64,000 nucleotides of DNA from Lucinisca nassula (taxonomy: Eukaryota > Mollusca > Bivalvia > Lucinida > Lucinidae): contig OY757016.1 in the NCBI GenBank assembly GCA_963580285.1, positions 39,199,124 through 39,263,123 of the forward strand, in the 5' to 3' direction. The position numbers and the translations under genes were made by a program. Numbering within the stretch: position 1 is the stretch's first letter; each line of letters opens with the position of its first letter. This document shows, in pieces, positions 1 to 64,000 of the stretch. The notes under the pieces are model-generated. The model did no database searches. It was not told the DNA's origin and saw only the letters and a program-made list of their open reading frames with translations.

Positions 1-67
1 CACACACACACACACACAAAAGTGGGGTTATAGGGGTCAAAATTATATAGGCGTGTTTTCGTGATGG
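1..67 (+). repeat. (CA)n run, then right-end fragment of MITE family A
   Basis: The window opens inside a CA dinucleotide run (1-18). It is followed directly by about 50 bp matching the right end of the MITE family described at 297-573, including the terminal GTGTTTTCGTGATG at 54-67. The left part is missing or was replaced by the microsatellite. Confidence 0.7.
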
Positions 68-124
68 CGTGGGTTCGAATCGCAGTAAGAGGCGAGGGTT
101 CGTATCGCAGTAAAAGCATCATAT

Positions 125-296
125 AATAACCGCCATGGAATGGCCTGTTTTTCACAGGGATGGGGAGCTTAAATCGATTTTAAGTGGCGCAATCCTCGCC
201 CTTAGTTCTGTCGGGGCTGAGACAATTAATTTGCTCAGTCCGAATGAGTGATTTCTAGTTCATTAGTGCAGCACTTCAAACAAATACAGAGATGAA
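125..296 (-). mobile_element. PLE 3' tail, first part (split by a MITE)
   Basis: Read on the minus strand, this matches the untranslated tail after the PLE reverse transcriptase at 10557-11068, with shared blocks around the TTAAATCGATTTTA motif and the AGTGCA segment. The matching sequence resumes at 574-650, so the MITE at 297-573 inserted into it. It is noticeably diverged from the young copies at 10.6 and 13.3 kb. Confidence 0.65.
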
Positions 297-573
297 CATT
301 ACGCAAACACGCCTATAGAAATACATTGCCACCTTTATCGCCGAAAAAAATGAAAATTTTATCATGAAAAAAGGTATTTTTCTTATTTCTGCTCAAAATA
401 TAGATTGTGGGCACTCGTTAGAACTGCCTCATCGAGGCGGTTCTATCGAGTACCCACCATCTATATTTTAGAGCAGAAATAAGAAAAATTAGGTATACCC
501 CCGGAAACCCCAGTTTTACTATATAAAAATGGGGTTCAAGGGGTCAAAATTATATATGCGTGTTTTCGTGATG
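297..573. mobile_element. Hairpin-centred MITE, family A
   Basis: Non-autonomous element of about 277 bp. It starts CATTACG and ends CGTGATG; both ends carry a version of ACACGCCTAT (inverted). The centre is a long hairpin whose arms include TTATTTCTGCTC and ACTCGTTAGAAC, closing on the loop region CCTCATCGAGG. The element splits a PLE tail. ACA is found on both sides of it (296-298 region and 574-576), compatible with a 3-bp target duplication. About ten more family A copies occur in the window. No coding sequence is present; the transposase source is unknown. Confidence 0.8.
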
Positions 574-690
574 ACACCGGTGAGGACTCAAGACTATGAA
601 ATAACTGAAATGCTGGACCACAAGAAACCAACAAGGGGACTCCGTCCATGTGACATAGTTCGATGTCCGACCCATCGAGACCAAATATGG
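574..690 (-). mobile_element. PLE 3' tail, second part
   Basis: This continues the minus-strand tail interrupted at 296. The block GGTGAGGACTC followed by ACTGAAATGCTGGA matches other tails at 13.7, 23.5 and 47.0 kb. Similarity fades toward 690, before the SECIS region would be reached. Confidence 0.6.
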
Positions 691-725
691 CAGTTAAGTA
701 TCGCGCTGTAACGTTTAAGGATATT

Positions 726-830
726 GAGGATCTTACACGAGTGGTCATTTTATATGAAATTTATGAAACGAGCCAAAGGCGAGTTTCATAAATTTCATAT
801 GAAATGTCAACGCGTGTTGTGTAAGATTCT
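726..830. mobile_element. Short palindromic MITE, family P
   Basis: A near-perfect palindrome of about 105 bp. GAGGATCTTACAC at the left is mirrored by GTGTAAGATTCT at the right, and the arms contain TTTCATATGAAATTTATGAA. Related copies lie at 15406-15499 and 53137-53236. The centre (AAAGGC here, TTCGGC at 53 kb) differs between copies. Confidence 0.75.
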
Positions 831-1145
831 GTTCATCAAAGAGTGGTTTTACGTCGGATTTTGTTGCCCGAGAAGTTGTCGAGAAAACAAACGGCTGTCA
901 CGGACGTCGCCAGACTTTACGCGTCTGTAAAAATGTGTTCATATCATTTTATGACACGACGTTATCCACAAAATAACAGCATTGATATTGTAATCGAGGG
1001 ATACAGATTTGAATAAGTCATTTGACTTTTTCTGAATCCCTTTGTATGATACTTGTATTCTTTGTCAACATTATATGTGTAAAAATGTATGTATTATACA
1101 AAGAAATAAAGTTTAAACCAAAATAACAGCAGTTATATGCTAAAA
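831..1145. other. Unassigned AT-rich stretch
   Basis: No coding, RNA or repeat feature recognised. Only short stop-limited reading frames are present. Confidence 0.4.
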
Positions 1146-1473
1146 CTGTATTCAAAATTGTCACTGATTTGTGAGTATAACGATCGAAAAATTCGATTAA
1201 CGGCGTCGCGTTAGCGGAGCCGTAAAATGTAATTTGCGACCGTAAACCCAACAATTTGCGTCTCCAAATTCAGTTACATCCATTTTAATGCACTTATGCA
1301 TTTTTAAGGATTGAAATTGTACATTTTTCAGTAAGAGCTGTCAATTGCATCAAACCGAATGCCAGCCAATGAATAGGGACGTTACATGTTGTCGCCTGAT
1401 TTCCGACAGTATACTGCGGAACATACCGAAGCAAGTTATCCAATCAGACGTCGCGTTACATTCGCACGTGTAT
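1146..1473 (-). mobile_element. Diverged family C element
   Basis: Shares blocks with 4524-4815 and 35535-35903: GTATTCAAAATTGTCA, the GGAGCCGTAAAA segment, CCAATGAA...GACGTTAC, and the CCGACAGTATACTG palindrome followed by a second inverted GACGTCGCGTTACAT. It is the most diverged of the three copies. No ORF resembles a transposase. Confidence 0.6.
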
Positions 1474-1876
1474 TAGAATAGTCGACAACCAGTCATGTTG
1501 TCTGTCTGTCGCATAACGAGTATCCTAATATTCAACTCTTTTATACTTGGCAATAATTTGCAAGTATTCCAAAGACAGAGTTGTTTACCCAATCTAGCCC
1601 CTAAGAACGGCCATTAATTCTACGTTTCCTGTTTATCAACATAAACTTTCTACTACGTCATATGTCATTCAGTCGCGACACGTCATTTTGTCTCAATTTT
1701 ATATAAAGAGTATTTAATTTTGATAATTTCCTTGTCAGTTTCAATTAGCCCGCGCGTCACGTAAAAAGGTCACCATCTCAGCAAGTCAGTTGTAAAACCC
1801 CATTTTTTTTGTCTTAGATTCGCTTAAAATAATTGAAATTCATGTATACCTTAAAATGAGGAGAAATCTGAAAAGT
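1474..1876. other. Unassigned stretch
   Basis: Nothing recognised on either strand beyond ordinary AT-rich sequence. Confidence 0.4.
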
Positions 1877-2144
1877 CATCACAAAAACAGGCCTATATAA
1901 TTTTGACCCCCTTAACCCCCACTTTTATATACTCGTAGTAAAACTGAAGTTTACAGGAGTAAACCTTATTTTTCTTATTTCTGCTCTAAAATATAGATTC
2001 TAGGTACTCGTAAGAACCGCCTCGATGAAGCGGTTCTAACGAGTACCCACAATCTATATAAGAAAAAAATCACAATTTTTTGTCTTATATTTTTTCGGCG
2101 ATAAAGTTTACACTGAATTTGTATAGGGGTGTTTTTTCGTAATG
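1877..2144. mobile_element. MITE family A copy
   Basis: Starts CATCACAAAAACAGGCCTAT and ends TTTCGTAATG, in the opposite orientation to 297-573. The central hairpin is altered: the loop side reads CCTCGATGAAGCGG and part of the right arm after CAATCTATAT is deleted. Confidence 0.8.
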
Positions 2145-2204
2145 GCTTCATATCTTCTAAGCACAGGATTTTGAGATTTGATCGACTTGGTGAAGTTGGT
2201 ATGT

Positions 2205-2519
2205 AAATATGTTCTATGAAAGCAGCCCCCGCCCAATGGCGTCTTGAAGAAATAGATGGGCTGCATGATGCTCGCACACAGGGCTGAAACCGACCCGCAC
2301 AGTGAGTACTGGTAAACCGCTTAGAGGATTTAAGCCTGCCCAGGCAAAGCGGCGCGAGTCGGACCGTCCATGCTTATAAACCCTAGTGGTTTCATTTGGC
2401 GGCAGGGCTTGAGATGTCATTTCATCCCAATGTCTGGTAAAAAGCCCATGAAATTGGAAGCAACATATCCAAATGACCTTTACTATGTTGACAGGGACGT
2501 TAAACCTCAAATCAAACAA
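2205..2519 (+). mobile_element. SINE-like family F, near full length
   Basis: A ~315-bp repeat ending GACGTTAAACCTCAAATC followed by AAACAA, a 3' end of the kind found on many SINEs. Other copies: 17943-18240, 18648-18838, 22263-22742 (split), 29803-29962, 43150-43435 and 63313-63850. Target duplications at 18.6 kb (9 bp) and 63.3 kb (12 bp) support spread by retrotransposition. I could not identify a clear tRNA-like head, so the promoter class is unknown. Confidence 0.7.
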
Positions 2520-2520
2520 T

Positions 2521-2745
2521 GATCTATGAAAGTGTTATCCTTTGGAAGCAAATAATATAACACAGAACTGAAAAGTATGGAGCACGCAGTTCTTTTTTCT
2601 TCGCCAAACTAGCTAGTTTCGGCCAATTAGGCCTCATCAGTGACCTTCAAATATTTTCAAAATTCCACAATGGAATCAATGGTCCCATAGCAATGTTAAA
2701 CTTGCTACTAACTAAATGTTAATATTATTTAGTTAAACATAAAAC
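2521..2745 (-). mobile_element. Retrozyme relic (family G)
   Basis: Aligns with the tandem unit at 8533-8939 through blocks such as GTTATCCTTTGGAAGCAA, the hammerhead core, and TTTTCAAAATTCCAC. It is a single, diverged unit adjoining the end of the F element. The transcribed (ribozyme) sense is the minus strand. Confidence 0.65.
2603..2648 (-). ncRNA. Decayed hammerhead ribozyme
   Basis: The minus strand has the catalytic core CTGATGA, stem II GGCC/GGCC closing TAATT, then GAAAC and the self-complementary stem III ACTAGCTAGT, as in the 8.6 kb copies. The base at the cleavage position is U, and helix I falls to about four pairs before a mismatch. Sequence shows the core; weak activity is an inference. 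Confidence 0.65.
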
Positions 2746-2825
2746 TGTTTACACAATGTAGCTGTTTTAGTGTTAAAGTAGCAACCAGATTTGGTTTCAA
2801 TCATAATCCGGAAATGTACAATTAG

Positions 2826-3135
2826 TGGTAGCGTGATAGCTCAGTGGTTAGTGCACTTGCCTCTGATGCAAGAGGCCCCCGGTTCGATCCCCGGAGGCGG
2901 TGATTATTTCGGTGTCCGAACACACGCTCCATTGGCATCATTTGCAGGAATGAATGCCAAAAAGTGCACCGTCCTTCGGATCGGGACGTTAACTGGAAGC
3001 CTCTCCTGTGCAGGTTAAAAACATTTACCGTAATTACATGATTACGTTGTAGGCTTTCAACCCTGCAACCTGGAGTGAATGTAATGTACACCTGCGAGTA
3101 ATGGTCAAATGCGACAGATCGCAGTATAAGTAGAA
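2826..3135 (+). mobile_element. tRNA-derived SINE
   Basis: The head has a pol III A box (TAGCTCAGTGG, around 2836-2846) and B box (GGTTCGATCCC, 2881-2891). The flanking 'acceptor' bases do not pair, so this is not a functional tRNA. The body contains CCTTCGGATCGGGACGTTAA, which resembles a conserved SINE central domain known from several invertebrates (recalled, not searched). It tails off near 3135. Confidence 0.7.
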
Positions 3136-3239
3136 GCGTCCTGCAGGTATTTTCGTTTAATCGACGTTAGTGCTCCTACATAACTCACAGCTGCCAGTCG
3201 CTATCAGTATGAAAAGAGTTGGAGACGAGTTGGTCGTGA

Positions 3240-3520
3240 GTGAGCCAGTGTGTTTCAGTTTTACGTCCCACCAACAGCTAAGGTCATACGGAGACGGGAC
3301 CTCGGTTTAAAGACTCATCCGAAAGTGTGGAGAAGCCCAGGATCGATCCTGCAATCCCTTGTTGTTTTCCAGTTTCCCCGTGTCGCGGGTCGTCAGCTGG
3401 TGGGGTCCCAGGGAACGAGCCCATGCTAGCAACCTGCAATCCCTGGTTTATCAGCCGAGTATTATAACCACTACCCTCAGAGGCTTTTAACGAGTTGGTT
3501 GTGCGCGCCGACTGGAATAC
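3240..3520 (-). mobile_element. SINE, minus orientation
   Basis: Inverse counterpart of the element at 19937-20048. Shared segments are the ACTCATCCGAAAG block, the AGGATCGATCCTG region containing the B box, and GACCTCGGTTTAAAG. The sequence is diverged and both limits are approximate. Confidence 0.55.
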
Positions 3521-3536
3521 CATATATTGGAGAGTA

Positions 3537-3749
3537 CTAACCCTTCTCTTGATGAATATTCATTTAAGCCACACCCATATCTGTCTATCAACCAATCAAA
3601 TTACTTGATGTAATTTATTGCTACAAATTCATAAATTGAATGCCAAACAGTGTAGATCCTGATCAGATGGCTTCTGAAGAAGCCATCTGATCTGGATCTA
3701 CACAGTTTACAAAGATAGGGGTTGTTGTGAACAACAAGATAAGGGTTAA
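3537..3749. mobile_element. piggyBac-like MITE, family I
   Basis: About 213 bp, with ends CTAACCC and GGGTTAA. The centre is a hairpin built on GATCAGATGGCTTC and its complement. The copy at 62942-63154 is better preserved, with perfect TTAA-flanked inverted repeats. Assignment to piggyBac rests on the TTAA target and CCC-starting termini. Confidence 0.7.
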
Positions 3750-3756
3750 TGACTTT

Positions 3757-4520
3757 TTTCATGTTTGAGCTCAAAAGCGTTCAGGTGAGCATCCAGGTAC
3801 AAATTTTATCACCTGCTGAAGTATTACATAATATTGTCAGCAATTTAGCTTAATCATGTGACATGCTTTTTTATATGATCGGTTGATGCTTGCATCTACT
3901 GAGTAGTATAACAGCAACAACAATTTTGTCGCGAGAAGCGAATGTGTGTCTATGGGCATGCGCGCTCGGTGAAAATTTAATCAGCATGTGCACCGAGTCA
4001 TTAGAGTACAGCATTACATGTCTACACGAGAAAAGCTTGGATACAAAACAGACCGGTTTAGTGAACAGGGAAGACTCTGATCAGACTGCGCGCTCTGAGT
4101 CTTCGCTGTGCGCATATGGTCCCTTTGGTTTGCACATTTATAATCAATCTTCTTTGATTAATTTTAACATGGGCATTTATAGTTCAACAAAAATGCCACT
4201 CACCTTATAAATCTGCGCTCAATATGTATGGTTTTATTGAGAAGCTGAGCGACATGAAGTTATCAGTTGTTTATTTAGCTATTCTGGTAAGATATGGATT
4301 TCTTCTTTTTTTTCTTTTTTGTCAGCATCACATCGCATTGACAAATCTGTGTAGCGAGTATCAATGTAAACTTTTTATATGGTGAAAACTGGGATTTTCA
4401 CGGGTCTACATTTATTCCTCAATTCTTGTTCAAAACTTGTTAGACTTGCCTGATGGTGGCAGGTTTTCTGAACATCACAATATGTTTGAAGCGGAAATAA
4501 GGGGGGGGGGGAGGTGTAAA
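3757..4520. other. Mostly unassigned; one palindromic motif at 4060-4125
   Basis: The only recognised structure is GAAGACTCTGATCAGACTGC and its imperfect inverse, a version of the palindrome also seen at 47842-47900 and 62719-62775. The 106-codon frame at 3890-4210 runs through it and is not credible as a gene. Confidence 0.4.
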
Positions 4521-4523
4521 AAT

Positions 4524-4815
4524 TGGGGATAACTGTATTCAAAATTGTCATTTGGGGAGGTAAATCGGCGGTTTTACCTCCCCAATTGACAATTATAATA
4601 CAGTTATCCCCCATTCTATTGCATTTATTCAGTGGTTTTGTTAAAATTGTTCTATTTTGTTCAAAGCGTCAATCGTTGTGAGCTGCGTAAAAACAAAATG
4701 CTACCCAATGAAAAGAGACGTTACGTGTTGACGTTGGGTTTCCGACAGTGTATCGCAGGATATACTGTTGCAAATTTTTGACGTTATCCAATTAAACGTC
4801 GCGTTACATATACGA
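4524..4815 (-). mobile_element. Family C element with deleted centre
   Basis: A compact hairpin at 4524-4614 (GGGGATAACTGTATTC... mirrored by ACAGTTATCCCC) is followed by the distal part, with ACGTTGGGTTTCCGACAG and CGTCGCGTTACAT as at 35535-35640. Compared with 35735-35903, the middle of the hairpin is missing. Confidence 0.65.
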
Positions 4816-5095
4816 TACTGGGAGGACCGAAGTTCGAGGACGTAAGCGACTTGACCGGTTTATACTTCTGTAAATAGCAATATATAAAAAAAGTTGGTAA
4901 CAAAATAGTCAAACAACATTTGATGAATAAACTGTCAGAAACAAACATGAAAATTAACGAGCACACTTCGACAGCACTAATGACCCATTTCCTAGTCATT
5001 TTCAAAATGGCATTTGAGTTCGAGGATGTTGTTGTCATAAGGGTCATTAAGGTGCTGTGCGGTAAAAAATAAAATGAAGGCATGTAATTGATAAC

Positions 5096-5372
5096 CATCA
5101 CGTGAACAAGTCCGTGAAATGAAGACCCCCCTAAACCCCACTTTATATAGAGAAAACTGGGGTTTAGGGGGAAAACATTATTTTTCTAATTTCTGCTCCA
5201 AGACATAGGTTGTGGGTACTCGTTAGAACCGCCTCATTGAGGCGGTTCTAACGAGCACCCTCAACCTATGTTTTGAACATTTATAACAAAAATATCACGG
5301 ATTTTCATAAAAAAGTAGCCATTTTGGAAATGTGAAAAATGCACTTTGTCGCACGGGTGAGTTATCGTAATG
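5096..5372. mobile_element. Hairpin-centred MITE, family B
   Basis: This family has different ends from family A: CATCACGTGAACAAGTCCGT at one side, and at the other the inverse of CATTACGATAACTCACCCGT. Its central hairpin (ACTCGTTAGAACCGCCTCA and complement) is the same as in family A. Other copies: 39729-40012, 42322-42601, 48951-49191, 62438-62701, plus halves at 24806 and 31325. Confidence 0.8.
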
Positions 5373-6289
5373 AAAATACTTTTATTGTAAATAACATAAA
5401 CTTTACTGGAAATCATTTGGAAAAATTATGATTTTTTTTTCACTCATTCTCAATTTGTGCTCAAAAGTTTATTCTTCTTTTAGATATCTGTTCATTCTGT
5501 TCGATTCCATACGAGTCCAAAAAGTTTAACTCCATTTTATAATTTGTTCATTGATATCTACTTCAAACGAGAATTAGATGTCCCAAGAACAAGAACAATT
5601 ACCTAAAGTTTTGATTATTAAGGTTTTAAACTTTTAATATTTCTTAAGAGCATCACATTCACTACTGCTCTCCATTTCTCAGAAGAAAAAGAAAGGCTCT
5701 GAAGAATTTTCCCGCATTGATCCTCATACGAAAATAATGGATAAACAGGTCTGCTGTATGTGTCTACAGTAAACAAAGGACGCTTGATATTTCTGCCAGA
5801 ATGTGTGTGAATGAAGAAATCATTGGGTTAAATTTGGGTGTAAAAGTATAATTTAGCAAAAATGGTGGATGTTTGTAAATTTTTAATGTCTCAAGCAATA
5901 TTTAGCTCTCTGATCGGCATCGAAAGAATATTATACTACCAAAATGTTGGCTTGTATTTGTGGTTTGTTGTTGTTGATTCACGAGAGAATAGCATCAGTA
6001 TATATACAAATGACGTCACCGAACTTGCGTCACCCTCGAAGTTGCATGACGCCACTATACGCAAGTGCATTAGAATTGTATTTTATTACAGGAATGAGTT
6101 GTCATTTTTGTGGATTTTATCGATGTGCAAACTCCGGCTGATCACTCACAAACTTAGTAAAACTCATTCCTTATACTTCCAATTTTCACATCGAAATGTT
6201 AATTTCAATTTTCTCATTCGAAATCGAATCAGATATTTGGAAGACCTTCTGAAACCGGTGGCTGTGTGAATCGAACAGTCAGAAGACAA
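5373..6289. other. Unassigned AT-rich stretch
   Basis: Contains a 135-codon open frame (5862-6269) with no recognisable domain and a composition expected of random AT-rich sequence; it runs up to the SINE at 6290. No splice-flanked exon was convincing. Confidence 0.4.
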
Positions 6290-6545
6290 AAGCCTCGATA
6301 GCGCAGTGGTTAGCGCGTTCGACTTATGATCGAAAGGTTGTGCGTTCGAATCCGGCCACCGGTATCGAGGTGTGTCCTTGGGCAAGACACGTAATGACAC
6401 TGCCCCACTCCACCCAGGTGTAAATGGGTAGCAGTGGTGTAAAACCCACTGCATCTCTATCTCGCGCGCGTGAAAATACCCGGAATGAGTGTTCGAGAGC
6501 GATTCAATAAGCTTGAAGCTTTCATCGCAATCGAACTAAAATAAA
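6290..6545 (+). mobile_element. tRNA-derived SINE
   Basis: The head folds like a tRNA: CCTCGATA (6293-6300) pairs with TATCGAGG, with an A box TAGCGCAGTGG and a B box GTTCGAATCC. The unrelated body follows (TGTGTCCTTGGGCAAGACAC palindrome, CCCAGGTGTAAATGGGTA). A full tRNA was considered, but the long conserved body and lack of a terminator right after the head favour a SINE. Confidence 0.75.
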
Positions 6546-7766
6546 TTAGTATAAACTAAAAGACCGAAAGAAGGTGTGCATGAAACGAAGTCATTGACTT
6601 TGTTATAATTGAAAGACTTAAATTGTGCTTAACTCTTTGTTTTTTTGTGTGTTTTTTTTTTTTTTTTTTTTTTGTGGGGGATCGGGGTGGGCTAAATTCT
6701 AATTAACAGAAGCTTAGGGGTGAAAGGGAAAGCGTTAACTGGACCGTGTGTCCATTATCTACAGAGAACGTTTGTCTTAAGATTACCTAACATAAGTTTG
6801 TCGATGTCATGTTAACAATTAAGGCTTCCGGGTCATAAAGCGATTAATATGAATACACACACAGCAGGTGTCAACTCTTAAATTCTATAACTGTATTAAT
6901 TGATGCTTGTTAGATCAGCTTTTGTTGATTACCGGTTAGCATAAAAATATATTTTGTTTTGCAACCCTGACGTGTGCCCAGCAAAGAATCACATCTTCTC
7001 TTGAATCATTGGATCTTTCGCACAAGGTAGACACTGATCAGAAAAAGTATCTAAGGGTCATAAGTAGTATTCCCACAACGGGCATGATTGGCAGTAATTA
7101 GCAACAATTGCCAATTAAGCATGTGTGTGAAGTACCCCGAAAAAAACAACAACAAATTTTCACCGAAATCAATATATTTTCGCTAGTCAAAAAAAATCAA
7201 CGACTTTTTTTTCTTCTCCTTTTGTAAACGATATGGAGTATTTCTTAATTGCGCATCAGTCACATGCATAAAAATATACTAAACAAGAAAAAACAAATCA
7301 AAAACAGTAAATACATAAATAAGACGAAATAAAAATAATTTTATTTCAGCATTAAATGTCATTAACAAAAATGTTTTCAGCAGCTCACTTTGACATTCGT
7401 CTTAAACCAGCTAAAACCCGGAAAGTTCCGATTTAATCCGATAATCGCGTAATATGAGAACCGAAAGCTATAACTAGATACAATGAGGAGAGCCGGTTGA
7501 AAGTACCGAAAATTTTCAAGAAAACAATCTGAAAATGACCAACTTTGTTTTTATTTGATCCTCAATTATTTGATATTGTTGGAAAGAAAAAAACATTTTT
7601 CTTCTAGAATTTTCCATCACATTTTAACAACGTATTTTATAATTTAATTATTACAGTATAAAAACAGACACCCTCGTGCGTTTTTGCTAATTTTCTATTG
7701 GAGTAAACGAGAGGTTCACGAGACGAAGGGTCCTATTTTCATATCAAAATTGACCAGTTTAAATTA

Positions 7767-7802
<36 letters not shown>

Positions 7803-8110
7803 TAATCAAAATTGAGATAAAAGATTGAATTTTCATAATTTTCAATCACATTTTCGCCATCTAGCCGAGTATTTTTTCAATTATTTCATAGATTCACATG
7901 CCCAATTAATTTCTATACAATTTGTCGCGCGGTTTAAATCGGACACAGGTAATAGGCGGATTACAATTGTCCCACATGGCAATAAATTCGATAATCCACT
8001 AGTGGACTAAATATGCAAATTATCTAGATACGCCCAATAACGTTACACGTACGACGTCATTAACGACGTTGCGTTTACTAATGGCGGAATTTTGACATCT
8101 TGCATTCGTG
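6546..8110. repeat. Unassigned stretch with poly-T and (TA)n tracts
   Basis: Holds a poly-T tract at about 6650-6673 and a TA run at about 7771-7798. Otherwise AT-rich with no gene, RNA or dispersed repeat recognised. Confidence 0.45.
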
Positions 8111-8345
8111 CTCAGGTATTATTAAATTTATTAAACGAATTGAGGAAAAGGGATAACGTGCGAGGCTTCAATAACACATGAACACTAATGTAAGATCCTC
8201 TGTGTCAACATTTTATTAAACTCATTGAAGAAAATGGATTAAATGCTCGGCACAGCCTTGCATTTTATCCCTTTTCATCAACTCGTTTAATAAATTCAAT
8301 AATACATGAACACTCATGTAAGATCCTCTAAATAAACACATGTGT
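8111..8345. mobile_element. Palindromic MITE, family Q
   Basis: Opposed copies of a segment containing TTTATTAAACGA, AAAAGGGAT and the end ACATGAACACTCATGTAAGA. A single half is at 28285-28375. The terminal ATGTAAGATCCTCT resembles the ends of family P, so the two families may be related. Confidence 0.6.
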
Positions 8346-8395
8346 AATAATACATGGTTAGTGTCGCGTAAAGTCATGACGCTGTCCTTGACAAC

Positions 8396-8534
8396 TTCTG
8401 GACTGGAAACTTAGCATTTTAAAACTAGTGAATAAACGCATTTCTTTCTATTCTCAAAATACTAACTTATTACCTCCTATGCCCAAGACGTCTTTACGTC
8501 ATCTTAAACTAGGTATTCAAGAATTTCATAAGAA
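8396..8534 (+). pseudogene. PLE coding fragment upstream of the retrozyme
   Basis: Encodes the segment just N-terminal to the RT (WKLSILKLVNKRISFY... to IQEFHK), matching copy B at 12645-12780. Translation is cut at 8534 by the retrozyme and resumes at 8946 with FVLAPADKAANN. Confidence 0.75.
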
Positions 8535-8613
8535 TATGTTCTATAAAAGGGTTATCCTTTGGAAGCAAGGAATACACCACAGAAGTGAAAAATATGGAGT
8601 GTACATGTTTTCT

Positions 8614-8660
8614 GGGCCAGACTAGCTAGTTTCGGCCAATTAGGCCTCATCAGTGACCCT
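8614..8660 (-). ncRNA. Type I hammerhead ribozyme, copy 1
   Basis: On the minus strand: CTGATGA, stem II GGCC-TAATT-GGCC, GAA, then short stem III ACTAGCTAGT, and C as the cleavage base. Helix I pairs GGGTCA with TGGCCC (six pairs, one G-U). Cleavage is predicted between the complements of 8620 and 8619. The 10-base self-complementary stem III is unusually short, as reported for minimal hammerheads that act best as dimers. Confidence 0.88.
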
Positions 8661-8874
8661 CAGATATTTTCAAAATTCCACTATGGAATCAATGATCCCA
8701 AAGGACAAGAAAATATAATCTACACTATGATGTAGGGCAGGGAGACGTTTTACCGCCGCCACACATTCCCACACACCAGCTGTAGTGAAGTTAAATATGT
8801 TCTATAAAAGGGTTATCCTTTGGAAGCAAGGAATACACCACAGAAGTGAAAAATATGGAGTGTACATGTTTTCT

Positions 8875-8921
8875 GGGCCAGACTAGCTAGTTTCGGCCAA
8901 TTAGGCCTCATCAGTGACCCT
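8875..8921 (-). ncRNA. Type I hammerhead ribozyme, copy 2
   Basis: Same sequence as the copy at 8614-8660, 261 bp downstream. Predicted cleavage lies between the complements of 8881 and 8880. Two cleavage sites in one transcript would release a 261-nt monomer suited to circularisation; this is inferred from the sequence and the known chemistry. Confidence 0.88.
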
Positions 8922-8945
8922 CAGATATTTTCAAAATTCGTTTGT

Positions 8946-10283
8946 TTTGTTTTGGCCCCTGCAGACAAGGCCGCTAACAACGTCGTGGTTGTGTGACGGC
9001 TCCACTATGTTAACACGCTTAAGCAGGAGCTTGGTGGTACTAAGGTCTATGAACTTCAGCCTTTAGCTGAAGAGAGAGCTATAGTAGATAAACATGTTTG
9101 TCTTTCAGCCACCAAGTTTGCTGTGTGTGTTAACGAAGGCCAAGACAAGCTTCCTACGCTATACTGGTTACCAAAACTTCATAAAAAACCTTACAAAGCA
9201 CGGTTTATTGCAAATTCTAGCTCTTGCACTACCACTGAACTTTCTAAATTATTAACTTCCTGTCTTACTGCTATTAAAACGCATGTAATTAAATATTGTG
9301 ATAAAGTCTTTGAAAGATCAGGAAGAAATCTGTTTTGGTCTATAAAAAAATCGAATGAGGTTTTAAATAAATTGAAATCTAGACATTTTCGTGCTTCTAG
9401 TCTGTCTACCTACGATTTTTCCACTCTTTACACTACACTTCCTCATAATCTTATAAAAGAAAAGCTTAATGATTTAATTGAATGGGCTTTTCACAGAGAA
9501 GATTCTCTCTATCTTGCATGTAATGTCAGAAATGCATTTTTCACTTCTAAAGAGCATAAGAATTATACACTTTGGTCATGTCAGAAAGTGTGTGATGCCC
9601 TCACCTTTCTACTTGACAATATTTATATTAGATTCGGTACTAAGTTATTTAGACAAATTGTGGGTATTCCGAAGGGTACTAATTACGCACCTCTTGTGGC
9701 TGATCTGTTCTTGTATTGTTATGAAAGAGACTTCATTTTGTCGCTTTCCATTGATAACCAATCTGAAATTATTGAAGCTTTTAGCTCTACTTCTAGATAT
9801 TTAGATGATTTATTAAATATTGATAATACCTATTTTGATGGTTTGATCAGTCAGATTTACCCCCTAGAACTTCAGTTAAATAAAGCAAATTCTTCTGATA
9901 CCGAGGCCCCGTTTTTGGATTTACATCTATCTATTGTAGATGGATTTGTTTCGTGCAAAATTTATGATAAACGCGATGACTTTGATTTTGGGATTGTAAA
10001 TTTTCCTTTTTTGGATGGTGATGTTCCTCGTGCGCCATCCTATGGCGTTTATATTTCGCAATTAATTCGATTTGCTAGAGTGTGTAGTCATGTAACTGAC
10101 TTCAACACTCGTAATAAATTATTAACGGCTAAACTCCTTAATCAGGGTTATCGGTACCATAAACTACGCAAAGCCTTTTCAAAATTTTATAGACGCCATT
10201 CTGATTTAATTTCAAAATTCAATATTGGACTTAAATCTCTTCTGCAACAAGGTCTATCGGAACCCGAATTTTATGGTGACTAA
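8946..10283 (+). pseudogene. PLE reverse transcriptase, copy A (in-frame TGA; TAA near the end)
   Basis: RT domain of a Penelope-like element. Motifs in order: LYWLPKLHKKPYKARF (fingers), STYDFSTLYTTLP with the motif A aspartate, GIPKGTNYAPLVADLF (motif B; copy B has the more usual GIPMGTNCAP-like form), SRYLDDLLNI with the motif C aspartates, then the thumb region HKLRKAFSKFYRRH. The frame is open from 8946 to 10280 except for TGA at 8994-8996, at the same position as in copy B and proposed as selenocysteine. TAA at 10281-10283 replaces a leucine codon present in copy B and is ordinary decay. Motif B changes (K for M, Y for C) suggest the copy is inactive. Confidence 0.85.
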
Positions 10284-10496
10284 GTATATAAATTCAGAAA
10301 AATATATCACCGCAATGACTTCAGCACCCAATTTCGTAAAATCATTCTTCGATATAAAAAGATTGGGTACAACATGGATATTATACGACAGACTGCATGC
10401 ATTGTAGTTAACCCAATCACGGTTGGCAACTTTGCTTCCCTCTTTAATTGCACACCGGTGGGTCAGGCCTCAGATTCTATGACGGCTCCAACGTAA
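10284..10496 (+). pseudogene. PLE RT C-terminal extension, copy A
   Basis: Continues the RT frame for 70 codons after the premature TAA: VYKFRKIYHRNDFSTQF..., then ILRYKKIGYN and NPITVGNFASLFNCTP, ending SDSMTAPT before TAA at 10494-10496. The same ending occurs in copy B, at 42.1 kb and at 23.6 kb (minus), so this is the true C terminus of the family. The last codons and the stop lie inside the candidate SECIS. Confidence 0.8.
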
Positions 10497-10556
10497 AGGC
10501 TTATTGAAAATTAGAGAGATAATGTTGGTTGGTGCCTGATGCTCTGTCTCTGGTCG
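10467..10556 (+). promoter_or_regulatory. Candidate SECIS element, copy A
   Basis: Seen: ATGAC (10479-10483), 11 further bases, AAA (10495-10497), and TGAT (10537-10540). GGC after ATGAC pairs with GCC before TGAT, and CCAAC pairs with GTTGG, giving a helix with one U-U mismatch. This is the eukaryotic SECIS layout: a UGA/GA quartet, a helix of about 11-12 nt, and unpaired AAA. In other copies the GGC/GCC pair is GGT/ACC, a compensatory change. Function (recoding UGA as selenocysteine) is inferred. Confidence 0.75.
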
Positions 10557-11068
10557 GGCTCATCGGAGTCTAACTGTTGGTTTTCTTTTGCTCCAGCATT
10601 TCAGTGGTTTCTTGCTGTCGAGTCCTCACCGTTGTCTCACCTCTGTGGTTCTTTGATTTTTGTGTTTACGGAGATGTTGCACTGATGAGTTAGGAGGCCT
10701 TCATGCGGACTGAACAAATTATTTGTCTAAATCGCGACGGAAGTAAGGGCGAGGATTGTGGCCACGTAAAATCGATTTAAGCCCCCCAGTGGAAATCGTC
10801 CACTGACCGTTCCAAGGCGGCTCTTCTGTGGCGATTTATTTATGTTGTTGTTTGTTACTTACTGTGTGTATCACTTGTGTCTTTTGGTTTTGGATGGCCA
10901 TATGGCCATTTTGTGGGAAAGTAACTGTCCTTATGGCCTTCCTTTGTTTGGGTTTCCATTATGGTCTGGTCGCTTAGTGTTTGTATTTCTTTCCCTTTGG
11001 TGTCTTTTATGGGTGGAGTAAGTTAATTGTATCAATTCCTGATCTTTGTTTTACTTCTATTCTGAACT
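10557..11068 (+). mobile_element. PLE 3' tail, copy A
   Basis: Non-coding tail, the most frequently dispersed part of the element in this window. It matches the inverted copy at 13285-13793 with only a handful of differences over about 510 bp, so one was produced recently. It ends near ACTTCTATTCTG, where copy B begins. Confidence 0.8.
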
Positions 11069-11285
11069 GCTTCGGTGATATAAAGCCCGATTACAAATCT
11101 TTATATAATCAGCACAGTCTTGCAGTCCTTAGTATCACAAATAATTTTAAACTTACTATATCTCCACTTAGGTTACATTCTGCTTCATTGTACGGATTCT
11201 CCATTATATTAATAATTTTAGTGCTATGTTGCCGTCGGTATTGGTGAGGCCCATAAACTTGTTTTCTGTCGCTTCCGTTAATTTA

Positions 11286-12000
11286 AGTGGCGCTGGTAGT
11301 GCCAATTTATTTAAAAATAATCTGAGAGTTAGATTATCTCCTACCAAAGCGCCCATTCTTCGGAAATATACCAATCCGTTCAAAAGAAGTGGAATGTATC
11401 CTAGTATTTCCAAGTGCAATGCTGTTCACATTTATGCACTGCGTCTACCGTTTCTTCGTCTGTAAACGGTAGACGTTTTTCTGTAGTTAACATGTCCGAT
11501 TTGACATGTAGATCTACGGATTTGATATATGTGATAATCTGACATGCTGCAAATAGTAAAACGCAGTATGTCCGGCAAACTAATCGCATGTTAAAAACAA
11601 GTTTTAACGAACACTATCGTAGAATGAGTAAGCCTAAAAAATCGAACACTTTCTTGTACCGTCATTTCAGACGTACAGGTCATTCTATAAAAGATATTTC
11701 TATACAGCCAGTGGAAAAAAAAATATTATGATATAAATTCTACAGCTAGGTTTAAAATTATTAAACGGCATGAAACTGAATTAAAATGGATTAAATTATT
11801 ACAGACACCTTTTCCATTTGGCTTTAATGACAACATTTATCATGAGGGTAATATATCGAAAATGCCCGACTTTGATATTTTCTCGCTTCTGGACAGTCGA
11901 AAGCGTAAAACTATATCGCACGGCACAAGAAAAAATGGTAATTATAAACGTAAATTACGTGCTTTTAAAAGAAACAATACCAGACTGAAGTGACTGTCCA
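11286..12000 (+). pseudogene. PLE N-terminal GIY-YIG endonuclease, copy B
   Basis: After a basic N-terminal region (RLSPTKAPILRKYTNP, then SKCNAV) and a frameshift near 11435, the frame reads DLTCRSTDLIYVII, then TGA (11540-11542), then HAANSKTQYVRQTNRMLKTS, NEHYRRM, and YRHFRRTGHSI. This has the GIY-YIG spacing (IY...YV) and the later His residues of the PLE CCHH motif. The TGA sits where relatives have the Cys of that motif. QYVRQT lacks the usual Gly. A shift near 11725 precedes KRHETELKWIKLL (likely catalytic Glu) and FPFGFNDNIYHEGNIS. Such an enzyme would nick target DNA for priming. Confidence 0.75.
11540..11542 (+). other. Candidate selenocysteine codon (TGA) in the endonuclease
   Basis: In-frame TGA between LIYVII and HAANS. 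In PLE GIY-YIG domains this place is normally a Cys following the IY strand (recalled consensus). There is no second copy of the endonuclease in the window for comparison, so chance mutation of a TGC or TGT codon is not excluded. Confidence 0.5.
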
Positions 12001-12008
12001 TAATATTA

Positions 12009-12861
12009 ATGAATCATGGACGCCACTCAATGCTGCTTGTTTTTCTAAGTTCATTACCCATTTCTGTATTACGGATTCTGGATACCGAGGCGAATAAATT
12101 CTACGATATTTCTAATCAGTTATACGACGCTGCTCTTTTAATTAGAGGTTATACTCAGCATGAATGTCCTTTCATCGATTCGGAAATTAATCAAAAACAT
12201 CAGTACATCAAAATATCCTTCATTAATAAGGGTTTGGATTTTATATATTTACCTAGTATCTTCCGGGAGAGTTCGGTTATTTCATCCATTCCTGCTTATT
12301 TTCAAAATACTGAAACACCCATAGTTTGCTATAAATACAATAAACTTGTTAGATCTATCATTTTAATTCCAATAAACTTGTTTCTGATCTTGATATTGAC
12401 ACTAACACTCCTGATACATGTGATTGTAAAAATTCAGTGTATTGCTATCCTGCTGCTGGTCATATTATTACTGGCAATTTAAAAATTATTCCTGATTCTA
12501 GGATACGTAATATAATTTGTAAAGACCTAAATATCGATTTCCTTCTAAAATTGATTCCAATAAATGTAGAGATGAAATCGCTGCTGCCTTGAATGAATTT
12601 GCTAATCGATGGTGTAAACGAGAGTATGTTGAACATAAAGCTCTTAAAGAATGGAAACTTGGCATTCTGAAATTAGTGAACAAACGTATTTCTTTTTATT
12701 CACAAAATACGAACTTATAACCTCCTAAACCTAAGACGTCTTTACGTCACCTTAAACTATGTATTCAAGAATTTCATAGGAAGTTTGTTTTGGCTCCAGC
12801 TGATCACCTTAAACTATGTATTCAAGAATTTCATAGGAAGTTTGTTTTGGCTCCAGCTGAT
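12009..12861 (+). pseudogene. PLE linker region with CxC motif, copy B
   Basis: Encodes ILDTEANKFYDISNQLYDAA, LPSIFRESSVISSIPAYF and CYKYNKLVRS. A one-base loss near 12363 shifts the frame into VSDLDIDTNTPDTCDCKN, where CDC (12419-12427) is the CxC motif, then YPAAGHIITGNLKIIPDS. Another one-base loss near 12520 precedes NKCRDEIAAALNEFANRW and KEWKLGILKLVNKR. TAA near 12718 replaces a Leu codon of copy A. The 157-codon open frame at 12009-12482 is the first part of this region plus out-of-frame sequence, not a gene. Confidence 0.75.
12748..12861 (+). repeat. 57-bp exact tandem duplication in PLE coding sequence
   Basis: Units at 12748-12804 and 12805-12861 are identical. The length is 19 codons, so the frame is kept. 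Each unit covers HLKLCIQEFHRKFVLAPAD. Copy A has only one, so the duplication is private to copy B. Confidence 0.9.
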
Positions 12862-13284
12862 AAGGCCGCTAACAATGTGGTCGTTGTTTGACGGCTTCAC
12901 TATGTTAACACTCTTCAGCAAGAACTTGGTGTTACTAAGGCCTATGAACTACAGCCTTTAGCTGTAGAGAGGGCTTAAGTTGATGACTACATTTGTCATT
13001 CAGCCACCAAGTTTACTGGCTGTGTTACAGAAGGCCAAGACAAGCTTCCTACGTACTATTGGTTACCTAAACTTCATAAAAGACCATACAAAGCACGATT
13101 TATTGCAAATTCAAGCTCTTGCACCACCACTGAACTCTCCAAATTATTAACTTCATGTTTTACTGCCATCAAAAACATGTGATAAAATATTGCGACAAAG
13201 TATTCGAAGGAACATGTAGAAATCTGTTTTGGTCTATAAAAAATTCTAATGAAGTTTTAAATAAATTGAAATCCAGACGTTTTC
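12862..13284 (+). pseudogene. PLE reverse transcriptase, copy B, part 1
   Basis: Reads KAANNVVVV, TGA (12889-12891), RLHYVNTLQQELG..., with TAA near 12977 in place of an Ile codon of copy A, then LPTYYWLPKLHKRPYKARFI and SCTTTELSKLLTSC. A deletion in the poly-A stretch near 13172 breaks the frame. Interrupted at 13285 by an inverted PLE tail. Confidence 0.8.
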
Positions 13285-13793
13285 ATGCTTCAGAGTAGAA
13301 GTAAAACAAAGATCAGGAATTGATACAATTAACTTACTCCACCCATAAAAGACACCAAAGGGAAAGAAATACAAACATTAAGCGACCAGACCATAATGGA
13401 AACCTAAACAAAGGAAGGCCATAAGGACAGTTACTTTCCCACAAAATGGCCATATGGCCATCCAAAACCAAAAGACACAAGTCATACACACAGTAAGTAA
13501 CAAACAACAACATAAATAAATCGCCACAGAAGAGCCGCCTTGGAACGGTCAGTGGAAGATTTCCACTGGGGGCTTAAATCGATTTTACGTGGCCACAATC
13601 CTCGCCCTTACTTCCGTCGCGATTTAGACAAATAATTTGTTCAGTCCGCATGAAGGCCTCCTAACTCATCAGTGCAACATCTCCGTGAACACAAAAATCA
13701 AAGAACCACAGAGGTGAGACAACGGTGAGGACTCGACAGCAAGAAACCACTGAAATGCTGGAGCAAAAGAAAACCAACAGTTAGACTCCAGTC
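13285..13793 (-). mobile_element. Inverted PLE 3' tail inserted in copy B's RT
   Basis: Minus-strand copy of the tail at about 10565-11068, nearly identical to it. It splits the RT just before motif A; a short CAG is repeated at the junctions, a possible target duplication. Its 5' truncation point lies just 3' of the SECIS. It forms, with copy A's tail, a ~510-bp inverted repeat about 2.2 kb apart. Confidence 0.85.
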
Positions 13794-14874
13794 TGTTTAC
13801 TTATGATTTTCCACCCTTTACACTACACTTCCTAATAATCTTATATGATTTAATTGAATGGGCAATTCATAGGGAAGACTCTCTCTATCTTGCATGTAAT
13901 GTAAGAAATGCGTTTTTCACTTCTGAAGAGCATAAAACTATACTTTATGGTCATGTCAGAAGGTGTGTGAAGCTCTCAACTTTCTACTTGACAATATTTA
14001 CATAAGATTTGGTACTAAGCTATTTAGACAAGTTGTGGATATTCCGATGGGTACTAATTGCGCACCACTTGTGGCTGATCTGTTTTTGCTTTGCTATGAG
14101 AGAGACTTCATGATGTCCCTTTCTGTTGATAACCAGTCTGAAATCATTGAAGCGTTTAGCTCCACTTCTAGATATTTGGACGATTTACTAAATATTGATA
14201 ATACCTATTTCGATGGTTTGATCAGTCAAATTTACCCCCCAGACTTCAGTTAAATAAAGCAAATTCTTCGTATACCGAGGTCCCGTTTTTTGAATTTACA
14301 CCTATCTATTGTGGATGGGTTTGTTTCTTGCAAAATTTATGATAAACGCGATAATTTTGATTTTGAGATTGTAAACTTTCCTTTTTTTTTGGACGGTGAT
14401 GTTCCACGTGCGCCATCCTATGGCGTTTATATTTCACAATTAATTCGATTTGGCAAAGTGTGTAGTCATGTAACTGACTTCAGCACTCGTAATAAATGGT
14501 TAACGGCTAAACTTCTTAATCAGGGTTATCGGTCCCATAAACTACGCAAAGCCTTTTCAAAATTTTATAGACGTCATTCTGATTTAATTTCAAAATTCAA
14601 TACTGGACTTAAATCTCTTCTGCAACAAGGTCTATCCGAACCCGAATTTTACGGTGACTTAGTATATAAATTTTGAAAAATTTATAACCGCAATGACTTC
14701 AGCACCCAATTTCGTAAAATCATTCTTCGATATGAAAAGATTGGGTACAACATAAATGTTACACGACAGACTGCATGCATGGCAGTTAACCCAATCACGG
14801 CTGACAACTTTGCTTCCCTCTTTAATTGTACGCCGGTGGGTCAGGCCTCAGATTCTATGACGGTTCCAACGTAA
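13794..14874 (+). pseudogene. PLE reverse transcriptase, copy B, part 2
   Basis: Contains motif A (TYDF... region, damaged), LACNVRNAFFTS, motif B DIPMGTNCAPLVADLF, motif C SRYLDDLLNI, and the thumb HKLRKAFSKFYRRH. Shifts occur near 13840, 13935 and 14250. TGA at 14674-14676 replaces the AGA codon of copy A and of the 41.9 kb copy, so it is decay, not recoding. The frame then runs to SDSMTVPT and TAA at 14872-14874. Confidence 0.8.
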
Positions 14875-14920
14875 AGGCTTATGTTGGTTGGTACCTGATG
14901 CCCCTGTCTCTGGTCGGGCC
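14845..14920 (+). promoter_or_regulatory. Candidate SECIS element, copy B
   Basis: ATGAC (14857-14861), AAA (14873-14875) and TGAT (14896-14899). GGT pairs with ACC and CCAAC with GTTGG around a single U-U mismatch; flanking CAGA/TCTG pairs can form the lower helix. The apical part is shorter than in copy A. The stop TAA (14872-14874) overlaps the AAA. Confidence 0.75.
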
Positions 14921-15405
14921 CATTGGAGTCTAACTGTTGGTTTTTTTTTTTGCTCCATCATATCTGTTGTTTCTTGCTGTCGAGTCCTCACCGTTGTTTC
15001 ATCTCTGTGGTTGTTTGATATTTGTGTTCACGAAGATGTTGCACTGATGAGTTAGGAGGCCTTCATGCGGACTGAACAAATTATTTGTCTTAAACGCGAC
15101 GGAAGTAAGGGCGAGGATTTAAGCCCCCAGTGGAATTCGTTTCCGCTGACCGTTCCAAGGCGGTTATTTTGTCGCGGTTTATTTTTGTTATGGTTTGTCT
15201 TTGGGTGTTTGTGTCGCTTATATTATTTTATTTCAGATAGGCTTTTTGCCATTTTGTGGGAACGTAACTGTCATTTTGGCTTTCCGCTGTTGGCGTATCC
15301 GTTGGGGTCTGTTGCTTCATGTTTCTGTTTCTTTCCCTTTGGTGTCTCTGATGGGAGCTGTGGGTGACTTGTAATGATTCCTGATCATTGCCTCTACTTC
15401 TTTTT
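14921..15405 (+). mobile_element. PLE 3' tail, copy B
   Basis: Diverged relative to copy A's tail: a longer poly-T at about 14940, and a region missing around the ACGTGGCCACA block. The 100-codon frame at 15065-15367 runs in it and is not a gene. Confidence 0.75.
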
Positions 15406-15499
15406 GCACTCGTGGTAATTTCATACGATGTTTATGAAACTCGCCGAAGGCTAGTTTCATTAATTTCATATGAAATGACTACCCGTGTAACATCCTCTA
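15406..15499. mobile_element. Palindromic MITE, family P
   Basis: Starts CACTCGTGGTAATTTCATA and ends CCCGTGTAACATCCTCT. Arms hold GTTTATGAAACTCGCC and its imperfect inverse. It abuts the end of PLE copy B. Confidence 0.7.
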
Positions 15500-15596
15500 G
15501 AAATGTAATATAAATATAAATGTAATGTCGCCAAACGGTAAAAATCGAAGGCTTCCAAGTGAAACATGCAAATAAACGTGTCGATGTCTAATGATA

Positions 15597-16925
15597 CGAG
15601 GACTATTCAAATATGAATTCAAGTAGAACGTTTTCTCATGCACTAATGCGAAAATCACCTGGAAATAAATATCACAGCGTAGAAAAACATTTTACCTATA
15701 CTTTGATACCAAACCTGTTAAAATCCGTCCACTTTAGCCATGTATATAGTTCGATTAAAACTGTCTACTCTTGTATACTGATACAAAACATAGTTGGAAG
15801 AAGGTCAGAGTACGCCGTTGAAATACGGTCCTATTATAAGAATCGTTGTATTCTTGGTATTTGGAGCAAAGACATTTTTGATGAAATATGTTCGGTTTAT
15901 GGGCATAATGAAATGTCTTTTCCGACAGTTTTTCGTTGGTGTAAGAAATTCAGCTGTGGGCTAGGCTCAACAGAAGATGCACCACATGATCGTCGGCCGA
16001 AAAGAGCAACATCTGCCAAGATGGTTGCTAGAGTGAAAGAAATAGTTGCTACCGATGCACGATACACCCCTAGGCAAATAGTTAGTATGGTTGGCATCTT
16101 ATTAGGAGCAGCTCATACAATTCTGAAACGGGATTTGAAAATGAGAAAGATCTGTGCTAGATGGATTCCCCATCTGTTGACAGATGAGCAGAAAAAGACA
16201 CGCGTTCAGTGCGCCAAGTTGCTTAAAAAGTTTCCAAATTACAATGCATGGTCTTTTGCTAATGTCGTCACAGGTGACGAGACATGGGTTCACTTTTTTG
16301 AGCCAAAACGAAAGATTCTGAACAAAATATGGGCAACAAAGTATTGCAAAAGACCATGCATTGCAAAGCGGACCATGAGCGTCAAGAAGGTAAGGTATGC
16401 CATATTCTTTTCAAATCAGGGCCCTGCTATTCAGGTTGCTGTGCCTAAAGGCAAATCTGTAAATGCGAAGTTTTACAAGAATAAAGTTCTTCGAAAATTG
16501 AAGAAATATTTCATAGAACGAAGACCCGCAACTGGTTTGGCCAATGTCAGATTGCTACATGACAATCGCAAGGCGTTCATTGTGCAAGACTATCTGAAGC
16601 AGGAAAATGTTGTTGAACTCCCTCACCCCCCGTATTCCCCTGACCTTGCCCCGTGTGACTTTTTTTTTTGATCCCGCGACTGAAAAAGTACCTTTCTGGT
16701 CGAAAATTTGTACAGCGCAAACACCTCGGTTCTGCAATATTCCAATGCCTTCATAGTATACCTCGAAAAGAATACCAAAATGCATTCAATGATTTTATCA
16801 GAAGACTGAAAGTTTGTTTATCTGTTAAAGGGGAGTACTTTGAGGGGACAAAATAAATTTTTTATCGAAATGTATCACGGAATCATTTTTATGTGCTTAG
16901 TTGCATTCATATTTGAACAGCCTCG
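15597..16925 (+). mobile_element. mariner-family DNA transposon with matched TIRs
   Basis: Terminal inverted repeats CGAGGACTATTCAAATATGA (15597 on) and the inverse at 16905-16925 differ at a few positions only. Both are flanked by TA (15595-15596 and 16926-16927), the mariner target. Total length ~1.33 kb is normal for the family. The single gene is a transposase with one frameshift. Confidence 0.9.
15613..16856 (+). pseudogene. mariner transposase, one frameshift
   Basis: DNA transposase that cuts and joins element ends at TA. The frame is open from 15613, but the first ~70 codons lie in and near the TIR and the natural start is probably downstream, close to YAVEIRSYYKNRC. Features: N-terminal helix-turn-helix region with SFPTVFRWCKKF and DRRPKRATSAKM; WIPHLLTDEQKKTR; VTGDETWVHFFEP (first catalytic Asp); RLLHDNRKAF (second); PHPPYSPDLAPCDFF (third). 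A T-run at about 16661-16671 shifts the frame to a premature stop. One base restores the match to IPRLKKYLSGRKF... ending EYFEGTK at 16853. All three acidic residues are retained. Confidence 0.88.
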
Positions 16926-16999
16926 TATCTGCCCGACTGTTCTTCGCTTTTTACTGCGCCTTAGTTATTATTCAATGTTTACATTCTCTGTGCATTTAC

Positions 17000-17276
17000 A
17001 GACGCACCTACAAATGCATTGTAAATTTTACCGCCGAAAAAAAAAACACAAAAATTTTAAGTTGAAAAATTGTGATTTTTTTCTTATTTTTGCTCAAAAT
17101 ATAGATTGTGGATACTCGTAAGGACCACCTTATCGAGGCAGTTCTAACGAGTACCCACAATCTATATTTTAGAGCAGAAATAAGAAAAAAAAAGGTTTAT
17201 CCCCGTAAACCCCAGTTTTACTAAATAGAAGTGGAGTTCATGGGGTTCAAAACTATATTGGCGTGTTTTCGTGATG
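17000..17276. mobile_element. MITE family A copy
   Basis: Same orientation as 297-573. Left end altered (GACGCACCTACAAATGC), right end CGTGTTTTCGTGATG intact. Hairpin arms carry several mismatches (GGACCACCTTATCGAGGCAG). Confidence 0.75.
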
Positions 17277-17309
17277 AAACCCCTATAGACGCAATGTTGG
17301 TCATACCAC

Positions 17310-17760
17310 AATGAATATATAGAGGATATTTACTTTGTGAGGTGGATACAAAAATATTTCATCGAGTGAGATGAAAACATCCAAATTTTCACGAGTGCGA
17401 AGCACGAATGAAAATTCGGATATTTTCAACACTAGAGATGAAATACTTTTGGTATCCGCCGAAAAAAAAATCTTATTATTTTTTATTTGATCGCCCATAC
17501 TGTACGTCAAAATTTTAACTGTCTTGAATACAGCATTTTTACAGTTCAAAGAGTGCTTTTCAGTGTATTTTACAGAATTATTTTACGGATAACATATGTC
17601 TTTTGACGAGAAAAAGTAGTCCGGGCTGCTACTGTGAAAATAACAAGGTCATGTTATCGTATATTTTCTCAGTGTGAAAGTATCGTATATTTTCACGGTG
17701 TGAAAATATCATTTTCATTTGTTTCACTGCAAAGTATGAAATAAATTGATTCATGCTACA
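17310..17760 (+). mobile_element. Family K repeat
   Basis: Starts ATAGAGGATATTTACTTTGT and includes TATTTCATCGAGTGAGATGA, AAAAAGTAGTCCGG and paired TATTTTCACGGTGTGAAAAT palindromes. A minus-strand copy is at 41395-41880 and a fragment at 22985-23060. No ORF with a known domain. Confidence 0.65.
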
Positions 17761-17942
17761 TGTACGTCACATGATCATTAAATGGAGTCAAAATAAACCA
17801 TGGTACTCTCCCATATGATTTGTCGATGGCGACGTCACGGCGTCAGCGGCGCTCTTCTGCTGTCAAGTATAGGAACAGTGCGTGCACTTGTTTTCCTGTT
17901 TCAATTTCAGCACCCAAACCAGAATTTTTCGACACATAATGG

Positions 17943-18240
17943 TTTGTTTGATTTGAGGTTTAACGTCCCCGTCAACACTGTAAAGGTCATTTTGGAGACG
18001 TTGCTTCCAATTTTGTGGGACTTTTACCCGACATTGAGATGACATGACATCTCAAGCCCTGTCGCCCAATGAAACCAATAGGGTTTATTAGCATGGACGG
18101 TCCGCCTCGCACCGCGGTTCCTGGACAGGCTTAGATCCTCTAAGCGGTTTACCAGTACTAGTGTGCGGGCCGGATTCAGCTCTGCGTGGAAGCATCATGC
18201 AGCCCACATATTTCTTCAAGCCCCTATGGGCGGGGGCTTC
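17943..18240 (-). mobile_element. SINE-like family F, minus orientation
   Basis: Begins (on + strand) GTTTGATTTGAGGTTTAACG and ends with the CCCCTATGGGCGGGGGC palindrome, mirroring 2205-2519. The copy is nearly complete. Confidence 0.75.
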
Positions 18241-18290
18241 GACACATAATGGATGGAATATAATGTGAATATAAGTATTAAAGCTACTTT

Positions 18291-18861
18291 CATCACGAAA
18301 ACACGCCTATATAATTTTGACCCCATGAACCCCACTTTTATAAAGTAAAACTGTGGTTTACAGAGGTAAACCTAATTTTTCTTATTTCTGTTCTAAAATA
18401 TAGATTGTGGGTACTCGTTAACCCCACTTTTATATAGCAAAACTGGTGTTTACAGGGGTCAACCTAATTTTTCTTATTTCTGTTCTAAAATATAGATTGT
18501 GAGTACTCGTTAGAACCGCCTCTGAGGCGGTTCTAACGAGTACCCACAATATATATTTTGAGCAGAAATAAGAAAAATATCTCAATTTTTCGTCTTAAAA
18601 TTTGCTTTTTTTTCACCAGTATAATTTACAATGTTTTAGTATAGGTTTTGTTTGTTTGTTTTATTTGAGGTTTAACGTTCCCGTCAACACTGTAAAGGTC
18701 ATTTTGGAGACGTTGCTTCCGATTTTGTGGGACTTTTACTCGACATATAGATGAAATGACATCTCAAGCCCTGTCGCCCAATGAAACCAATAGGGTTTAT
18801 AAGCATGGTCGGTCCGCCTCGCACCGCGGTTCCTGGACAGTAAAGGTGTGTTTTCGTAATG
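18291..18861. mobile_element. MITE family A with internal duplication and nested F element
   Basis: Left end CATCACGAAAACACGCCTAT at 18291; right end GTGTTTTCGTAATG at 18848-18861. About 95 bp ending at the hairpin arm (TGGGTACTCGTTA) are tandemly repeated (18328-18420, 18421-18512). An F element (18648-18838) lies in the right arm. It shows three events in order: MITE insertion, duplication, SINE insertion. Confidence 0.75.
18648..18838 (-). mobile_element. 5'-truncated F element nested in a MITE, with 9-bp TSD
   Basis: Tail side reads TTTGTTTGTTTGTTTTATTT next to AGTATAGGT (18639-18647); the truncated 5' side meets AGTAAAGGT (18839-18847). The near-identical 9-mers are a target-site duplication, direct evidence of target-primed reverse transcription for family F. 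Confidence 0.75.
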
Positions 18862-19730
18862 ATTTTACGTTCTTTGATGTATGACTTACATCGTCCCACG
18901 GGCAAAGTCTCGGGGTTTACTTAAACTTTGCTCGTGACTGGATGTTATTCATATTTCAATGAACGTTAAGAAAATTTACATTTATTTTTAAAAAGATGAT
19001 CAGAGCCGTGCCAAAAGAGTTTAATTTTCGTGTCGTCACATATGTGCGTACAGCGAAAACTCAGAAAATCTTAAGAAAAGAATCCACCACTCTTCCTTGA
19101 CTGCAAAAAGATACTTTGGCTGAATGGCCATTTTACTGCACGAACTTATGTAACGGGATGTCTACCAAGATAACGTTAAATTTCAAAAAGTTGCGACAGT
19201 AAAGCTATCGATATACTGGTGGAAACCTAACGTCATGACATTTACTTCATTTTAAATGGCTGGTAAATTAATAAAGACATTAGAACGGGGATATGGGTTA
19301 GTATAAAAAAAAAAGATATTTGGGGTAAATCATGGGTTTTAAGGCCAAAAACTCCTGTTTTACGACCGTAACACCACCGGTTCACGTTTTGAAAATTGAT
19401 TTGTGAAATCAAGTTTCTGTGTTAAGGGGAATGGGATCGCCAGGCAGATTTGCTGCCATTTTTCAAAGGGAGACAACTTTCGGGACTTCCTGTTTGCTTT
19501 TCTATAAGCCCTGTCCCACTGAAAAAGGGGTCTACTCTTAAAGGAAAGAATTCGTTGACCCTTATTGACATGGGAGACAAATTACTTTTGCAGGAGTTGC
19601 CTCTCCTGAAGGTGTACCCATTCCACTTAAATCAATTCTATATTTGGTACTGGACCTAAACACCGCTTCCGCTGCTTCAGTTGCGTAATAAAAAATAGTT
19701 CTTAAGACCCAGCATGACAATACTGCTGTA
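18862..19730. other. Unassigned stretch
   Basis: No coding, RNA or repeat feature recognised. Short frames such as 19450-19659 show no domain. Confidence 0.4.
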
Positions 19731-19732
19731 AG

Positions 19733-19930
19733 CATGGAGCGCTGTGGTGCACTGGTAAAGCAACGGACTCGTGATCGTGAGGTACCGGGTTTGATCCCCA
19801 CTAGCATCAAGTTTTATTTCCTTGAACAAGAGACTTTATCCACATTTCTTAGTACTGGTTTCTACCCAGGAAAAAAAGTACCACATGGAAAATTTGTACT
19901 AGTTTACTAAATGTGTTACCTTCTATAAAT
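19733..19930 (+). mobile_element. tRNA-like SINE
   Basis: A box GTGGTGCACTGG and B box GGGTTTGATCCCC (about 19788-19800) in a tRNA-like head, then the CCTTGAACAAGAGACTTTAT body common in SINEs. The acceptor stem is not paired. Confidence 0.6.
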
Positions 19931-19936
19931 AGAAGT

Positions 19937-20048
19937 CTCCGATGTGTAATGGTTATGCTACTCGCCTTGTAAACCAGGGATCGCAGGATCGATCCCGGGC
20001 TCCTCCTGACTTTCGGATGAGTCTTTAAACCGAGGTCACGTCCCCGTA
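19937..20048 (+). mobile_element. SINE fragment
   Basis: Plus-strand relative of 3240-3520: B box AGGATCGATCCC, then TTTCGGATGAGTCTTTAAAC. It is cut at 20048, where a MITE half begins. Confidence 0.55.
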
Positions 20049-20159
20049 TGACATCGAGCAGAAATAAGAAAAATAAGGTTTAGCCCTGTAAACCCCAGTT
20101 TTGCTATATAAAAGTGGGGTTAAAGGGGGTCAAAGTATATAGGCATGTTTGTGTGATGT
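20049..20159. mobile_element. MITE family A, right half only
   Basis: Begins in the hairpin arm (GAGCAGAAATAAG) and ends TTTGTGTGATG. The left half and the hairpin loop are absent. Confidence 0.7.
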
Positions 20160-20214
20160 TTAGTTGCCTGCGCAGGCTCGGATGAACTTGCTCTTATATA
20201 CTGTGCGATAAGTG

Positions 20215-22045
20215 TCATTAGCTCGCCTTACGAAAGTAAGGGGGGAGCTATTGTCATACCCCCCGGCGTCGGCGTCAGCGTCGGTATCAGCGTCAGCGTC
20301 GGCGTCAGCATCGGCGTCCGCATTTGGTTAAAGTTTACCTGCAAGCTCTTATATGTGATGTTTTACAAGTTTATTTTGAATATATAATTAACAATTGGTA
20401 AAAAAAACAATATTTAACATTATCATTGTACTTCATTTTTCAGGTTTTTTTTTTTTTTTTGGCTTAAATTGGACTTTTTGAGAAGTTAATATTTTTCTCT
20501 GTATTACCTCCCTTATTTCCCTGTGTTAAAGTTTACCTGCAAGCTGGGTGAGTTCAAATCTCGGGGGAGGCATTTTTTTTTTTTTTTTTTTTTTTTTTTT
20601 CGTTTCGTTTCCTTTTCTTTTCTTTTTTTTTTTTTCTTTTTAAAAACATAGGAAAAAATTTTTGAGAAGTTAATATTTTCCTCTGTATTACCTCCCTTAT
20701 TTCCCTGTGTTAAAGTTTACCTGCAAGCTGCGTGAGTTCAAATCCCGGGGGAGGCATGTTTTCTTTTTTTTTTTTTTTTTTTTTCGTTTCTTTTTCTTTT
20801 TCTTTTTAAAAACATAGCGGGTCTGGGGCTCAAGGTCAAGGTCACTGTGGCTATTTTTAGAAAAACATTGTCATCGCTCTAGCGCCTTCATTTATTGATA
20901 GATTTTAATATAGCTTCACACAAATGTTGGGTATAATGATATCCCGAGTGACTTTGACTTTTAGGGTCCGGGGCTTAAGGTCAAGGTCACTACTTTAATG
21001 GTCACGGGTCAGGGTCACTGTGGCTATTTTTAGAAAAAACATTGTCATCGCTCTAGCGCCTTCATTTATTGATAGATTTTAATATAGCTTCACACAAATG
21101 TTGGGTATAATGATATCTCGAGTGACTTTGACTTTCAGGGTCCGGGGCTTAAGGTCAAGGTCACTACTTTAATGGTCACGGGTCAGGGTCACTGTGGCAG
21201 TTTTTAGAAAAACATTGTCATCGCGCTTGCACCTTAATTTATAGATGTATTTTATTATAACTTCACACAAATGTTGGGTATGATGATATGTCCAGCGGGT
21301 TCGACTTTCAGGGTCTGGGGTTGAAGGTCAAGGTCACTATGGCTATTTTTAGAAAATCTTTTTCATCGCTCTTGCGCCTTTATTTATGGATGGATTTTAA
21401 TATAACTGCACACACATATTGGGTATGATGATATTTCGAGTAACTTTGACTTTCAGGTTCCGGGGCTGAAGGTCAAGGTCACTGTGGCTATTTTTAGAAA
21501 AACTTTGTGATCGCTCTAGTGCCTACATTTATTGATGGATTTTGATAGAACTTTACACAAATGTTGGGTATGATAATATCTCGAGCGAGTTCGACTTCCA
21601 GGGTCTGAGCCTGAAGGTCAAGGTCACTGTGGCTATTTTTAGAAAAACTTTGTGATCACTCTAGTGCCTACATTTATGGATGGATTTTAATAGAACTTTA
21701 CACAAATGTTGGGTATGATGATATCTCGAGCGAGTTCGACTTTTAGGGTCTTGGGCTGAAGGTCAAGGTCACTGTGGCCATTTTTAGAAAAACTTTGTCA
21801 TCGCTCTTGCGCCTTCATTTATTGATGGATTTTAATATAACTTGACACAAATGTTTGGTATGATGATATCTCGAGTGACTTTGACTTTCCGGGTCAGGGG
21901 CTGAATGTCAAGGTCACTGTGGCTTTTTTTTTTAAAAAAACTTGATCATTGCTCTAGTGCCCACATTTATTGATGGAATTAAAGATAACTTCATACAAAT
22001 GTTGGGTATGATAATATCTTGAGTCAGTTCAACTTTCATAGCTGA
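20215..22045 (+). mobile_element. Composite element: hairpin, CGTC-rich run, 145-bp tandem array
   Basis: Starts with a stem-loop (TAGCTCGCCTTACGAAAGTA...GGAGCTA), then a GGCGTC/AGCGTC run (20262-20325), then two ~180-bp direct repeats with long poly-T tracts (20500-20820). From 20820 to 22045 about eight units of ~145 bp follow, most containing AAGGTCAAGGTCACT. The layout parallels the elements at 33.2-34.5, 36.9-39.5 and 53.7-57.3 kb. No ORF; probably non-autonomous. Confidence 0.65.
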
Positions 22046-22067
22046 AGTTAATTTATTTTATTTTCAG

Positions 22068-22229
22068 ATGACTGCGCCTGCAGTTAACGCGGTGCCCAGT
22101 CCCCCTTTCTGGTGGCCCGTTCCTCAGTTTCTTCCAATAAACTGGTTTCTTGCGAACTCGGTTATTGGCGCTATATCTGGAGCTGGTCCCGGATGGTGGG
22201 TAGCCAATATACTGTCTTCAAGTGGCAAG
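22068..22229 (+). CDS. Candidate exon 1 of a small hydrophobic protein
   Basis: Acceptor-like TTTATTTTATTTTCAG precedes ATG directly; 54 codons follow to donor AAG|GTAAGC. The product begins MTAPAVNAVPSPPFWWPVPQ and has a hydrophobic stretch around NWFLANSVIGAISG to WWVANIL that could span a membrane once. It ends in phase 0. The upstream AG suggests a non-coding 5' exon or an internal exon. I do not recognise the family. It lies just after a satellite array, so an unknown repeat with chance splice signals remains possible. Confidence 0.4.
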
Positions 22230-22262
22230 GTAAGCTATTATGAAATTATGCAAGTGTTTTAG

Positions 22263-22372
22263 CGGCCCCTGCCCATCGGGGCTTGAAGAAATAGATGGGC
22301 TGCATGGTGCTTCCACGCAGAGCTGAAACCGACCGCACACGAGTACTGGTAAAGCGCTTAGAGGATCTATCT
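22263..22372 (+). mobile_element. F element, 5' part (split by retrozyme)
   Basis: Matches the first ~110 bp of 2205-2519 (CCCCTGCCCATCGGGGCTTG on). It breaks at GAGGATCTA, where a retrozyme unit is inserted, and resumes at 22562. Confidence 0.7.
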
Positions 22373-22561
22373 AATATGTTCTATAAAGGGTTATCCTTTG
22401 AAAACAAGGAATACATCACAGAACTGGAAAATACGGAGTGTACGTGTTAGACTAGTTAGTTTCGGCCATTTAGGCCTCATCAGTGACCCTCAAATATTTC
22501 TTTTTAAAATTCCACAATGGAATCAATGATCCCAAAGGACAAGAAAATATAAACTACACTA
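22373..22561 (-). mobile_element. Retrozyme unit nested in an F element
   Basis: Begins AATATGTTCTATAAAGGG, the same start as the 8533 and 8794 units, and runs to ATAAACTACACTAT. One partial monomer, diverged. Confidence 0.75.
22449..22494 (-). ncRNA. Decayed hammerhead ribozyme
   Basis: Core CTGATGA, stem II GGCC-TAAAT-GGCC and GAAAC are intact; stem III is ACTAACTAGT (three pairs, loop AACT). Helix I no longer pairs beyond the first position (GGGTCA against TAACAC), so cleavage is doubtful. Confidence 0.65.
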
Positions 22562-22742
22562 TAAGCCTGACCAGGCAAAGCGGTGTCCATGCTTATAAAC
22601 CCTATTGGTTTCATTGGTCGACATGGCTTGAGATGTCATTTCATCTCAATGTCCGGTAAAAGTCCCACAAAATTGGAAGCAACGTCTCCAAAATGACCAA
22701 TACAGTGTTGACGGGGACCTTAAACCTCAGATCAAACAAACA
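22562..22742 (+). mobile_element. F element, 3' part
   Basis: Resumes AGCCTGACCAGGCAAAGCGG and ends GACCTTAAACCTCAGATC followed by AAACAAACAAAG, with a longer CAAA-type tail than at 2.5 kb. Confidence 0.7.
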
Positions 22743-22984
22743 AAGCAATTGTTTCATACTTTTCTGGGAGACTGTCAAAACTATCAGGGCCGAGCAGCTG
22801 AATTATCGCCTCAGGCCGGAGGCAGAAGGCGAAAATTCATCAGTTGGTCCACAGCACCGAAAAGCCAAAAGACCGACCCAACCATTATCGGATGGTGATA
22901 TAGTTCACCCAGGTAAAAATGGTTAGAATTTATCCCCTGTTTAAAGGCTATGGTGTATTTAAGGCTGTGGGATGAGTTTGTTTT

Positions 22985-23060
22985 TATTTTATACTCTGCA
23001 GTGAAATCAATGCATATCTGAAACGAATAAAAATGATATTTTTCACACTGTGAAAATATA
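22985..23060 (-). mobile_element. Family K fragment
   Basis: Matches 41395-41480 (CAGTGAAATCAATGCATATC, TTCACACTGTGAAAATAT). A short remnant adjoining a PLE tail. Confidence 0.6.
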
Positions 23061-23061
23061 A

Positions 23062-23750
23062 GATATAAAATCAACCCACAAGTCCCATCAGATACACCAA
23101 GGGTAAGAAACACAAACATGAAACAACTAGACCCTAATGGAAACATCACTAGCGGAATGCCAAAAGGACAGTTACTTTCCCACAAAATGGCCAATTGGCT
23201 ATCCAAAACAAAAACATAAGCGATACACACACTCAAAGACAAACAATAACAAAAATAAACAACGACAGAAGAACCGCCTTGCAACGGTCAGTGAAAAGAA
23301 TTTCACTAAGAATTTCACTGAAAGGCTTAAATCGAGTTTACGCGGCCACAATCCACGCCCTTACTTCCGTCGCGATTTAGACAAATAATTTGTTCAGTCC
23401 GCATGCAAGGCCTCCTAACTCATCAGTGCAACATCTCCGTAAACACAAAAATCAAACAACCATAGAGATGAAACAACGGTGATGACTCGACAGCGAGAAA
23501 CCACTGAAATGCTGGAGCAAAAGAACACCAAGAGTTAGCCTTCGATGGGCCCAACCAGAGACAGAGCATCAGGTACCAACCAACATTACTTAAGTCAGCC
23601 TTTACGCTGGAACCGTCATAGAATCTGAGGCCTGACCCACCGGCGTGCAATCAAAGCGGGAAGCAAAGTTATCAAACGTGATTGGGCATGCAGTTTCTCG
23701 TTTAGCATTTATGTTGTATCAATTTTTTTTATATCGAAGAATAATGCATG
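23062..23750 (-). mobile_element. PLE 3' region with SECIS and end of the RT frame
   Basis: Minus-strand copy covering the tail, SECIS and about 100 bp of the C-terminal coding part (frame ending SDSMTVPA then TAA). 5' truncated at about 23750 within the block for FRKIILRYKKIG. Frames at 22811-23284 and 23137-23388 are artefacts of it. Confidence 0.8.
23555..23632 (-). promoter_or_regulatory. Candidate SECIS element in a dispersed PLE fragment
   Basis: Minus strand: ATGAC (complement of 23615-23619), CCAGC, AAA, and TGAT (complement of 23568-23571). GGT/ACC and CCAGC/GTTGG pair, the latter with a G-U. A small stem ACTTAAGT lies in the apical part, as in form 2 SECIS elements. Confidence 0.7.
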
Positions 23751-23849
23751 TATTTTGTTGAAAAAACAGTGAGCTGCTTTAAAATTGTATTTGCCAAAAC
23801 TACGTACATTTTTCGAGCAAATATGCCACTACAATGGTTAATGTACTTA

Positions 23850-24130
23850 TGTAAAGCCGGCTCTCTTAGATAGCGACGCGGGTAAAGTGATTGGCTTATT
23901 TACCGGCGATCGTGGTAAGTTACCGCTACATTGGTGGCAGCGGTGGAATAGAAACGGTGTCGCCGGTGTATTGCGTAGACAGTGCCCTCGGATTTGTATA
24001 GTGAGACATGTTTGACTACGGGGCGAAGTAAAAATATGAAGGGAAAATGTAACGGTTATTAATATGTACCACTTCCACTTGCGACGCGGTTAGGGTTAGA
24101 CTGGTTGGCTTTTCCTCGAAGTTAGTACGT
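23850..24130 (+). mobile_element. Deleted LTR retroelement remnant (LTR, PBS, PPT, LTR)
   Basis: A possible LTR starts TGTAAAG (23850) and ends CCGCTACA (23930). It is followed by TGGTGGCAGCGGTGG (23932-23946), complementary to the 3' end of a eukaryotic tRNA-Leu plus CCA. About 90 bp later a purine run GAAGGGAAAA (24038-24047) precedes TGTAACGG, a second LTR start. The two LTRs share only short blocks (GCGACGCGG, TTGGCTT). There are no gag or pol genes between. Tentatively a TRIM-like or internally deleted Gypsy-type element. Confidence 0.5.
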
Positions 24131-24295
24131 GGTTGAGCGACTGCGTTAATTGACTTCGTGGGTTCTTCTTACTTGAACAGTCACAATTTTGACCACTAGC
24201 GAGCTAACGTGGCTTTAAGCAACATTCTTACACAGCGCGTCTATAAAGGTCATAGAAAATAACTGTGTTTTATTCTGCAACAAATAACAGCTCGG

Positions 24296-24640
24296 AAGAG
24301 CTTGACGAGTGACGTCATTAACAACTGCTAATTTATGACGTCACTAGTCATTTTCTCGCATCGAAAACGTCAGAAAAGGATATAAATGCGTGTGTTTCAG
24401 TCGATAATTTTAGCGGGATTTCGAAAGGTTGTGAGATTTTGAAGGTAACAACAACAACATTATTGCCGATTTTCAGCGTGTTATAATCGATATAGTATGT
24501 GATTTGTTGAGTAATAAAACACAGTTTGTCGGTCAGTTGTAAATAGACAAATCACGCGCGCTACGCGCTCGTGATTTCATCTACTTTACAAATGACCTCC
24601 AAACTGTGATTTATTACTCAACAAATCACAGTTAGAGCCG
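24296..24640. mobile_element. Palindromic MITE
   Basis: GATTTGTTGAGTAATAAA near 24501 is mirrored by TTTATTACTCAACAAATC near 24610-24629, with AGTTGTAAATAGACAAATCA / ATCTACTTTACAAATGAC arms and a GCGCGCTACGCGC centre. The flanking 24296-24495 contains TGACGTCA-type sites of unknown meaning. Confidence 0.65.
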
Positions 24641-24728
24641 ATCTATTTCTTAGATAATCTAATGTATTTATTAGCATTATTATTATTATTATTATTATAT
24701 TGCCTTATGTTATTGTTTTATTTTCCAG

Positions 24729-24785
24729 CAATGGATAGGCACGAGATATCGGTTTTACCGGATTTCCTTTCTTGCAGGACCATTT
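24729..24785 (+). CDS. Candidate exon 2 of the small hydrophobic protein
   Basis: Flanked by TTGTTTTATTTTCCAG and GTAAGT. Its length is 57 bp, phase 0 at both sides, joining in frame to 22068-22229. Product QWIGTRYRFYRISFLAGPF, rich in aromatic and basic residues. Good splice signals are the main support; no homologue recognised. Confidence 0.4.
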
Positions 24786-24805
24786 GTAAGTATCGCCCTC
24801 AATAC

Positions 24806-24955
24806 TCACCGCGTGAATAAGTCCGTGAAATGGACGCCCCCTAAACCCAACTTTATGTGGAGAAAACTGGAGTTTACGGGGGTATACATTATTTTCCTTA
24901 TTTTTGTTCCAAGAAATAGGTTGTGGGTACTCGTTAGAACCTCCTCAAAGCCCAA
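24806..24955. mobile_element. MITE family B, left half (interrupted)
   Basis: CCGCGTGAATAAGTCCGTG to GGTACTCGTTAGAACCTCCT. The other half appears at 25300-25430 (ATGTCTTGGAGCAGAAATAA), with a PLE relic and other sequence in between. Confidence 0.6.
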
Positions 24956-24959
24956 TTTA

Positions 24960-25100
24960 TATATTGAGCCACCATGAAATACAGGTTCCGCCAGGTCTTG
25001 TTGAAGAAGAGAATTCAGTCCATCATTGAATTTTAAAACTAAATCGAAACGATATCTATAAAATTTAAAAAAGGCTTTGCGAAGTTTATAATACCCATAG
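24960..25100 (-). pseudogene. PLE RT C-terminal relic
   Basis: Minus-strand translation GYYKLRKAFFKFYRYRFDLV, then NSLLQQDLAEPVF, aligns to the thumb end of copy A (YHKLRKAFSKFYRRH... SLLQQGLSEPEF). Much more diverged than the other PLE pieces, so an older insertion or a different lineage. Confidence 0.7.
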
Positions 25101-25299
25101 CTCTGAAAGCTGATCGGGATAACAGCGGGGGTGGGGGATTTCTGATTTCATCTTGAAAAGATAGGTCGTGTGCATTTAAGAATGACCTCAATCAGGCGAT
25201 TCTTATGAATAAAACACGATAGACCTTTACACTACGGTAAGACATCTGAGGACATAGTGCAGTCGTTCATATCTCCAGAACGGTTAATTTTCTGATGAA

Positions 25300-25440
25300 A
25301 ATGGCTTTTTTATTTTTACTCAAAACTTAGTTTGCCGTCGGTGCTCATTAGAACTTATGTCTTGGAGCAGAAATAAGGAAACTAACGTATACCCCTGTAA
25401 ATCCCAATTTTCTCCATACAAAGTGAAGGTCTCCCCGTGC
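25300..25440. mobile_element. MITE family B, right half (decayed)
   Basis: Contains CTGATGAAAATGGCTTTTTT, GGTGCTCATTAGAAC and GTCTTGGAGCAGAAATAAGG in family B order. The hairpin is mostly lost. Confidence 0.5.
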
Positions 25441-25814
25441 ATGCATTTAATGCTCTTATTTTTCCAACATGCGAGCAGCTAATAAAAAGCTACCGATTTC
25501 CGGACGTTGTAGAACGCTACGTCTTTTGTTTTTGTCTACGTCCACGGGCGTAGACTATATAAGAATGACTTTAGCTCCGGTAGCATTTTAGAAAAGGTCA
25601 CGGTTGGTGACTGATCATCATATTATTTGCTGTCACAATTTTTTGAAATCCGGTTATTAACATGATTAACGGAATGCTGCCTTAAGTTTATCACATGCGC
25701 ATGCACGAGTGCCCTCACGCTTGCAAAATAAACATATTTTCGTGGTTTACATGATGTTATATTTGCCCTCATAATACAGCACATCTAGTTCTTTTTGTTT
25801 TCATATTCTGTTCG

Positions 25815-26130
25815 TTAACCTTGAATGCGAAATGAAAGGTTAACCTATAATGCGAAATGAAAGGTTAACCTATGATGCGAAATGAAAGGTTAACCTATAA
25901 TGCGAAATGAAAGGTTAACCTATAATGCGAAATGAAAGGTTAACCTATAATGCGAAATGAAGGTTAACCTATAATGCGAAATGAAAGGTTAGCTTAGACT
26001 GCGAAATGAAAGGTTAACCTATAATGCGAAATGAAAGGTTAACCTATAATGCGAAATGAAAGGTTAACCTAGAATGCGAAATTAAAGGTTAACCTAGAAT
26101 GCGAAATGAAAGGTTAGCTTAGACTGCGAA
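25815..26130. repeat. 25-bp minisatellite
   Basis: About twelve units built on AGGTTAACCTATAATGCG plus AAATGAA. A variant unit (GGTTAGCTTAGACTGCG) appears twice, near 25988 and 26109, suggesting block duplication. GGTTAACC in each unit is self-complementary. Confidence 0.9.
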
Positions 26131-26297
26131 ATGAATAAGCATGTAGTGCAAGCAGTTATATTTACATGTAATTGTGAAAGATCGGTAATTTTGTTTTTTT
26201 TTATGTTACATTGAAGAGAGCATCTGTAATCTGTGTCAGCTATACACTTACATATTAACAATATACACATGATAAGTTTTGTCATTTTACTTTCCAG

Positions 26298-26306
26298 TCC
26301 AAGTAA
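26298..26306 (+). CDS. Candidate terminal exon of the small hydrophobic protein
   Basis: After TTTTACTTTCCAG (to 26297), phase-0 reading gives Ser-Lys-stop (TAA 26304-26306). This would close a 75-residue protein. A two-codon end can arise by chance, so this is the weakest of the three exons. Confidence 0.28.
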   Translation, partial: SK

Positions 26307-26424
26307 TGCACAAATTAATATGTGCTGAGCGGAGACACGAGCTATTGGTAAAAGCTAATACTTGTTATACTGAACGTGGCTGGGTGTCACTAAACTATGG
26401 TGGTATATAATAATAGTTTGGAAA

Positions 26425-26725
26425 ATATTAAGTCGAGTGGTCGACATATTATTTCGATCGCCCGACATAATATCTCGAGCGCTCAATATAGTATCTCGAG
26501 CGCTCGACATATTTTTTCGATATCTCGACTTAGTATCTCGAGTGTGGTACTTAATATCTCGAGCGCTCTACATTATTATCTCGAGCGTTCTACACATTAT
26601 CTCGAGTGCTTTACATCTTAACACGAGCGCTTGACATAATATATCGAACGCTCTACATATTATCTCGAGGGCTGTACATAATATTTCGAGCGCTCGACAT
26701 GTTATCTCGAGCGCTCAATTTATCA
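26425..26725. repeat. 21-22 bp tandem repeat with XhoI-like palindromes
   Basis: About fourteen degenerate units of the form CGACATATTATCTCGAGCGCT; CTCGAGCGCTC carries overlapping palindromes. The frame at 26397-26621 is a by-product. Confidence 0.85.
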
Positions 26726-26898
26726 TCCGCGCGAAAACTAAAAAAAAGCCCGCGCATGCGCGCATTCTGATTCGTGTTCTGGCTAGCTGCATGCCGAAGC
26801 ATTAGTCTTAGCTATCAGTTTATACCGCAATCATGCATTCTAGTAACATAATAAAGGGGGTCGAATAACTGCACGCTATAATCGGTGTGACCTATAAT

Positions 26899-27042
26899 AT
26901 AATGTTATTAATCAAGTTATTTCGTATTGGCCCAGGTAAAGGTCCGATCTGCTGCATTGGCCCGATGCCTCGGGCCAATACAGCTGACCGAGGACCTGTA
27001 ACTGGGTCAATGCGAAATGACTTGATTAATGACAATTTTATT
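26899..27042. mobile_element. Palindromic MITE
   Basis: AATGTTATTAATCAAGTTAT is mirrored by TGACTTGATTAATGACAATT. Inner arms TTGGCCCAGGTAA.../...TAACTGGGTCAA and a core GGCCCGATGCCTCGGGCC. Confidence 0.7.
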
Positions 27043-27373
27043 AAATGACACAATTAAAAAGACATGATTATTGATTTTTTTACCGCACTTGACCTCAGTG
27101 AATATTGGTTGACCTGGTGTTAATACGGATAACCTCCGATCAATACAGGATAGTCAATTAATAAACACCAATACGGTGTAATACAAAAAGATCAGTTTGA
27201 AATATAACATACTGGTATACTGCAAAGAAGTGTGTAGGTTTTTTGGTTGGTAATCGCAGTACAATTATTTTCCATTTCCCCCGTGACTAAAATATTGACC
27301 TCTTGCGCTCGCCTTCGCTGAATTGCGATGTCTTCTGCACAGATGACATAATAAAATTCATTGAGCACCGTGA

Positions 27374-27993
27374 TTAACCCTTTACCACTCAGGGATTTTG
27401 TGAATTTCGCTGATTTTCACAGTGTTGCACCTGACAGCAACTTCTACTAGCCATTGTTTCATAATGGATGGTCTGTTTTACACCAAACTCGGTATGAATG
27501 TTCATTGGGCAGTTGCCTTTCAAATGCAACCTTTCATGAATTGATCATTGTTGTCATGGTAAAGAGGGGGCATTACAAAGTTGGCAAAAAGTGTGTTTTC
27601 ACATGAATTTTTGACCACATTTGATCTTCACACAGCTGTTTGGCACTGGTCATTTTCACTGTTTGCAGCATGTTTTATCAGCATCAATTTTCAGGCATTT
27701 TTTACCCCAGACACTCTCAGATATAAATCTTTGCGGCCGGTTGGGCCATACACCCAAAATTTTTCGGGATGTGAGGGTGGGGGGGGGGCGTTGCCCCCCC
27801 CCCTTCAATCCGCCCCAGAATAATTTTAGTGGGGAGGCGCGCGAAGAAACAGGTCTTTTTTTTTGCCCAACAAATCCTAAAGCAAACATAACTATCCAGG
27901 GGTAGAAATGCAGATTTTAGGTGCTTCTGGGGCTTTAAATGGGGGGGGGGGTGCAGACACGTAAAAACACGTATCTGAGTGGGAAAGGGTTAA
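27374..27993. mobile_element. piggyBac-like MITE, family M
   Basis: TTAACCCTTTACCACTCAGG at the left and CTGAGTGGGAAAGGGTTAA at the right: TTAA target plus near-perfect inverted repeats. ~620 bp, with G- and C-runs, no transposase frame. Confidence 0.75.
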
Positions 27994-28284
27994 CTGAAAT
28001 CTGGGAACATACTGAATTTTAGTCTAAAGTGCATTAATTTTATCTGAAATATTATTTCTTGCAATAAAATGATGAAAAAACATTATTTTGGTCAGTCGGG
28101 ATTTTCTTCTTCATTAACACAGTGCGTTTGTAAAAACATTTCTTCTCATGACGTCCGCTGCAAAAGAAATACAGTAATATGCGTCTCCTTTCTTTCTTTC
28201 TTTTTTTTTTTTTTTTATTTTTTTTTTTGGTCTTGTCTGTCTGTTTGCTGTGCATCTGCGTTAGTCCTGACAACATTTATAATA

Positions 28285-28378
28285 TATAGAGGATCTTACA
28301 TGAGTGTTCATGTATTATTGAATTTATTAAACGAGTTGAGGAAAAGGGATAAAATGCGAGGTCATATGATAAATTGAC
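28285..28378. mobile_element. Family Q half-element
   Basis: Starts AGAGGATCTTACATGAGTGT and continues through TTTATTAAACGAGTTGAGG, matching one arm of 8111-8345. Confidence 0.6.
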
Positions 28379-28690
28379 ATAATATATTTTCAGTTGCTTG
28401 CAAGAAAGTGATACTTGCATGTGTAGATTAATGTGAACATTATTTGTTAATTGATTGACTGATTAATTGGCTGACCGATTGATCGATTTACCAATTTATT
28501 TATTTTTTTATTTTTTTTGGTCTGTTCATTAACATATTAATTAAACTATACACGCAAAAGTCCAAACCCCCAACCCCAAATATGCATGTATAGATATTCT
28601 GTAATACCATGTTCATGTAAAAGTTACTGTATTTTGCCTTATCCTCATATGTCTTTGTAAGACCTGAGTTAAATAAACTTTATGTTCTGT
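28379..28690. other. Unassigned AT-rich stretch
   Basis: Low-complexity T-rich segments; nothing recognised. Confidence 0.4.
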
Positions 28691-28696
28691 TCTGCT

Positions 28697-29204
28697 CAGT
28701 AAAATTGCTATATTAAGACCACCTTTTGGACTGTCCAAAAGTGGTCTTTTAGACCACATTTGAACAGTCCCAAAGGCGGTCTCCCACTTGAACACACTGT
28801 ATGTATAAAGCAAAAAGAAAATGTACATGAAAGCTTCTAAATATGCTTCTTAAAGCAAAATTTGTCATAATTTATGGTGGTCTTAAAGGCATTTATTCTG
28901 GTAACAGTAGGACACAATGTGTGTTCATAATTGTTTTATTGCCCCTGTGCTATGTTGTCTATAGCAGATCAAAGGCGGCCTTTAATAGGGTGATTAGTAG
29001 CCCTTGTTGAATCGGACTGAGGCACTTAAGGGGGAAATCAATAATGTACACTAGTCATCAGTAAGTAAACTGTCGATTTTCCCCAAGGAGGCCCCTTACC
29101 TGTTGAAGATAGAGGACTTCTCTTGGGGGCAACATAATATTATGTAATGAAATGATAGTCCTCAATAATCAGGAATAAATGCCTTTAATAGCGGAATGTC
29201 ACTG
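28697..29204. mobile_element. pogo-like MITE (CAGT ends)
   Basis: Left CAGTAAAATTGCTATATTAA and the inverse of the right end (CAGTGACATTCCGCTATTAA) are similar imperfect TIRs. AAAGGCATTTATTC occurs inverted internally. Contains a GACCACTTTTGGACAGTCC-type palindrome near 28735. No transposase. Confidence 0.55.
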
Positions 29205-29429
29205 TATTTGGAAAACATCGCAACAAAATATCGCGAATGAATGCAGAATAAGTTTTTTTTTTCAGATTTGTTATTCTTATTCTTGACGTTGAACATGGGA
29301 TCATGAGAGCGATATTTGCCCGAGTCTACCGAACGGCTCAGGTCAGTGTCGATCCCATGGCGGGAAATTTTGATTCCAACGTGTCCCTGTCAAGAATCAA
29401 CTAACTAATGATATTGTTTTGTCGTTATT

Positions 29430-29666
29430 TTAACCCATTCAGTACCAGAACCCCCCCCCCCCCTAATGGGGTACCTTGGCAAATAGTGCAGGCCCTGATC
29501 AGACGCCGCGTTCTGCGGCGTCTGATCATTGCCTACACTGTTTGCAAAATTTTCAGACAGTTTCCTAATAGTTTTTGAAGAAAACACAACCTGACACCCT
29601 TAAATTTTGAAATGGCCTCTTGCTTTATATAAGGAGGGAGATTCCATTTGGTACAAAAAGGGTTAA
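29430..29666. mobile_element. piggyBac-like MITE, family H
   Basis: TTAACCCATTCAGTACC ... GGTACAAAAAGGGTTAA. The centre is the hairpin CTGATCAGACGCCGC-GTTCT-GCGGCGTCTGATCA. The sister copy at 31079-31307 has it inverted. Confidence 0.75.
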
Positions 29667-29802
29667 ACTCATAGCAACAAATGAATACTTTCTTGAAATG
29701 TTTTCATTTTGTATACGAATAAAGCGGGTGAATGTGTTGCATGTCCCAGATTTGACTTCTCATCTGCAAAAGTGGGACCTAACCATCATTGTTCTCTTGT
29801 GC

Positions 29803-29962
29803 CAATAGGGTTTATAAGCATGGCGGTCTGCCTCGCACCGCGGTTCCTGGACAGGCTTAGATCCTCTAAGCGGTTTGCCAGTACTAGTGCGCGGACGGTT
29901 TCAGCTCTGCGTGGAAGCATCATGCAGCCCATCTTTTTCTTCAAGCCCCGATGGGCGGGGGC
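29803..29962 (-). mobile_element. F element, 5' part, minus orientation
   Basis: Matches CCAATAGGGTTTATAAGCAT to CCCCGATGGGCGGGGGC of other minus copies. The tail part is missing. Confidence 0.65.
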
Positions 29963-30258
29963 GGCCGAATGCCATGTAAGTGACTGAAGAGAATAAAAAA
30001 AATTTTGTTTGTTTGAAAAAAAAAATCAACGACAGAAAGATAAGAAAAATCGTATTTTGATCAATCATTCCGGCATTTTACTTCTTCCTTTACAGTTCAG
30101 ACATTGCAGAGCGTTTGTTCGTTGGGACAATGGCGGCTTTCCATTTTTGGTGAAGAACTTTGGTGTGTTGGACTGGCATGGAAGGAGCAGGTGTTACTAG
30201 GAGCTGTGAATTTATGTCTGCAATATCAAACTCTCAAAGCGGCGTTCACCACTGGAAC

Positions 30259-30626
30259 AAATGACATTTTCATAAATGTTTTTTAATTTTCAGAAAACAA
30301 AATACATTACGAAAACACGCCTATACAAATACATTATCAATTTTTCAGCAAAACGATGGAAATTTTAAGATGAAAAAATGTGATTTTTTTCTAATTTCTG
30401 CTCAAAATATAGATTGTGGGTACTCGTTAGAACCGCCTCATTGAGGCGGTTCTAACGAGTACCCACAACCTATGTCTAAGAGCAGAAATAAGGAAAATAA
30501 TGTATACCCCCGTAGACCCCAGTTTTCTCTATATAAAGTGGGATGTAAGGGGGTTTTGTTGCACGGACTTGTTCACTTGATGAAATGACATTTCATAAAT
30601 GTTTCTTAATTTTCAGACAACAAAAT
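30259..30626. repeat. ~45-bp direct repeats flanking a MITE
   Basis: AAATGACATTTTCATAAATG... to ACAAAAT at 30259-30303 recurs with three small differences at 30583-30626, exactly either side of the MITE at 30305-30582. Too long for an ordinary transposase footprint. Either the MITE landed in a pre-existing tandem repeat, or repair duplicated the site. Confidence 0.8.
30305..30582. mobile_element. Chimeric MITE: family A left, family B right
   Basis: Left end CATTACGAAAACACGCCTAT and left arm are family A; after the hairpin the sequence is family B (CAACCTATGTCTAAGAGCAG, CTCTATATAAAGTG, end GGACTTGTTCACTTGATG). The switch is at the shared central hairpin. Confidence 0.75.
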
Positions 30627-30740
30627 CAGACTTCATATCTCCTATCAGACAATTCACACGAAATGCCAAGTCTTGCAGATTATTCACATGCATGCCAAGT
30701 CTTGCCGAGAACTCGCATAAAAATTACAAGCTTCATTTCG

Positions 30741-31023
30741 ACTGCACGCCTATTCAGATATTTGGAACATTTTGCCACCTAAAAAAAAAAATCCGATAAA
30801 AAAAATCCGAATCTTTTCATATTTCTGCTCTAAATATTGATTGAGGATACTCGTCAGAACCGCCTCTGCGAAGCGGCTCTAACGAGTATCCACATTCTAT
30901 GTTTTTAAGCAGAAATAAGAAAAAATAATGTATACCCCTGTAAACCCCAGTTGTTGTTTTTTTATATAAAATTGGGGTTTCAAGGGGGGGTGGTCAAAAT
31001 TATATATGCGTGCTTTAGTAATG
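30741..31023. mobile_element. MITE family A copy, decayed
   Basis: Left end reduced to GCACGCCTATTCAG; right end GTGCTTTAGTAATG. The hairpin has loop CCTCTGCGAAGCGG. Confidence 0.7.
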
Positions 31024-31078
31024 CGTTTTTGTGAATTATTATCATAAATAATGTCGGCTGCCATATTTTGCAAGATGA

Positions 31079-31307
31079 TTAACCCATTTAGTACCAGAAA
31101 CCCCAAAACGTGTACCCTGGCAAACAGCGCAGGCCCAGATCAGACGCCGCAGAACGCGGCGTCTGATCAGGGCCTTCATTGTTTGCAAAAAGTTCAGCCA
31201 TTTTCCTAATCAACTTTGAAGAAAACACAACCTGACACCCCTAAATTTTGAAATGAACTCCTGCTATGTATAAGGAGGAAGATTCCATTTGGTACAAAAA
31301 GGGTTAA
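31079..31307. mobile_element. piggyBac-like MITE, family H
   Basis: TTAACCCATTTAGTACCAGA ... GGTACAAAAAGGGTTAA, closely matching 29430-29666; central loop reads AGAAC instead of GTTCT, i.e. the hairpin is inverted. Confidence 0.75.
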
Positions 31308-31324
31308 GGGTTAATTTTACATCA

Positions 31325-31475
31325 TCATCATAACAAGTCCGTGTGAAGAAAAACCTTGTTTACCCCACTTTATATAGGGAAAACTGGTGTTTACAGGGGT
31401 ATACATTATTTTCTTATTTCTGCTCCTAGACGTAGGTTGTGGGTCTTGTTAGAACCGTCTAAATGAGGCGCATAA
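31325..31475. mobile_element. MITE family B, left half
   Basis: CATCATAACAAGTCCGTG through CTCCTAGACGTAGGTTGTG to the broken hairpin arm GTTAGAACCGTCT. Confidence 0.6.
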
Positions 31476-31860
31476 ACAGTTCAACTACGACCGGCAACCA
31501 AACATAGCGGGCAGTTCAGAATATTGTTTACAATGACGTTTATGCAGTAACTGTCTGACAACATCATAGATCTTTAAAACGCTATGTTCAGGCCGTTAAC
31601 GTTACGTCGCTCAACGTAACGTAAACAAAGCAATGCCAAGGGCTGAAAATCCATATTCAAGCAGCACGTGAATTTCATGCTTTGAACATGGGTTTTGTTG
31701 CTTGAGCACGGCTTTCGGTCCATTTGACAATGGCATTGACAATGGCTTCAAACAGCCATACGCATATGCATTTATGCAAGAAAATAGTTCTACGAGCAAA
31801 GCGTAGAACTAAACAAGAGAGGGTCAAGATGGGCCTGAATCGCTCACTTGATTACAAGAT
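31476..31860. other. Unassigned stretch
   Basis: No gene or repeat recognised; AACGTTACGT-type palindromes near 31598-31625 only. Confidence 0.4.
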
Positions 31861-32195
31861 CATTACGAAAACACGCCTATATAAATACACTGTAAATTTC
31901 ACCGCCGTAAAAAATGAAAACTTTAAGATGAAAAATTGTGATATTATTCTTACTTCTGCTCAAAATATAGATTGTGGGTACACGTTAGAAACGCCTATGA
32001 GGCGGTTCTAGCGTGTACCCACAATCTATATTTTAGAGCAGAAATAAGAAAGAGGCGGTTCTTACGTTTACCCACAATCTATATTTTAGAGCATAAATAA
32101 GAAAAATACGGTTTACCCCTGTACGAAATCCCTGTTTTACTATATAAAAGTGGGGTTCATGTGGGTCATTATTATATAAGCATGTTTTCGTGATG
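31861..32195. mobile_element. MITE family A with partial arm duplication
   Basis: CATTACGAAAACACGCCTAT to GTTTTCGTGATG. After the hairpin the segment GAGGCGGTTCT to AGAGCA(G/T)AAATAAGAAA is repeated (32000-32050, 32051-32105). Confidence 0.75.
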
Positions 32196-32235
32196 TGCCA
32201 ATTTGGATAACTGACAGATGGCCACCTGGCACGAC

Positions 32236-32437
32236 GGTTAAAAAACTTTTTTCATGCTCAATTCACTTGAGCATGAAATTTATCCTGCTCATAAATTTGT
32301 TGGCATTTTATAATTTATGAGCAGGATAAATGACATTCTGTGCTGTTCTGAGCCAGAAATGTGCCTCTATCATTTGTATTTTAATATTTTTAAGCAGTAC
32401 AAATTTCATGCTCAGCTGAGTTGAGCATGAAAAATGT
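32236..32437. mobile_element. Palindromic MITE
   Basis: TTTCATGCTCAATTCACTTGA...: each end is itself a palindrome (CATGCTCA...TGAGCATG), and the interior has TTTATCCTGCTCATAAATT with its inverse 40 bp on. Confidence 0.65.
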
Positions 32438-32439
32438 TT

Positions 32440-33190
32440 TATAACCTCGGGGTCTGGGCAACATTCTTGCAAAGTTTGAATGAAACTGGCGTAAGAGTTT
32501 AGAGAAGTTGCCGTTTAAAGATCTTTACTTTTAAGTTTTCCAACAATTTTCTGCTTTGAGGCAAAACCATTTCGGTAGAAGTCTGAATGAAATTGAGCCA
32601 AAGGTAAAGGAGGAATTGTCATTTAAAGATATCTCTATTTTATGCTCTGGCAGCCGTCTTTTTCATTTGAGTGGATCTGTTTTTGTTAGTTTGGTAGAGG
32701 CCACCAAGCGATCTTACTGTGAAGTTTGAATGAAATTAGGCCAAAGGTATAGCAGAAGTTGTGATTTGAAGTTTATTTATTTTTAGCTCTGACGGCCTTC
32801 TTGTTCATCCGAGCAGAGCCGTTTTAGCTAGTTTGGTAGAGGGTCACCGAAGCAACATTATTGTGAAGTTTGAATTAAACTGGACAAAAGGCGGCCATCT
32901 TGATCATCAGAGTGGAACTATTTTAGCTATTTTAGGGAGCCACTTAATTGGTCCAAGGGTTTCGTATAGGTTTGCATTTAAAGCAAATTGTTGACATTTT
33001 TTTCTATTTTTAGCTCTAGCAGGCATTTTGCGAATCGGAGCAGTAATACATGACTGAGATGACTATTTTCAATGTTCAAAGAGTCCTGACTCCAAAAGAA
33101 TGTAAACCATAATTAAAACTCCATTTTCAGTTTTTGGTGGCCAATACCCGTCTGAATAAAGTCTAATCTTCGGTCACTTGTAATGATATG
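32440..33190. repeat. Degenerate ~115-bp repeats
   Basis: Recurrent GTGAAGTTTGAATGAAA, TTTAGCTCTGACGGCC and TTTTAGCTAGTTTGG blocks (32470, 32580, 32715, 32830, 32900). Unit limits are uncertain. Confidence 0.5.
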
Positions 33191-34475
33191 TTGTACCAAG
33201 TTAGACCACATTCATTGATGTGTTCATGAGATTTGGTGCAGACAAGCAATCTTTGACCCAAAATTGACAGTTTGGGGGGGGGGGGGCTGTGCCCTTGAAA
33301 ATCAGGTCAAGAACTTCAAATCCTAATGGCTGTTTTCTCCCATCCTAGTGCTGTAACCATGCGAATTTGGTCGGAATCATTCATTAGGTTCAGGAGATAT
33401 AGTACTTCAAACAGACTACGTGATCAAAATGGCTATGTTCAAGGGGCGATAACTCCAAAAGTAAGAAGATCAGAGTTATGGTTCATATGTTCTGCACGTC
33501 GTCTCATGGGACTCCACCTATCTGTGAAGTTTCATGGGAATATCTCAAACGGTATCGAAGTTATGGAGCGGACACGAAACTATGACAAAAATGGATATGT
33601 TCAATGTTCAAAGGCCAACTACTCCGCGAGTAGGAAAATCTGTTACGGTTCATATGTTCTGCACTTCGTCTCATAGTGCTCTACATATCCGTGATGTTTC
33701 GTGAAAATATCTCCAACGGTATCAGTGTTATGGAGCGGACACGAAACTTATAGCAGCAGCTATATGCAAAGTTCAAAGGGCAATAACTCCAAAGTAGGAA
33801 AATGAGAGTTATGGTTTATATGTTATGCACGCTGTCTCTTGGTTCTCTGCATATCTGTGAAGATTCATGAAAATATCTCGAATGGTACCGAAGTTATGGA
33901 GCGACAAAAATGGCTATGTTCAATGTTCAAAGGGCAACAACTCAAAAAGTAGGAAAATCAGAGTTACGATTCATATGTTCTGCAGGTCGTCTTATAGTGC
34001 TCTACATATCTGCGAAGTTTCATGAAAATATCTTAAATTAAATCAAAGTTAATGAGCGGACACGAAACAGATAACAGCAGCTATATTCAAAGTTCAAAGG
34101 GAATAACGTAGGAAAATCAGAGTTACGGTTCATATGATATGCCCGTCGTCTCATGGTGCTCTACATATCTGTGAAGTTTCAGAGGAATATCTCAAACGGT
34201 ATCGAAGTTATTCAGCGCACACGAAACTACGACCGAAATTGTTATGTTCAATGTTCAAAGGGCAACAACTCCAAAAGTAGGAAATCAGAGTTATGGTTCA
34301 TATATTCTGCACGTCGTCTCATAGTGCTCTACATAATTGTGAAGTTTCGTCAAAATATCTCAAACGGTATCAGAGTTATAGAACGCACACGGAACTATGA
34401 GGCGCTGACGGACGTACGGTCGGACGGACGGACACTAAAAACTTCGGAGGGTATAACATAATACCCCGCCATTTT
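33191..34475 (-). mobile_element. Composite element with ~160-bp array
   Basis: About six units built on AACTCCAAAAGTAGGAAAAT, CATATGTTCTGCACGTCGTC and GAAGTTTCATGAAAATATCT. On the minus strand it opens with TATACCCTCCGAAG and a GTCCGTCC run (34405-34440). Frames at 33326-33676 and 34153-34461 are array translations. Confidence 0.65.
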
Positions 34476-34689
34476 GGCATAAAAAAACAGTAAAGTAACC
34501 AAAAAGGAACAACTGAAAAGGGGAAGAATCAGAATCACCAACGTAACAACATACATAATGGGTGAAAGAAGCATAACCACCAACATAAAACAGGAAGGAG
34601 GCATAGCAAAAACCGAATTGTTAGTACAATTACTGGTGGACTTATGTATACTTTACGGGATCCCAACATGTCAGTTTACTTATTCACAC

Positions 34690-34897
34690 TTTCCTAGGAA
34701 GCGGTTAACCTGTAGAGTGCACATTCTTTCGCCAGAAAATAATTAATTGAATCGGCGGAAGGGTGAGCAGGACTGTGGAAAAAGTATATGATCAGTCTCC
34801 ACGAACAAATGTTGCCAACCCTGGGGGTGGGGGGTCGAACCCACAACCTACTGATCACCAGCCAGACGCGTACTTGACCGTGCCAGCACGGGAAAAT
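34690..34897 (-). mobile_element. SINE fragment, minus orientation
   Basis: Inverse of 57493-57720: CCAGTCAGACGCGT-like head, GGGTTCGAACCC-type B box, and GATTGATCATG-like body (TGATCAGTCTCCACGAA). Diverged. Confidence 0.6.
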
Positions 34898-34901
34898 TAT
34901 A

Positions 34902-35288
34902 CAGAGACCCGCGTTATAACGGCATTCGTTATAACGACAAAATTCGTTATAATGACAATTTCAATTGAATGAATTCTTAGCTCAAGGTTTAGCCTCGATA
35001 CCGAATGGCTTGGGCTTCCCTTGGTGGGTTGGAAATACCCAAACCGAATCCATATGCCTATTATTGTAATTTAATACTCCAAGAAACAGATGTTATAGGT
35101 ATTTGTTAGAATCGCTTCATCGAGGCTCTTCTAACAAATGTCTATAACATTTGTTACATGGAGTATTGGTGTGGAAAAGACCTTTCATAAGCTATCATAC
35201 TCCTGACTGGGATTCTTTATGACAGCAAGTTCATTATAACGGCACAATAATAGGGAAGTAATACTGCCGTTATAACGCGGGTCATCTG
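34902..35288. mobile_element. pogo-like MITE, family E, with the shared hairpin
   Basis: TA-flanked; ends CAGAGACCCGCGTTATAACG and the inverse CGTTATAACGCGGGTCATCTG, with repeated CGTTATAACGAC motifs. The centre has GTTAGAATCGCTTCATCGAG and its inverse, a version of the family A/B hairpin, in an otherwise unrelated element. Confidence 0.75.
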
Positions 35289-35289
35289 T

Positions 35290-35530
35290 AGCTGATGCCG
35301 AGCAGGATTATTTTATGCTATGATTCTCAAACCTTATAGTAAGTGGGTGTAAATGATAACTTGAAATAGTGCTATATGCAGAAAATAAAAGAAACACTCA
35401 TTATTTGTATGCTTAGATTTTCTAAAAATTCTTTCTAAAATATATAGAAATAGATGCCAATGACAACCCACTATCAAAGATTACAGTCTGCCAATGATAC
35501 CAAGAGGAAAAGTAATTAACATTCTAATGC
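35290..35530. other. Unassigned stretch
   Basis: Nothing recognised. Confidence 0.35.
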
Positions 35531-35534
35531 ACTT

Positions 35535-35903
35535 ACGTATGTAACGCGACGTCTGATTGGATAACGTCAAAAATTTGCGACAGTATATTGTACGATATAC
35601 TGTCGGAAACCCGACGTCATCATGTAACGTCGCTTTTCATTGGCTGGCATTTGGTTTTACGCAGCTCACTGTACTTGCCGGTTTGGGCAAAAGCAACATT
35701 TTTAAAACAAAATACGTGAATAAGTGCATTAGAATGGGGATAACTGTATTGAAAATTGTCATTTGGGGAGGTAAATCGTCGGTTTTACGGTCGCAAATTA
35801 CGTTTTACGGCTCCGCTGACCCGTCGCCGTAAAACGAAATTTCCGACCGTAAAACCTCCGATTTACCTCCCCAAATGACAATTTTAAATACAGTTATCCC
35901 CTA
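35535..35903 (+). mobile_element. Family C element, best copy
   Basis: Contains ACGTCTGATTGGATAACGTC, the palindrome GTATATTGTACGATATACTG, then a ~170-bp hairpin from GGGGATAACTGTATT to ACAGTTATCCCC whose arms include GGGGAGGTAAATCG and ACGGTCGCAAATTACG. No coding frame. Confidence 0.65.
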
Positions 35904-36109
35904 AATGAGAAAAAAGAAAACGAATCACAAAAAGCAATGCAACCAGCTCCCGCTTCTCCACATGAGGTGATCAAAGTGCATCCGGCACAATTTTTATAAA
36001 TTAAATACATAAATAAATATGTAACTGAATAATAATAACAATCATAATAATAATAAGCACATACAACTTGAAAAGCACCATCGAAAAACCCAGCAAAGCT
36101 ACCAATAAA

Positions 36110-36195
36110 CAACATTAGAACCACCGTTTTAGGACGGTCAGTAGCGAGAGCCACTGGGGAGTTTAAATCGGTTCTATGGGTCAAAACTTCACTCA
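36110..36195 (-). mobile_element. Old PLE tail fragment
   Basis: ACCGTTTTAGGACGGTCAGT and GTTTAAATCGGTTCTATGG resemble the conserved middle of PLE tails; only this block survives. Confidence 0.5.
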
Positions 36196-36217
36196 AGGTC
36201 ACGATCATAAACATGTA

Positions 36218-36573
36218 CAGTCGAACTTCGATAGCTCGAACCACTTTGGGACCATGAAAATTTGTTCGAGACAGCGGTAGTTCGAGCCACAGAGGGATAC
36301 TATTAGTGCCATAGCAGGAGGCATAATGGAGATAATTGTGGATTTCTTTTCGGTGTTCTGTATTATAAATGTACGTTGTGTGTACTCATTAGAATCGCCT
36401 CATCGAGGCGATTCTAATGAGTACACACAGCATACATTTGCAAGATAAATGAAGAAAATCTTCTTAAATTACCCCTATATCGTATTTGGAGGAACTCCCT
36501 GCGGACTCAAGAACGGATTCGACTCATCCATGGTAAACGAGCCATCGGAGTTCGAGCCATCGAAGTTTTACTG
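36218..36573. mobile_element. pogo-like MITE, family D, with the shared hairpin
   Basis: TA-flanked; left CAGTCGAACTTCGATAGCTC, right GAGCCATCGAAGTTTTACTG. Inner ends repeat GTTCGAGCCA-type motifs. The centre ACTCATTAGAATCGCCTCAT and its inverse is the hairpin of families A and B with paired arm substitutions. Confidence 0.8.
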
Positions 36574-36575
36574 TA

Positions 36576-36885
36576 TGTTACTTTATACTGTTGCTTCAAT
36601 AAAATGTAAATCAGTCCCATAATTCAACTGAAGAACAACATTTTAGAACATTGTAGTATCTGAAAACCTTTCTATGTTTTTACTTATGTAATACATCTTC
36701 CCATGTTATGGTATGTCCTGTCCTATCTTAGTTACCCAGACTTATTCTTGTCTTGTATAATTGTGCTTGTGGCTTTTTGTGTAGCCAATCAATAGCATGC
36801 CACATAAGATGATAGGGGTCCCGGTGATCAACTAACCTATCATATTTAGCTTTCATTTTAGGCATGAGTGTGCTGTTCTAATGTA
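36576..36885. other. Unassigned stretch
   Basis: No feature recognised. Confidence 0.35.
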
Positions 36886-36889
36886 CAGA

Positions 36890-39475
36890 AACTAGAGCCA
36901 GTGTTTATGAAACACTATGCCCCAAACTTCTTGACCCTTACACTGCTTGCCCCTAACAATTATTGAGATATATAGTTTTTATTTGGTTGCAATGTTGTAA
37001 TTCTCAAAGGACCATAGTACAAAAAATACAAGAAAAAAAATCGGATTTTTTTCAAAAGTTGATCAGTTCATCTTCTCATCGTCCCCAATCAGTCTGTATA
37101 GTTTCAGGGCAATAGCTGTAATGGATTTTGAGATATCTTGCTTACAAGCTTAAAATGCCCAAAGTTACAAAGGGCCATAACTCATGAAAAATCAAGATAA
37201 TTTTTTGCCAAAAGTTAATCAGTTCATCTACTCATCATCTTGAATATGTCTGCAAAGTTCCAGGACAATAGCTCAAACGTTTTTTTTTTTTTGTTTTTTT
37301 TTTTTAGATATCTTGCTTACAAGCTTAAAGCGCCCAAAGTTTCAGACGGCCATAACCCAAGTAAAAAATCAGATGTTTTTTTACAAAAGTTAATCAGTTC
37401 ATCGTCTCATTGTCCCGAATCAGTCTGTAAAGTTTCAGGGCAATAGCTGTAATAGTGTTTTAGATATCTTGCTTACAAACTTAAAATGCCCAAGTTCCAA
37501 ATGGCCATAACTCAAGAAAAAGAATCGGATTTTTTCCAAAAGTTAAACAGTTAATCTACTCATCATTCGAAATCAGTCGGTAGAATTTGCGGGCAATAGC
37601 TCGAATCGTTTTTGAGATATCTTGCTTAAAAGCTTAAAACGCACAAAGTTTCAAAGGGCCATAACTAAAGTTAAATAAAAATTCAGATTTTTTTTCAACA
37701 GGTTATCAGTTCATTTTCTCATTATCCCTAATCAGTATGCAACGTTTCAGCGCAATAGCTCTAATGGTTTTTGAGATATCTTGCTTACAAAATTATATAT
37801 CTGATTACAAGCTTAAAACGCCCAAAGTTTCAAAGGGCCGTAACTCAAGATAAATAAAAATTCAGATTTTTTTTTCAAAAGTTAATCAGTTCATTTTCTC
37901 ATCATACCTAATCAGTATGTAAAGTTTCAGCGCAATAGCACTAATGGTTTTTGAGATCTCTTGCTTACAAAATTATATATCTTGCTTACAAGCTTAAAAC
38001 GCCCAATGTTTCAAAGGGCCATAACTCAAGTAAAAAATCAGATTTTTTTCGTAAGTTAATCAGTTCATTTTCTCATCGTCCTCAATCAGTCCGTTAAGCT
38101 TCAGGGCAATAGCTGTAATGGGTTTTGAGATATCTTGCTTACAAACTAAAAATGCCCAAAGATCCAAAGGACCATAACTCAAGAAAAAAAAATTGGATTT
38201 TTTTCAAAAGTTAATCAGTTCATCTACTCATTTGTACACTTTCAGGACAATAGCTCGACTCGTATTTGAGACATCTTGCTTACAATCTTAAAGCGCCCAA
38301 AGTTTTAAAGGGCCATAACTCAAGTTAAAAAATTAAGATGTTTTCCAAAAGTTGATCAGTTTATCTTCTCATCGACCCCAACCAGTTTGTAAAGTTTCAG
38401 GACATTAGCTATAATGGTTTTTGAGATATCTTGCTTACAAGCTTAAAATGCCCAAAGTTCCAAAGGGCCATAACTCAAGAAACAAACTTCGGATTTTTTC
38501 CAATGTTAATCAGTTCATCTACTCATCATCCCGAATCAGTCTGTTAAGTTTTAGGGCAATCGCTCGCATCGTTTTTGAGAAATCTTGCTTACAAGCTAAA
38601 AACGCCCAAAGTTTCAAAGGGCCATAACTCAAGTAAAGAAATTCAGATTTTTTTTAAGTTAATCAGTTTATCTTCTTATTATCTCCAATCAGTATTAAAG
38701 TTTTAGCGCAATAGCTCTAATGCTTTTTAGATATCTTGCTTACACGATTAGATATTTTGCTTGCAAGCTTAAAACGCCAAATGTTTCATAAGGCCATAAC
38801 TCAAGTAAAAAAAATCAGATTTTTTTTAAAGTTTATCAGTTCATCTTCTCACCGTCCCCAATCAGTCGGTAAAGTTTCAGGGCAATAGCTGTGATGGTTT
38901 TTGAGACATCTTGCTTACACGCTTAAAATGCCCAAAGTTCCAAAGGGCCATTACTCAAGAAAAAAATTGGATTGTTTCCAAAAGTTAATCAGTTCATCTA
39001 CTTATCATCCAGAATCAGTCTGTAATGTTTCAGGGCAATAGCTCGAATCGTTTTTGAGATATCTTGCTTACAAGCTTTAAACGCCAAAATTTTCATGGGC
39101 CCTAACTCAAGTAAAAAAAATCAGATTTTTTATTCAAAAGTTAATCAGTTCATCCATTCATCATCCCCAAGCAGTATGTAAAGTTTCAGCGCTATAGCTT
39201 AACGGTTTTTGAGATATCTTGCTATCAAGATTTTATAGCATATTTTGCAAAGGGGCATAACTCCAGAAAGGGGCATAATCCTGATGAGAAAAATACACGG
39301 GTCAATTATTTTTACATAAGGAATCCATATATGAAATTTGAAAAACCTTGCATGCATGGTTCAAAAGTTATGCTATGCAGTAAAAAGCGGGACGGACGGA
39401 AGGACGGACGGACGGACGAACAGGGCAAAAGCAATATGCCCCCACAACTTCTTCGAAGTTGGGGGCATAACACGA
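36890..39475 (-). mobile_element. Composite element with ~155-bp array
   Basis: About fourteen units: AAAGGGCCATAACTCAAG, AAAAGTTAATCAGTTCATCT, GTAAAGTTTCAGGGCAATAG, GAGATATCTTGCTTACAAGC. On the minus strand it begins with the stem-loop TATGCCCCCAACTTCGAAGA... (39437-39470), then a GTCCGTCC run (39390-39420). No coding capacity. Confidence 0.7.
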
Positions 39476-39728
39476 GAAAAAGATATGCAGATACTATGTC
39501 CTGGTACATGTTTCCATTTTAACTGCTGTTTAGATTGCCAGCCCCTAACTTATCCTCATCTAAGCTTTTACCTGAATGTAACAAAGAAATTATCGACGCA
39601 CGAGCCTTAGCTCTTATCACACAATGAAGATAATTATTAACAGCTGCAACTGCGTCATCTTGTCAAGCTTAAGGCGCGACCAGTGTAAATGATCTAATTC
39701 CGTTTTCTAGATGGAGTCTCTACCCTGT

Positions 39729-40012
39729 CATTACAATAACACACCCGTGCGACAAGGTGCATTTTTCACATCTTAAAAATGGCTACCTTTCTGATGAAAA
39801 TCCGTGAATGTTTTCTTACAAATACTCAAAACATAGGTTGTGGGTGCTCGTTAGAACCGCCTCATTGAGGTGGTTCTAACGAGTACCCACAACCTATGTC
39901 TCGGAGCAGAAATAAGAAAAATAATGTTTATCCCCGTAAACCCCAGCTTTCTCTATATGAAGTGGTGTTTGGGGGGGGGGGGTCTTCATTTCACGGACTA
40001 GTTCACGTGGTG
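39729..40012. mobile_element. MITE family B copy
   Basis: Left CATTACAATAACACACCCGT, right GGACTAGTTCACGTGGTG; hairpin nearly perfect apart from one T for C in the right arm. Confidence 0.8.
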
Positions 40013-40600
40013 ATTTACAGCGGAGTCGATTTCGAAAGTTTCGGCTCTCGGGTGCGGTTATTTCAGGGACCGGGAATATGTATCGGGGGCACTGGGGCCG
40101 GTGTAAATGATTAAAAAACAAGGTTAGAAAGTACGTGTCCCTTGGCTGACGGACAATGGTAAAAAAGTACTTACCCTACGGTAGACAACATAAATAACAG
40201 TATTGGCCCCATATCCGAGAGGTAGAAATAAAAAAAAAATCCAGACCTTATGGGCTGCCATTCTTTTCAATAGGAAGTTTTGCATACCATATTGTATATG
40301 AAACATAAAATATATTACATGACAGCCTGACATTAAAACAAGCACAGTTCCAATACAATATACAATATGTATTTAATTCCCCTATTAAACTGTTGTGAAC
40401 ATTTCACATCATGAGTTTTGTGTAGATGTATTTTCAATTATATTATACAAGGGAAAACACATTTTGACCAACACTTAAAATGGTGCGAAATCGAAAATGG
40501 CTATATTTGCCTATACCAGATACAATATAATCTTGGAAGGGGTGATTTGGTGAGGCAAAGGTGACCTGCATCTTGCGTCACGATGGCGTCCAACTGACAT
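40013..40600. other. Mostly unassigned; one unit of repeat N
   Basis: 40445-40530 (TTGACCAACACTTAAAATGG, TATTTGCCTATACC) matches segments of the 47.9-50.3 kb repeat. The rest is unassigned. Confidence 0.4.
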
Positions 40601-40870
40601 CATGAAAACACGCCTGTACAATTATGACCCTTTCAAACTACACTTTTATAAAGTAAAACTGGGGTTTACAGGGGTATACATTCTTCTTCCTATTTCTGCT
40701 CAAAAATATAGATAGTTGGTACTCGTTAGAACCGCCTCATCGAGGCGGTTCTAACGAGTACGCACAATTTATATTTTGAGCAGAAATATGAAACATATTA
40801 CGATTTTTACCTGGAAAATTTCATTTTTGGTGGTAAAATTTTACCATTATATTTGAATAGGCATGTGAAC
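40601..40870. mobile_element. MITE family A copy
   Basis: CATGAAAACACGCCTGTACA to GAATAGGCATGTGAACG. Hairpin essentially perfect. The right terminus is trimmed, and a SINE starts immediately. Confidence 0.75.
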
Positions 40871-41232
40871 GGGCCTCCGTGGCCTAGTGGATAAGAGCGC
40901 TGACTCTTAGTCATTAGGTCTCTCACCGCCGTAGGTTCTAGCCTCGCTCGGGCCACGTGTGAGACGCCAAGTTCTGCAACGGAAGGTCAGGTGGTTTTTC
41001 TCCGGGTACTCCCGTTTACGCCCACCTCTGATTAACGATCGGCTCGATATGAGTGAAATAATCTTGAAAGGGCCGTAAAACCCAAACCAACTACATTTTT
41101 TATTGTCCTCTTTCTCTCGGTCCCTCACTGTCATCTCCGTTACTATCTCTGCCATCTATCTTCTTTTCTCTGGGAGACGACACAAAATGACCCACAAGGG
41201 TTGACGTGTCGTTAAAACAATTTATCAATCAA
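40871..41232 (+). mobile_element. tRNA-derived SINE, full length
   Basis: A box TGGCCTAGTGG, B box GGTTCTAGCCTC (one change), body TTTTTCTCCGGGTACTCCCG and ATGAGTGAAATAATCTTGAA, end CGTGTCGTTAAAACAATTTA. About 360 bp. Confidence 0.75.
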
Positions 41233-41394
41233 ATAATCTTGACATTTTAAAAGGATTTCTACTACAGGCCCTGTTTTGTTTGTTTGTTTGTGTGTTTGTT
41301 TGAAGAACTTTCTGCTAAAGGAGCTTGAAAAATTGGAAGAATCAGCTTCTTCGAATTTCCAGTGAAAGCAATAGGCACAGTTTATATGAAATAT

Positions 41395-41880
41395 CAGAAT
41401 TTATTTATACATAGCAGTGAAATCAATGCATATCTGAAACAAATAAAAGTGATATTTTCACAGTATGAAATATAAATGATATTTTCACAGTGTGAAAAAT
41501 AACATGACCCTGTTATTTCACAGTAGCAGACCGGACTACTTTTTCTCGCCAAAATTCATATGTTACCGATAAAATAATTCTGTAAAATACATTGAAAAGC
41601 GCTCCTTGAACTGTAAAATGCTGTATTCAAAATGGCGATCTTTTATGTTTTTGGAACTGACAGTTGTGACGCCACAACCAAGTCAAAAATTGTGACGTAA
41701 GACCCGATAGATCAATTACAGTAAGTGTCCTAAAATATTATGAAATAAAAAGAAAATTTACATTTTTCGAAAAATATCAAAAATATTACATCTCGTGTGT
41801 TGAAAATATCAGAATTTTCAACAAACTCGATGAAATATTTTTTTTATATTCAGCTCAAAAAAGTAAATATCCTCTATTTA
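41395..41880 (-). mobile_element. Family K repeat, minus orientation
   Basis: Inverse of 17310-17760, ending AAGTAAATATCCTCTAT. Internal GACGTAAG segment differs. No ORF. Confidence 0.65.
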
Positions 41881-41881
41881 T

Positions 41882-42321
41882 CTCTTCTGTAACAAGGTCT
41901 ATCGGAGCCCGACTTTTTTGATGACTTTTGTGTATAAATTCAGAAAAAAATATGCTTGCAATGATTTTAGTACCCAAGTTCGTAAAATCATTCTTCGATA
42001 TAAAAAGATTGGGTACAACATAAATGTTATACGACAGACTGCATGCATGGTATCTAACCCAATTACGGTTGATAATTTTGCTTCCCTCTTTAGGCCAGGG
42101 CTCAGATTCTATGACGGTTCCAGCGCATAGGCTTACTTATGTAATGTTGGTTGGTACCAGATGCTGTGTCTCTGGTCGGGCCCATCGGAGTCTAACTTTA
42201 AATTTTATGTCTCTCAAGCATTTCAGTTGTCGAGTCCTCACCGTTGTTGCAGCTCTGTGGTTGTTTGATTTTGTGTTCTCGGAAATATTGCACTGATACG
42301 TTAGGAAGCCTACACATAGAC
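41882..42321 (+). pseudogene. PLE RT C-terminus, decayed SECIS and tail
   Basis: LRYKKIGYNINVIRQTACMV and NPITVDNFASLF, then a frameshift, then the SECIS region: ATGAC at 42111 is kept, but the AAA is changed (GCATAGG) and the second quartet reads AGAT. Confirms AGA at the codon that is TGA in copy B (14674). The tail is split by a family B MITE at 42322. Confidence 0.8.
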
Positions 42322-42601
42322 CATTACGATAACATATACGTGCGCCATAGTGCATTTTATCACACCTCCAAAACGGCTACGTTTTGGTGAAAATCCGTGA
42401 CATATTTCTTATTTATACTGCAAACATAGGTTATGGTTGCTCGTTAGAACCGCCTCATTGAGGCGGTTCTAACGAGTACCCATAACCTATGTCTTGGAGT
42501 AAAAATAAGAAAAATAATGTTTACCCCCCGTAAACCCCAGTTTTCTATACAAAAAGTGGGGTGTAAGTGGGTGTTCATTTCACGGACTTGTTCACGTGAT
42601 G
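42322..42601. mobile_element. MITE family B nested in a PLE tail
   Basis: CATTACGATAACATATACGT to TTGTTCACGTGATG; perfect central hairpin. The PLE tail continues on the far side at CAGAACAAATTATT. Confidence 0.8.
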
Positions 42602-42960
42602 CAGAACAAATTATTAGCCATCGCGACGGAAGTAATGGCGAGGACTGCGGCTGCGTAGAATCGATTTTAGCTCCCCACTCCCCCGGGAAAATTCTTTTCA
42701 CTGGCAATTTCAAGGTGGTTTTTCTGAAGCGGTTATTTTTTGTTTTGGTTTGTTTTTGAGTGTGTGTAAGGCGTTTTTTTTGTTTTGGATAGCCAATTGG
42801 CCATTATAGTCTTGTTATTTCATGTTTGTGTTTCTTTCCCTTTGGTGTCTCAGACGGTTGGTGTGAGTTAATTGAATCGATTCCTGACCATTGCCTTCAC
42901 TTCTTTTCTCATATCTCAGACACTGTCCATATCCCCACCCCTAAATCACACATAGTCTTG
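42602..42960 (+). mobile_element. PLE 3' tail, continuation
   Basis: CGCGACGGAAGTAATGGCGA through GTTTCTTTCCCTTTGGTGTC to CATTGCCTTCACTTCTTTTC. Confidence 0.75.
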
Positions 42961-43079
42961 GTCTTTGCGATGAGACATATGCAGTGACAACATTCAGTGA
43001 CAACATTCTTGGGCTTTTCTCTGGTCCGACGAGGTCATTCCCCAGCGCCTTCACTGATTACATAAGTAAGCCTTATGCT

Positions 43080-43135
43080 ATGTCACCATAAAATTCGGGC
43101 TCCGACAGACCTTGTTGCAGAAGCGATAAATTCTG
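43080..43135 (-). pseudogene. PLE RT fragment
   Basis: Minus-strand LLQQGLSEPEF-like coding block (TTCTGCAACAAGGTCTGTCG). A sliver of the RT thumb end. Confidence 0.6.
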
Positions 43136-43149
43136 ATATAAGAGGGCAG

Positions 43150-43435
43150 CAATAATTAACCTCCCCGACAACACTATTTAGGTCATTTTGGAGATGTTGC
43201 TCCCAATTTTGTGGGAAATTTAGCCTGTATTGAGATGAGACATTGAAATGACATCTCAAGCCCTGTCGCCCAATGAAACCAAAAGGCTTATATGCATTGG
43301 ACGGTCTGACCCACAACACTTTGTCTGAGCAGGCTTAGTCCTTCTAAGCGGTTTACCAGTACTCATGTGGGGTCAGTCTCAGCTCTGCATGGAAGCACCA
43401 TGCAACCCATCTATTTCTCTAAGTGGTGTCTTTGA
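43150..43435 (-). mobile_element. F element, minus orientation
   Basis: CCTCCCCGACAACACTATTT through CGCCCAATGAAACCA to TGCAACCCATCTATTTCTC. Diverged. Confidence 0.65.
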
Positions 43436-43439
43436 TACA

Positions 43440-43770
43440 TCTTATCATAAGGAACAAGAATATATATCGTTTAGGGGTGAGAATCTGACAGGTTTCTGAG
43501 ATATTAGGCCTTTTATTAAGTGGAAGGGTGGGACAAGGCTTCTGTGCACCCAGTGGGCTCCTTTGAATTCCTCATGCAAAACTTCATCTTGATATTCATC
43601 ATATCCCCTAATTTCAGAAAAAATCAACCGTGCGATTATTGGGATGCTACGAGGGCTAGTCGGCCTAGTGGCTTCAGAGATGTCGTTCGAAATTGTTGAC
43701 GCCAGACGCCAGACGACGACGAACAACTGCCTATTCTGTAAGGTCCCATGGAGCCTTCCGCTCTGGTGAG
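43440..43770 (-). mobile_element. Short composite-type element end
   Basis: Minus strand begins ACTCACCAGAGCGGAAGGCTC (stem-loop) followed by a CGTCGTCGTC run (43702-43722): the same start as the larger composite elements, without a clear array. Confidence 0.5.
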
Positions 43771-44335
43771 TTAAATATCGTAATATACCACTCGAACAGA
43801 CTTAGATTTCTCATATTGTAGTACATAAGCCCATTGTATACTAACCCAAACACCTAACGCAACAAGAAATTTGTTTAAACTGTAGGGAAGATAGTATGAT
43901 AGGGAAACATGGGTGATAAAAGATGATCCTTTACCTACGAAACGGTATTTAGGTAAAAATTAAAATGTGAATGATGCACATTCTAATATGCGACTTTCAA
44001 TTATGTAATGTGCACTACGTATCTTGTTTGTTGCAGTTTTTACCATACTTTCTGTACTATTTTAATCTACATACTAGCAATTCATTGTCTGACATTGCAC
44101 TTTCAGGACTCTGTTCTATCATTACATTATGTAGCTTTTGGAATTCCTCGCACTGTTTTCAGTTGTTAAGTCAGCCACATCCAGTATTCTGGCTGACATC
44201 CGGCTCGCTTTGACTGCATGTCGATATTCCATTATCGATTTTGCAACTTGCAGTTCTAATTTTGAAGTACGGTGGCGCTAGTATCGTTCACGTGACAACA
44301 GTTCGTAATTTTCCGTCGCGCCAGTTTCGTAACGA
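43771..44335. other. Unassigned stretch
   Basis: No feature recognised; the frame at 43971-44213 has no domain. Confidence 0.35.
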
Positions 44336-44487
44336 AGCGGGCAAGTAGTAGTAGTAGTAACAGTAGTAGTAATAGTATTTGTAGTTGTAGTAGTAGTTGT
44401 TGTTGTTGTAGTAGAAGTAGAAGTAGTAGCAGCAGCTGTCGTAGCAGAAGCAACAGCAGTGGAAGTAGCAGCAGCAACAACAGCAGC

Positions 44488-44547
<60 letters not shown>

Positions 44548-44705
44548 TGTTGTAGTTTATGTTACCAAAGAATAGTGGTTATTGGGGTAGGAGTGGCAGT
44601 GGCAGTATTAGTGGTTGCAACACCACTACTACTACTGCTATTACTACTACTGCTAATAGGTTTAACGTCCCCGTCAACACTGTATAGGTCAGTAGTAGTA
44701 GTAGC

Positions 44706-44737
<32 letters not shown>

Positions 44738-44760
44738 AAGAAGTTTATGAAGCAGATTCC
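44336..44760. repeat. (GTA)n triplet array with an F-element fragment
   Basis: Imperfect AGT/GTA runs at 44345-44550 and 44692-44740, with the opposite-strand run (CTACTACTACTG) at 44622-44655. Between them, AGGTTTAACGTCCCCGTCAA (44659-44692) is a short piece of the F-element end. Leu- or Val-rich frames here are artefacts. Confidence 0.85.
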
Positions 44761-46260
44761 CTGGCTACAATGAAATCGAGCTGTGATCGTGTCACATTCT
44801 CTGGTAAGGGGTCAAATGGGGGTAAGTGGGAAAAATCGAGACCTTGTTAATAGTTGAATTTCATTTTTTTTTCTTCAATACCCTATCCCTTATTTACCGA
44901 GAACTATTAGTAGATACGCAAGCTGCACAGAAATAGGGCTGCGATTGTTTCACAATGACTTGGTAGTGTCTCTAGGGGCTTATCTGTATGCGATCTAGTT
45001 TTTAAAATGAATGCCGCATTCGAGAGTTTTCATCTTTAGCACTGGAACAGTATAAATTGAATTTTCCACGATGCGTAGAAAGGTTCAAACTGCAAAATAC
45101 AAAACGGAATACAGTAATAAGTTCTACGTAGTGCATAGTTCAAAATGCAAAATAGATGTTAGATACATGCACTGTACACTTAGATTCTCCATAATAAATG
45201 GTTAAAGTTACAAAATACAATGTCAGACCCGCATATTAGAATGTGCCGCTTACCCAGTAAGCATTCTACATAAATCTACAGCGGGCCGTTAGCGGCCCGT
45301 CAGGGTAGCTGACGGGCCGCTAACGGCCCGCTGTAGATTTATGTAGAATGCTAGCAGGGTACAAGCTTACAAGCTAATGCATAATGGAACGTTAACATTG
45401 CAAAATGCAATACCTGACCCGCATACTAGAATATGCATGATACAAGTTACGAAGTGTACATTACATAATGGAACGTTAATATTGCAAAATCCAATGCCCG
45501 ATTCTCGTATTAAAATGTGCATCTTTCACATTCTAATTTTTACCTAAATGCCGTTTCATAGTTACCCTACCCAATTGGATATGAACATGTATACCAGATT
45601 TTCTGCAATGGATCTTTGAGCCTCATTCTGATTGGTCAAAAGAACGTTTCCTGAAACCGTGTGCTTTCTGACAGTTTTTCAAAGCCAAATTTTCAGTTCA
45701 CCTTACTGGCACATCAGCCAAGTCAGATGAGCAGAGTCACTCACAAAATAAGTTTTTCTTCCGAAGTCTCAGACTAAACATTAAAGTCTGTAACATCCAA
45801 ATTTTGCGTTTCTTAGGCTATAGACTGTAATGCAAAATGAATATCGCTTTAATTCTAAGAAATAAAGATTTGCTTTCATGCACCTTTATGAGCCCGTTTA
45901 TATAATGGTCAATGCACCCATACATTTTCTAATGGATCATAATGCATTACATCCCGTTGTTATCAAGCAAAGTTTGCTTATTGCCCAAATTACCCTTGAT
46001 GGACAAAGCGTGCAATTTTCCTCTATCTCACGACTAAATAGAAGGTTTTAACAACTCGAACAAACTCAGAATTATGTATTTCCACATCAGACGTGTTTGG
46101 TTTCATTCAACCCGAGGATTTCTTATAAAACTGGAGTTCTTACAAAGTGTACGAAATCATGTCACATTCCGAGCTCTTGAAAAGTGTCAGGAATTTCACG
46201 CACATCGTCCATAAAACGGCTAATTTCTTGGATTTGTGCCAAGCTAAACAGCCAAACGAT
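44761..46260. repeat. Degenerate ~110-bp repeats, otherwise unassigned
   Basis: 45060-45540 has recurrent ATAATGGAACGTTAA, TTGCAAAATGCAAT and GACCCGCATACTAGAAT blocks. Flanks 44761-45060 and 45541-46260 hold nothing recognised. Confidence 0.5.
45260..45352. repeat. Perfect 44-bp-arm hairpin
   Basis: Arms 45260-45303 and 45309-45352 are exact reverse complements around GGTAG. Sub-palindromes GGGCCGTTAGCGGCCC also occur in each arm. It interrupts the degenerate repeat, so it is an insertion, probably a foldback element. Confidence 0.95.
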
Positions 46261-46265
46261 ATTTT

Positions 46266-46362
46266 CAATGAAAACATGCCTATACAATTCATAAGATTTC
46301 ATCTTTTTTTTTTTCTGCGGTAAAAATTTACAATGTTTTTGTATAGGCGTTTTCGTAATTTG
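46266..46362. mobile_element. MITE family A deletion derivative
   Basis: Both ends remain (AAAACATGCCTATACAA / TTGTATAGGCGTTTTCG), but the central hairpin is gone, leaving 97 bp. Confidence 0.65.
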
Positions 46363-46602
46363 GACAAATTTTCTTTCAACATTCATAAGAACAACAATAC
46401 TTATAAGTAATGGGATTCTGGGCTAGTGTTTTAATTTATACTTTGAATACAGGTATACAGTACAATGTATTACACAAACTGACTTGAAATTCTTCTACTG
46501 CATATTTGCTTCCTTTTATTGTCGCATTTATTCAGTTTCCTTTGCAAGAACAAATCTAAACTCATGTGCAAAATGCATATCAACTTTTCAATGCATAATA
46601 CA

Positions 46603-47112
46603 CAAAATAGAAGTGAAGGCAATGATCAGGAATCGACACAATTAACCTACAGCTCACATCAGAGACACCAGTGGGAAAGAAGCACAAACAACTAGACCCT
46701 AACGGAAACATCAATAGCGGAAAGCAAAAAGGACAGTCACTTTCCCACAAAATGGCAATTTGGCTATCCAAAACAAAACATTATAAGCGATACACACACC
46801 CGAAGCCAATCATAAAAAAATTAACCGCGACAGAAGAACCGCCTTGGAACGGTCAGTGTAAGGAATTCTACTGGGGGCGGGGTTGGGGGTTAAATCGATT
46901 TTACGTGGCCACACTCCTCACCCTTATTTCCATCGCGATTTAGACAAATGATTTGTTCAGTCCGCATGAAGGCCTCCTAACTCATCAGTGCAACATCTCC
47001 ATGAACACAAAAATCAAACAACCACAGAGATGAAACAACGGTAAGGGTTCGACAGCAAGAAACCACTGAAATGCGGTAACAAAAGAAGACCAACAGTTAG
47101 ACTCCGATGGGC
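46603..47112 (-). mobile_element. PLE 3' tail
   Basis: From ATAGAAGTGAAGGCAATGAT to AACAGTTAGACTCCGATGGG. As with 13285-13793, truncation lies just 3' of the SECIS position. Confidence 0.75.
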
Positions 47113-47142
47113 TGACTGACAAAACTGACTAAATTGTTTATA

Positions 47143-47486
47143 CAGTAGAACTTCCATGGCTCGAACACCGATGGCTCGTTTACCATGGATGAGTCGAACC
47201 CATTCTTGAGCCCCTAGCGAAATCCTCTACATAAGAAATAGTGGGGGATAACTGAGGAGATTTTAGTCTTTAAGCTTGCAAAGGTATGCTGTGTGTACTC
47301 ATTAGAATCGCCTCATCGAGGCGAACTAATGAGTACACACAGAATACATTTCCATTATAAAACACCGAAAAAATGTCTAAAGTATCTCGTTATGCCTCCT
47401 GACAGTAACCTCAGTGGCTCGAACTACCCCTGTCTCGAACAGTTTTTCGAGGTCCCAAAGGTGTTCGAGCCATTGAAGTTCGACTG
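47143..47486. mobile_element. pogo-like MITE, family D
   Basis: TA-flanked; CAGTAGAACTTCCATGGCTC to GCCATTGAAGTTCGACTG. Hairpin ACTCATTAGAATCGCCTCAT with a small deletion in the right arm (GGCGAACTAATG). Confidence 0.8.
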
Positions 47487-47489
47487 TAA

Positions 47490-47984
47490 TACACATTATC
47501 TTGGTGGATAGAGATATAAATCTGGTTCTTCACGTAAGCAGCAGCCTGGAGCCAGGTTATCAAAACATTTGCAGATTGCCTGTCTATTAACTTAGAGAGG
47601 TCAACAATCCACTTCATCACTGACTATCGCATATGTCATTTGGTGCCATCAGGTAGAAGCCAATGCGCTTATCAGTTGGGTTAAAATTAATAAGTATATT
47701 GAGCCGGCGCATGACGAAACCTACAATAAGACCCGTGCTATGGTCGGAGACTCAGTTCAGCCGGACCATCCGGTCAGCCTGGTCGGAGCATTCTCTTGTT
47801 GCCCTATGAAAAGCTCAGAGGCTAAAGAAGGCTCATGCGAACAGCGAAGACTCTGATCAGACTGCGCGGATGCGCAGGCTGATCTGAGTCTAAGCGTTTT
47901 GCAGATTTTGTCGTTGGCTGACTCTATTATTATAAGTGGTTAAATGAATAGACTGTTTCCAGTCTAGCTTATAGACAAAGTCGC
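47490..47984. other. Unassigned; palindrome at 47842-47900
   Basis: GCGAAGACTCTGATCAGACT and inverse, a copy of the motif at 62719-62775. Nothing else recognised. Confidence 0.4.
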
Positions 47985-48828
47985 CAATAAACTAGATACA
48001 ATTGCATCTTCTGTTCATGGGAAGACCTGACGAAATTGAGTAAGGCCAAAGCAATCGTTACATGATAATGTCAGACTTTAGCCCTATACATGGTGTAGCA
48101 TAATTCCGATTGCTTGCTAGCCTTCCATACTTTGTCTTTCGATTGTAGTTCAAACATTGGAAAACTGCCCATTGTTAATGCTGAGGGAAACAAAGTCTTG
48201 TTCTTGTATTAAAGGACATGACGGAAAATCATTTTGACCAACCCTTGAAATGGTGCAAAAATACTATTAATCATCTTGTAGCGAAAGGTGTAAAAAATGG
48301 ATTGACAGGCATCTTCTGCCCATGGGAATGTATGACAGAATTTTTAGTAAATCCAACGCAATGATTTTTATGAAAATGTCAGAACTTAGCCCTATACATG
48401 GTGTTGTAGAATTCTGTTTTCCTGATAACATTTTATATTTTGTCTTTCAATTTATTTCAATCATTTGATAAGTGTCTGCCATTAATTCTGAAGGCATCCG
48501 AGCATTCTATTGTTTAATAAATAATAATATAATTTTTTACTAACCCTTGAAATTGAACAGAATGATAAATGGCCTTCTTTTCGAGTATATTACATGTTCG
48601 AATAAATCAAATGAGCAAGAAATAATTTTCTTGCACACCAGACAAGGAAATCCGTGATTTTACCCTGGGAAAGAAATTTATGCTCTGACCCTGGGTTTCC
48701 GACCCAGGCAACTAACATAAATGCGCTTCAATTCTATTCAACTGCCGGAACTACTTCCGCACTACTTTTATTTTGTAAACAATATACATGTGCGAGCTGT
48801 CAAAACTAACCGGAGGTGTTGTGCAAGA

Positions 48829-48926
48829 AAAAGAATCCAATATGGGGTTCTGTTGTAGATGGGCGTTTCCAACCCTCGGGATGTTGGAAACGCTCGTCTA
48901 CAACAGAACCCCATAACAGATTCTTA
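48829..48926. mobile_element. Palindromic foldback element
   Basis: AAGAATCCAATATGGGGTTC and GGTTGGAAACGC-type arms; the two halves pair over about 40 bp with few mismatches. Confidence 0.75.
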
Positions 48927-48950
48927 TAATATACGACGGGTTCTTATTCG

Positions 48951-49191
48951 CATTACGATAACTCACCCAGGCGACATAGTGCATTTTTTCACATCTCCAA
49001 AATGGCTACTTTTCTGATGAAATTCCTTGATATTTTTCTCATAAATGCTCAAAGCATAGGTTGAGGGTTCTAACGGGTACCCACAACCTATGTCTTGGAG
49101 CAGAAATAAGAAAAATAATGTAAACCCCAGTTTTCTCTCTATAAAGTGGGGTTTAAGGGGGTCTTCATATGGCGGACTTGTTCACGTGATG
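48951..49191. mobile_element. MITE family B with deleted left hairpin arm
   Basis: CATTACGATAACTCACCCAG to TTCACGTGATG. The hairpin is reduced to AGGGTTCTAACGGGTACCC. Confidence 0.75.
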
Positions 49192-49289
49192 TAAAAACTA
49201 GATAAACTGGCATCTTCTGTTCATTGAAGGATCTGACAAAATTTTGAGTAAGGCCAAATTGCTATAACTCCTATTGGTTATATCTATTT

Positions 49290-49500
49290 TTATTTTGGCT
49301 AGCCGTGTGGCTACTTTGTGGGAAAGTAACTGTCATTTTGACTTTTTGCTTGTGATGTTTTTTATGGTTATTTCGTTTTCGTAGTTATTTCCCTTTTGTG
49401 TCTCTGATGGTAGTGTTGGTTAGTTGTATCGATTCCTGATCAATGCCTTTACTTCCATTTTATTTCATGTTCTTGTTTTTTCCCTTTGGTGCCCCTTTAC
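49290..49500 (+). mobile_element. PLE 3' tail fragment
   Basis: TTTTGGCTAGCCGTGTGGCT, GGGAAAGTAACTGTC and TCGATTCCTGATCAATGCCT; diverged. A second shred lies at 50385-50470. Confidence 0.6.
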
Positions 49501-49693
49501 CAACCCTTGAACGGGTGCAAAAGTTGAAAATTTTGAAAAACTTGGCTATTTGCCTATACCTCATACTTAAGTAATCTTATCATTCAAAAAGGGTACCTTA
49601 TAGCCGAAGGTGCCTGAAAAACTGGATGAACCGGCATCTTTTTAGTATGCCAAAACTTATTTTATGAAAATGAAAGGATTTAGCCCTTTACAT

Positions 49694-49969
49694 AACGAAA
49701 ACACGCCTATATAAATACACTGTAAATTTTACCGCCGTAAAAATGAAAAATTCTGGATGAAAAATTGTGATAGTTTTCTTATTTCTGCTTTTAATATTGA
49801 CTGAGGGTACACGTTAGAACCGCCTCATCGAGGCGGTTCTAACGAGTACCCACAATCTATATTTCAGAGCAAAAATAAGAAAGATAAGGCTTATCCCTGT
49901 AAACCCCAGTTTTACTATATAAAAGTGGGGTTCAAGGGGTCAAAACTATATAGGAATATTTGCGTAATG
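49694..49969. mobile_element. MITE family A copy with recognisable empty site
   Basis: ACGAAAACACGCCTATATAA to TATTTGCGTAATG, inside repeat N. The undisturbed repeat reads TACATGG; here CAT occurs on both sides, implying a 3-bp target duplication. Confidence 0.75.
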
Positions 49970-50621
49970 CATGGTTAGCATAATTCTGATTTATTGCCAG
50001 CATGTTATATTTATTCAATCATTGGACAAGTGCTTACTGTTAATGCTGTATTATATTATAGAGAGAGTATAAAATTTTGACCAATCCTTAAAATATTACA
50101 AAATAGAAAAACACGTTATAAATAAAGATAAAATAAGCAGGTTCTTTGTTGTTGTTGTTGTTGTTGTTGTTGTTAATCAGCTTATAGCCAAAGGTGCCTG
50201 AAGTTGTCCGGTGATTGGACTACAATTGAAAGACCAAATATAAAGGCTAGCAAGAAATCAGAATTATGCCAGACTATGTATAGGGCTAAATTCTGACATT
50301 ATCATAAAAACATAAAAGGCCAAAACAATAATTTACACAGACCTCGCCCTTAGTTCTAAAAAAATACATTAGGTTTAGGTTTTTATGTGCGTTTTTCTTT
50401 CCCTTTTGTGTCTCTGCTGGGAGGTGTTGGGTAGTTGTATCGATTCCTGATCGTTACCTTCACTTCCTTTTTTAATCCTCTGCCAATAAAGTAAAAAAGA
50501 ATCCGCCCCATGGCTGAAGAATTAGAAAAACATTTCCGCCCCATGCCAGAGACAGGAGAAAAAGTGTCTGCCAAATGCCTGGAAGCGATTTAAAAGTGTT
50601 CGTCCCATGCCATTCTATTAT

Positions 50622-50982
50622 GAAAACTCGCCTATTCTAATACATTGTAAATTTTACCGCCGAAAAAAATGAAAATTTTCTGATAAAAATAGTGATATTT
50701 TTCTTATTCCTGCTCAAAATATAGATTGAGGGTACACGTTACAACCGCCTCGTTGAGCCGGTTCTAACGAGTACCCACAATCTATATTTTTGAGCAGAAT
50801 TTAGAAAAAAGGTTTACCCCCGTAAACCCCAGTTTTACTATATAAACATGGGGTTCAAGGGGGTCAACATTATATAGGCTTGTTTTCGTGATGGCACAAG
50901 GTACCCCTGTAAACCCCAGTTTTACTATATAAACATGGGGTTCAAGGGAGTCACCATTATATAGGCTTGTTTTCGTGATGGC
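50622..50982. mobile_element. MITE family A with duplicated right end
   Basis: TATGAAAACTCGCCTATTC to GTTTTCGTGATGGCACA. The last ~85 bp, including five bases beyond the end (GCACA), are repeated in tandem. Confidence 0.75.
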
Positions 50983-51404
50983 ACAGGAACCAGGTCCCCA
51001 ATAAATATTGTCCGGTCCTTTAGAAGTTTATTAAAAATGGTTTAACTTTCTCAGCAAGAAGTGAAGGTCCTGATCAGACGCCGCGCTCTGCGGCATCTGG
51101 TCCTGGACCTGCACTGTTAGCAAGTGAGCCGCTTTGAGATTTCCCAAATAAAATGCGCTAAAAATGTGCGCTTAGCAAAAACCCTCCTCAACTCATTTTC
51201 CTTGTGTGCATGAAGTAGCATTCGGTCTCTGATCATCGATATAGGAGGCAGAGAAGATGCTGATCTGATCAGACTACGTGAATCCAAGTATTCGCAAGGC
51301 GCAAATGTCCGAAGACGCATTTGCGCGTGGTGTGTTTTTGTTGAGCATATGATACATAAATAATTTGTAGCAATGCACAAAATATTTCGATTTTACATTT
51401 GCAG
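50983..51404. other. Upstream region of the esterase; one hairpin
   Basis: 51062-51110 is a damaged family H hairpin (CTGATCAGACGCCGCGCTCT). A good splice acceptor, TTTTACATTTGCAG, ends at 51404, suggesting a 5' non-coding exon upstream that I could not locate. No core promoter was convincing. Confidence 0.45.
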
Positions 51405-51462
51405 TACACAGTTTTATAATTGGGAACCTAAAGCGCGTGTTTTACGTATTAAACGTTTGAAA

Positions 51463-53000
51463 ATGCTATTCTTAATTTTAACTTGCATAAAACTGTGCTA
51501 TGCTACTGGACCTCCAACTGTAGAAACCACCATTGGTACTATAACAGGAGAAGTCAAAGACGTTAATGTATTCGGAAAAACTAGGGAAGTGGTACATTTC
51601 CACGGAATACCTTACGCAGAGCCACCTGTTGGCGATCTCAGATTCAGAAATGCAGTTCCCAAACATCCTTTAGAGTCACCGCTACTTGCTACTACACATG
51701 GGAAAGCGTGTTTTCAGATGAACATAATACCGTTGGTAGATCTGGAGAGGAGTGAAAACTGTCTTTTTCTAAATGTGTACGCGCCTGCAAATAATACTGG
51801 TGGATTAGCTGTTATGGTATACATTCATGGGGGAGCATTCGTCCATGGCGCCTCAGACCCGTATGTCAGTGATACATTGTCTGTGTTTGGAAATGTAGTT
51901 GTTGTTACTTTCAACTATAGGCTCTCAATACTTGGATTTCTTTCAACAGGAGATAAGCATGCACCTGGAAATTATGCTTTATCAGATCAGCATATGGCCA
52001 TTAGATGGGTTCATGATAATATAGAGGCTTTTGGAGGGGATCCAAATAAAGTAACATTGTTTGGGCAATCCGTCGGCGGAGTCAGTGGCGTGATTCAAAG
52101 CCTTTACAAAGAAAATGCAGGTTTCTTCCAGCGAGTCATTGCTCAGAGTGGCACTATCGCACCAAGACCATTCGACTTAAAGTTTTCAACTCCTAAAGAG
52201 GATACACAGAACTTAGGAAAACTCGTAGGTTGCAGAAGCCGAAATTCAGCTGCTCTGGTTGCCTGCCTTAGAACAATACCTGCTGAAATTCTGTATACCA
52301 CCTTAAATAATGTTTCTAACGGATTTTTTCAGTTCCCATTGCCTTTCATTGTGAATACTTTGGATGGAGAAATAATAAAACAAATGCCTAATGATTTGCT
52401 TAAAGATACTTCCGAAAAATACTCCCAACAACGTGCTATATTCTCCTCACTTGATTTTCTTTTCGGCTTCAATACCAATGAGGGTTGTTTCAATATGGGC
52501 CCGCATGTTGGTGTAACGGATGCAGACACTTTTCTACCAAACCGGACAGCCTACGAGACACAATTGGTACCACTGACTCTGTCAGTGACTTTAGCTTCAG
52601 GGGTCCCAAACTTAATCAATGAACTTATTCTACAGGTGTATACTGATTGGACGGACCCAGAAAACGAAATGAAAATACGAGAAGAGTTCGTAGCGCTTAG
52701 TACTGACACTCTATTCGCAGAAACAATTATCGAAGCCTCTATTCTTCATGATTCGCTGGCTACTGACGTTGCTAAAACATTCCTGTACGAGTTTGATGTC
52801 TTGCCTTCCGCTCATCCTATGCCTAGTCCATCGTGGTGTGACAGGGCGTCCCATGGTGATGAGATGTTTTATTTGTTTTTCGAAGAGTCTGGCGGTATTA
52901 TGACATTTGTACCAGGTTTTGAAAATTTTGAACCAGAGGATTTCGAGCGTCATGTTTCTCAAGTAATGATGACATTTTGGACCAATTTCGCTAAGACAGG
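51463..53000 (+). CDS. Secreted type-B carboxylesterase / cholinesterase-like enzyme (large exon, 3' incomplete)
   Basis: Alpha/beta-hydrolase that cleaves carboxylic esters; probably exported. The open frame starts at 51373, but the ATG at 51463 is preferred: it follows the splice acceptor at 51404 and begins a signal peptide (MLFLILTCIKLCYA). Numbered from there: HFHGIPYAEPPVGDLRF near 46-62; Cys 83 and 100 (first disulfide); oxyanion-hole HGGAF at 122-126; nucleophile GQSVG with Ser 203; Cys 257/268; NEG with Glu 340; SHGDE with His 464. GQSVG is a variant of the usual GESAG. The frame's last residues (YVLYY) are intron: the exon ends AAGACAGG|GTACGT. About 40-60 C-terminal residues are therefore elsewhere. 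Exact substrate and paralogue cannot be told. Confidence 0.85.
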
Positions 53001-53006
53001 GTACGT
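53001..53006 (+). other. Splice donor ending the esterase exon
   Basis: GTACGT follows TNFAKTG, where this protein family normally continues with DPN-type sequence. The intron splits a Gly codon (phase 2). No matching acceptor and exon was recognised up to 64000. Confidence 0.65.
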
Positions 53007-53136
53007 TCTTTATTATTAGCATAGCTTAGCAAGTATGCGTTCTATCACATAAGGTTGCCTTTATTTAGTCGATAATGTCATTGTATAAAAATGATATTAT
53101 CACACATGTAATAACACATGGCTACTGAATAAAACA

Positions 53137-53236
53137 TAGAAGCTCTTACGCGAGTGGTCATTTCATATGAAATATATGAAACGAGCCTTCGGCGGGTTTC
53201 ATAAATTTCATATAAAATGTCCACGAGTGTAAGATT
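53137..53236. mobile_element. Palindromic MITE, family P
   Basis: AAGCTCTTACGCGAGTGGTC to CCACGAGTGTAAGATTCTC, centre TTCGGC; the most symmetrical copy. Lies in the esterase intron. Confidence 0.8.
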
Positions 53237-53423
53237 CTCTTTATCATATGACTACTTTAAAACGGATTTTATCGCCTTTTAATCTGGCAAGTTTTCTACG
53301 AAAAGTGCATTGTTGACATGGACGTCGTCATGACGTTACTTTATCCCGCCAAAGTGTTATTACACGTGTGGTCATACGATTTTTATTACACGACGTTATC
53401 CACTGCTTATCAACAACGTCATA

Positions 53424-53675
53424 TAAGCCCCACCAAGCGAATTTGAGTCTTCGAGCATTCCGTCATGACAAATTTTAACTGCGCATGCCCAGCCATTCAG
53501 AGGGGCCATGGATATGGCTTTCTGTCTGAAGGTTCCTCTTGATTCACTGCTTGTATGAGTGAGCAGCGAAGGTTCTGGCGAGACTGCGCTGATGCGCAGG
53601 CTCGCCTGAAACTTCGCTGCTCGCATAAGCGATAAGTACCAAAATCGCTTGACGGGGCGCATATGATAAATCATG
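53424..53675. mobile_element. Palindrome-centred MITE, family J
   Basis: Ends ATAAGCCCCACCAAGCGA and TCGCTTGACGGGGCGCATAT. Centre GCGAAGGTTCTGGCGAGACT with its inverse around GCGCTGATGCGC. A second copy is at 58128-58557. Confidence 0.7.
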
Positions 53676-53690
53676 TTTATCCCATATTTT

Positions 53691-56600
53691 TTTAGCTCAC
53701 CTGACCGAAGGTCATGGTGAGCTTTTGTGACAGTAAGATGTCCGGCGTCGTCGTGCGTCGTGCGTCGTCCGTCGTCCGTCGTGCGTCGTCCGTGCGTAAA
53801 CTTTTTCTTGTGAACACACTAGAGGCCACAGTTTTGGTCCAATTATCATCAAACTTGCTCAGAATGATAATCATGACAATATCTCGGTCAAGTTCGAATT
53901 TGGGTCATGTCGGGTAAAAAAGTAGGTCAGTAGGTCAAATCATAGAAAAACCTTGTGAACACTCGAGAGGCCACAATTTTGGTCCAATCATCATCAAACT
54001 TGCTCAGAATGATCATTGTGACAATATTTTAGTGAAGTTTGAATATGGATCATGTCGGCTTAAAAAGTAGGTCAGCGGGTCAAATCATAGAAAAACCTTG
54101 TGAACACCCTAGAGGCCACAATTTTGGTCCAATCATAATCAAACTTGCTCAGAATGATCATCATGACAATATCTTGGTCAAGTTCGAATATGGGTCATGT
54201 CCGGTCAAAAAGTAGGTCAGTAGGTCAAATCATAGAAAAACCTTGTGAACACTCTGAAGGCCACTGTTTTGGTCCAATTATCATGAAACTTGCTCAGAAT
54301 GACCATTGTGACAATATTTCAGTCCAGTTCGAATATGGGTCATATCGGGTTAAAAAGTAGGTCAGCGGGTCAAATCATATAAAAACCTTGTGAACACCCT
54401 AGGGGCCACAATTTTGGTCCAATCATAATCAAACTTGCTCAGAATGATCATCATGACAATATCTCGGTCAAGTTTGAATATGGGTCATGTCCGGTTGAAA
54501 AGTAGGTCAGTAGGTCAAATCATAGAAAAACCTTGTGAATACTCAGGAGGCCACAAGTTTGGTTAAATCATTAATCTTGCTCAGAATGGTCATTGTGACA
54601 ATATCTTGGCTAAGTTTGAATAAAGGTCTTTTCGGGTCAAAAAGTAGGTCAGTAGGTCAAATTAAAGAAAAAACTTGTGAACACTCTAGTTTTACATAGA
54701 CTTATATAGGGAAAATCTTTAAAAATCCTTTTCTCTGAAACCACAAGGCCTAGGTCTTTTATATTTGGTATGAAGCTTCATCTAAAAGACCCCTAACAAG
54801 ATTATTCAAATGATAGTGCTGAGGCCAAAAATGTCCCCGCCCCCGGGCCCTTTGGTTTTACATAGGCTTATATAGGGAAAATCTTTAAAAATCTTCTGCT
54901 CTGAAGCTGCAAGGCCCAGGACTTTGATATTTGGTATTAAGCTTTATCTAGTGGACCCCTACCAAGATTGTTCAAATTATAGTGCTGGGGCAAAAAATGC
55001 CCCCGTTCCGGGGCCCTTTGGTTTTACATGGCCTTATATAGGGAAAATCTTTAAAAATCTTCTTCTCTGAAACCGCAAGGTCCAGGACTTTGATATTTAG
55101 AATGAAGCTTCATCCATTGGACCTCTACCAAGATTGTTCAAATTATCGCCCTTGGGCCAAAAATGCCCCCGCTCAGGGGCCCTTTGTTTTTACATAGACT
55201 TATATAGGGAAAATCTTTAAAAATCCTTTTCTCTGAAACCACAAGGCCTAGGTCTTTTATATTTGGTATGAAGCTTCATCTAAAAGACCCCTAACAAGAT
55301 TATTCAAATGATAGTGCTGAGGCCAAAAATGTCCCCACCCCCGGGCCCTTTGGTTTTACATAGGCTTATATAGGGAAAATCTTTAAAAATCTTCTGCTCT
55401 GAAACTGCAAGGCCCAGGACTTTGATATTTGGTATTAAGCTTTATCTAGTGGACCCCTACCAAGATTGTTCAAATTATAGTGCTGGGGCAAAAAAAGCCT
55501 CCACCTGGGGCCCTTTGGTTTTACATAGGCTTATATAGGGAAAATCTTTAAAAATCTTCTTCTCTGAAACCGCAAGGCCCAGGACTTTGATATTTTGTAT
55601 GAAGCTTCATCTAGTGGACCCCTACCAAGATTGTTCAAATTATAGCCCTTGGGCCAAAAATCCCCCTGCTCAGGGGCCCTTTGGTTTTACATAGACTTAT
55701 ATAGGGAAAATCTTTAGAAATCTTCTTCTCTGAAACCGCAAGGTCCAGGACTTTGATATTTAGAATGAAGCTTCATCCAATGGACCTCTACCAAGATTGT
55801 TCAAACTATCGCCCTTGGGCCAAAAATGCCCCCGCTCAGGGGCCCTTTGTTTTTACATAGACTTATATAGGGAAAATCTTTAAAAATCCTTTTCTCTGAA
55901 ACCACAAGGCCTAGGTCTTTTATATTTGGTATGAAGCTTCATCTAAAAGACCCCTAACAAGATTATTCAAATGATAGTGCTGAGGCCAAAAATGTCCCCG
56001 CCGCCGGGCCCTTTGGTTTTACATAGGCTTATATAGGGAAAATCTTTAAAAATCTTCTGCTCTGAAACTGCAAGGCCCAGGACTTTGATATTTGGAATTA
56101 AGCTTTATCTAGTGGACCCCTACCAAGATTGTTCAAATTATAGTGCTGGGGCAAAAAAAGCCTCCGACTGGGACCCTTTGGTTTTACATGGCCTTATATA
56201 GGGAAAATCTTTAAAAATCTTCTTCTCTGAAACCGCAAGGCCCAGGACTTTGATATTTTGTATGAAGCTTCATCTAGTGGACCCCTACCAAGATTGTTCA
56301 AATTATAGCCCTTGGGCCAAAAATGCCAAGGCTCAGGGGCCCTTTGGTTTTACATAGACTTATATAGGGAAAATCTTTAAAAATCTTCTTCTCTGAAACC
56401 ACAAGGCCTAGGTCTTTTATATTTGGTATGAAGCTTCTTCTAAAGGACCCCTACCAAGATGATTCAAATTATATTGCTGGGGCCAAAAGTGGCCCCGTCC
56501 CGGGGCCCTTTGGTTTTACATAGACTTATATAGGGATAATCTTTAAAAATCTTCTCTGAAACCACAAGGCCCAGGACTTTGAAATTTGGTATGAAGTTGC

Positions 56601-57330
56601 ATCTAATGGACCTCTACCAAGATTGTTAAAATTATAGCCCTTGGGCCAAAAATGCCCCCACTCTGGGGCCCTATGGTTTTACATAGACTTACATGGGGAA
56701 AATCTTCAAAAATCTTCTTCTCTGAAACCACAAGGCCTGGGTCTTTGATATTTGGTATGAAGCTGCATCTAGTGGACCTCTATCAAAATTATTCAAATTA
56801 TAGCCCTGGTACCAAAAATGTCCCCGCTCCGGGGCCCTTTGGTTTTGCATAGACTTATATAGGGAAATCTTTAAAAATCTTCTCTGAAACTGCAAGGCCA
56901 AGGCCTTTGATATTTAGTATGGAGCTTTATCTAGTGGACCTCTACCAAGATTGTTCAAATTATAGCCCTGGGGCCACAAATGCCCCCACCCCGGGCCGGG
57001 GCCCTTTGTTTTTACATAGATTTATATAGCCCTGGGGCCATTTGGTTTTGCATAGGCTTATGTAGGGAATATCTTTAAAAAAAATCTTCTTCTCTGAAAC
57101 TGCAAGGCCCAGGTCTTTGAAATTTGATGTGTAGCTTTATCTAGTGGACCTTTGCCAAGATTGTTCTAATTATAGCCTTTGTTGATGTTTGGTATGAAGC
57201 TTCACCTTTAAGACCTCCCTCAACATTATGCACATTAAAACCCTGGGGCCAATAATGGCCCTCTCTGGGGCCCACTTGTTACACTATGGATCAGGTGAGC
57301 GATCCAGGGCCATCATGGCCCTCTTGTTTT
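53691..57330 (+). mobile_element. 3.6-kb composite element with two satellite arrays
   Basis: Starts with a stem-loop (AGCTCACCTGACCGAAGGTC...), then a CGTCGTGCGTCG run (53747-53797). Array 1 (53800-54690): ~147-bp units with AACCTTGTGAACACTC and GGTCCAATCATCATCAAACT. Array 2 (54690-57250): about fifteen ~167-bp units with ACTTATATAGGGAAAATCTT. It ends TCAGGTGAGCG and the hairpin GGGCCATCATGGCCC. The ends GCTCACCTG and CAGGTGAGC are inverted. Helitron-like relatives are possible but no CTRR end was confirmed. Confidence 0.7.
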
Positions 57331-57487
57331 AACTTCTTGGGAAATTATATCCGAGGGGTCATTTCACATGATAAGTGTTAAACTCACTGGAGACTTGTTT
57401 CATTATCTACAACAGAAACGACCACTCTCGTAAGTTCCTCTATTGTCTAAATATTGCCTTTGGAGTCTAACCGTGACACATTCTTAC

Positions 57488-57802
57488 TACATGCCGGCCT
57501 CGGTAGCTCAGTCGGATACGCGTCTGACTGGTGATCAGGAGGACGCGGGTTCGATACCTGCCTGGGCCGGCAACATTCTTTCGTGGAGATTGATCATGAA
57601 ATATTTTCTACGGTCATTTTCTCCCTTCCGCTGATTCAAGAAGGGCAGTTGTCAGTTTCTGGCGAAAAAATGTGCACTGTACTGGTTAACCGCTTACGTA
57701 TAAGCCTGCCCAGGAAAATTGTGGATAGTTAAACTGACCGGCTCAAAAATGACCTCAATATTGTTGACTGGGTCGTTAAACTCCAAAAACAAACAAACAT
57801 TC
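57488..57802 (+). mobile_element. tRNA-derived SINE, full length
   Basis: tRNA-like head: GCCGGCCT (57493) pairs with GGGCCGGC, A box TAGCTCAGTCGG, B box GGTTCGATACC. The body contains CTTCCGCTGATTC and the 3' end GGGTCGTTAAACTCC followed by AAAAACAAAC. No terminator after the head. Confidence 0.8.
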
Positions 57803-58127
57803 TTACTACATAATCATGTTATTGTTATTACATGTATGTATGAACTAGAGTTGTCAGAGGACTTGACTATGGCCGCGATGTAGCGCATTCTAATGAAAAA
57901 CAGGGATCGAATGCGTGACCTCCTGATTACCAGCCAGGAGGCCCACCATTTCTTACATAATACAATTCATCATCATTGCACAGTATATCAAGTTTGAGGC
58001 TTCTAAACTTATAGTTTCTGAGAAATAATTGACACAAAATTAAACTGGCCAAAACGGAGAGAACGAACAATAAAACAACACATAACAATAGCACTTAACA
58101 ATAAGACCACCAAAGCCAATTGCCTCT
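57803..58127. repeat. Unassigned with a unit of a weak dispersed repeat
   Basis: CATCATTGCACAGTATATCA and AAGTTTGAGGCTTCTAAAC recur, diverged, at 58560, 59420 and 59745. No gene. Confidence 0.4.
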
Positions 58128-58557
58128 TGCATGAGCCCCGCCAAGCGAATTTGTGTCTTCGAGCATTCCGTCATGATAAATTTTAACTGCGCATGCCCAG
58201 CAATTCAGAGGGACCAGGGTATTCACCATATTTGCATTATTTGCTGGCTCCCAGCTTGCACATTGTCAATATTGGAAAAACAGGTAACTAGACCCCCCTG
58301 ACCTTTTAAGATCAGTGGGGTCTGGTTACCTGTTTTTCCAACGCTGATAACCTTCAGACTAGGAACCAGCAGATAATGCAAATAAGGTGAATTGGCTTTC
58401 TGTCTGAAGGTTCCTCTTGATTCACTGTTTGTATGTGCGAGCAGCGAAGGTTCTGACCGGCATGTAGTAAGACTGTGCGGATGCGCAGGCTCGCCTGAAC
58501 CTTCGCTGCTCGCATACGCGATAAGTACCAAAATCGCTTGACAGGGCCCACATGATA
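58128..58557. mobile_element. Family J MITE carrying a nested palindromic MITE
   Basis: Outer ends ATGAGCCCCGCCAAGCGA / TCGCTTGACAGGGCCCACAT. Compared with 53424-53675, a ~172-bp palindrome (58219-58390) is inserted: TATTCACCATATTTGCATTA is mirrored by TAATGCAAATAAGGTGAATT, with inner arms AAAACAGGTAACTAGACCCC. The inserted element is symmetrical almost throughout. Confidence 0.75.
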
Positions 58558-59280
58558 TAACTCATCAACATTGCATGGTAAACCAAGTGTGAGCCTTCTA
58601 TTTTTTATAATGCCTAAAATGTTTGACATCTTTTTATCATTGGTCTATAGTGGGAGACAGAATGAACAGATGATTAGATTAAGCACGCTGAGAAAACCGA
58701 AAGAGTAGATATACTTCAGGAACTGGTCGAACCAGAACCCAAAAAAACATCCAATACATCAAAGGGAAACACCTAATAAACACAAAATCACAGGCGACAA
58801 GCCGAGTCAGCAGCTCTTTCCCAAACAGATGACAACTCATCTACCTTTACTAAGGCTGGCACGATCAATCGAAATATCGATCGATAATTTCCACAAAAAT
58901 GATTATCATTACTGATTTGCTTGTAATCGATTATTTGATAGACCCTGATGAGACGCCGCGTTCTGCGGCGTCTCATCTGGGTCGACACTGTTTGCTCAGG
59001 CCTGTGTGTTCAAATACATATGGACAAGTACAATGCATGTATTTTTTAAGAGTCGTGCTCAGACAGAAAGCCAGACAGGTAAAATTATTACCAAATCTTC
59101 AGTAATTACTAATCGATTATTGATCACAATGGCATGACTGATCATCGATTATATTTCAGCTGCGATTAGCCAGCCCTAACCTTTACTGAACTAAATTTGA
59201 ACAAACAGAAGTTTTAAAAGGAAAATATTTAAAACATCCAAAATTGAACAGTACCGAACATAAAACAAGAGAAACCGCAA
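58558..59280. other. Mostly unassigned; family H-type hairpin at 58935-58985
   Basis: CCTGATGAGACGCCGCGTTC and inverse: the family H centre with paired C-to-G change (GATGAG/CTCATC instead of GATCAG/CTGATC). Repeated ATCGATTA motifs flank it (58865-58935, 59108-59165). Confidence 0.45.
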
Positions 59281-59281
59281 C

Positions 59282-59400
59282 GCCCAACGAAAGTGCCGCC
59301 TTAGGACGGCCAGTAATAATTTTCATGTGTTAAAACCGTTTCACAAGGACCCAACCTTCGCCCTCATCTTCCTCATATTATTTAGTTGGCTGTCCATTGT
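59282..59400 (-). mobile_element. Old PLE tail fragment
   Basis: GCCGCCTTAGGACGGCCAGT and CCTTCGCCCTCATCTTCC resemble the conserved tail middle. Confidence 0.5.
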
Positions 59401-59449
59401 CTCTTACTCGATGTTAGCCATCATCATTGCATAGGTTGCCAAGTTTGAG

Positions 59450-59598
59450 CCCAGCAGGCACATGACGTATTTGTGACGTCACATCGACGTCGGATCAACG
59501 TCATGACGATTATGCAACGTCATATCAACGTCGGTGCAACGTCGTGACGTTGCACCGACGTTGATTTGACGTTGCCCTAGCGACGTGTGCCTGCTGGG
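59450..59598. mobile_element. MITE with CCCAGCAGGCAC termini
   Basis: CCCAGCAGGCACATGACG at the left, inverse GTGTGCCTGCTGGG at the right; interior of repeated AACGTC/GACGTT motifs forming a long palindrome. This end sequence is familiar from invertebrate MITEs, but I do not assign a superfamily. Confidence 0.75.
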
Positions 59599-59854
59599 AG
59601 GCGTCTAGCTATTATTGATCCTAAAAAAATCTCTGACGGAAGTTTATCGTCGGCCTATATTATTCAGAAGAGAAAGAAGAATGAAAGAACAAATGAACAA
59701 ATAAGCCGAGAAAGCTCATTGTCTCTTACACGATAAAAGTCGTCATTATTGCATTGGATACCAAGTTTGAAACCCAAGATAGGCGTCCTATTTTTAATAA
59801 AAATAAAAAATGAGTTCCTTTAAGAGCAATGAAAACATTCATAAGAAAGAAGAT

Positions 59855-59900
59855 GGGTCATACTACGTAGTTTCGGCTAATAAAGCCTCATCAGTGACCC
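59855..59900 (-). ncRNA. Type I hammerhead ribozyme, divergent and intact
   Basis: Minus strand: GGGTCA, CTGATGA, stem II GGCT-TTATT-AGCC, GAAAC, stem III ACTACGTAGT, cleavage base A, then TGACCC. Helix I is six perfect pairs. Stems I, II and III all differ from the 8.6 kb ribozymes but stay paired. Cleavage is predicted between complements of 59861 and 59860. It lies ~450 bp upstream of a PLE relic in the opposite orientation. Confidence 0.85.
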
Positions 59901-60109
59901 TATAATGATCCGGCAAAGAAAGCCAGAGGAAACATACTGCAATTTTGCGAATTTCGAATAGGCAGTCGATACAAAGACTGATATAAAACAAAATGGGGTC
60001 CAACTAATTAAAAACCTGTCTAGAATATGAGTCTAAACCAATAATTAATTTTCTGATTTCTCAGAATATTCACGCTGATCTGAAAGGATAAAATCAATTT
60101 TAGCTCCTT

Positions 60110-60616
60110 AGTAAAAACAACTTGTTCAACTGACCGTTCTCGCGGTTAATATTATTGCTGTATTTCGTCTTTTCATGTGTGTATTGGTAATATCTTTTTA
60201 TTTGATAGCAGTTTAGACATTTTGTGGTAAACTAACTGTTCTTTTGGCTTTCCACCAGTGACTTTTTCATTATAGTAATGTTAATATCGCATTTCTTCTA
60301 GAAGGTAATTGCACCGATTGGTGGTCATTACCTTCTCTTCTGTATTGGTTACCTAAACTTCATAAAAGCACAAATATAGAACAGTTTCATAAAAGTTCAA
60401 GGGCCATTACTGAACTTTCTTAATTGCTGACTTCATGTCTTACTGTCATCAGAGATTAATGAGGATCGGAGTGCCTGGAGAAAAACCACTGATGAGAAAA
60501 TCAATTTAAGCCTATCAGTACTTAACTGACCGTTCCAAGGCCGGACTTTTGCTGAACAGCCTTTTTGCCATTTTGTCGAAAAGAAACTGTCCTTGTAATG
60601 TTTCAATTGTTATCCT
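60110..60616 (+). pseudogene. Scrambled PLE relics: tail, RT fragment, tail
   Basis: Tail blocks at 60115-60270 and 60500-60616 enclose an RT piece at 60338-60450 whose translation has LYWLPKLHKS and ITELS then LLTSCLTVI (copy A: LYWLPKLHKK, TTELSKLLTSCLTAI). Badly decayed; a joined set of partial copies. Confidence 0.7.
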
Positions 60617-60843
60617 GGGGCCAGATGTTCAAAGCATCGTAAGCTTAACGAGCTCGTTAGTGGTCAAATTGTTGACTGTTCTTGCAAGTACAATATTGAA
60701 AATTTCGGTATTTTTGCTGACAAAATGTGAGCAGCTTTGCTCTCATTTTTCAGCAAAAATTTCAGCATATTTCCATATATAATGATCAAAGTTTTAACGA
60801 TACGTTAACTAACGACGTCGTTAGTTTTTAACAACTGGCCCCT
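60617..60843. mobile_element. MITE nested in a PLE tail
   Basis: GGGGCCAGATGTTCAAAGCA at the left and the inverse AACAACTGGCCCC at the right; the tail resumes after it (GTGTTTCTTTCCCTTTAGTA). Ends resemble GGGGCCAGTTGTT-type MITEs of fish and invertebrates (recalled). Confidence 0.7.
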
Positions 60844-60960
60844 GTTGTTTTATATTGGTGTTTCTTTCCCTTTAGTATCTTGGTTTGGATGTGCTATGTG
60901 AATGGTTAGATTCCTGATCATTGCTCTCCTTTTTATGTTCTAACTTTTATAGTACTTAAG
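60844..60960 (+). mobile_element. PLE 3' tail end
   Basis: GTGTTTCTTTCCCTTTAGTA to GATTCCTGATCATTGCTCTC, the last part of the tail split by the MITE. Confidence 0.65.
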
Positions 60961-61019
60961 AAATATTTGACGAAATATTGACATTTTTGGAGAGAAATAA
61001 GCCACGCGAGCCTTATACG

Positions 61020-61215
61020 ATTATAACATAAAGTAGAAGTGAAAGCAAGGATCAGAAATCGATACAATTAACCCACATCTCCCATCAGAGACACCAAACG
61101 GAAAGAAACACACATTTAATACTTAGACCCTAATGGAAACATCAATTGCGGAAAGCCAAGATGACAGTTACTTTCCCACAAAATGGCCAATTGGCTATCA
61201 AAAACAAACCCGACA
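61020..61215 (-). mobile_element. PLE 3' tail fragment
   Basis: TAAAGTAGAAGTGAAAGCAA to CAATTGGCTATCAAAAACAA. Only the distal ~190 bp. Confidence 0.7.
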
Positions 61216-62437
61216 AACTATAAAAGTAATCCGTTTTTTAACCATTGTTACAAACACTGATGACCAGTCAATAGAATATAGCATTGAACCAGGCATCATC
61301 TCTTCTTAAATGCTTACGGAGCAAAAGTAGACCTTAGGAAATCTAAGTCCACGGTTAGGTTGTCTCCGCCAAAGGGCGTACACAATTACACGGATGACAT
61401 GTTAAAAGAAAATAACATTCAACTTGTCATGATTTTTTCTTAAATGGCAAAGGTTACCCTTAGGATAGTCTACGTCCGTGGGTACATACAATCCGTCAAT
61501 TCGGATACCTTTATTTATGTTTTATATTGCAATCAGCCATTCAAGTAATATAATAAAAGGGGAGAATAACTGCACGCTATAATCGTTAACGACCTTTTAT
61601 ACCAATACGTCCAGTGACCGTTTAAAGATCGCTCACCAAATTGCAAGATGCACATTTTCTATCCGGGAAAACAACCAAACTCCAAGTTATTATCTTTACA
61701 ATGTTAATTACATTTTCAGAAATTTTTGCTAGATTTTTACCTGCTCGGCTTTCTTGGATTGAATGGTGCGTTGGAATAATTATGCACTACTACTGCAGTC
61801 GTGTCGGAACCTAAAAATAATTTCCAAAGCTAAAATAAACTATTTGTTTGCGGATTTTCATACAAAATATAAAGGGCCGAGAAACTGTTATTTCAACGAC
61901 CGTGTTTTTTCTTACGTCTTTATGTTGAGGTGACATCAGAAACGTTGCACTCTTTGAAATCATGTTACGCTACGTGTGTGCGCGCCATTTTAACATACCG
62001 CACTGTATGGAGTGGGGGGGGGGGGGGTTTGAAATTTACTAAACTGATGCAAAACCCCATGTTTTATTTTTTTATTTATTTTAGATTGCATTATAAAACG
62101 AATACTGTGCCTTTAATAAAACACAAACGGTTCGCCGCGACAATTCTTTTAGGATTCGCTAAAACTAAACCATATAAAATATAAAATTGTCTAAGGATCA
62201 TCGACTATATTTTATCATTTAAGACATTGACTATGTAGGTCTCAGTAAGTCTCAATAACGCATCAGTAATTACAGAGCATCAGGTAACATCTGGCATAAT
62301 ACAGTCCTGAAATAGGAGTGAAGACATTGATCTGGAATCGATACAATTGCATCTTCAAACCAAGACACCAAACGGTTTGAAGCACAAAGGGAACGGTACA
62401 AAAATTTAAAATTTTAGCCGGTGTACAGCATTTCCTA
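61216..62437. other. Unassigned stretch
   Basis: Contains a short repeat shared with 26825-26890 (GAATAACTGCACGCTATAAT), a G-run near 62012-62025, and a faint PLE tail remnant at 62300-62400 on the minus strand. The 84-codon frame at 61930-62184 has no domain. Confidence 0.4.
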
Positions 62438-62701
62438 CATCACGCGAACAAGTGCGTGAAATGGAGACCCCTCTTTACTCCACTTTATATAGAGAAAACT
62501 GGTTTAAGGGGGTATTCATTATTTTTCTTATTTTTTCTCCAAGACATAGGCTGTGGGTACTCGTTAGAACCGGTTCTAACGAGCACCAACAACCTGTGTT
62601 TGCAGTATTAAGAAGAAAAATATCACGGATTTTCATCAGAAAAATGGCCATTTCGGAGATGTGAAAAATGCACTATGTCGCACGGGTGAGTTATCGTAAT
62701 G
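62438..62701. mobile_element. MITE family B with a shortened hairpin
   Basis: CATCACGCGAACAAGTGCGT to GGTGAGTTATCGTAATG. The hairpin centre has lost its loop region: AGAACCGGTTCT is now a perfect palindrome. Confidence 0.8.
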
Positions 62702-62709
62702 GAATTTTC

Positions 62710-62800
62710 ATGTGCGCCCAGCGAAGACTCAGATCAGCCTGCGCATACGCGCAGTCTGATCAGAGTCTTCGTTGTGAGCTATATGGATAGCTAATGACCT
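62710..62800. repeat. Palindrome GCGAAGACTC...
   Basis: GCGAAGACTCAGATCAGCCT and inverse around GCGCATACGCGC; relative of 4060-4125 and 47842-47900. Immediate flanks differ between copies. Confidence 0.6.
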
Positions 62801-62941
62801 AATGCTCCTTCATGTAGCGAAAGAAGTCTTTAGTCACACTATATCGATCCGCAGTAAGAACTGAATCTTCACTGGGCGCACATGTTAATCGTAGGAAATG
62901 CCGTGCCCTGCCTCATTTAAAAGCGGATGCCAAAATGAAAC

Positions 62942-63154
62942 TTAACCCTTGTCCTGCTGAATATTTATATATGCCACACCCACTTCCGATTATCAACCAA
63001 TCAGATTACTTGATGCAAATTATTATAACAAATTCACAGTCTGAATGGCAAACAATGTAGATCCTGATCAGATGGCTTCGTCAGAAGCCATCTGATCTGG
63101 ATCTACATTGTTTCAAAGAAAAGGCATATCCGGGTTCAGCAGGACAAGGGTTAA
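62942..63154. mobile_element. piggyBac-like MITE, family I (intact ends)
   Basis: TTAACCCTTGTCCTGCTGAA and its near-complete inverse TTCAGCAGGACAAGGGTTAA: TTAA target plus 16-bp TIRs. Central hairpin CTGATCAGATGGCTTC and inverse. Confidence 0.85.
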
Positions 63155-63312
63155 CGGCTATCCAAAACAAAAAAGATTTTACCAGTACATACATGCAAAG
63201 ACAAATAAATGACAATAACAAACCACAACAGAAACACCAGCTTAGAATGGCGAGTAAAACAACTTTACAGGCATATAAAAAGCAAACGAATGTAGAGATG
63301 AAACAACGATGA
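63155..63312 (-). mobile_element. PLE 3' tail, first part (split by F element)
   Basis: GGCTATCCAAAACAAAAAAG through ACACCAGCTTAGAATGGC to AAACAACGATGA (63301-63312), the left target duplication. Resumes at 63851. Confidence 0.7.
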
Positions 63313-63850
63313 TTTTGTTTGATTTGAGGTTTAACGTCCCCGTCCATACTGTAAAGGTCATTTTGGAGACGTTGCTTCCAATTTTGTGGGACTTTTACCC
63401 GACATTGAGATGGAATGACATCTCAAGCCCTGCCACCAAATGAAACCAATAGGGTTTATAAGCATGGATGGGCCGCTTTGCCTGGGCCGTTCCAAGGCGG
63501 TTCTTCTGTGGCGATTTATTTATGTTGTTGTTTGTTACTTACTGTGTGTATCACTTGTGTCTTTTTATTTTGGATGGCCATATGGCCATTTTGTGGGAAA
63601 GTAACTGTCCTTATGGCCTTCCTTTGTTTAGGTTTCCATTATGGTCTGGTCGCTTATTGTTTGTGTTTCTTTCCCTTTGGTGTCTTTGATGGGTGGAGTT
63701 AGTTAATTGTATCGATTCCTGATCTTTGTTTCACTTCTACTTTGATCCTCTAAGCGGTTTACCAGTACTTATGTGCGGGTCGGTTTCAGCTCTGCGTGGA
63801 AGCATCATGCAGCCCATCTATTTCTTCAAGCCCCGATGGGCAGGGGCGTA
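63313..63850 (-). mobile_element. F element with 12-bp TSD, itself holding a PLE tail
   Basis: AAACAACGATGA is at 63301-63312 and again at 63851-63862. The F element runs 63313-63484 and 63741-63850, split by a plus-strand PLE tail at 63485-63740. Confidence 0.8.
63485..63740 (+). mobile_element. PLE 3' tail nested in the F element
   Basis: CGTTCCAAGGCGGTTCTTCT to TTTGTTTCACTTCTAC, very similar to 10810-11060, i.e. a young fragment of the same subfamily. Confidence 0.8.
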
Positions 63851-64000
63851 AAACAACGATGAGGACTCGAAAACATAAAATAAATAAAAACCTGAAGCAA
63901 AAAAGAAAATCAACAATTGAACTCCGGTGGAGCCGACCAGAGACCAACCGGCTTACCAAGAAATAATTCTTTTGACCAGAGCCGTCATAGAGTCAGAGGC
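63851..64000 (-). mobile_element. PLE 3' tail, second part, with SECIS remnant
   Basis: GAGGACTCGAAAAC..., GAACTCCGGTGGAGCCGACC, and ATGAC on the minus strand near 63979-63983. The SECIS helix no longer closes well and the second quartet is not TGAT. Runs off the window. Confidence 0.6.

Follow-up and report, generated by a model that had tools for sequence, protein, structure and literature searches.

Two copies of a Penelope-like retroelement, A and B, lie in the window (the whole stretch of 64,000 nucleotides analysed here), and a first-pass annotation had noted that both carry an in-frame TGA at exactly the same codon. This raises the question of whether the codon is debris of dying copies or, as that annotation proposed, encodes selenocysteine (Sec). 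Our answer, held with high confidence, is that the element is a Naiad-type Penelope-like element encoding a single selenoprotein of ~1,074 codons, in which four UGAs would be decoded as Sec through the host tRNA-Sec and one SECIS element spanning the stop codon. The parts of copies A and B, and of two older fragments in the window, are as follows.

8386..8535, plus strand: 5' part of the copy A reverse transcriptase (RT) reading frame, upstream of an insert (tblastn)
8946..10496, plus strand: copy A RT domain and C-terminus (tblastn)
8994..8996, plus strand: copy A candidate RT Sec site, TGA, in VVVV-U-RLHYVNTL
10281..10283, plus strand: copy A decay stop, TAA (tblastn)
10469..10548, plus strand: copy A SECIS-like hairpin, overlapping the ORF end (Rfam SECIS_1, 25.1 bits, below gathering score)
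10494..10496, plus strand: copy A true stop, TAA, within the hairpin's apical AA
10497..11066, plus strand: copy A 3' untranslated part
11131..12803, plus strand: copy B N-terminal region, with GIY-YIG-like endonuclease (EN) and CxC linker
11507..11509, plus strand: copy B EN1 site, TGT (Cys)
11540..11542, plus strand: copy B candidate EN2 Sec site, TGA
11991..11993, plus strand: copy B candidate linker Sec site, TGA, in LK-U-LSI
12419..12427, plus strand: copy B CxC motif, CDC (TGT GAT TGT)
12804..12860, plus strand: second repeat of a perfect 57-nt tandem duplication in copy B
12889..12891, plus strand: copy B candidate RT Sec site, TGA
13289..13789, minus strand: inverted copy of the copy A 3' end, inserted in the copy B RT (arms 98-100% complementary)
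13790..14874, plus strand: remaining RT and C-terminus of copy B (tblastn)
14674..14676, plus strand: copy B decay stop, TGA, at a site that is Lys/Arg in relatives (tblastn)
14847..14908, plus strand: copy B SECIS-like hairpin (Rfam SECIS_1, 30.7 bits, E 0.0039, below gathering score)
14872..14874, plus strand: copy B true stop, TAA, inside the hairpin
23567..23625, minus strand: SECIS-like hairpin of a third, older 3' fragment, C (coordinates worked out by hand)
42105..42163, plus strand: SECIS-like hairpin of a fourth, older 3' fragment, D (coordinates worked out by hand)

The shared RT codon, the endonuclease TGA of copy B and its CDC motif were all present where the first-pass annotation had placed them, but the linker TGA of copy B had been missed; intact genomic copies carry it as well. 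Copy A also extends beyond its earlier limits, its RT starting upstream and being interrupted by the insert at ~8533-8945. Among the other stops that had been read as decay, the TAA at 10281, where YGDLVYKF is read in six other loci printed, and the TGA at 14674 stand as such, while the one given at 12977 in copy B is really a TAA at 12976-12978. By their sequence, A and B are decayed members of the family. Copy A, which belongs to a young subfamily (97.6% to locus L067 over 2,126 columns), retains the RT Sec site alone among the candidate codons, and copy B, whose N-terminal region is a frameshifted relic (84% to L067), still carries three candidate Sec codons, with Cys at both EN1 and CxC. 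Since their ungapped coding blocks are only 85-94% identical, neither arose by recent duplication of the other. Between them, dN was 0.054 and dS 0.425 (dN/dS ~0.13), with 21, 25 and 86 differences at the three codon positions and the TGA common to both, which indicates that the two copies diverged under purifying selection.

Thousands of relatives of A and B are found in the same genome, and the best of these copies give a single protein only when three or four TGAs are read as Sec. An exact pattern around the RT codon had 6,924 matches, with TGA in 6,715 (97%) and TGG in 2 of the first 100 listed. It had been considered beforehand that a sense codon other than Cys might be the consensus at 8994, or that the TGA might be private to A and B; no such codon predominates, and the TGA is widespread. 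We also scored 45 full-length copies, the best 45 of 136,609 first-look candidates, using a query with Cys at all four sites. Exactly four TGAs and no other stop were present in 42 of them, one had four TGAs and one TAG, and two had three TGAs, so that no TGA-free copy was found among the 45 and the minimum was three. An alignment of genomic copies, in which Sec codons should stay TGA or Cys, had been set as a test in advance, and it came out mostly as predicted, with that TAG as the one non-TGA stop in the scored copies.

The TGAs lie at EN1, EN2, linker and RT (codons 133, 144, 294 and 575, counted from the first ATG of the full-length unit). Over 443 codons of 31 distinct gapless copies, stops were confined to these four positions (31, 31, 31 and 30 TGA), with a TGC at RT as the sole exception. 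The gapless set was drawn from 57 distinct loci, 26 being left out because they had gaps, were truncated or too short, or lacked the RT pattern; each copy counts once among the 57, L040 being the same copy as L022 and L047 the same as L016, and L067 overlapping L043/L044. EN1, which is Cys in copy B, was TGA in the young copies, including all 37 of the 57 loci in which the site was recognised. Departures from TGA were rare, with TGT at EN2 (L038), TGC at RT (L062) and AGA at the linker seen once each. The fetched copies represent one young burst (full-length copies ~99% identical), and their agreement partly reflects common descent. Independent support for conservation of the TGA comes from the sequences of copy B, of the older B-type subfamily and of other families known here only as proteins. 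The B-type subfamily had 576 exact RT sites, and 92 of the first 100 listed were TGA; the eight departures (TGG 4, TTG 2, CGA 1, TTA 1; Cys 0) look like ordinary TGA decay. With the more distant queries P0333 and P0018, the copies retrieved had open frames that fit the young family, and no divergent families came up, the loci from these searches having been cut out for 30 places of one search only.

The stem-loop with SECIS features is indeed present in both copies, but it does not simply follow the ORF as had been described. It begins inside the ORF and spans the stop codon, with the 5' AUGA within the last codons and the stop UAA in the apical AA. Rfam SECIS_1 matched in B (30.7 bits), A (25.1 bits) and three further loci (L004, L024 and L067; 25.1 bits in one of them and 24.1 in the other two), and no match at the Rfam gathering score of 35 was reported. 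The AUGA/UGAU core and the apical AAA are present in A, B, C and L024; fragment D has AGAT in place of the 3' UGAU and has lost the apical AAA. The hairpin pattern was found in 26 of 29 RT-anchored loci. Helix II forms 8 of 8 pairs in copy A and shows one compensatory C-G/U-A pair and one A-U/G-U pair, this helix having been picked from folds of the same sequences, and the lowest-energy fold of the short piece of B partly pairs otherwise. Two genes for tRNA-Sec are present in the genome, scoring 80.0 and 77.4 bits and both given the anticodon TCA by ARAGORN; the family model is not fully specific, with seven more matches above cut-off (47.2-49.5 bits), of which the one checked is a tRNA-Ser, and with the cut-off exceeded in 5 of 14 control genomes. 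A SECIS-like element and a host tRNA-Sec, both expected of a eukaryotic selenoprotein gene, can thus be recognised, and conservation of the in-frame UGA with Cys in homologues appears well supported at RT and at the first CxC position.

Among the homologous predicted proteins listed, middle pieces stopped exactly before the RT site in 100 of 120, and N-terminal pieces stopped exactly before the first Cys of CxC in 76 of 120. Of 63 cases in which a listed protein spans RT, the first CxC position or EN2, 57 had one of three residues there: Cys in 33, Trp in 22 and Arg in 2. Cys was found at the RT site in 27 of the relatives listed and at the first CxC position in 6, and we infer that the motif is UxC in many of them. 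The few catalogue proteins spanning EN2 had Trp (2) or Leu (1); Cys at EN1 was seen in copy B only and Cys at EN2 in L038 only. The linker site in relatives was D 43, N 3, C 2 and V 1 (49 matched among 120). Trp as the meaning of TGA was considered and rejected in view of Cys in other relatives. Trp occurs at both EN sites and CxC in P0303 and P0347, and at CxC and RT in P0008, P0010, P0013, P0100 and P0159, where it may derive from TGG mutants or from translation with table 4. Searches for DNA of the relatives gave two weak loci only in viral_contigs (43% over 43 residues), a second search there gave nothing with an alignment, and none was found in genome_contigs. Of note, the listed relatives include proteins in bins that carry the names of Candidatus Thiodiazotropha and of a Lucinoma symbiont, both of which live in lucinid clams, which suggests a clam as the host of the element, and the protein catalogues carry pieces of the element as separate ORFs.

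How do other explanations fare against these data? Had the TGAs arisen by ordinary decay in dead copies, being common only by descent, relics with other stops and frameshifts would be expected, as A and B are, and the B-type departures at the RT site do look like neutral decay. However, decay would require intact, amplifying copies free of TGA, which are missing from the 45 scored, while the same four TGA codons recur in otherwise open, amplified copies, TGA is retained at thousands of RT sites and was kept in A and B while their proteins were under selection, and other families break at the same residues. The A/B selection, the 45 scored copies and the 31 gapless copies led us to reject decay as the cause of the common TGA, and we give it practically no chance. 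A Cys-encoding relative mobilising TGA-bearing, non-autonomous copies in trans would fit the interchange of Sec and Cys (TGT at EN1 in B and at EN2 in L038, TGC at RT in L062); yet the query with Cys at every site retrieved, among the 45 scored, only copies with at least three TGAs, and neither a SECIS nor protein-level purifying selection is expected of such copies, which makes this scenario very improbable.

It is just as improbable, in our judgement, that the UGAs are read through without Sec, or that stopping and restarting yields several separate proteins. Stop-codon read-through occurs in other retroelements, and the catalogue pieces do stand as separate ORFs. However, just 11 codons separate EN1 from EN2, one on either side of the GIY-like strand, which makes separate products implausible; Cys at the RT site and first CxC position of many relatives, and the hairpin at the 3' end, also speak against this explanation. 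We prefer decoding as Sec. In this model, host tRNA-Sec would insert Sec at codons 133, 144, 294 and 575, a single hairpin, placed where the ORF ends and spanning the stop UAA, would direct all four events, and the resulting protein of GIY-YIG-like endonuclease, CxC linker and RT would then perform target-primed reverse transcription. That Sec is actually inserted, and that transposition needs it, we infer from the sequence. A further idea, in two parts, is speculative and, on balance, rather doubtful: a SECIS made up of the final codons plus the stop would be melted by every ribosome that terminates there, making Sec decoding and transposition self-limiting and dependent on host selenium, and UGA may in this lineage have become a sense codon that is tolerated and moves from site to site. 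Examples of such drift would be the Cys/Sec exchange at EN1 and CxC and a Sec standing in the linker where Asp used to be.

As to its identity, the element looks like a known kind, a Naiad-type Penelope-like element. EN, linker and RT clearly follow one another in this order in L067 and copy B, the GIY-YIG-like motif being read by eye. The EN model (pLDDT 56) matched the I-TevI catalytic domain at rank 4-5 (Foldseek probability 0.85, TMt 0.55, E 0.4), which points to a GIY-YIG endonuclease N-terminal to the RT. For the RT model (pLDDT 53), the top eight Foldseek matches were telomerase RT chains (best probability 0.97, E 0.014, none at or below 0.001), which points to kinship with telomerase RT. 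Both AlphaFold models are poor and were left out of any spatial placing of Sec residues; Pfam and PDB searches by sequence gave nothing useful, Pfam being silent on the endonuclease. The first Cys of CxC, between EN and RT, was TGT in all 49 of the 57 distinct loci with a recognised motif. Units are arranged head to tail with a 4,163-bp period (100% over 2,138 bp comparable), four copies standing at this spacing on C3. We found no endonuclease C-terminal to the RT in the unit, and in L067 neither a hammerhead core match nor an Rfam hammerhead match up to E 2.

Sec-encoding elements in clams and spiders are a known oddity, and the present family is strongly supported, by sequence comparison, as one of them. 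A retrotransposon that needs Sec, if this is so, ties its mobility to the selenium-decoding machinery of the host, in thousands of copies. The family also offers a natural experiment in Sec/Cys exchange, in several UGAs per message and in a SECIS overlapping a stop codon. In addition, the catalogue pieces suggest that automatic annotation splits such elements into several false ORFs.

Naiad elements have a GIY-YIG endonuclease N-terminal to the RT, a CxC linker, a telomerase-like RT and tandem units that are not known to carry a hammerhead. Craig, Yushenova, Rodriguez and Arkhipova reportedly described this clade in 2021 (MBE 38:5005), with clam and spider members carrying several in-frame UGAs as Sec. 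The present element resembles Naiad in its CxC linker, its tandem units with no hammerhead found and its in-frame UGAs, and probably also in an N-terminal GIY-YIG endonuclease and a telomerase-like RT. It has four candidate Sec sites, including one where most matched relatives carry Asp; its CxC is Cys, and its SECIS-like hairpin spans the stop. Canonical Penelope/Poseidon elements, according to an excerpt of PMC11167929, combine GIY-YIG and a telomerase-like RT in one ORF, in tandem arrangement, with the endonuclease C-terminal to the RT and a hammerhead present. Our element shares the tandem arrangement and probably the pairing of GIY-YIG with a telomerase-like RT in one ORF, whereas no C-terminal endonuclease and no hammerhead were found here. 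In the fowlpox mRNA for glutathione peroxidase, the SECIS is described as lying within coding sequence and not wholly in the 3' UTR (Mix et al. 2007, via an excerpt of PMC8310308). In contrast, the hairpin here straddles the stop, would serve four UGAs and belongs to a retrotransposon. Molluscan selenoprotein P, the subject of Baclaocos et al. 2019, is made from an mRNA in which more than one UGA encodes Sec. Our element likewise has several UGAs per mRNA, with Sec decoding predicted, but it is a retrotransposon and not, as selenoprotein P is according to an excerpt of PMC8310308, a cellular selenium carrier.

Copies A and B, two neighbouring, probably Naiad-type elements in the window, and their candidate SECIS hairpins, through which in-frame TGAs are proposed to be decoded as selenocysteine (Sec), were placed as follows.

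Copies A and B and their SECIS matches
8386-8535 and 8946 to ~11066: copy A, Penelope-like
~11131 to 15390: copy B, Penelope-like
10469-10548, expected strand and place: Rfam SECIS_1 match of copy A, 25.1 bits, E 0.13
14847-14908, expected strand and place: Rfam SECIS_1 match of copy B, 30.7 bits, E 0.0039 over 4,227 families

The two copies are 85-94% identical in ungapped coding blocks. As the first-pass annotation had seen in the sequence, a TGA occupies one and the same codon in both (8994 in A, 12889 in B; the RT site), and B carries a further TGA at 11540; an additional one in B, at 11991-11993, had been overlooked. Its assignment of three other stops to decay stood for the TAA at 10281, the TGA at a Lys/Arg site at 14674 and a TAA placed at 12977, for which the correct coordinate is 12976. 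Copy B also contains frameshifts, and 57 nt of it are duplicated in tandem. At 13289-13789 it is interrupted by 500 nt that repeat the 3' end of A in inverted orientation; as they are 98-100% identical to A, the insertion is recent. More 3'-end fragments of the family lie at 46603-47112, 63487-63745, 161-273 and 61034-61208.

We then considered the codons at the candidate sites (EN1 and EN2 in the endonuclease, linker and RT) in 57 distinct loci of the window's own 2.93-Gb assembly, counting only where the local pattern was recognised; many non-matches were truncated copies. TGA was found at EN1 in 37/37 loci, at EN2 in 38/39 (TGT in 1), at the linker site in 36/37 (AGA in 1) and at the RT site in 55/56 (TGC in 1), while the first Cys of the CxC motif was TGT in 49/49. 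Of the 57 loci, 26 were excluded (16 because their identity did not exceed 95%, 9 for lack of the RT pattern and 1 for its short length); the other 31, all gapless copies, had no stops from EN1 to RT outside the four sites. Since full-length copies are ~99% identical, they belong to a single burst. Across the genome, a pattern allowing any codon at the RT site had 6,924 exact matches (3,483 + 3,441), with TGA in 6,715 (3,372 + 3,343; 97.0%), and reversed control patterns had none; the first 100 places listed, all on contig C1, comprised 98 TGA and 2 TGG. The alignment of genomic copies that had been put forward as a check thus found the sites mostly kept as TGA. The B-type pattern (GTT before, CTT after) had 576 matches (291 + 285), and TGA is the common state here too, being present in 92 of the first 100 listed by hand count (TGG 4, TTG 2, CGA 1, TTA 1); among these 100 there was no sign of a change to Cys, and TGA decays otherwise.

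The genome was also searched with protein queries, stops being counted in the best-scoring candidates only. With the RT of A, the best 98 of 111,676 first-look candidates (A included) had no internal stop, and in 89 of them by hand count the open frame was exactly 499 codons long, a length that, in those copies whose sequence was read, corresponds to the stretch between the RT TGA and the TAA; the protein query P0018 returned an open frame of the same length in 86/87 scored copies. Query P0333 (EN to RT) gave a 430-codon open frame in 97 of 100, which fits the stretch from EN2 to RT, and internal stops were one TGA in 98, TAG in 1 and none in 1. We also used 1,030 residues from the full-length unit L067, with Cys placed at the TGAs. 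All 45 copies scored were full-length, with exactly four TGAs in 42, four TGAs and a TAG in 1, and three TGAs in 2 (numbers of stops, not places); one of the latter overlaps L038, whose EN2 codon is TGT. A master copy encoding Cys could in principle mobilise the TGA-bearing copies. However, Cys is the residue that this query would reward most at the four sites, so that the lack of any copy free of TGA in the 45 best-scoring ones counts against such a master. Decoding of the TGAs is the preferred reading. At L067 and G000:C3:59977646-59993224, four head-to-tail units with 4,163-bp spacing each match the query protein at 100% identity (their DNA was compared over 2,138 bp only), which suggests that insertion or amplification in tandem was very recent.

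Over 393 codons in ungapped blocks, A and B differ by 74 synonymous and 42 non-synonymous changes (dN 0.054, dS 0.425; 21, 25 and 86 differences by codon position), and the RT TGA is the sole stop they share. Because dN is low against dS with this TGA shared, both lineages probably evolved as working proteins on either side of it for most of their separate history. Of the codon changes counted among young copies, 107 were non-synonymous and 109 synonymous (a few copies entered twice).

Homologous predicted proteins were sought with three queries, and the best 120 of 3,867 RT pieces, 2,338 middle pieces and 654 N-terminal pieces were all classed. Of the best 120 middle pieces, 100 stop at the residue directly ahead of the RT site, where the query was itself cut, which favours that length (the upper limit was 1.75 times as much); in those spanning it the residue is W (5), C (3), R (1) or P (1), with Y (1) added by extension, while 5 are unaligned and 4 end earlier. 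Likewise, 69 of the best 120 RT pieces begin after this site, the spanning ones having C (24), W (9), N, L and R (1 each), with 15 unresolved. The first Cys of CxC directly follows the end of 76 of the best 120 N-terminal pieces; those spanning it have C (6), W (6) or S (1), a further 20 stop sooner and 11 were unresolved. For EN2, a start beyond the site was seen in 98 of the best 120 (19 unresolved; spanning W 2, L 1), and 51 of the 120 start at one common residue, 7 after EN2; for EN1, two spanning pieces have W and one, by extension, has M. In contrast, the pieces mostly run through the conserved Cys positions of the RT core and retain Cys there (for WSC, C in 117/120); less conserved positions vary. 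We infer that the stops of these relatives are TGA. The same split occurs between P0220, a 130-aa ORF ending in VVVV, and the RT ORF P0040, which have neighbouring locus numbers and each come from a contig of 3,222 bases, presumably one and the same, in a bin named for Candidatus Thiodiazotropha endolucinida.

The stem-loop with SECIS features described after both copies was recovered in the right place and strand, but it overlaps the end of the ORF: SDSM codons begin at 10470 (A) and 14848 (B), and the stop UAA lies within GUAAAG. SECIS_1 also matches the corresponding place in genomic loci L004, L024 and L067; at the Rfam gathering score (35) there was no SECIS match for this family, all scoring below. 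The hairpin pattern occurs in 26/29 RT-anchored loci (not L021, L023 and L026). Helix II, picked from folds of the same sequences with no shuffled control, forms 8/8 pairs in A, B, L024 and the older 3' fragments C (23567..23625, minus) and D (42105..42163, plus); at one position A and L024 pair C-G where B, C and D pair U-A, and a second pair is A-U or G-U. All five have AUGA as their 5' quartet and all but D have UGAU as the 3' quartet, with hairpin lengths of 50 nt (B), 59 (C, D), 69 (A-like) and 81 with an extra hairpin (L024, L067). SDxM was present in 47/50 recognised C-termini among the best 120 RT relatives (hand count), which fits a constraint at the RNA level; P0113-P0120 lack it, so that their SECIS, if any, would be elsewhere.

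The first ATG to TAA spans 1,074 codons in a unit of ~4.16 kb, the start of one tandem unit being joined to the stop of the other via the 4,163-bp period. Transcripts of such units would carry this ORF, and the SECIS would steer host tRNA-Sec, for which the genome has two genes with TCA anticodons, to decode the four UGAs; one weaker match to the tRNA-Sec model that was checked, L065, is a tRNA-Ser. Failed decoding at any UGA would yield a product without the RT core, and the overlap of SECIS and stop may make decoding sensitive to terminating ribosomes. By sequence position, EN1 and EN2 flank the GIY-like strand, EN2 precedes the YIG-like strand and the RT site comes before the RT core; for what selenium contributes, we can only guess at metal binding or redox control. 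A low-confidence model of the N-terminal part matched I-TevI (GIY-YIG) at rank 4-5 (prob 0.85, E 0.4; three higher hits prob 0.08 or less), and one of the RT part matched telomerase RT at ranks 1-8 (prob up to 0.97, E 0.014); at E 0.001 neither had a structure match.

Elsewhere in the window, hammerhead-like ribozyme cores (17.6 bits versus an Rfam gathering score of 52) form an exact minus-strand pair 261 nt apart in the insert of A (8606-8661, 8867-8922), which we take to resemble a retrozyme or Penelope-type dimer, and others lie on the minus strand near 2640, 22483 and 59894. A 358-codon open frame at 15595-16671 was recognised by eye as mariner-type transposase-like. The tRNA-like matches at 2837-2894, 6299-6356 and 57497-57569 score 31-37 bits and are perhaps tRNA-derived SINEs; the first two are partial and cover identical positions of the model.

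Cellular SECIS elements sit in the 3' UTR and fowlpox has one within coding sequence, according to an excerpt of PMC8310308. Our literature search, which did not cover Craig et al. 2021, found nothing that links selenocysteine or selenoproteins to Penelope-like elements. Craig et al. reportedly described clam Naiads containing several selenocysteines in 2021, and a selenoprotein-encoding element is therefore of a known kind. Details that may be new are the numbers of copies, the linker Sec where most matched relatives have Asp, and a SECIS straddling the stop.
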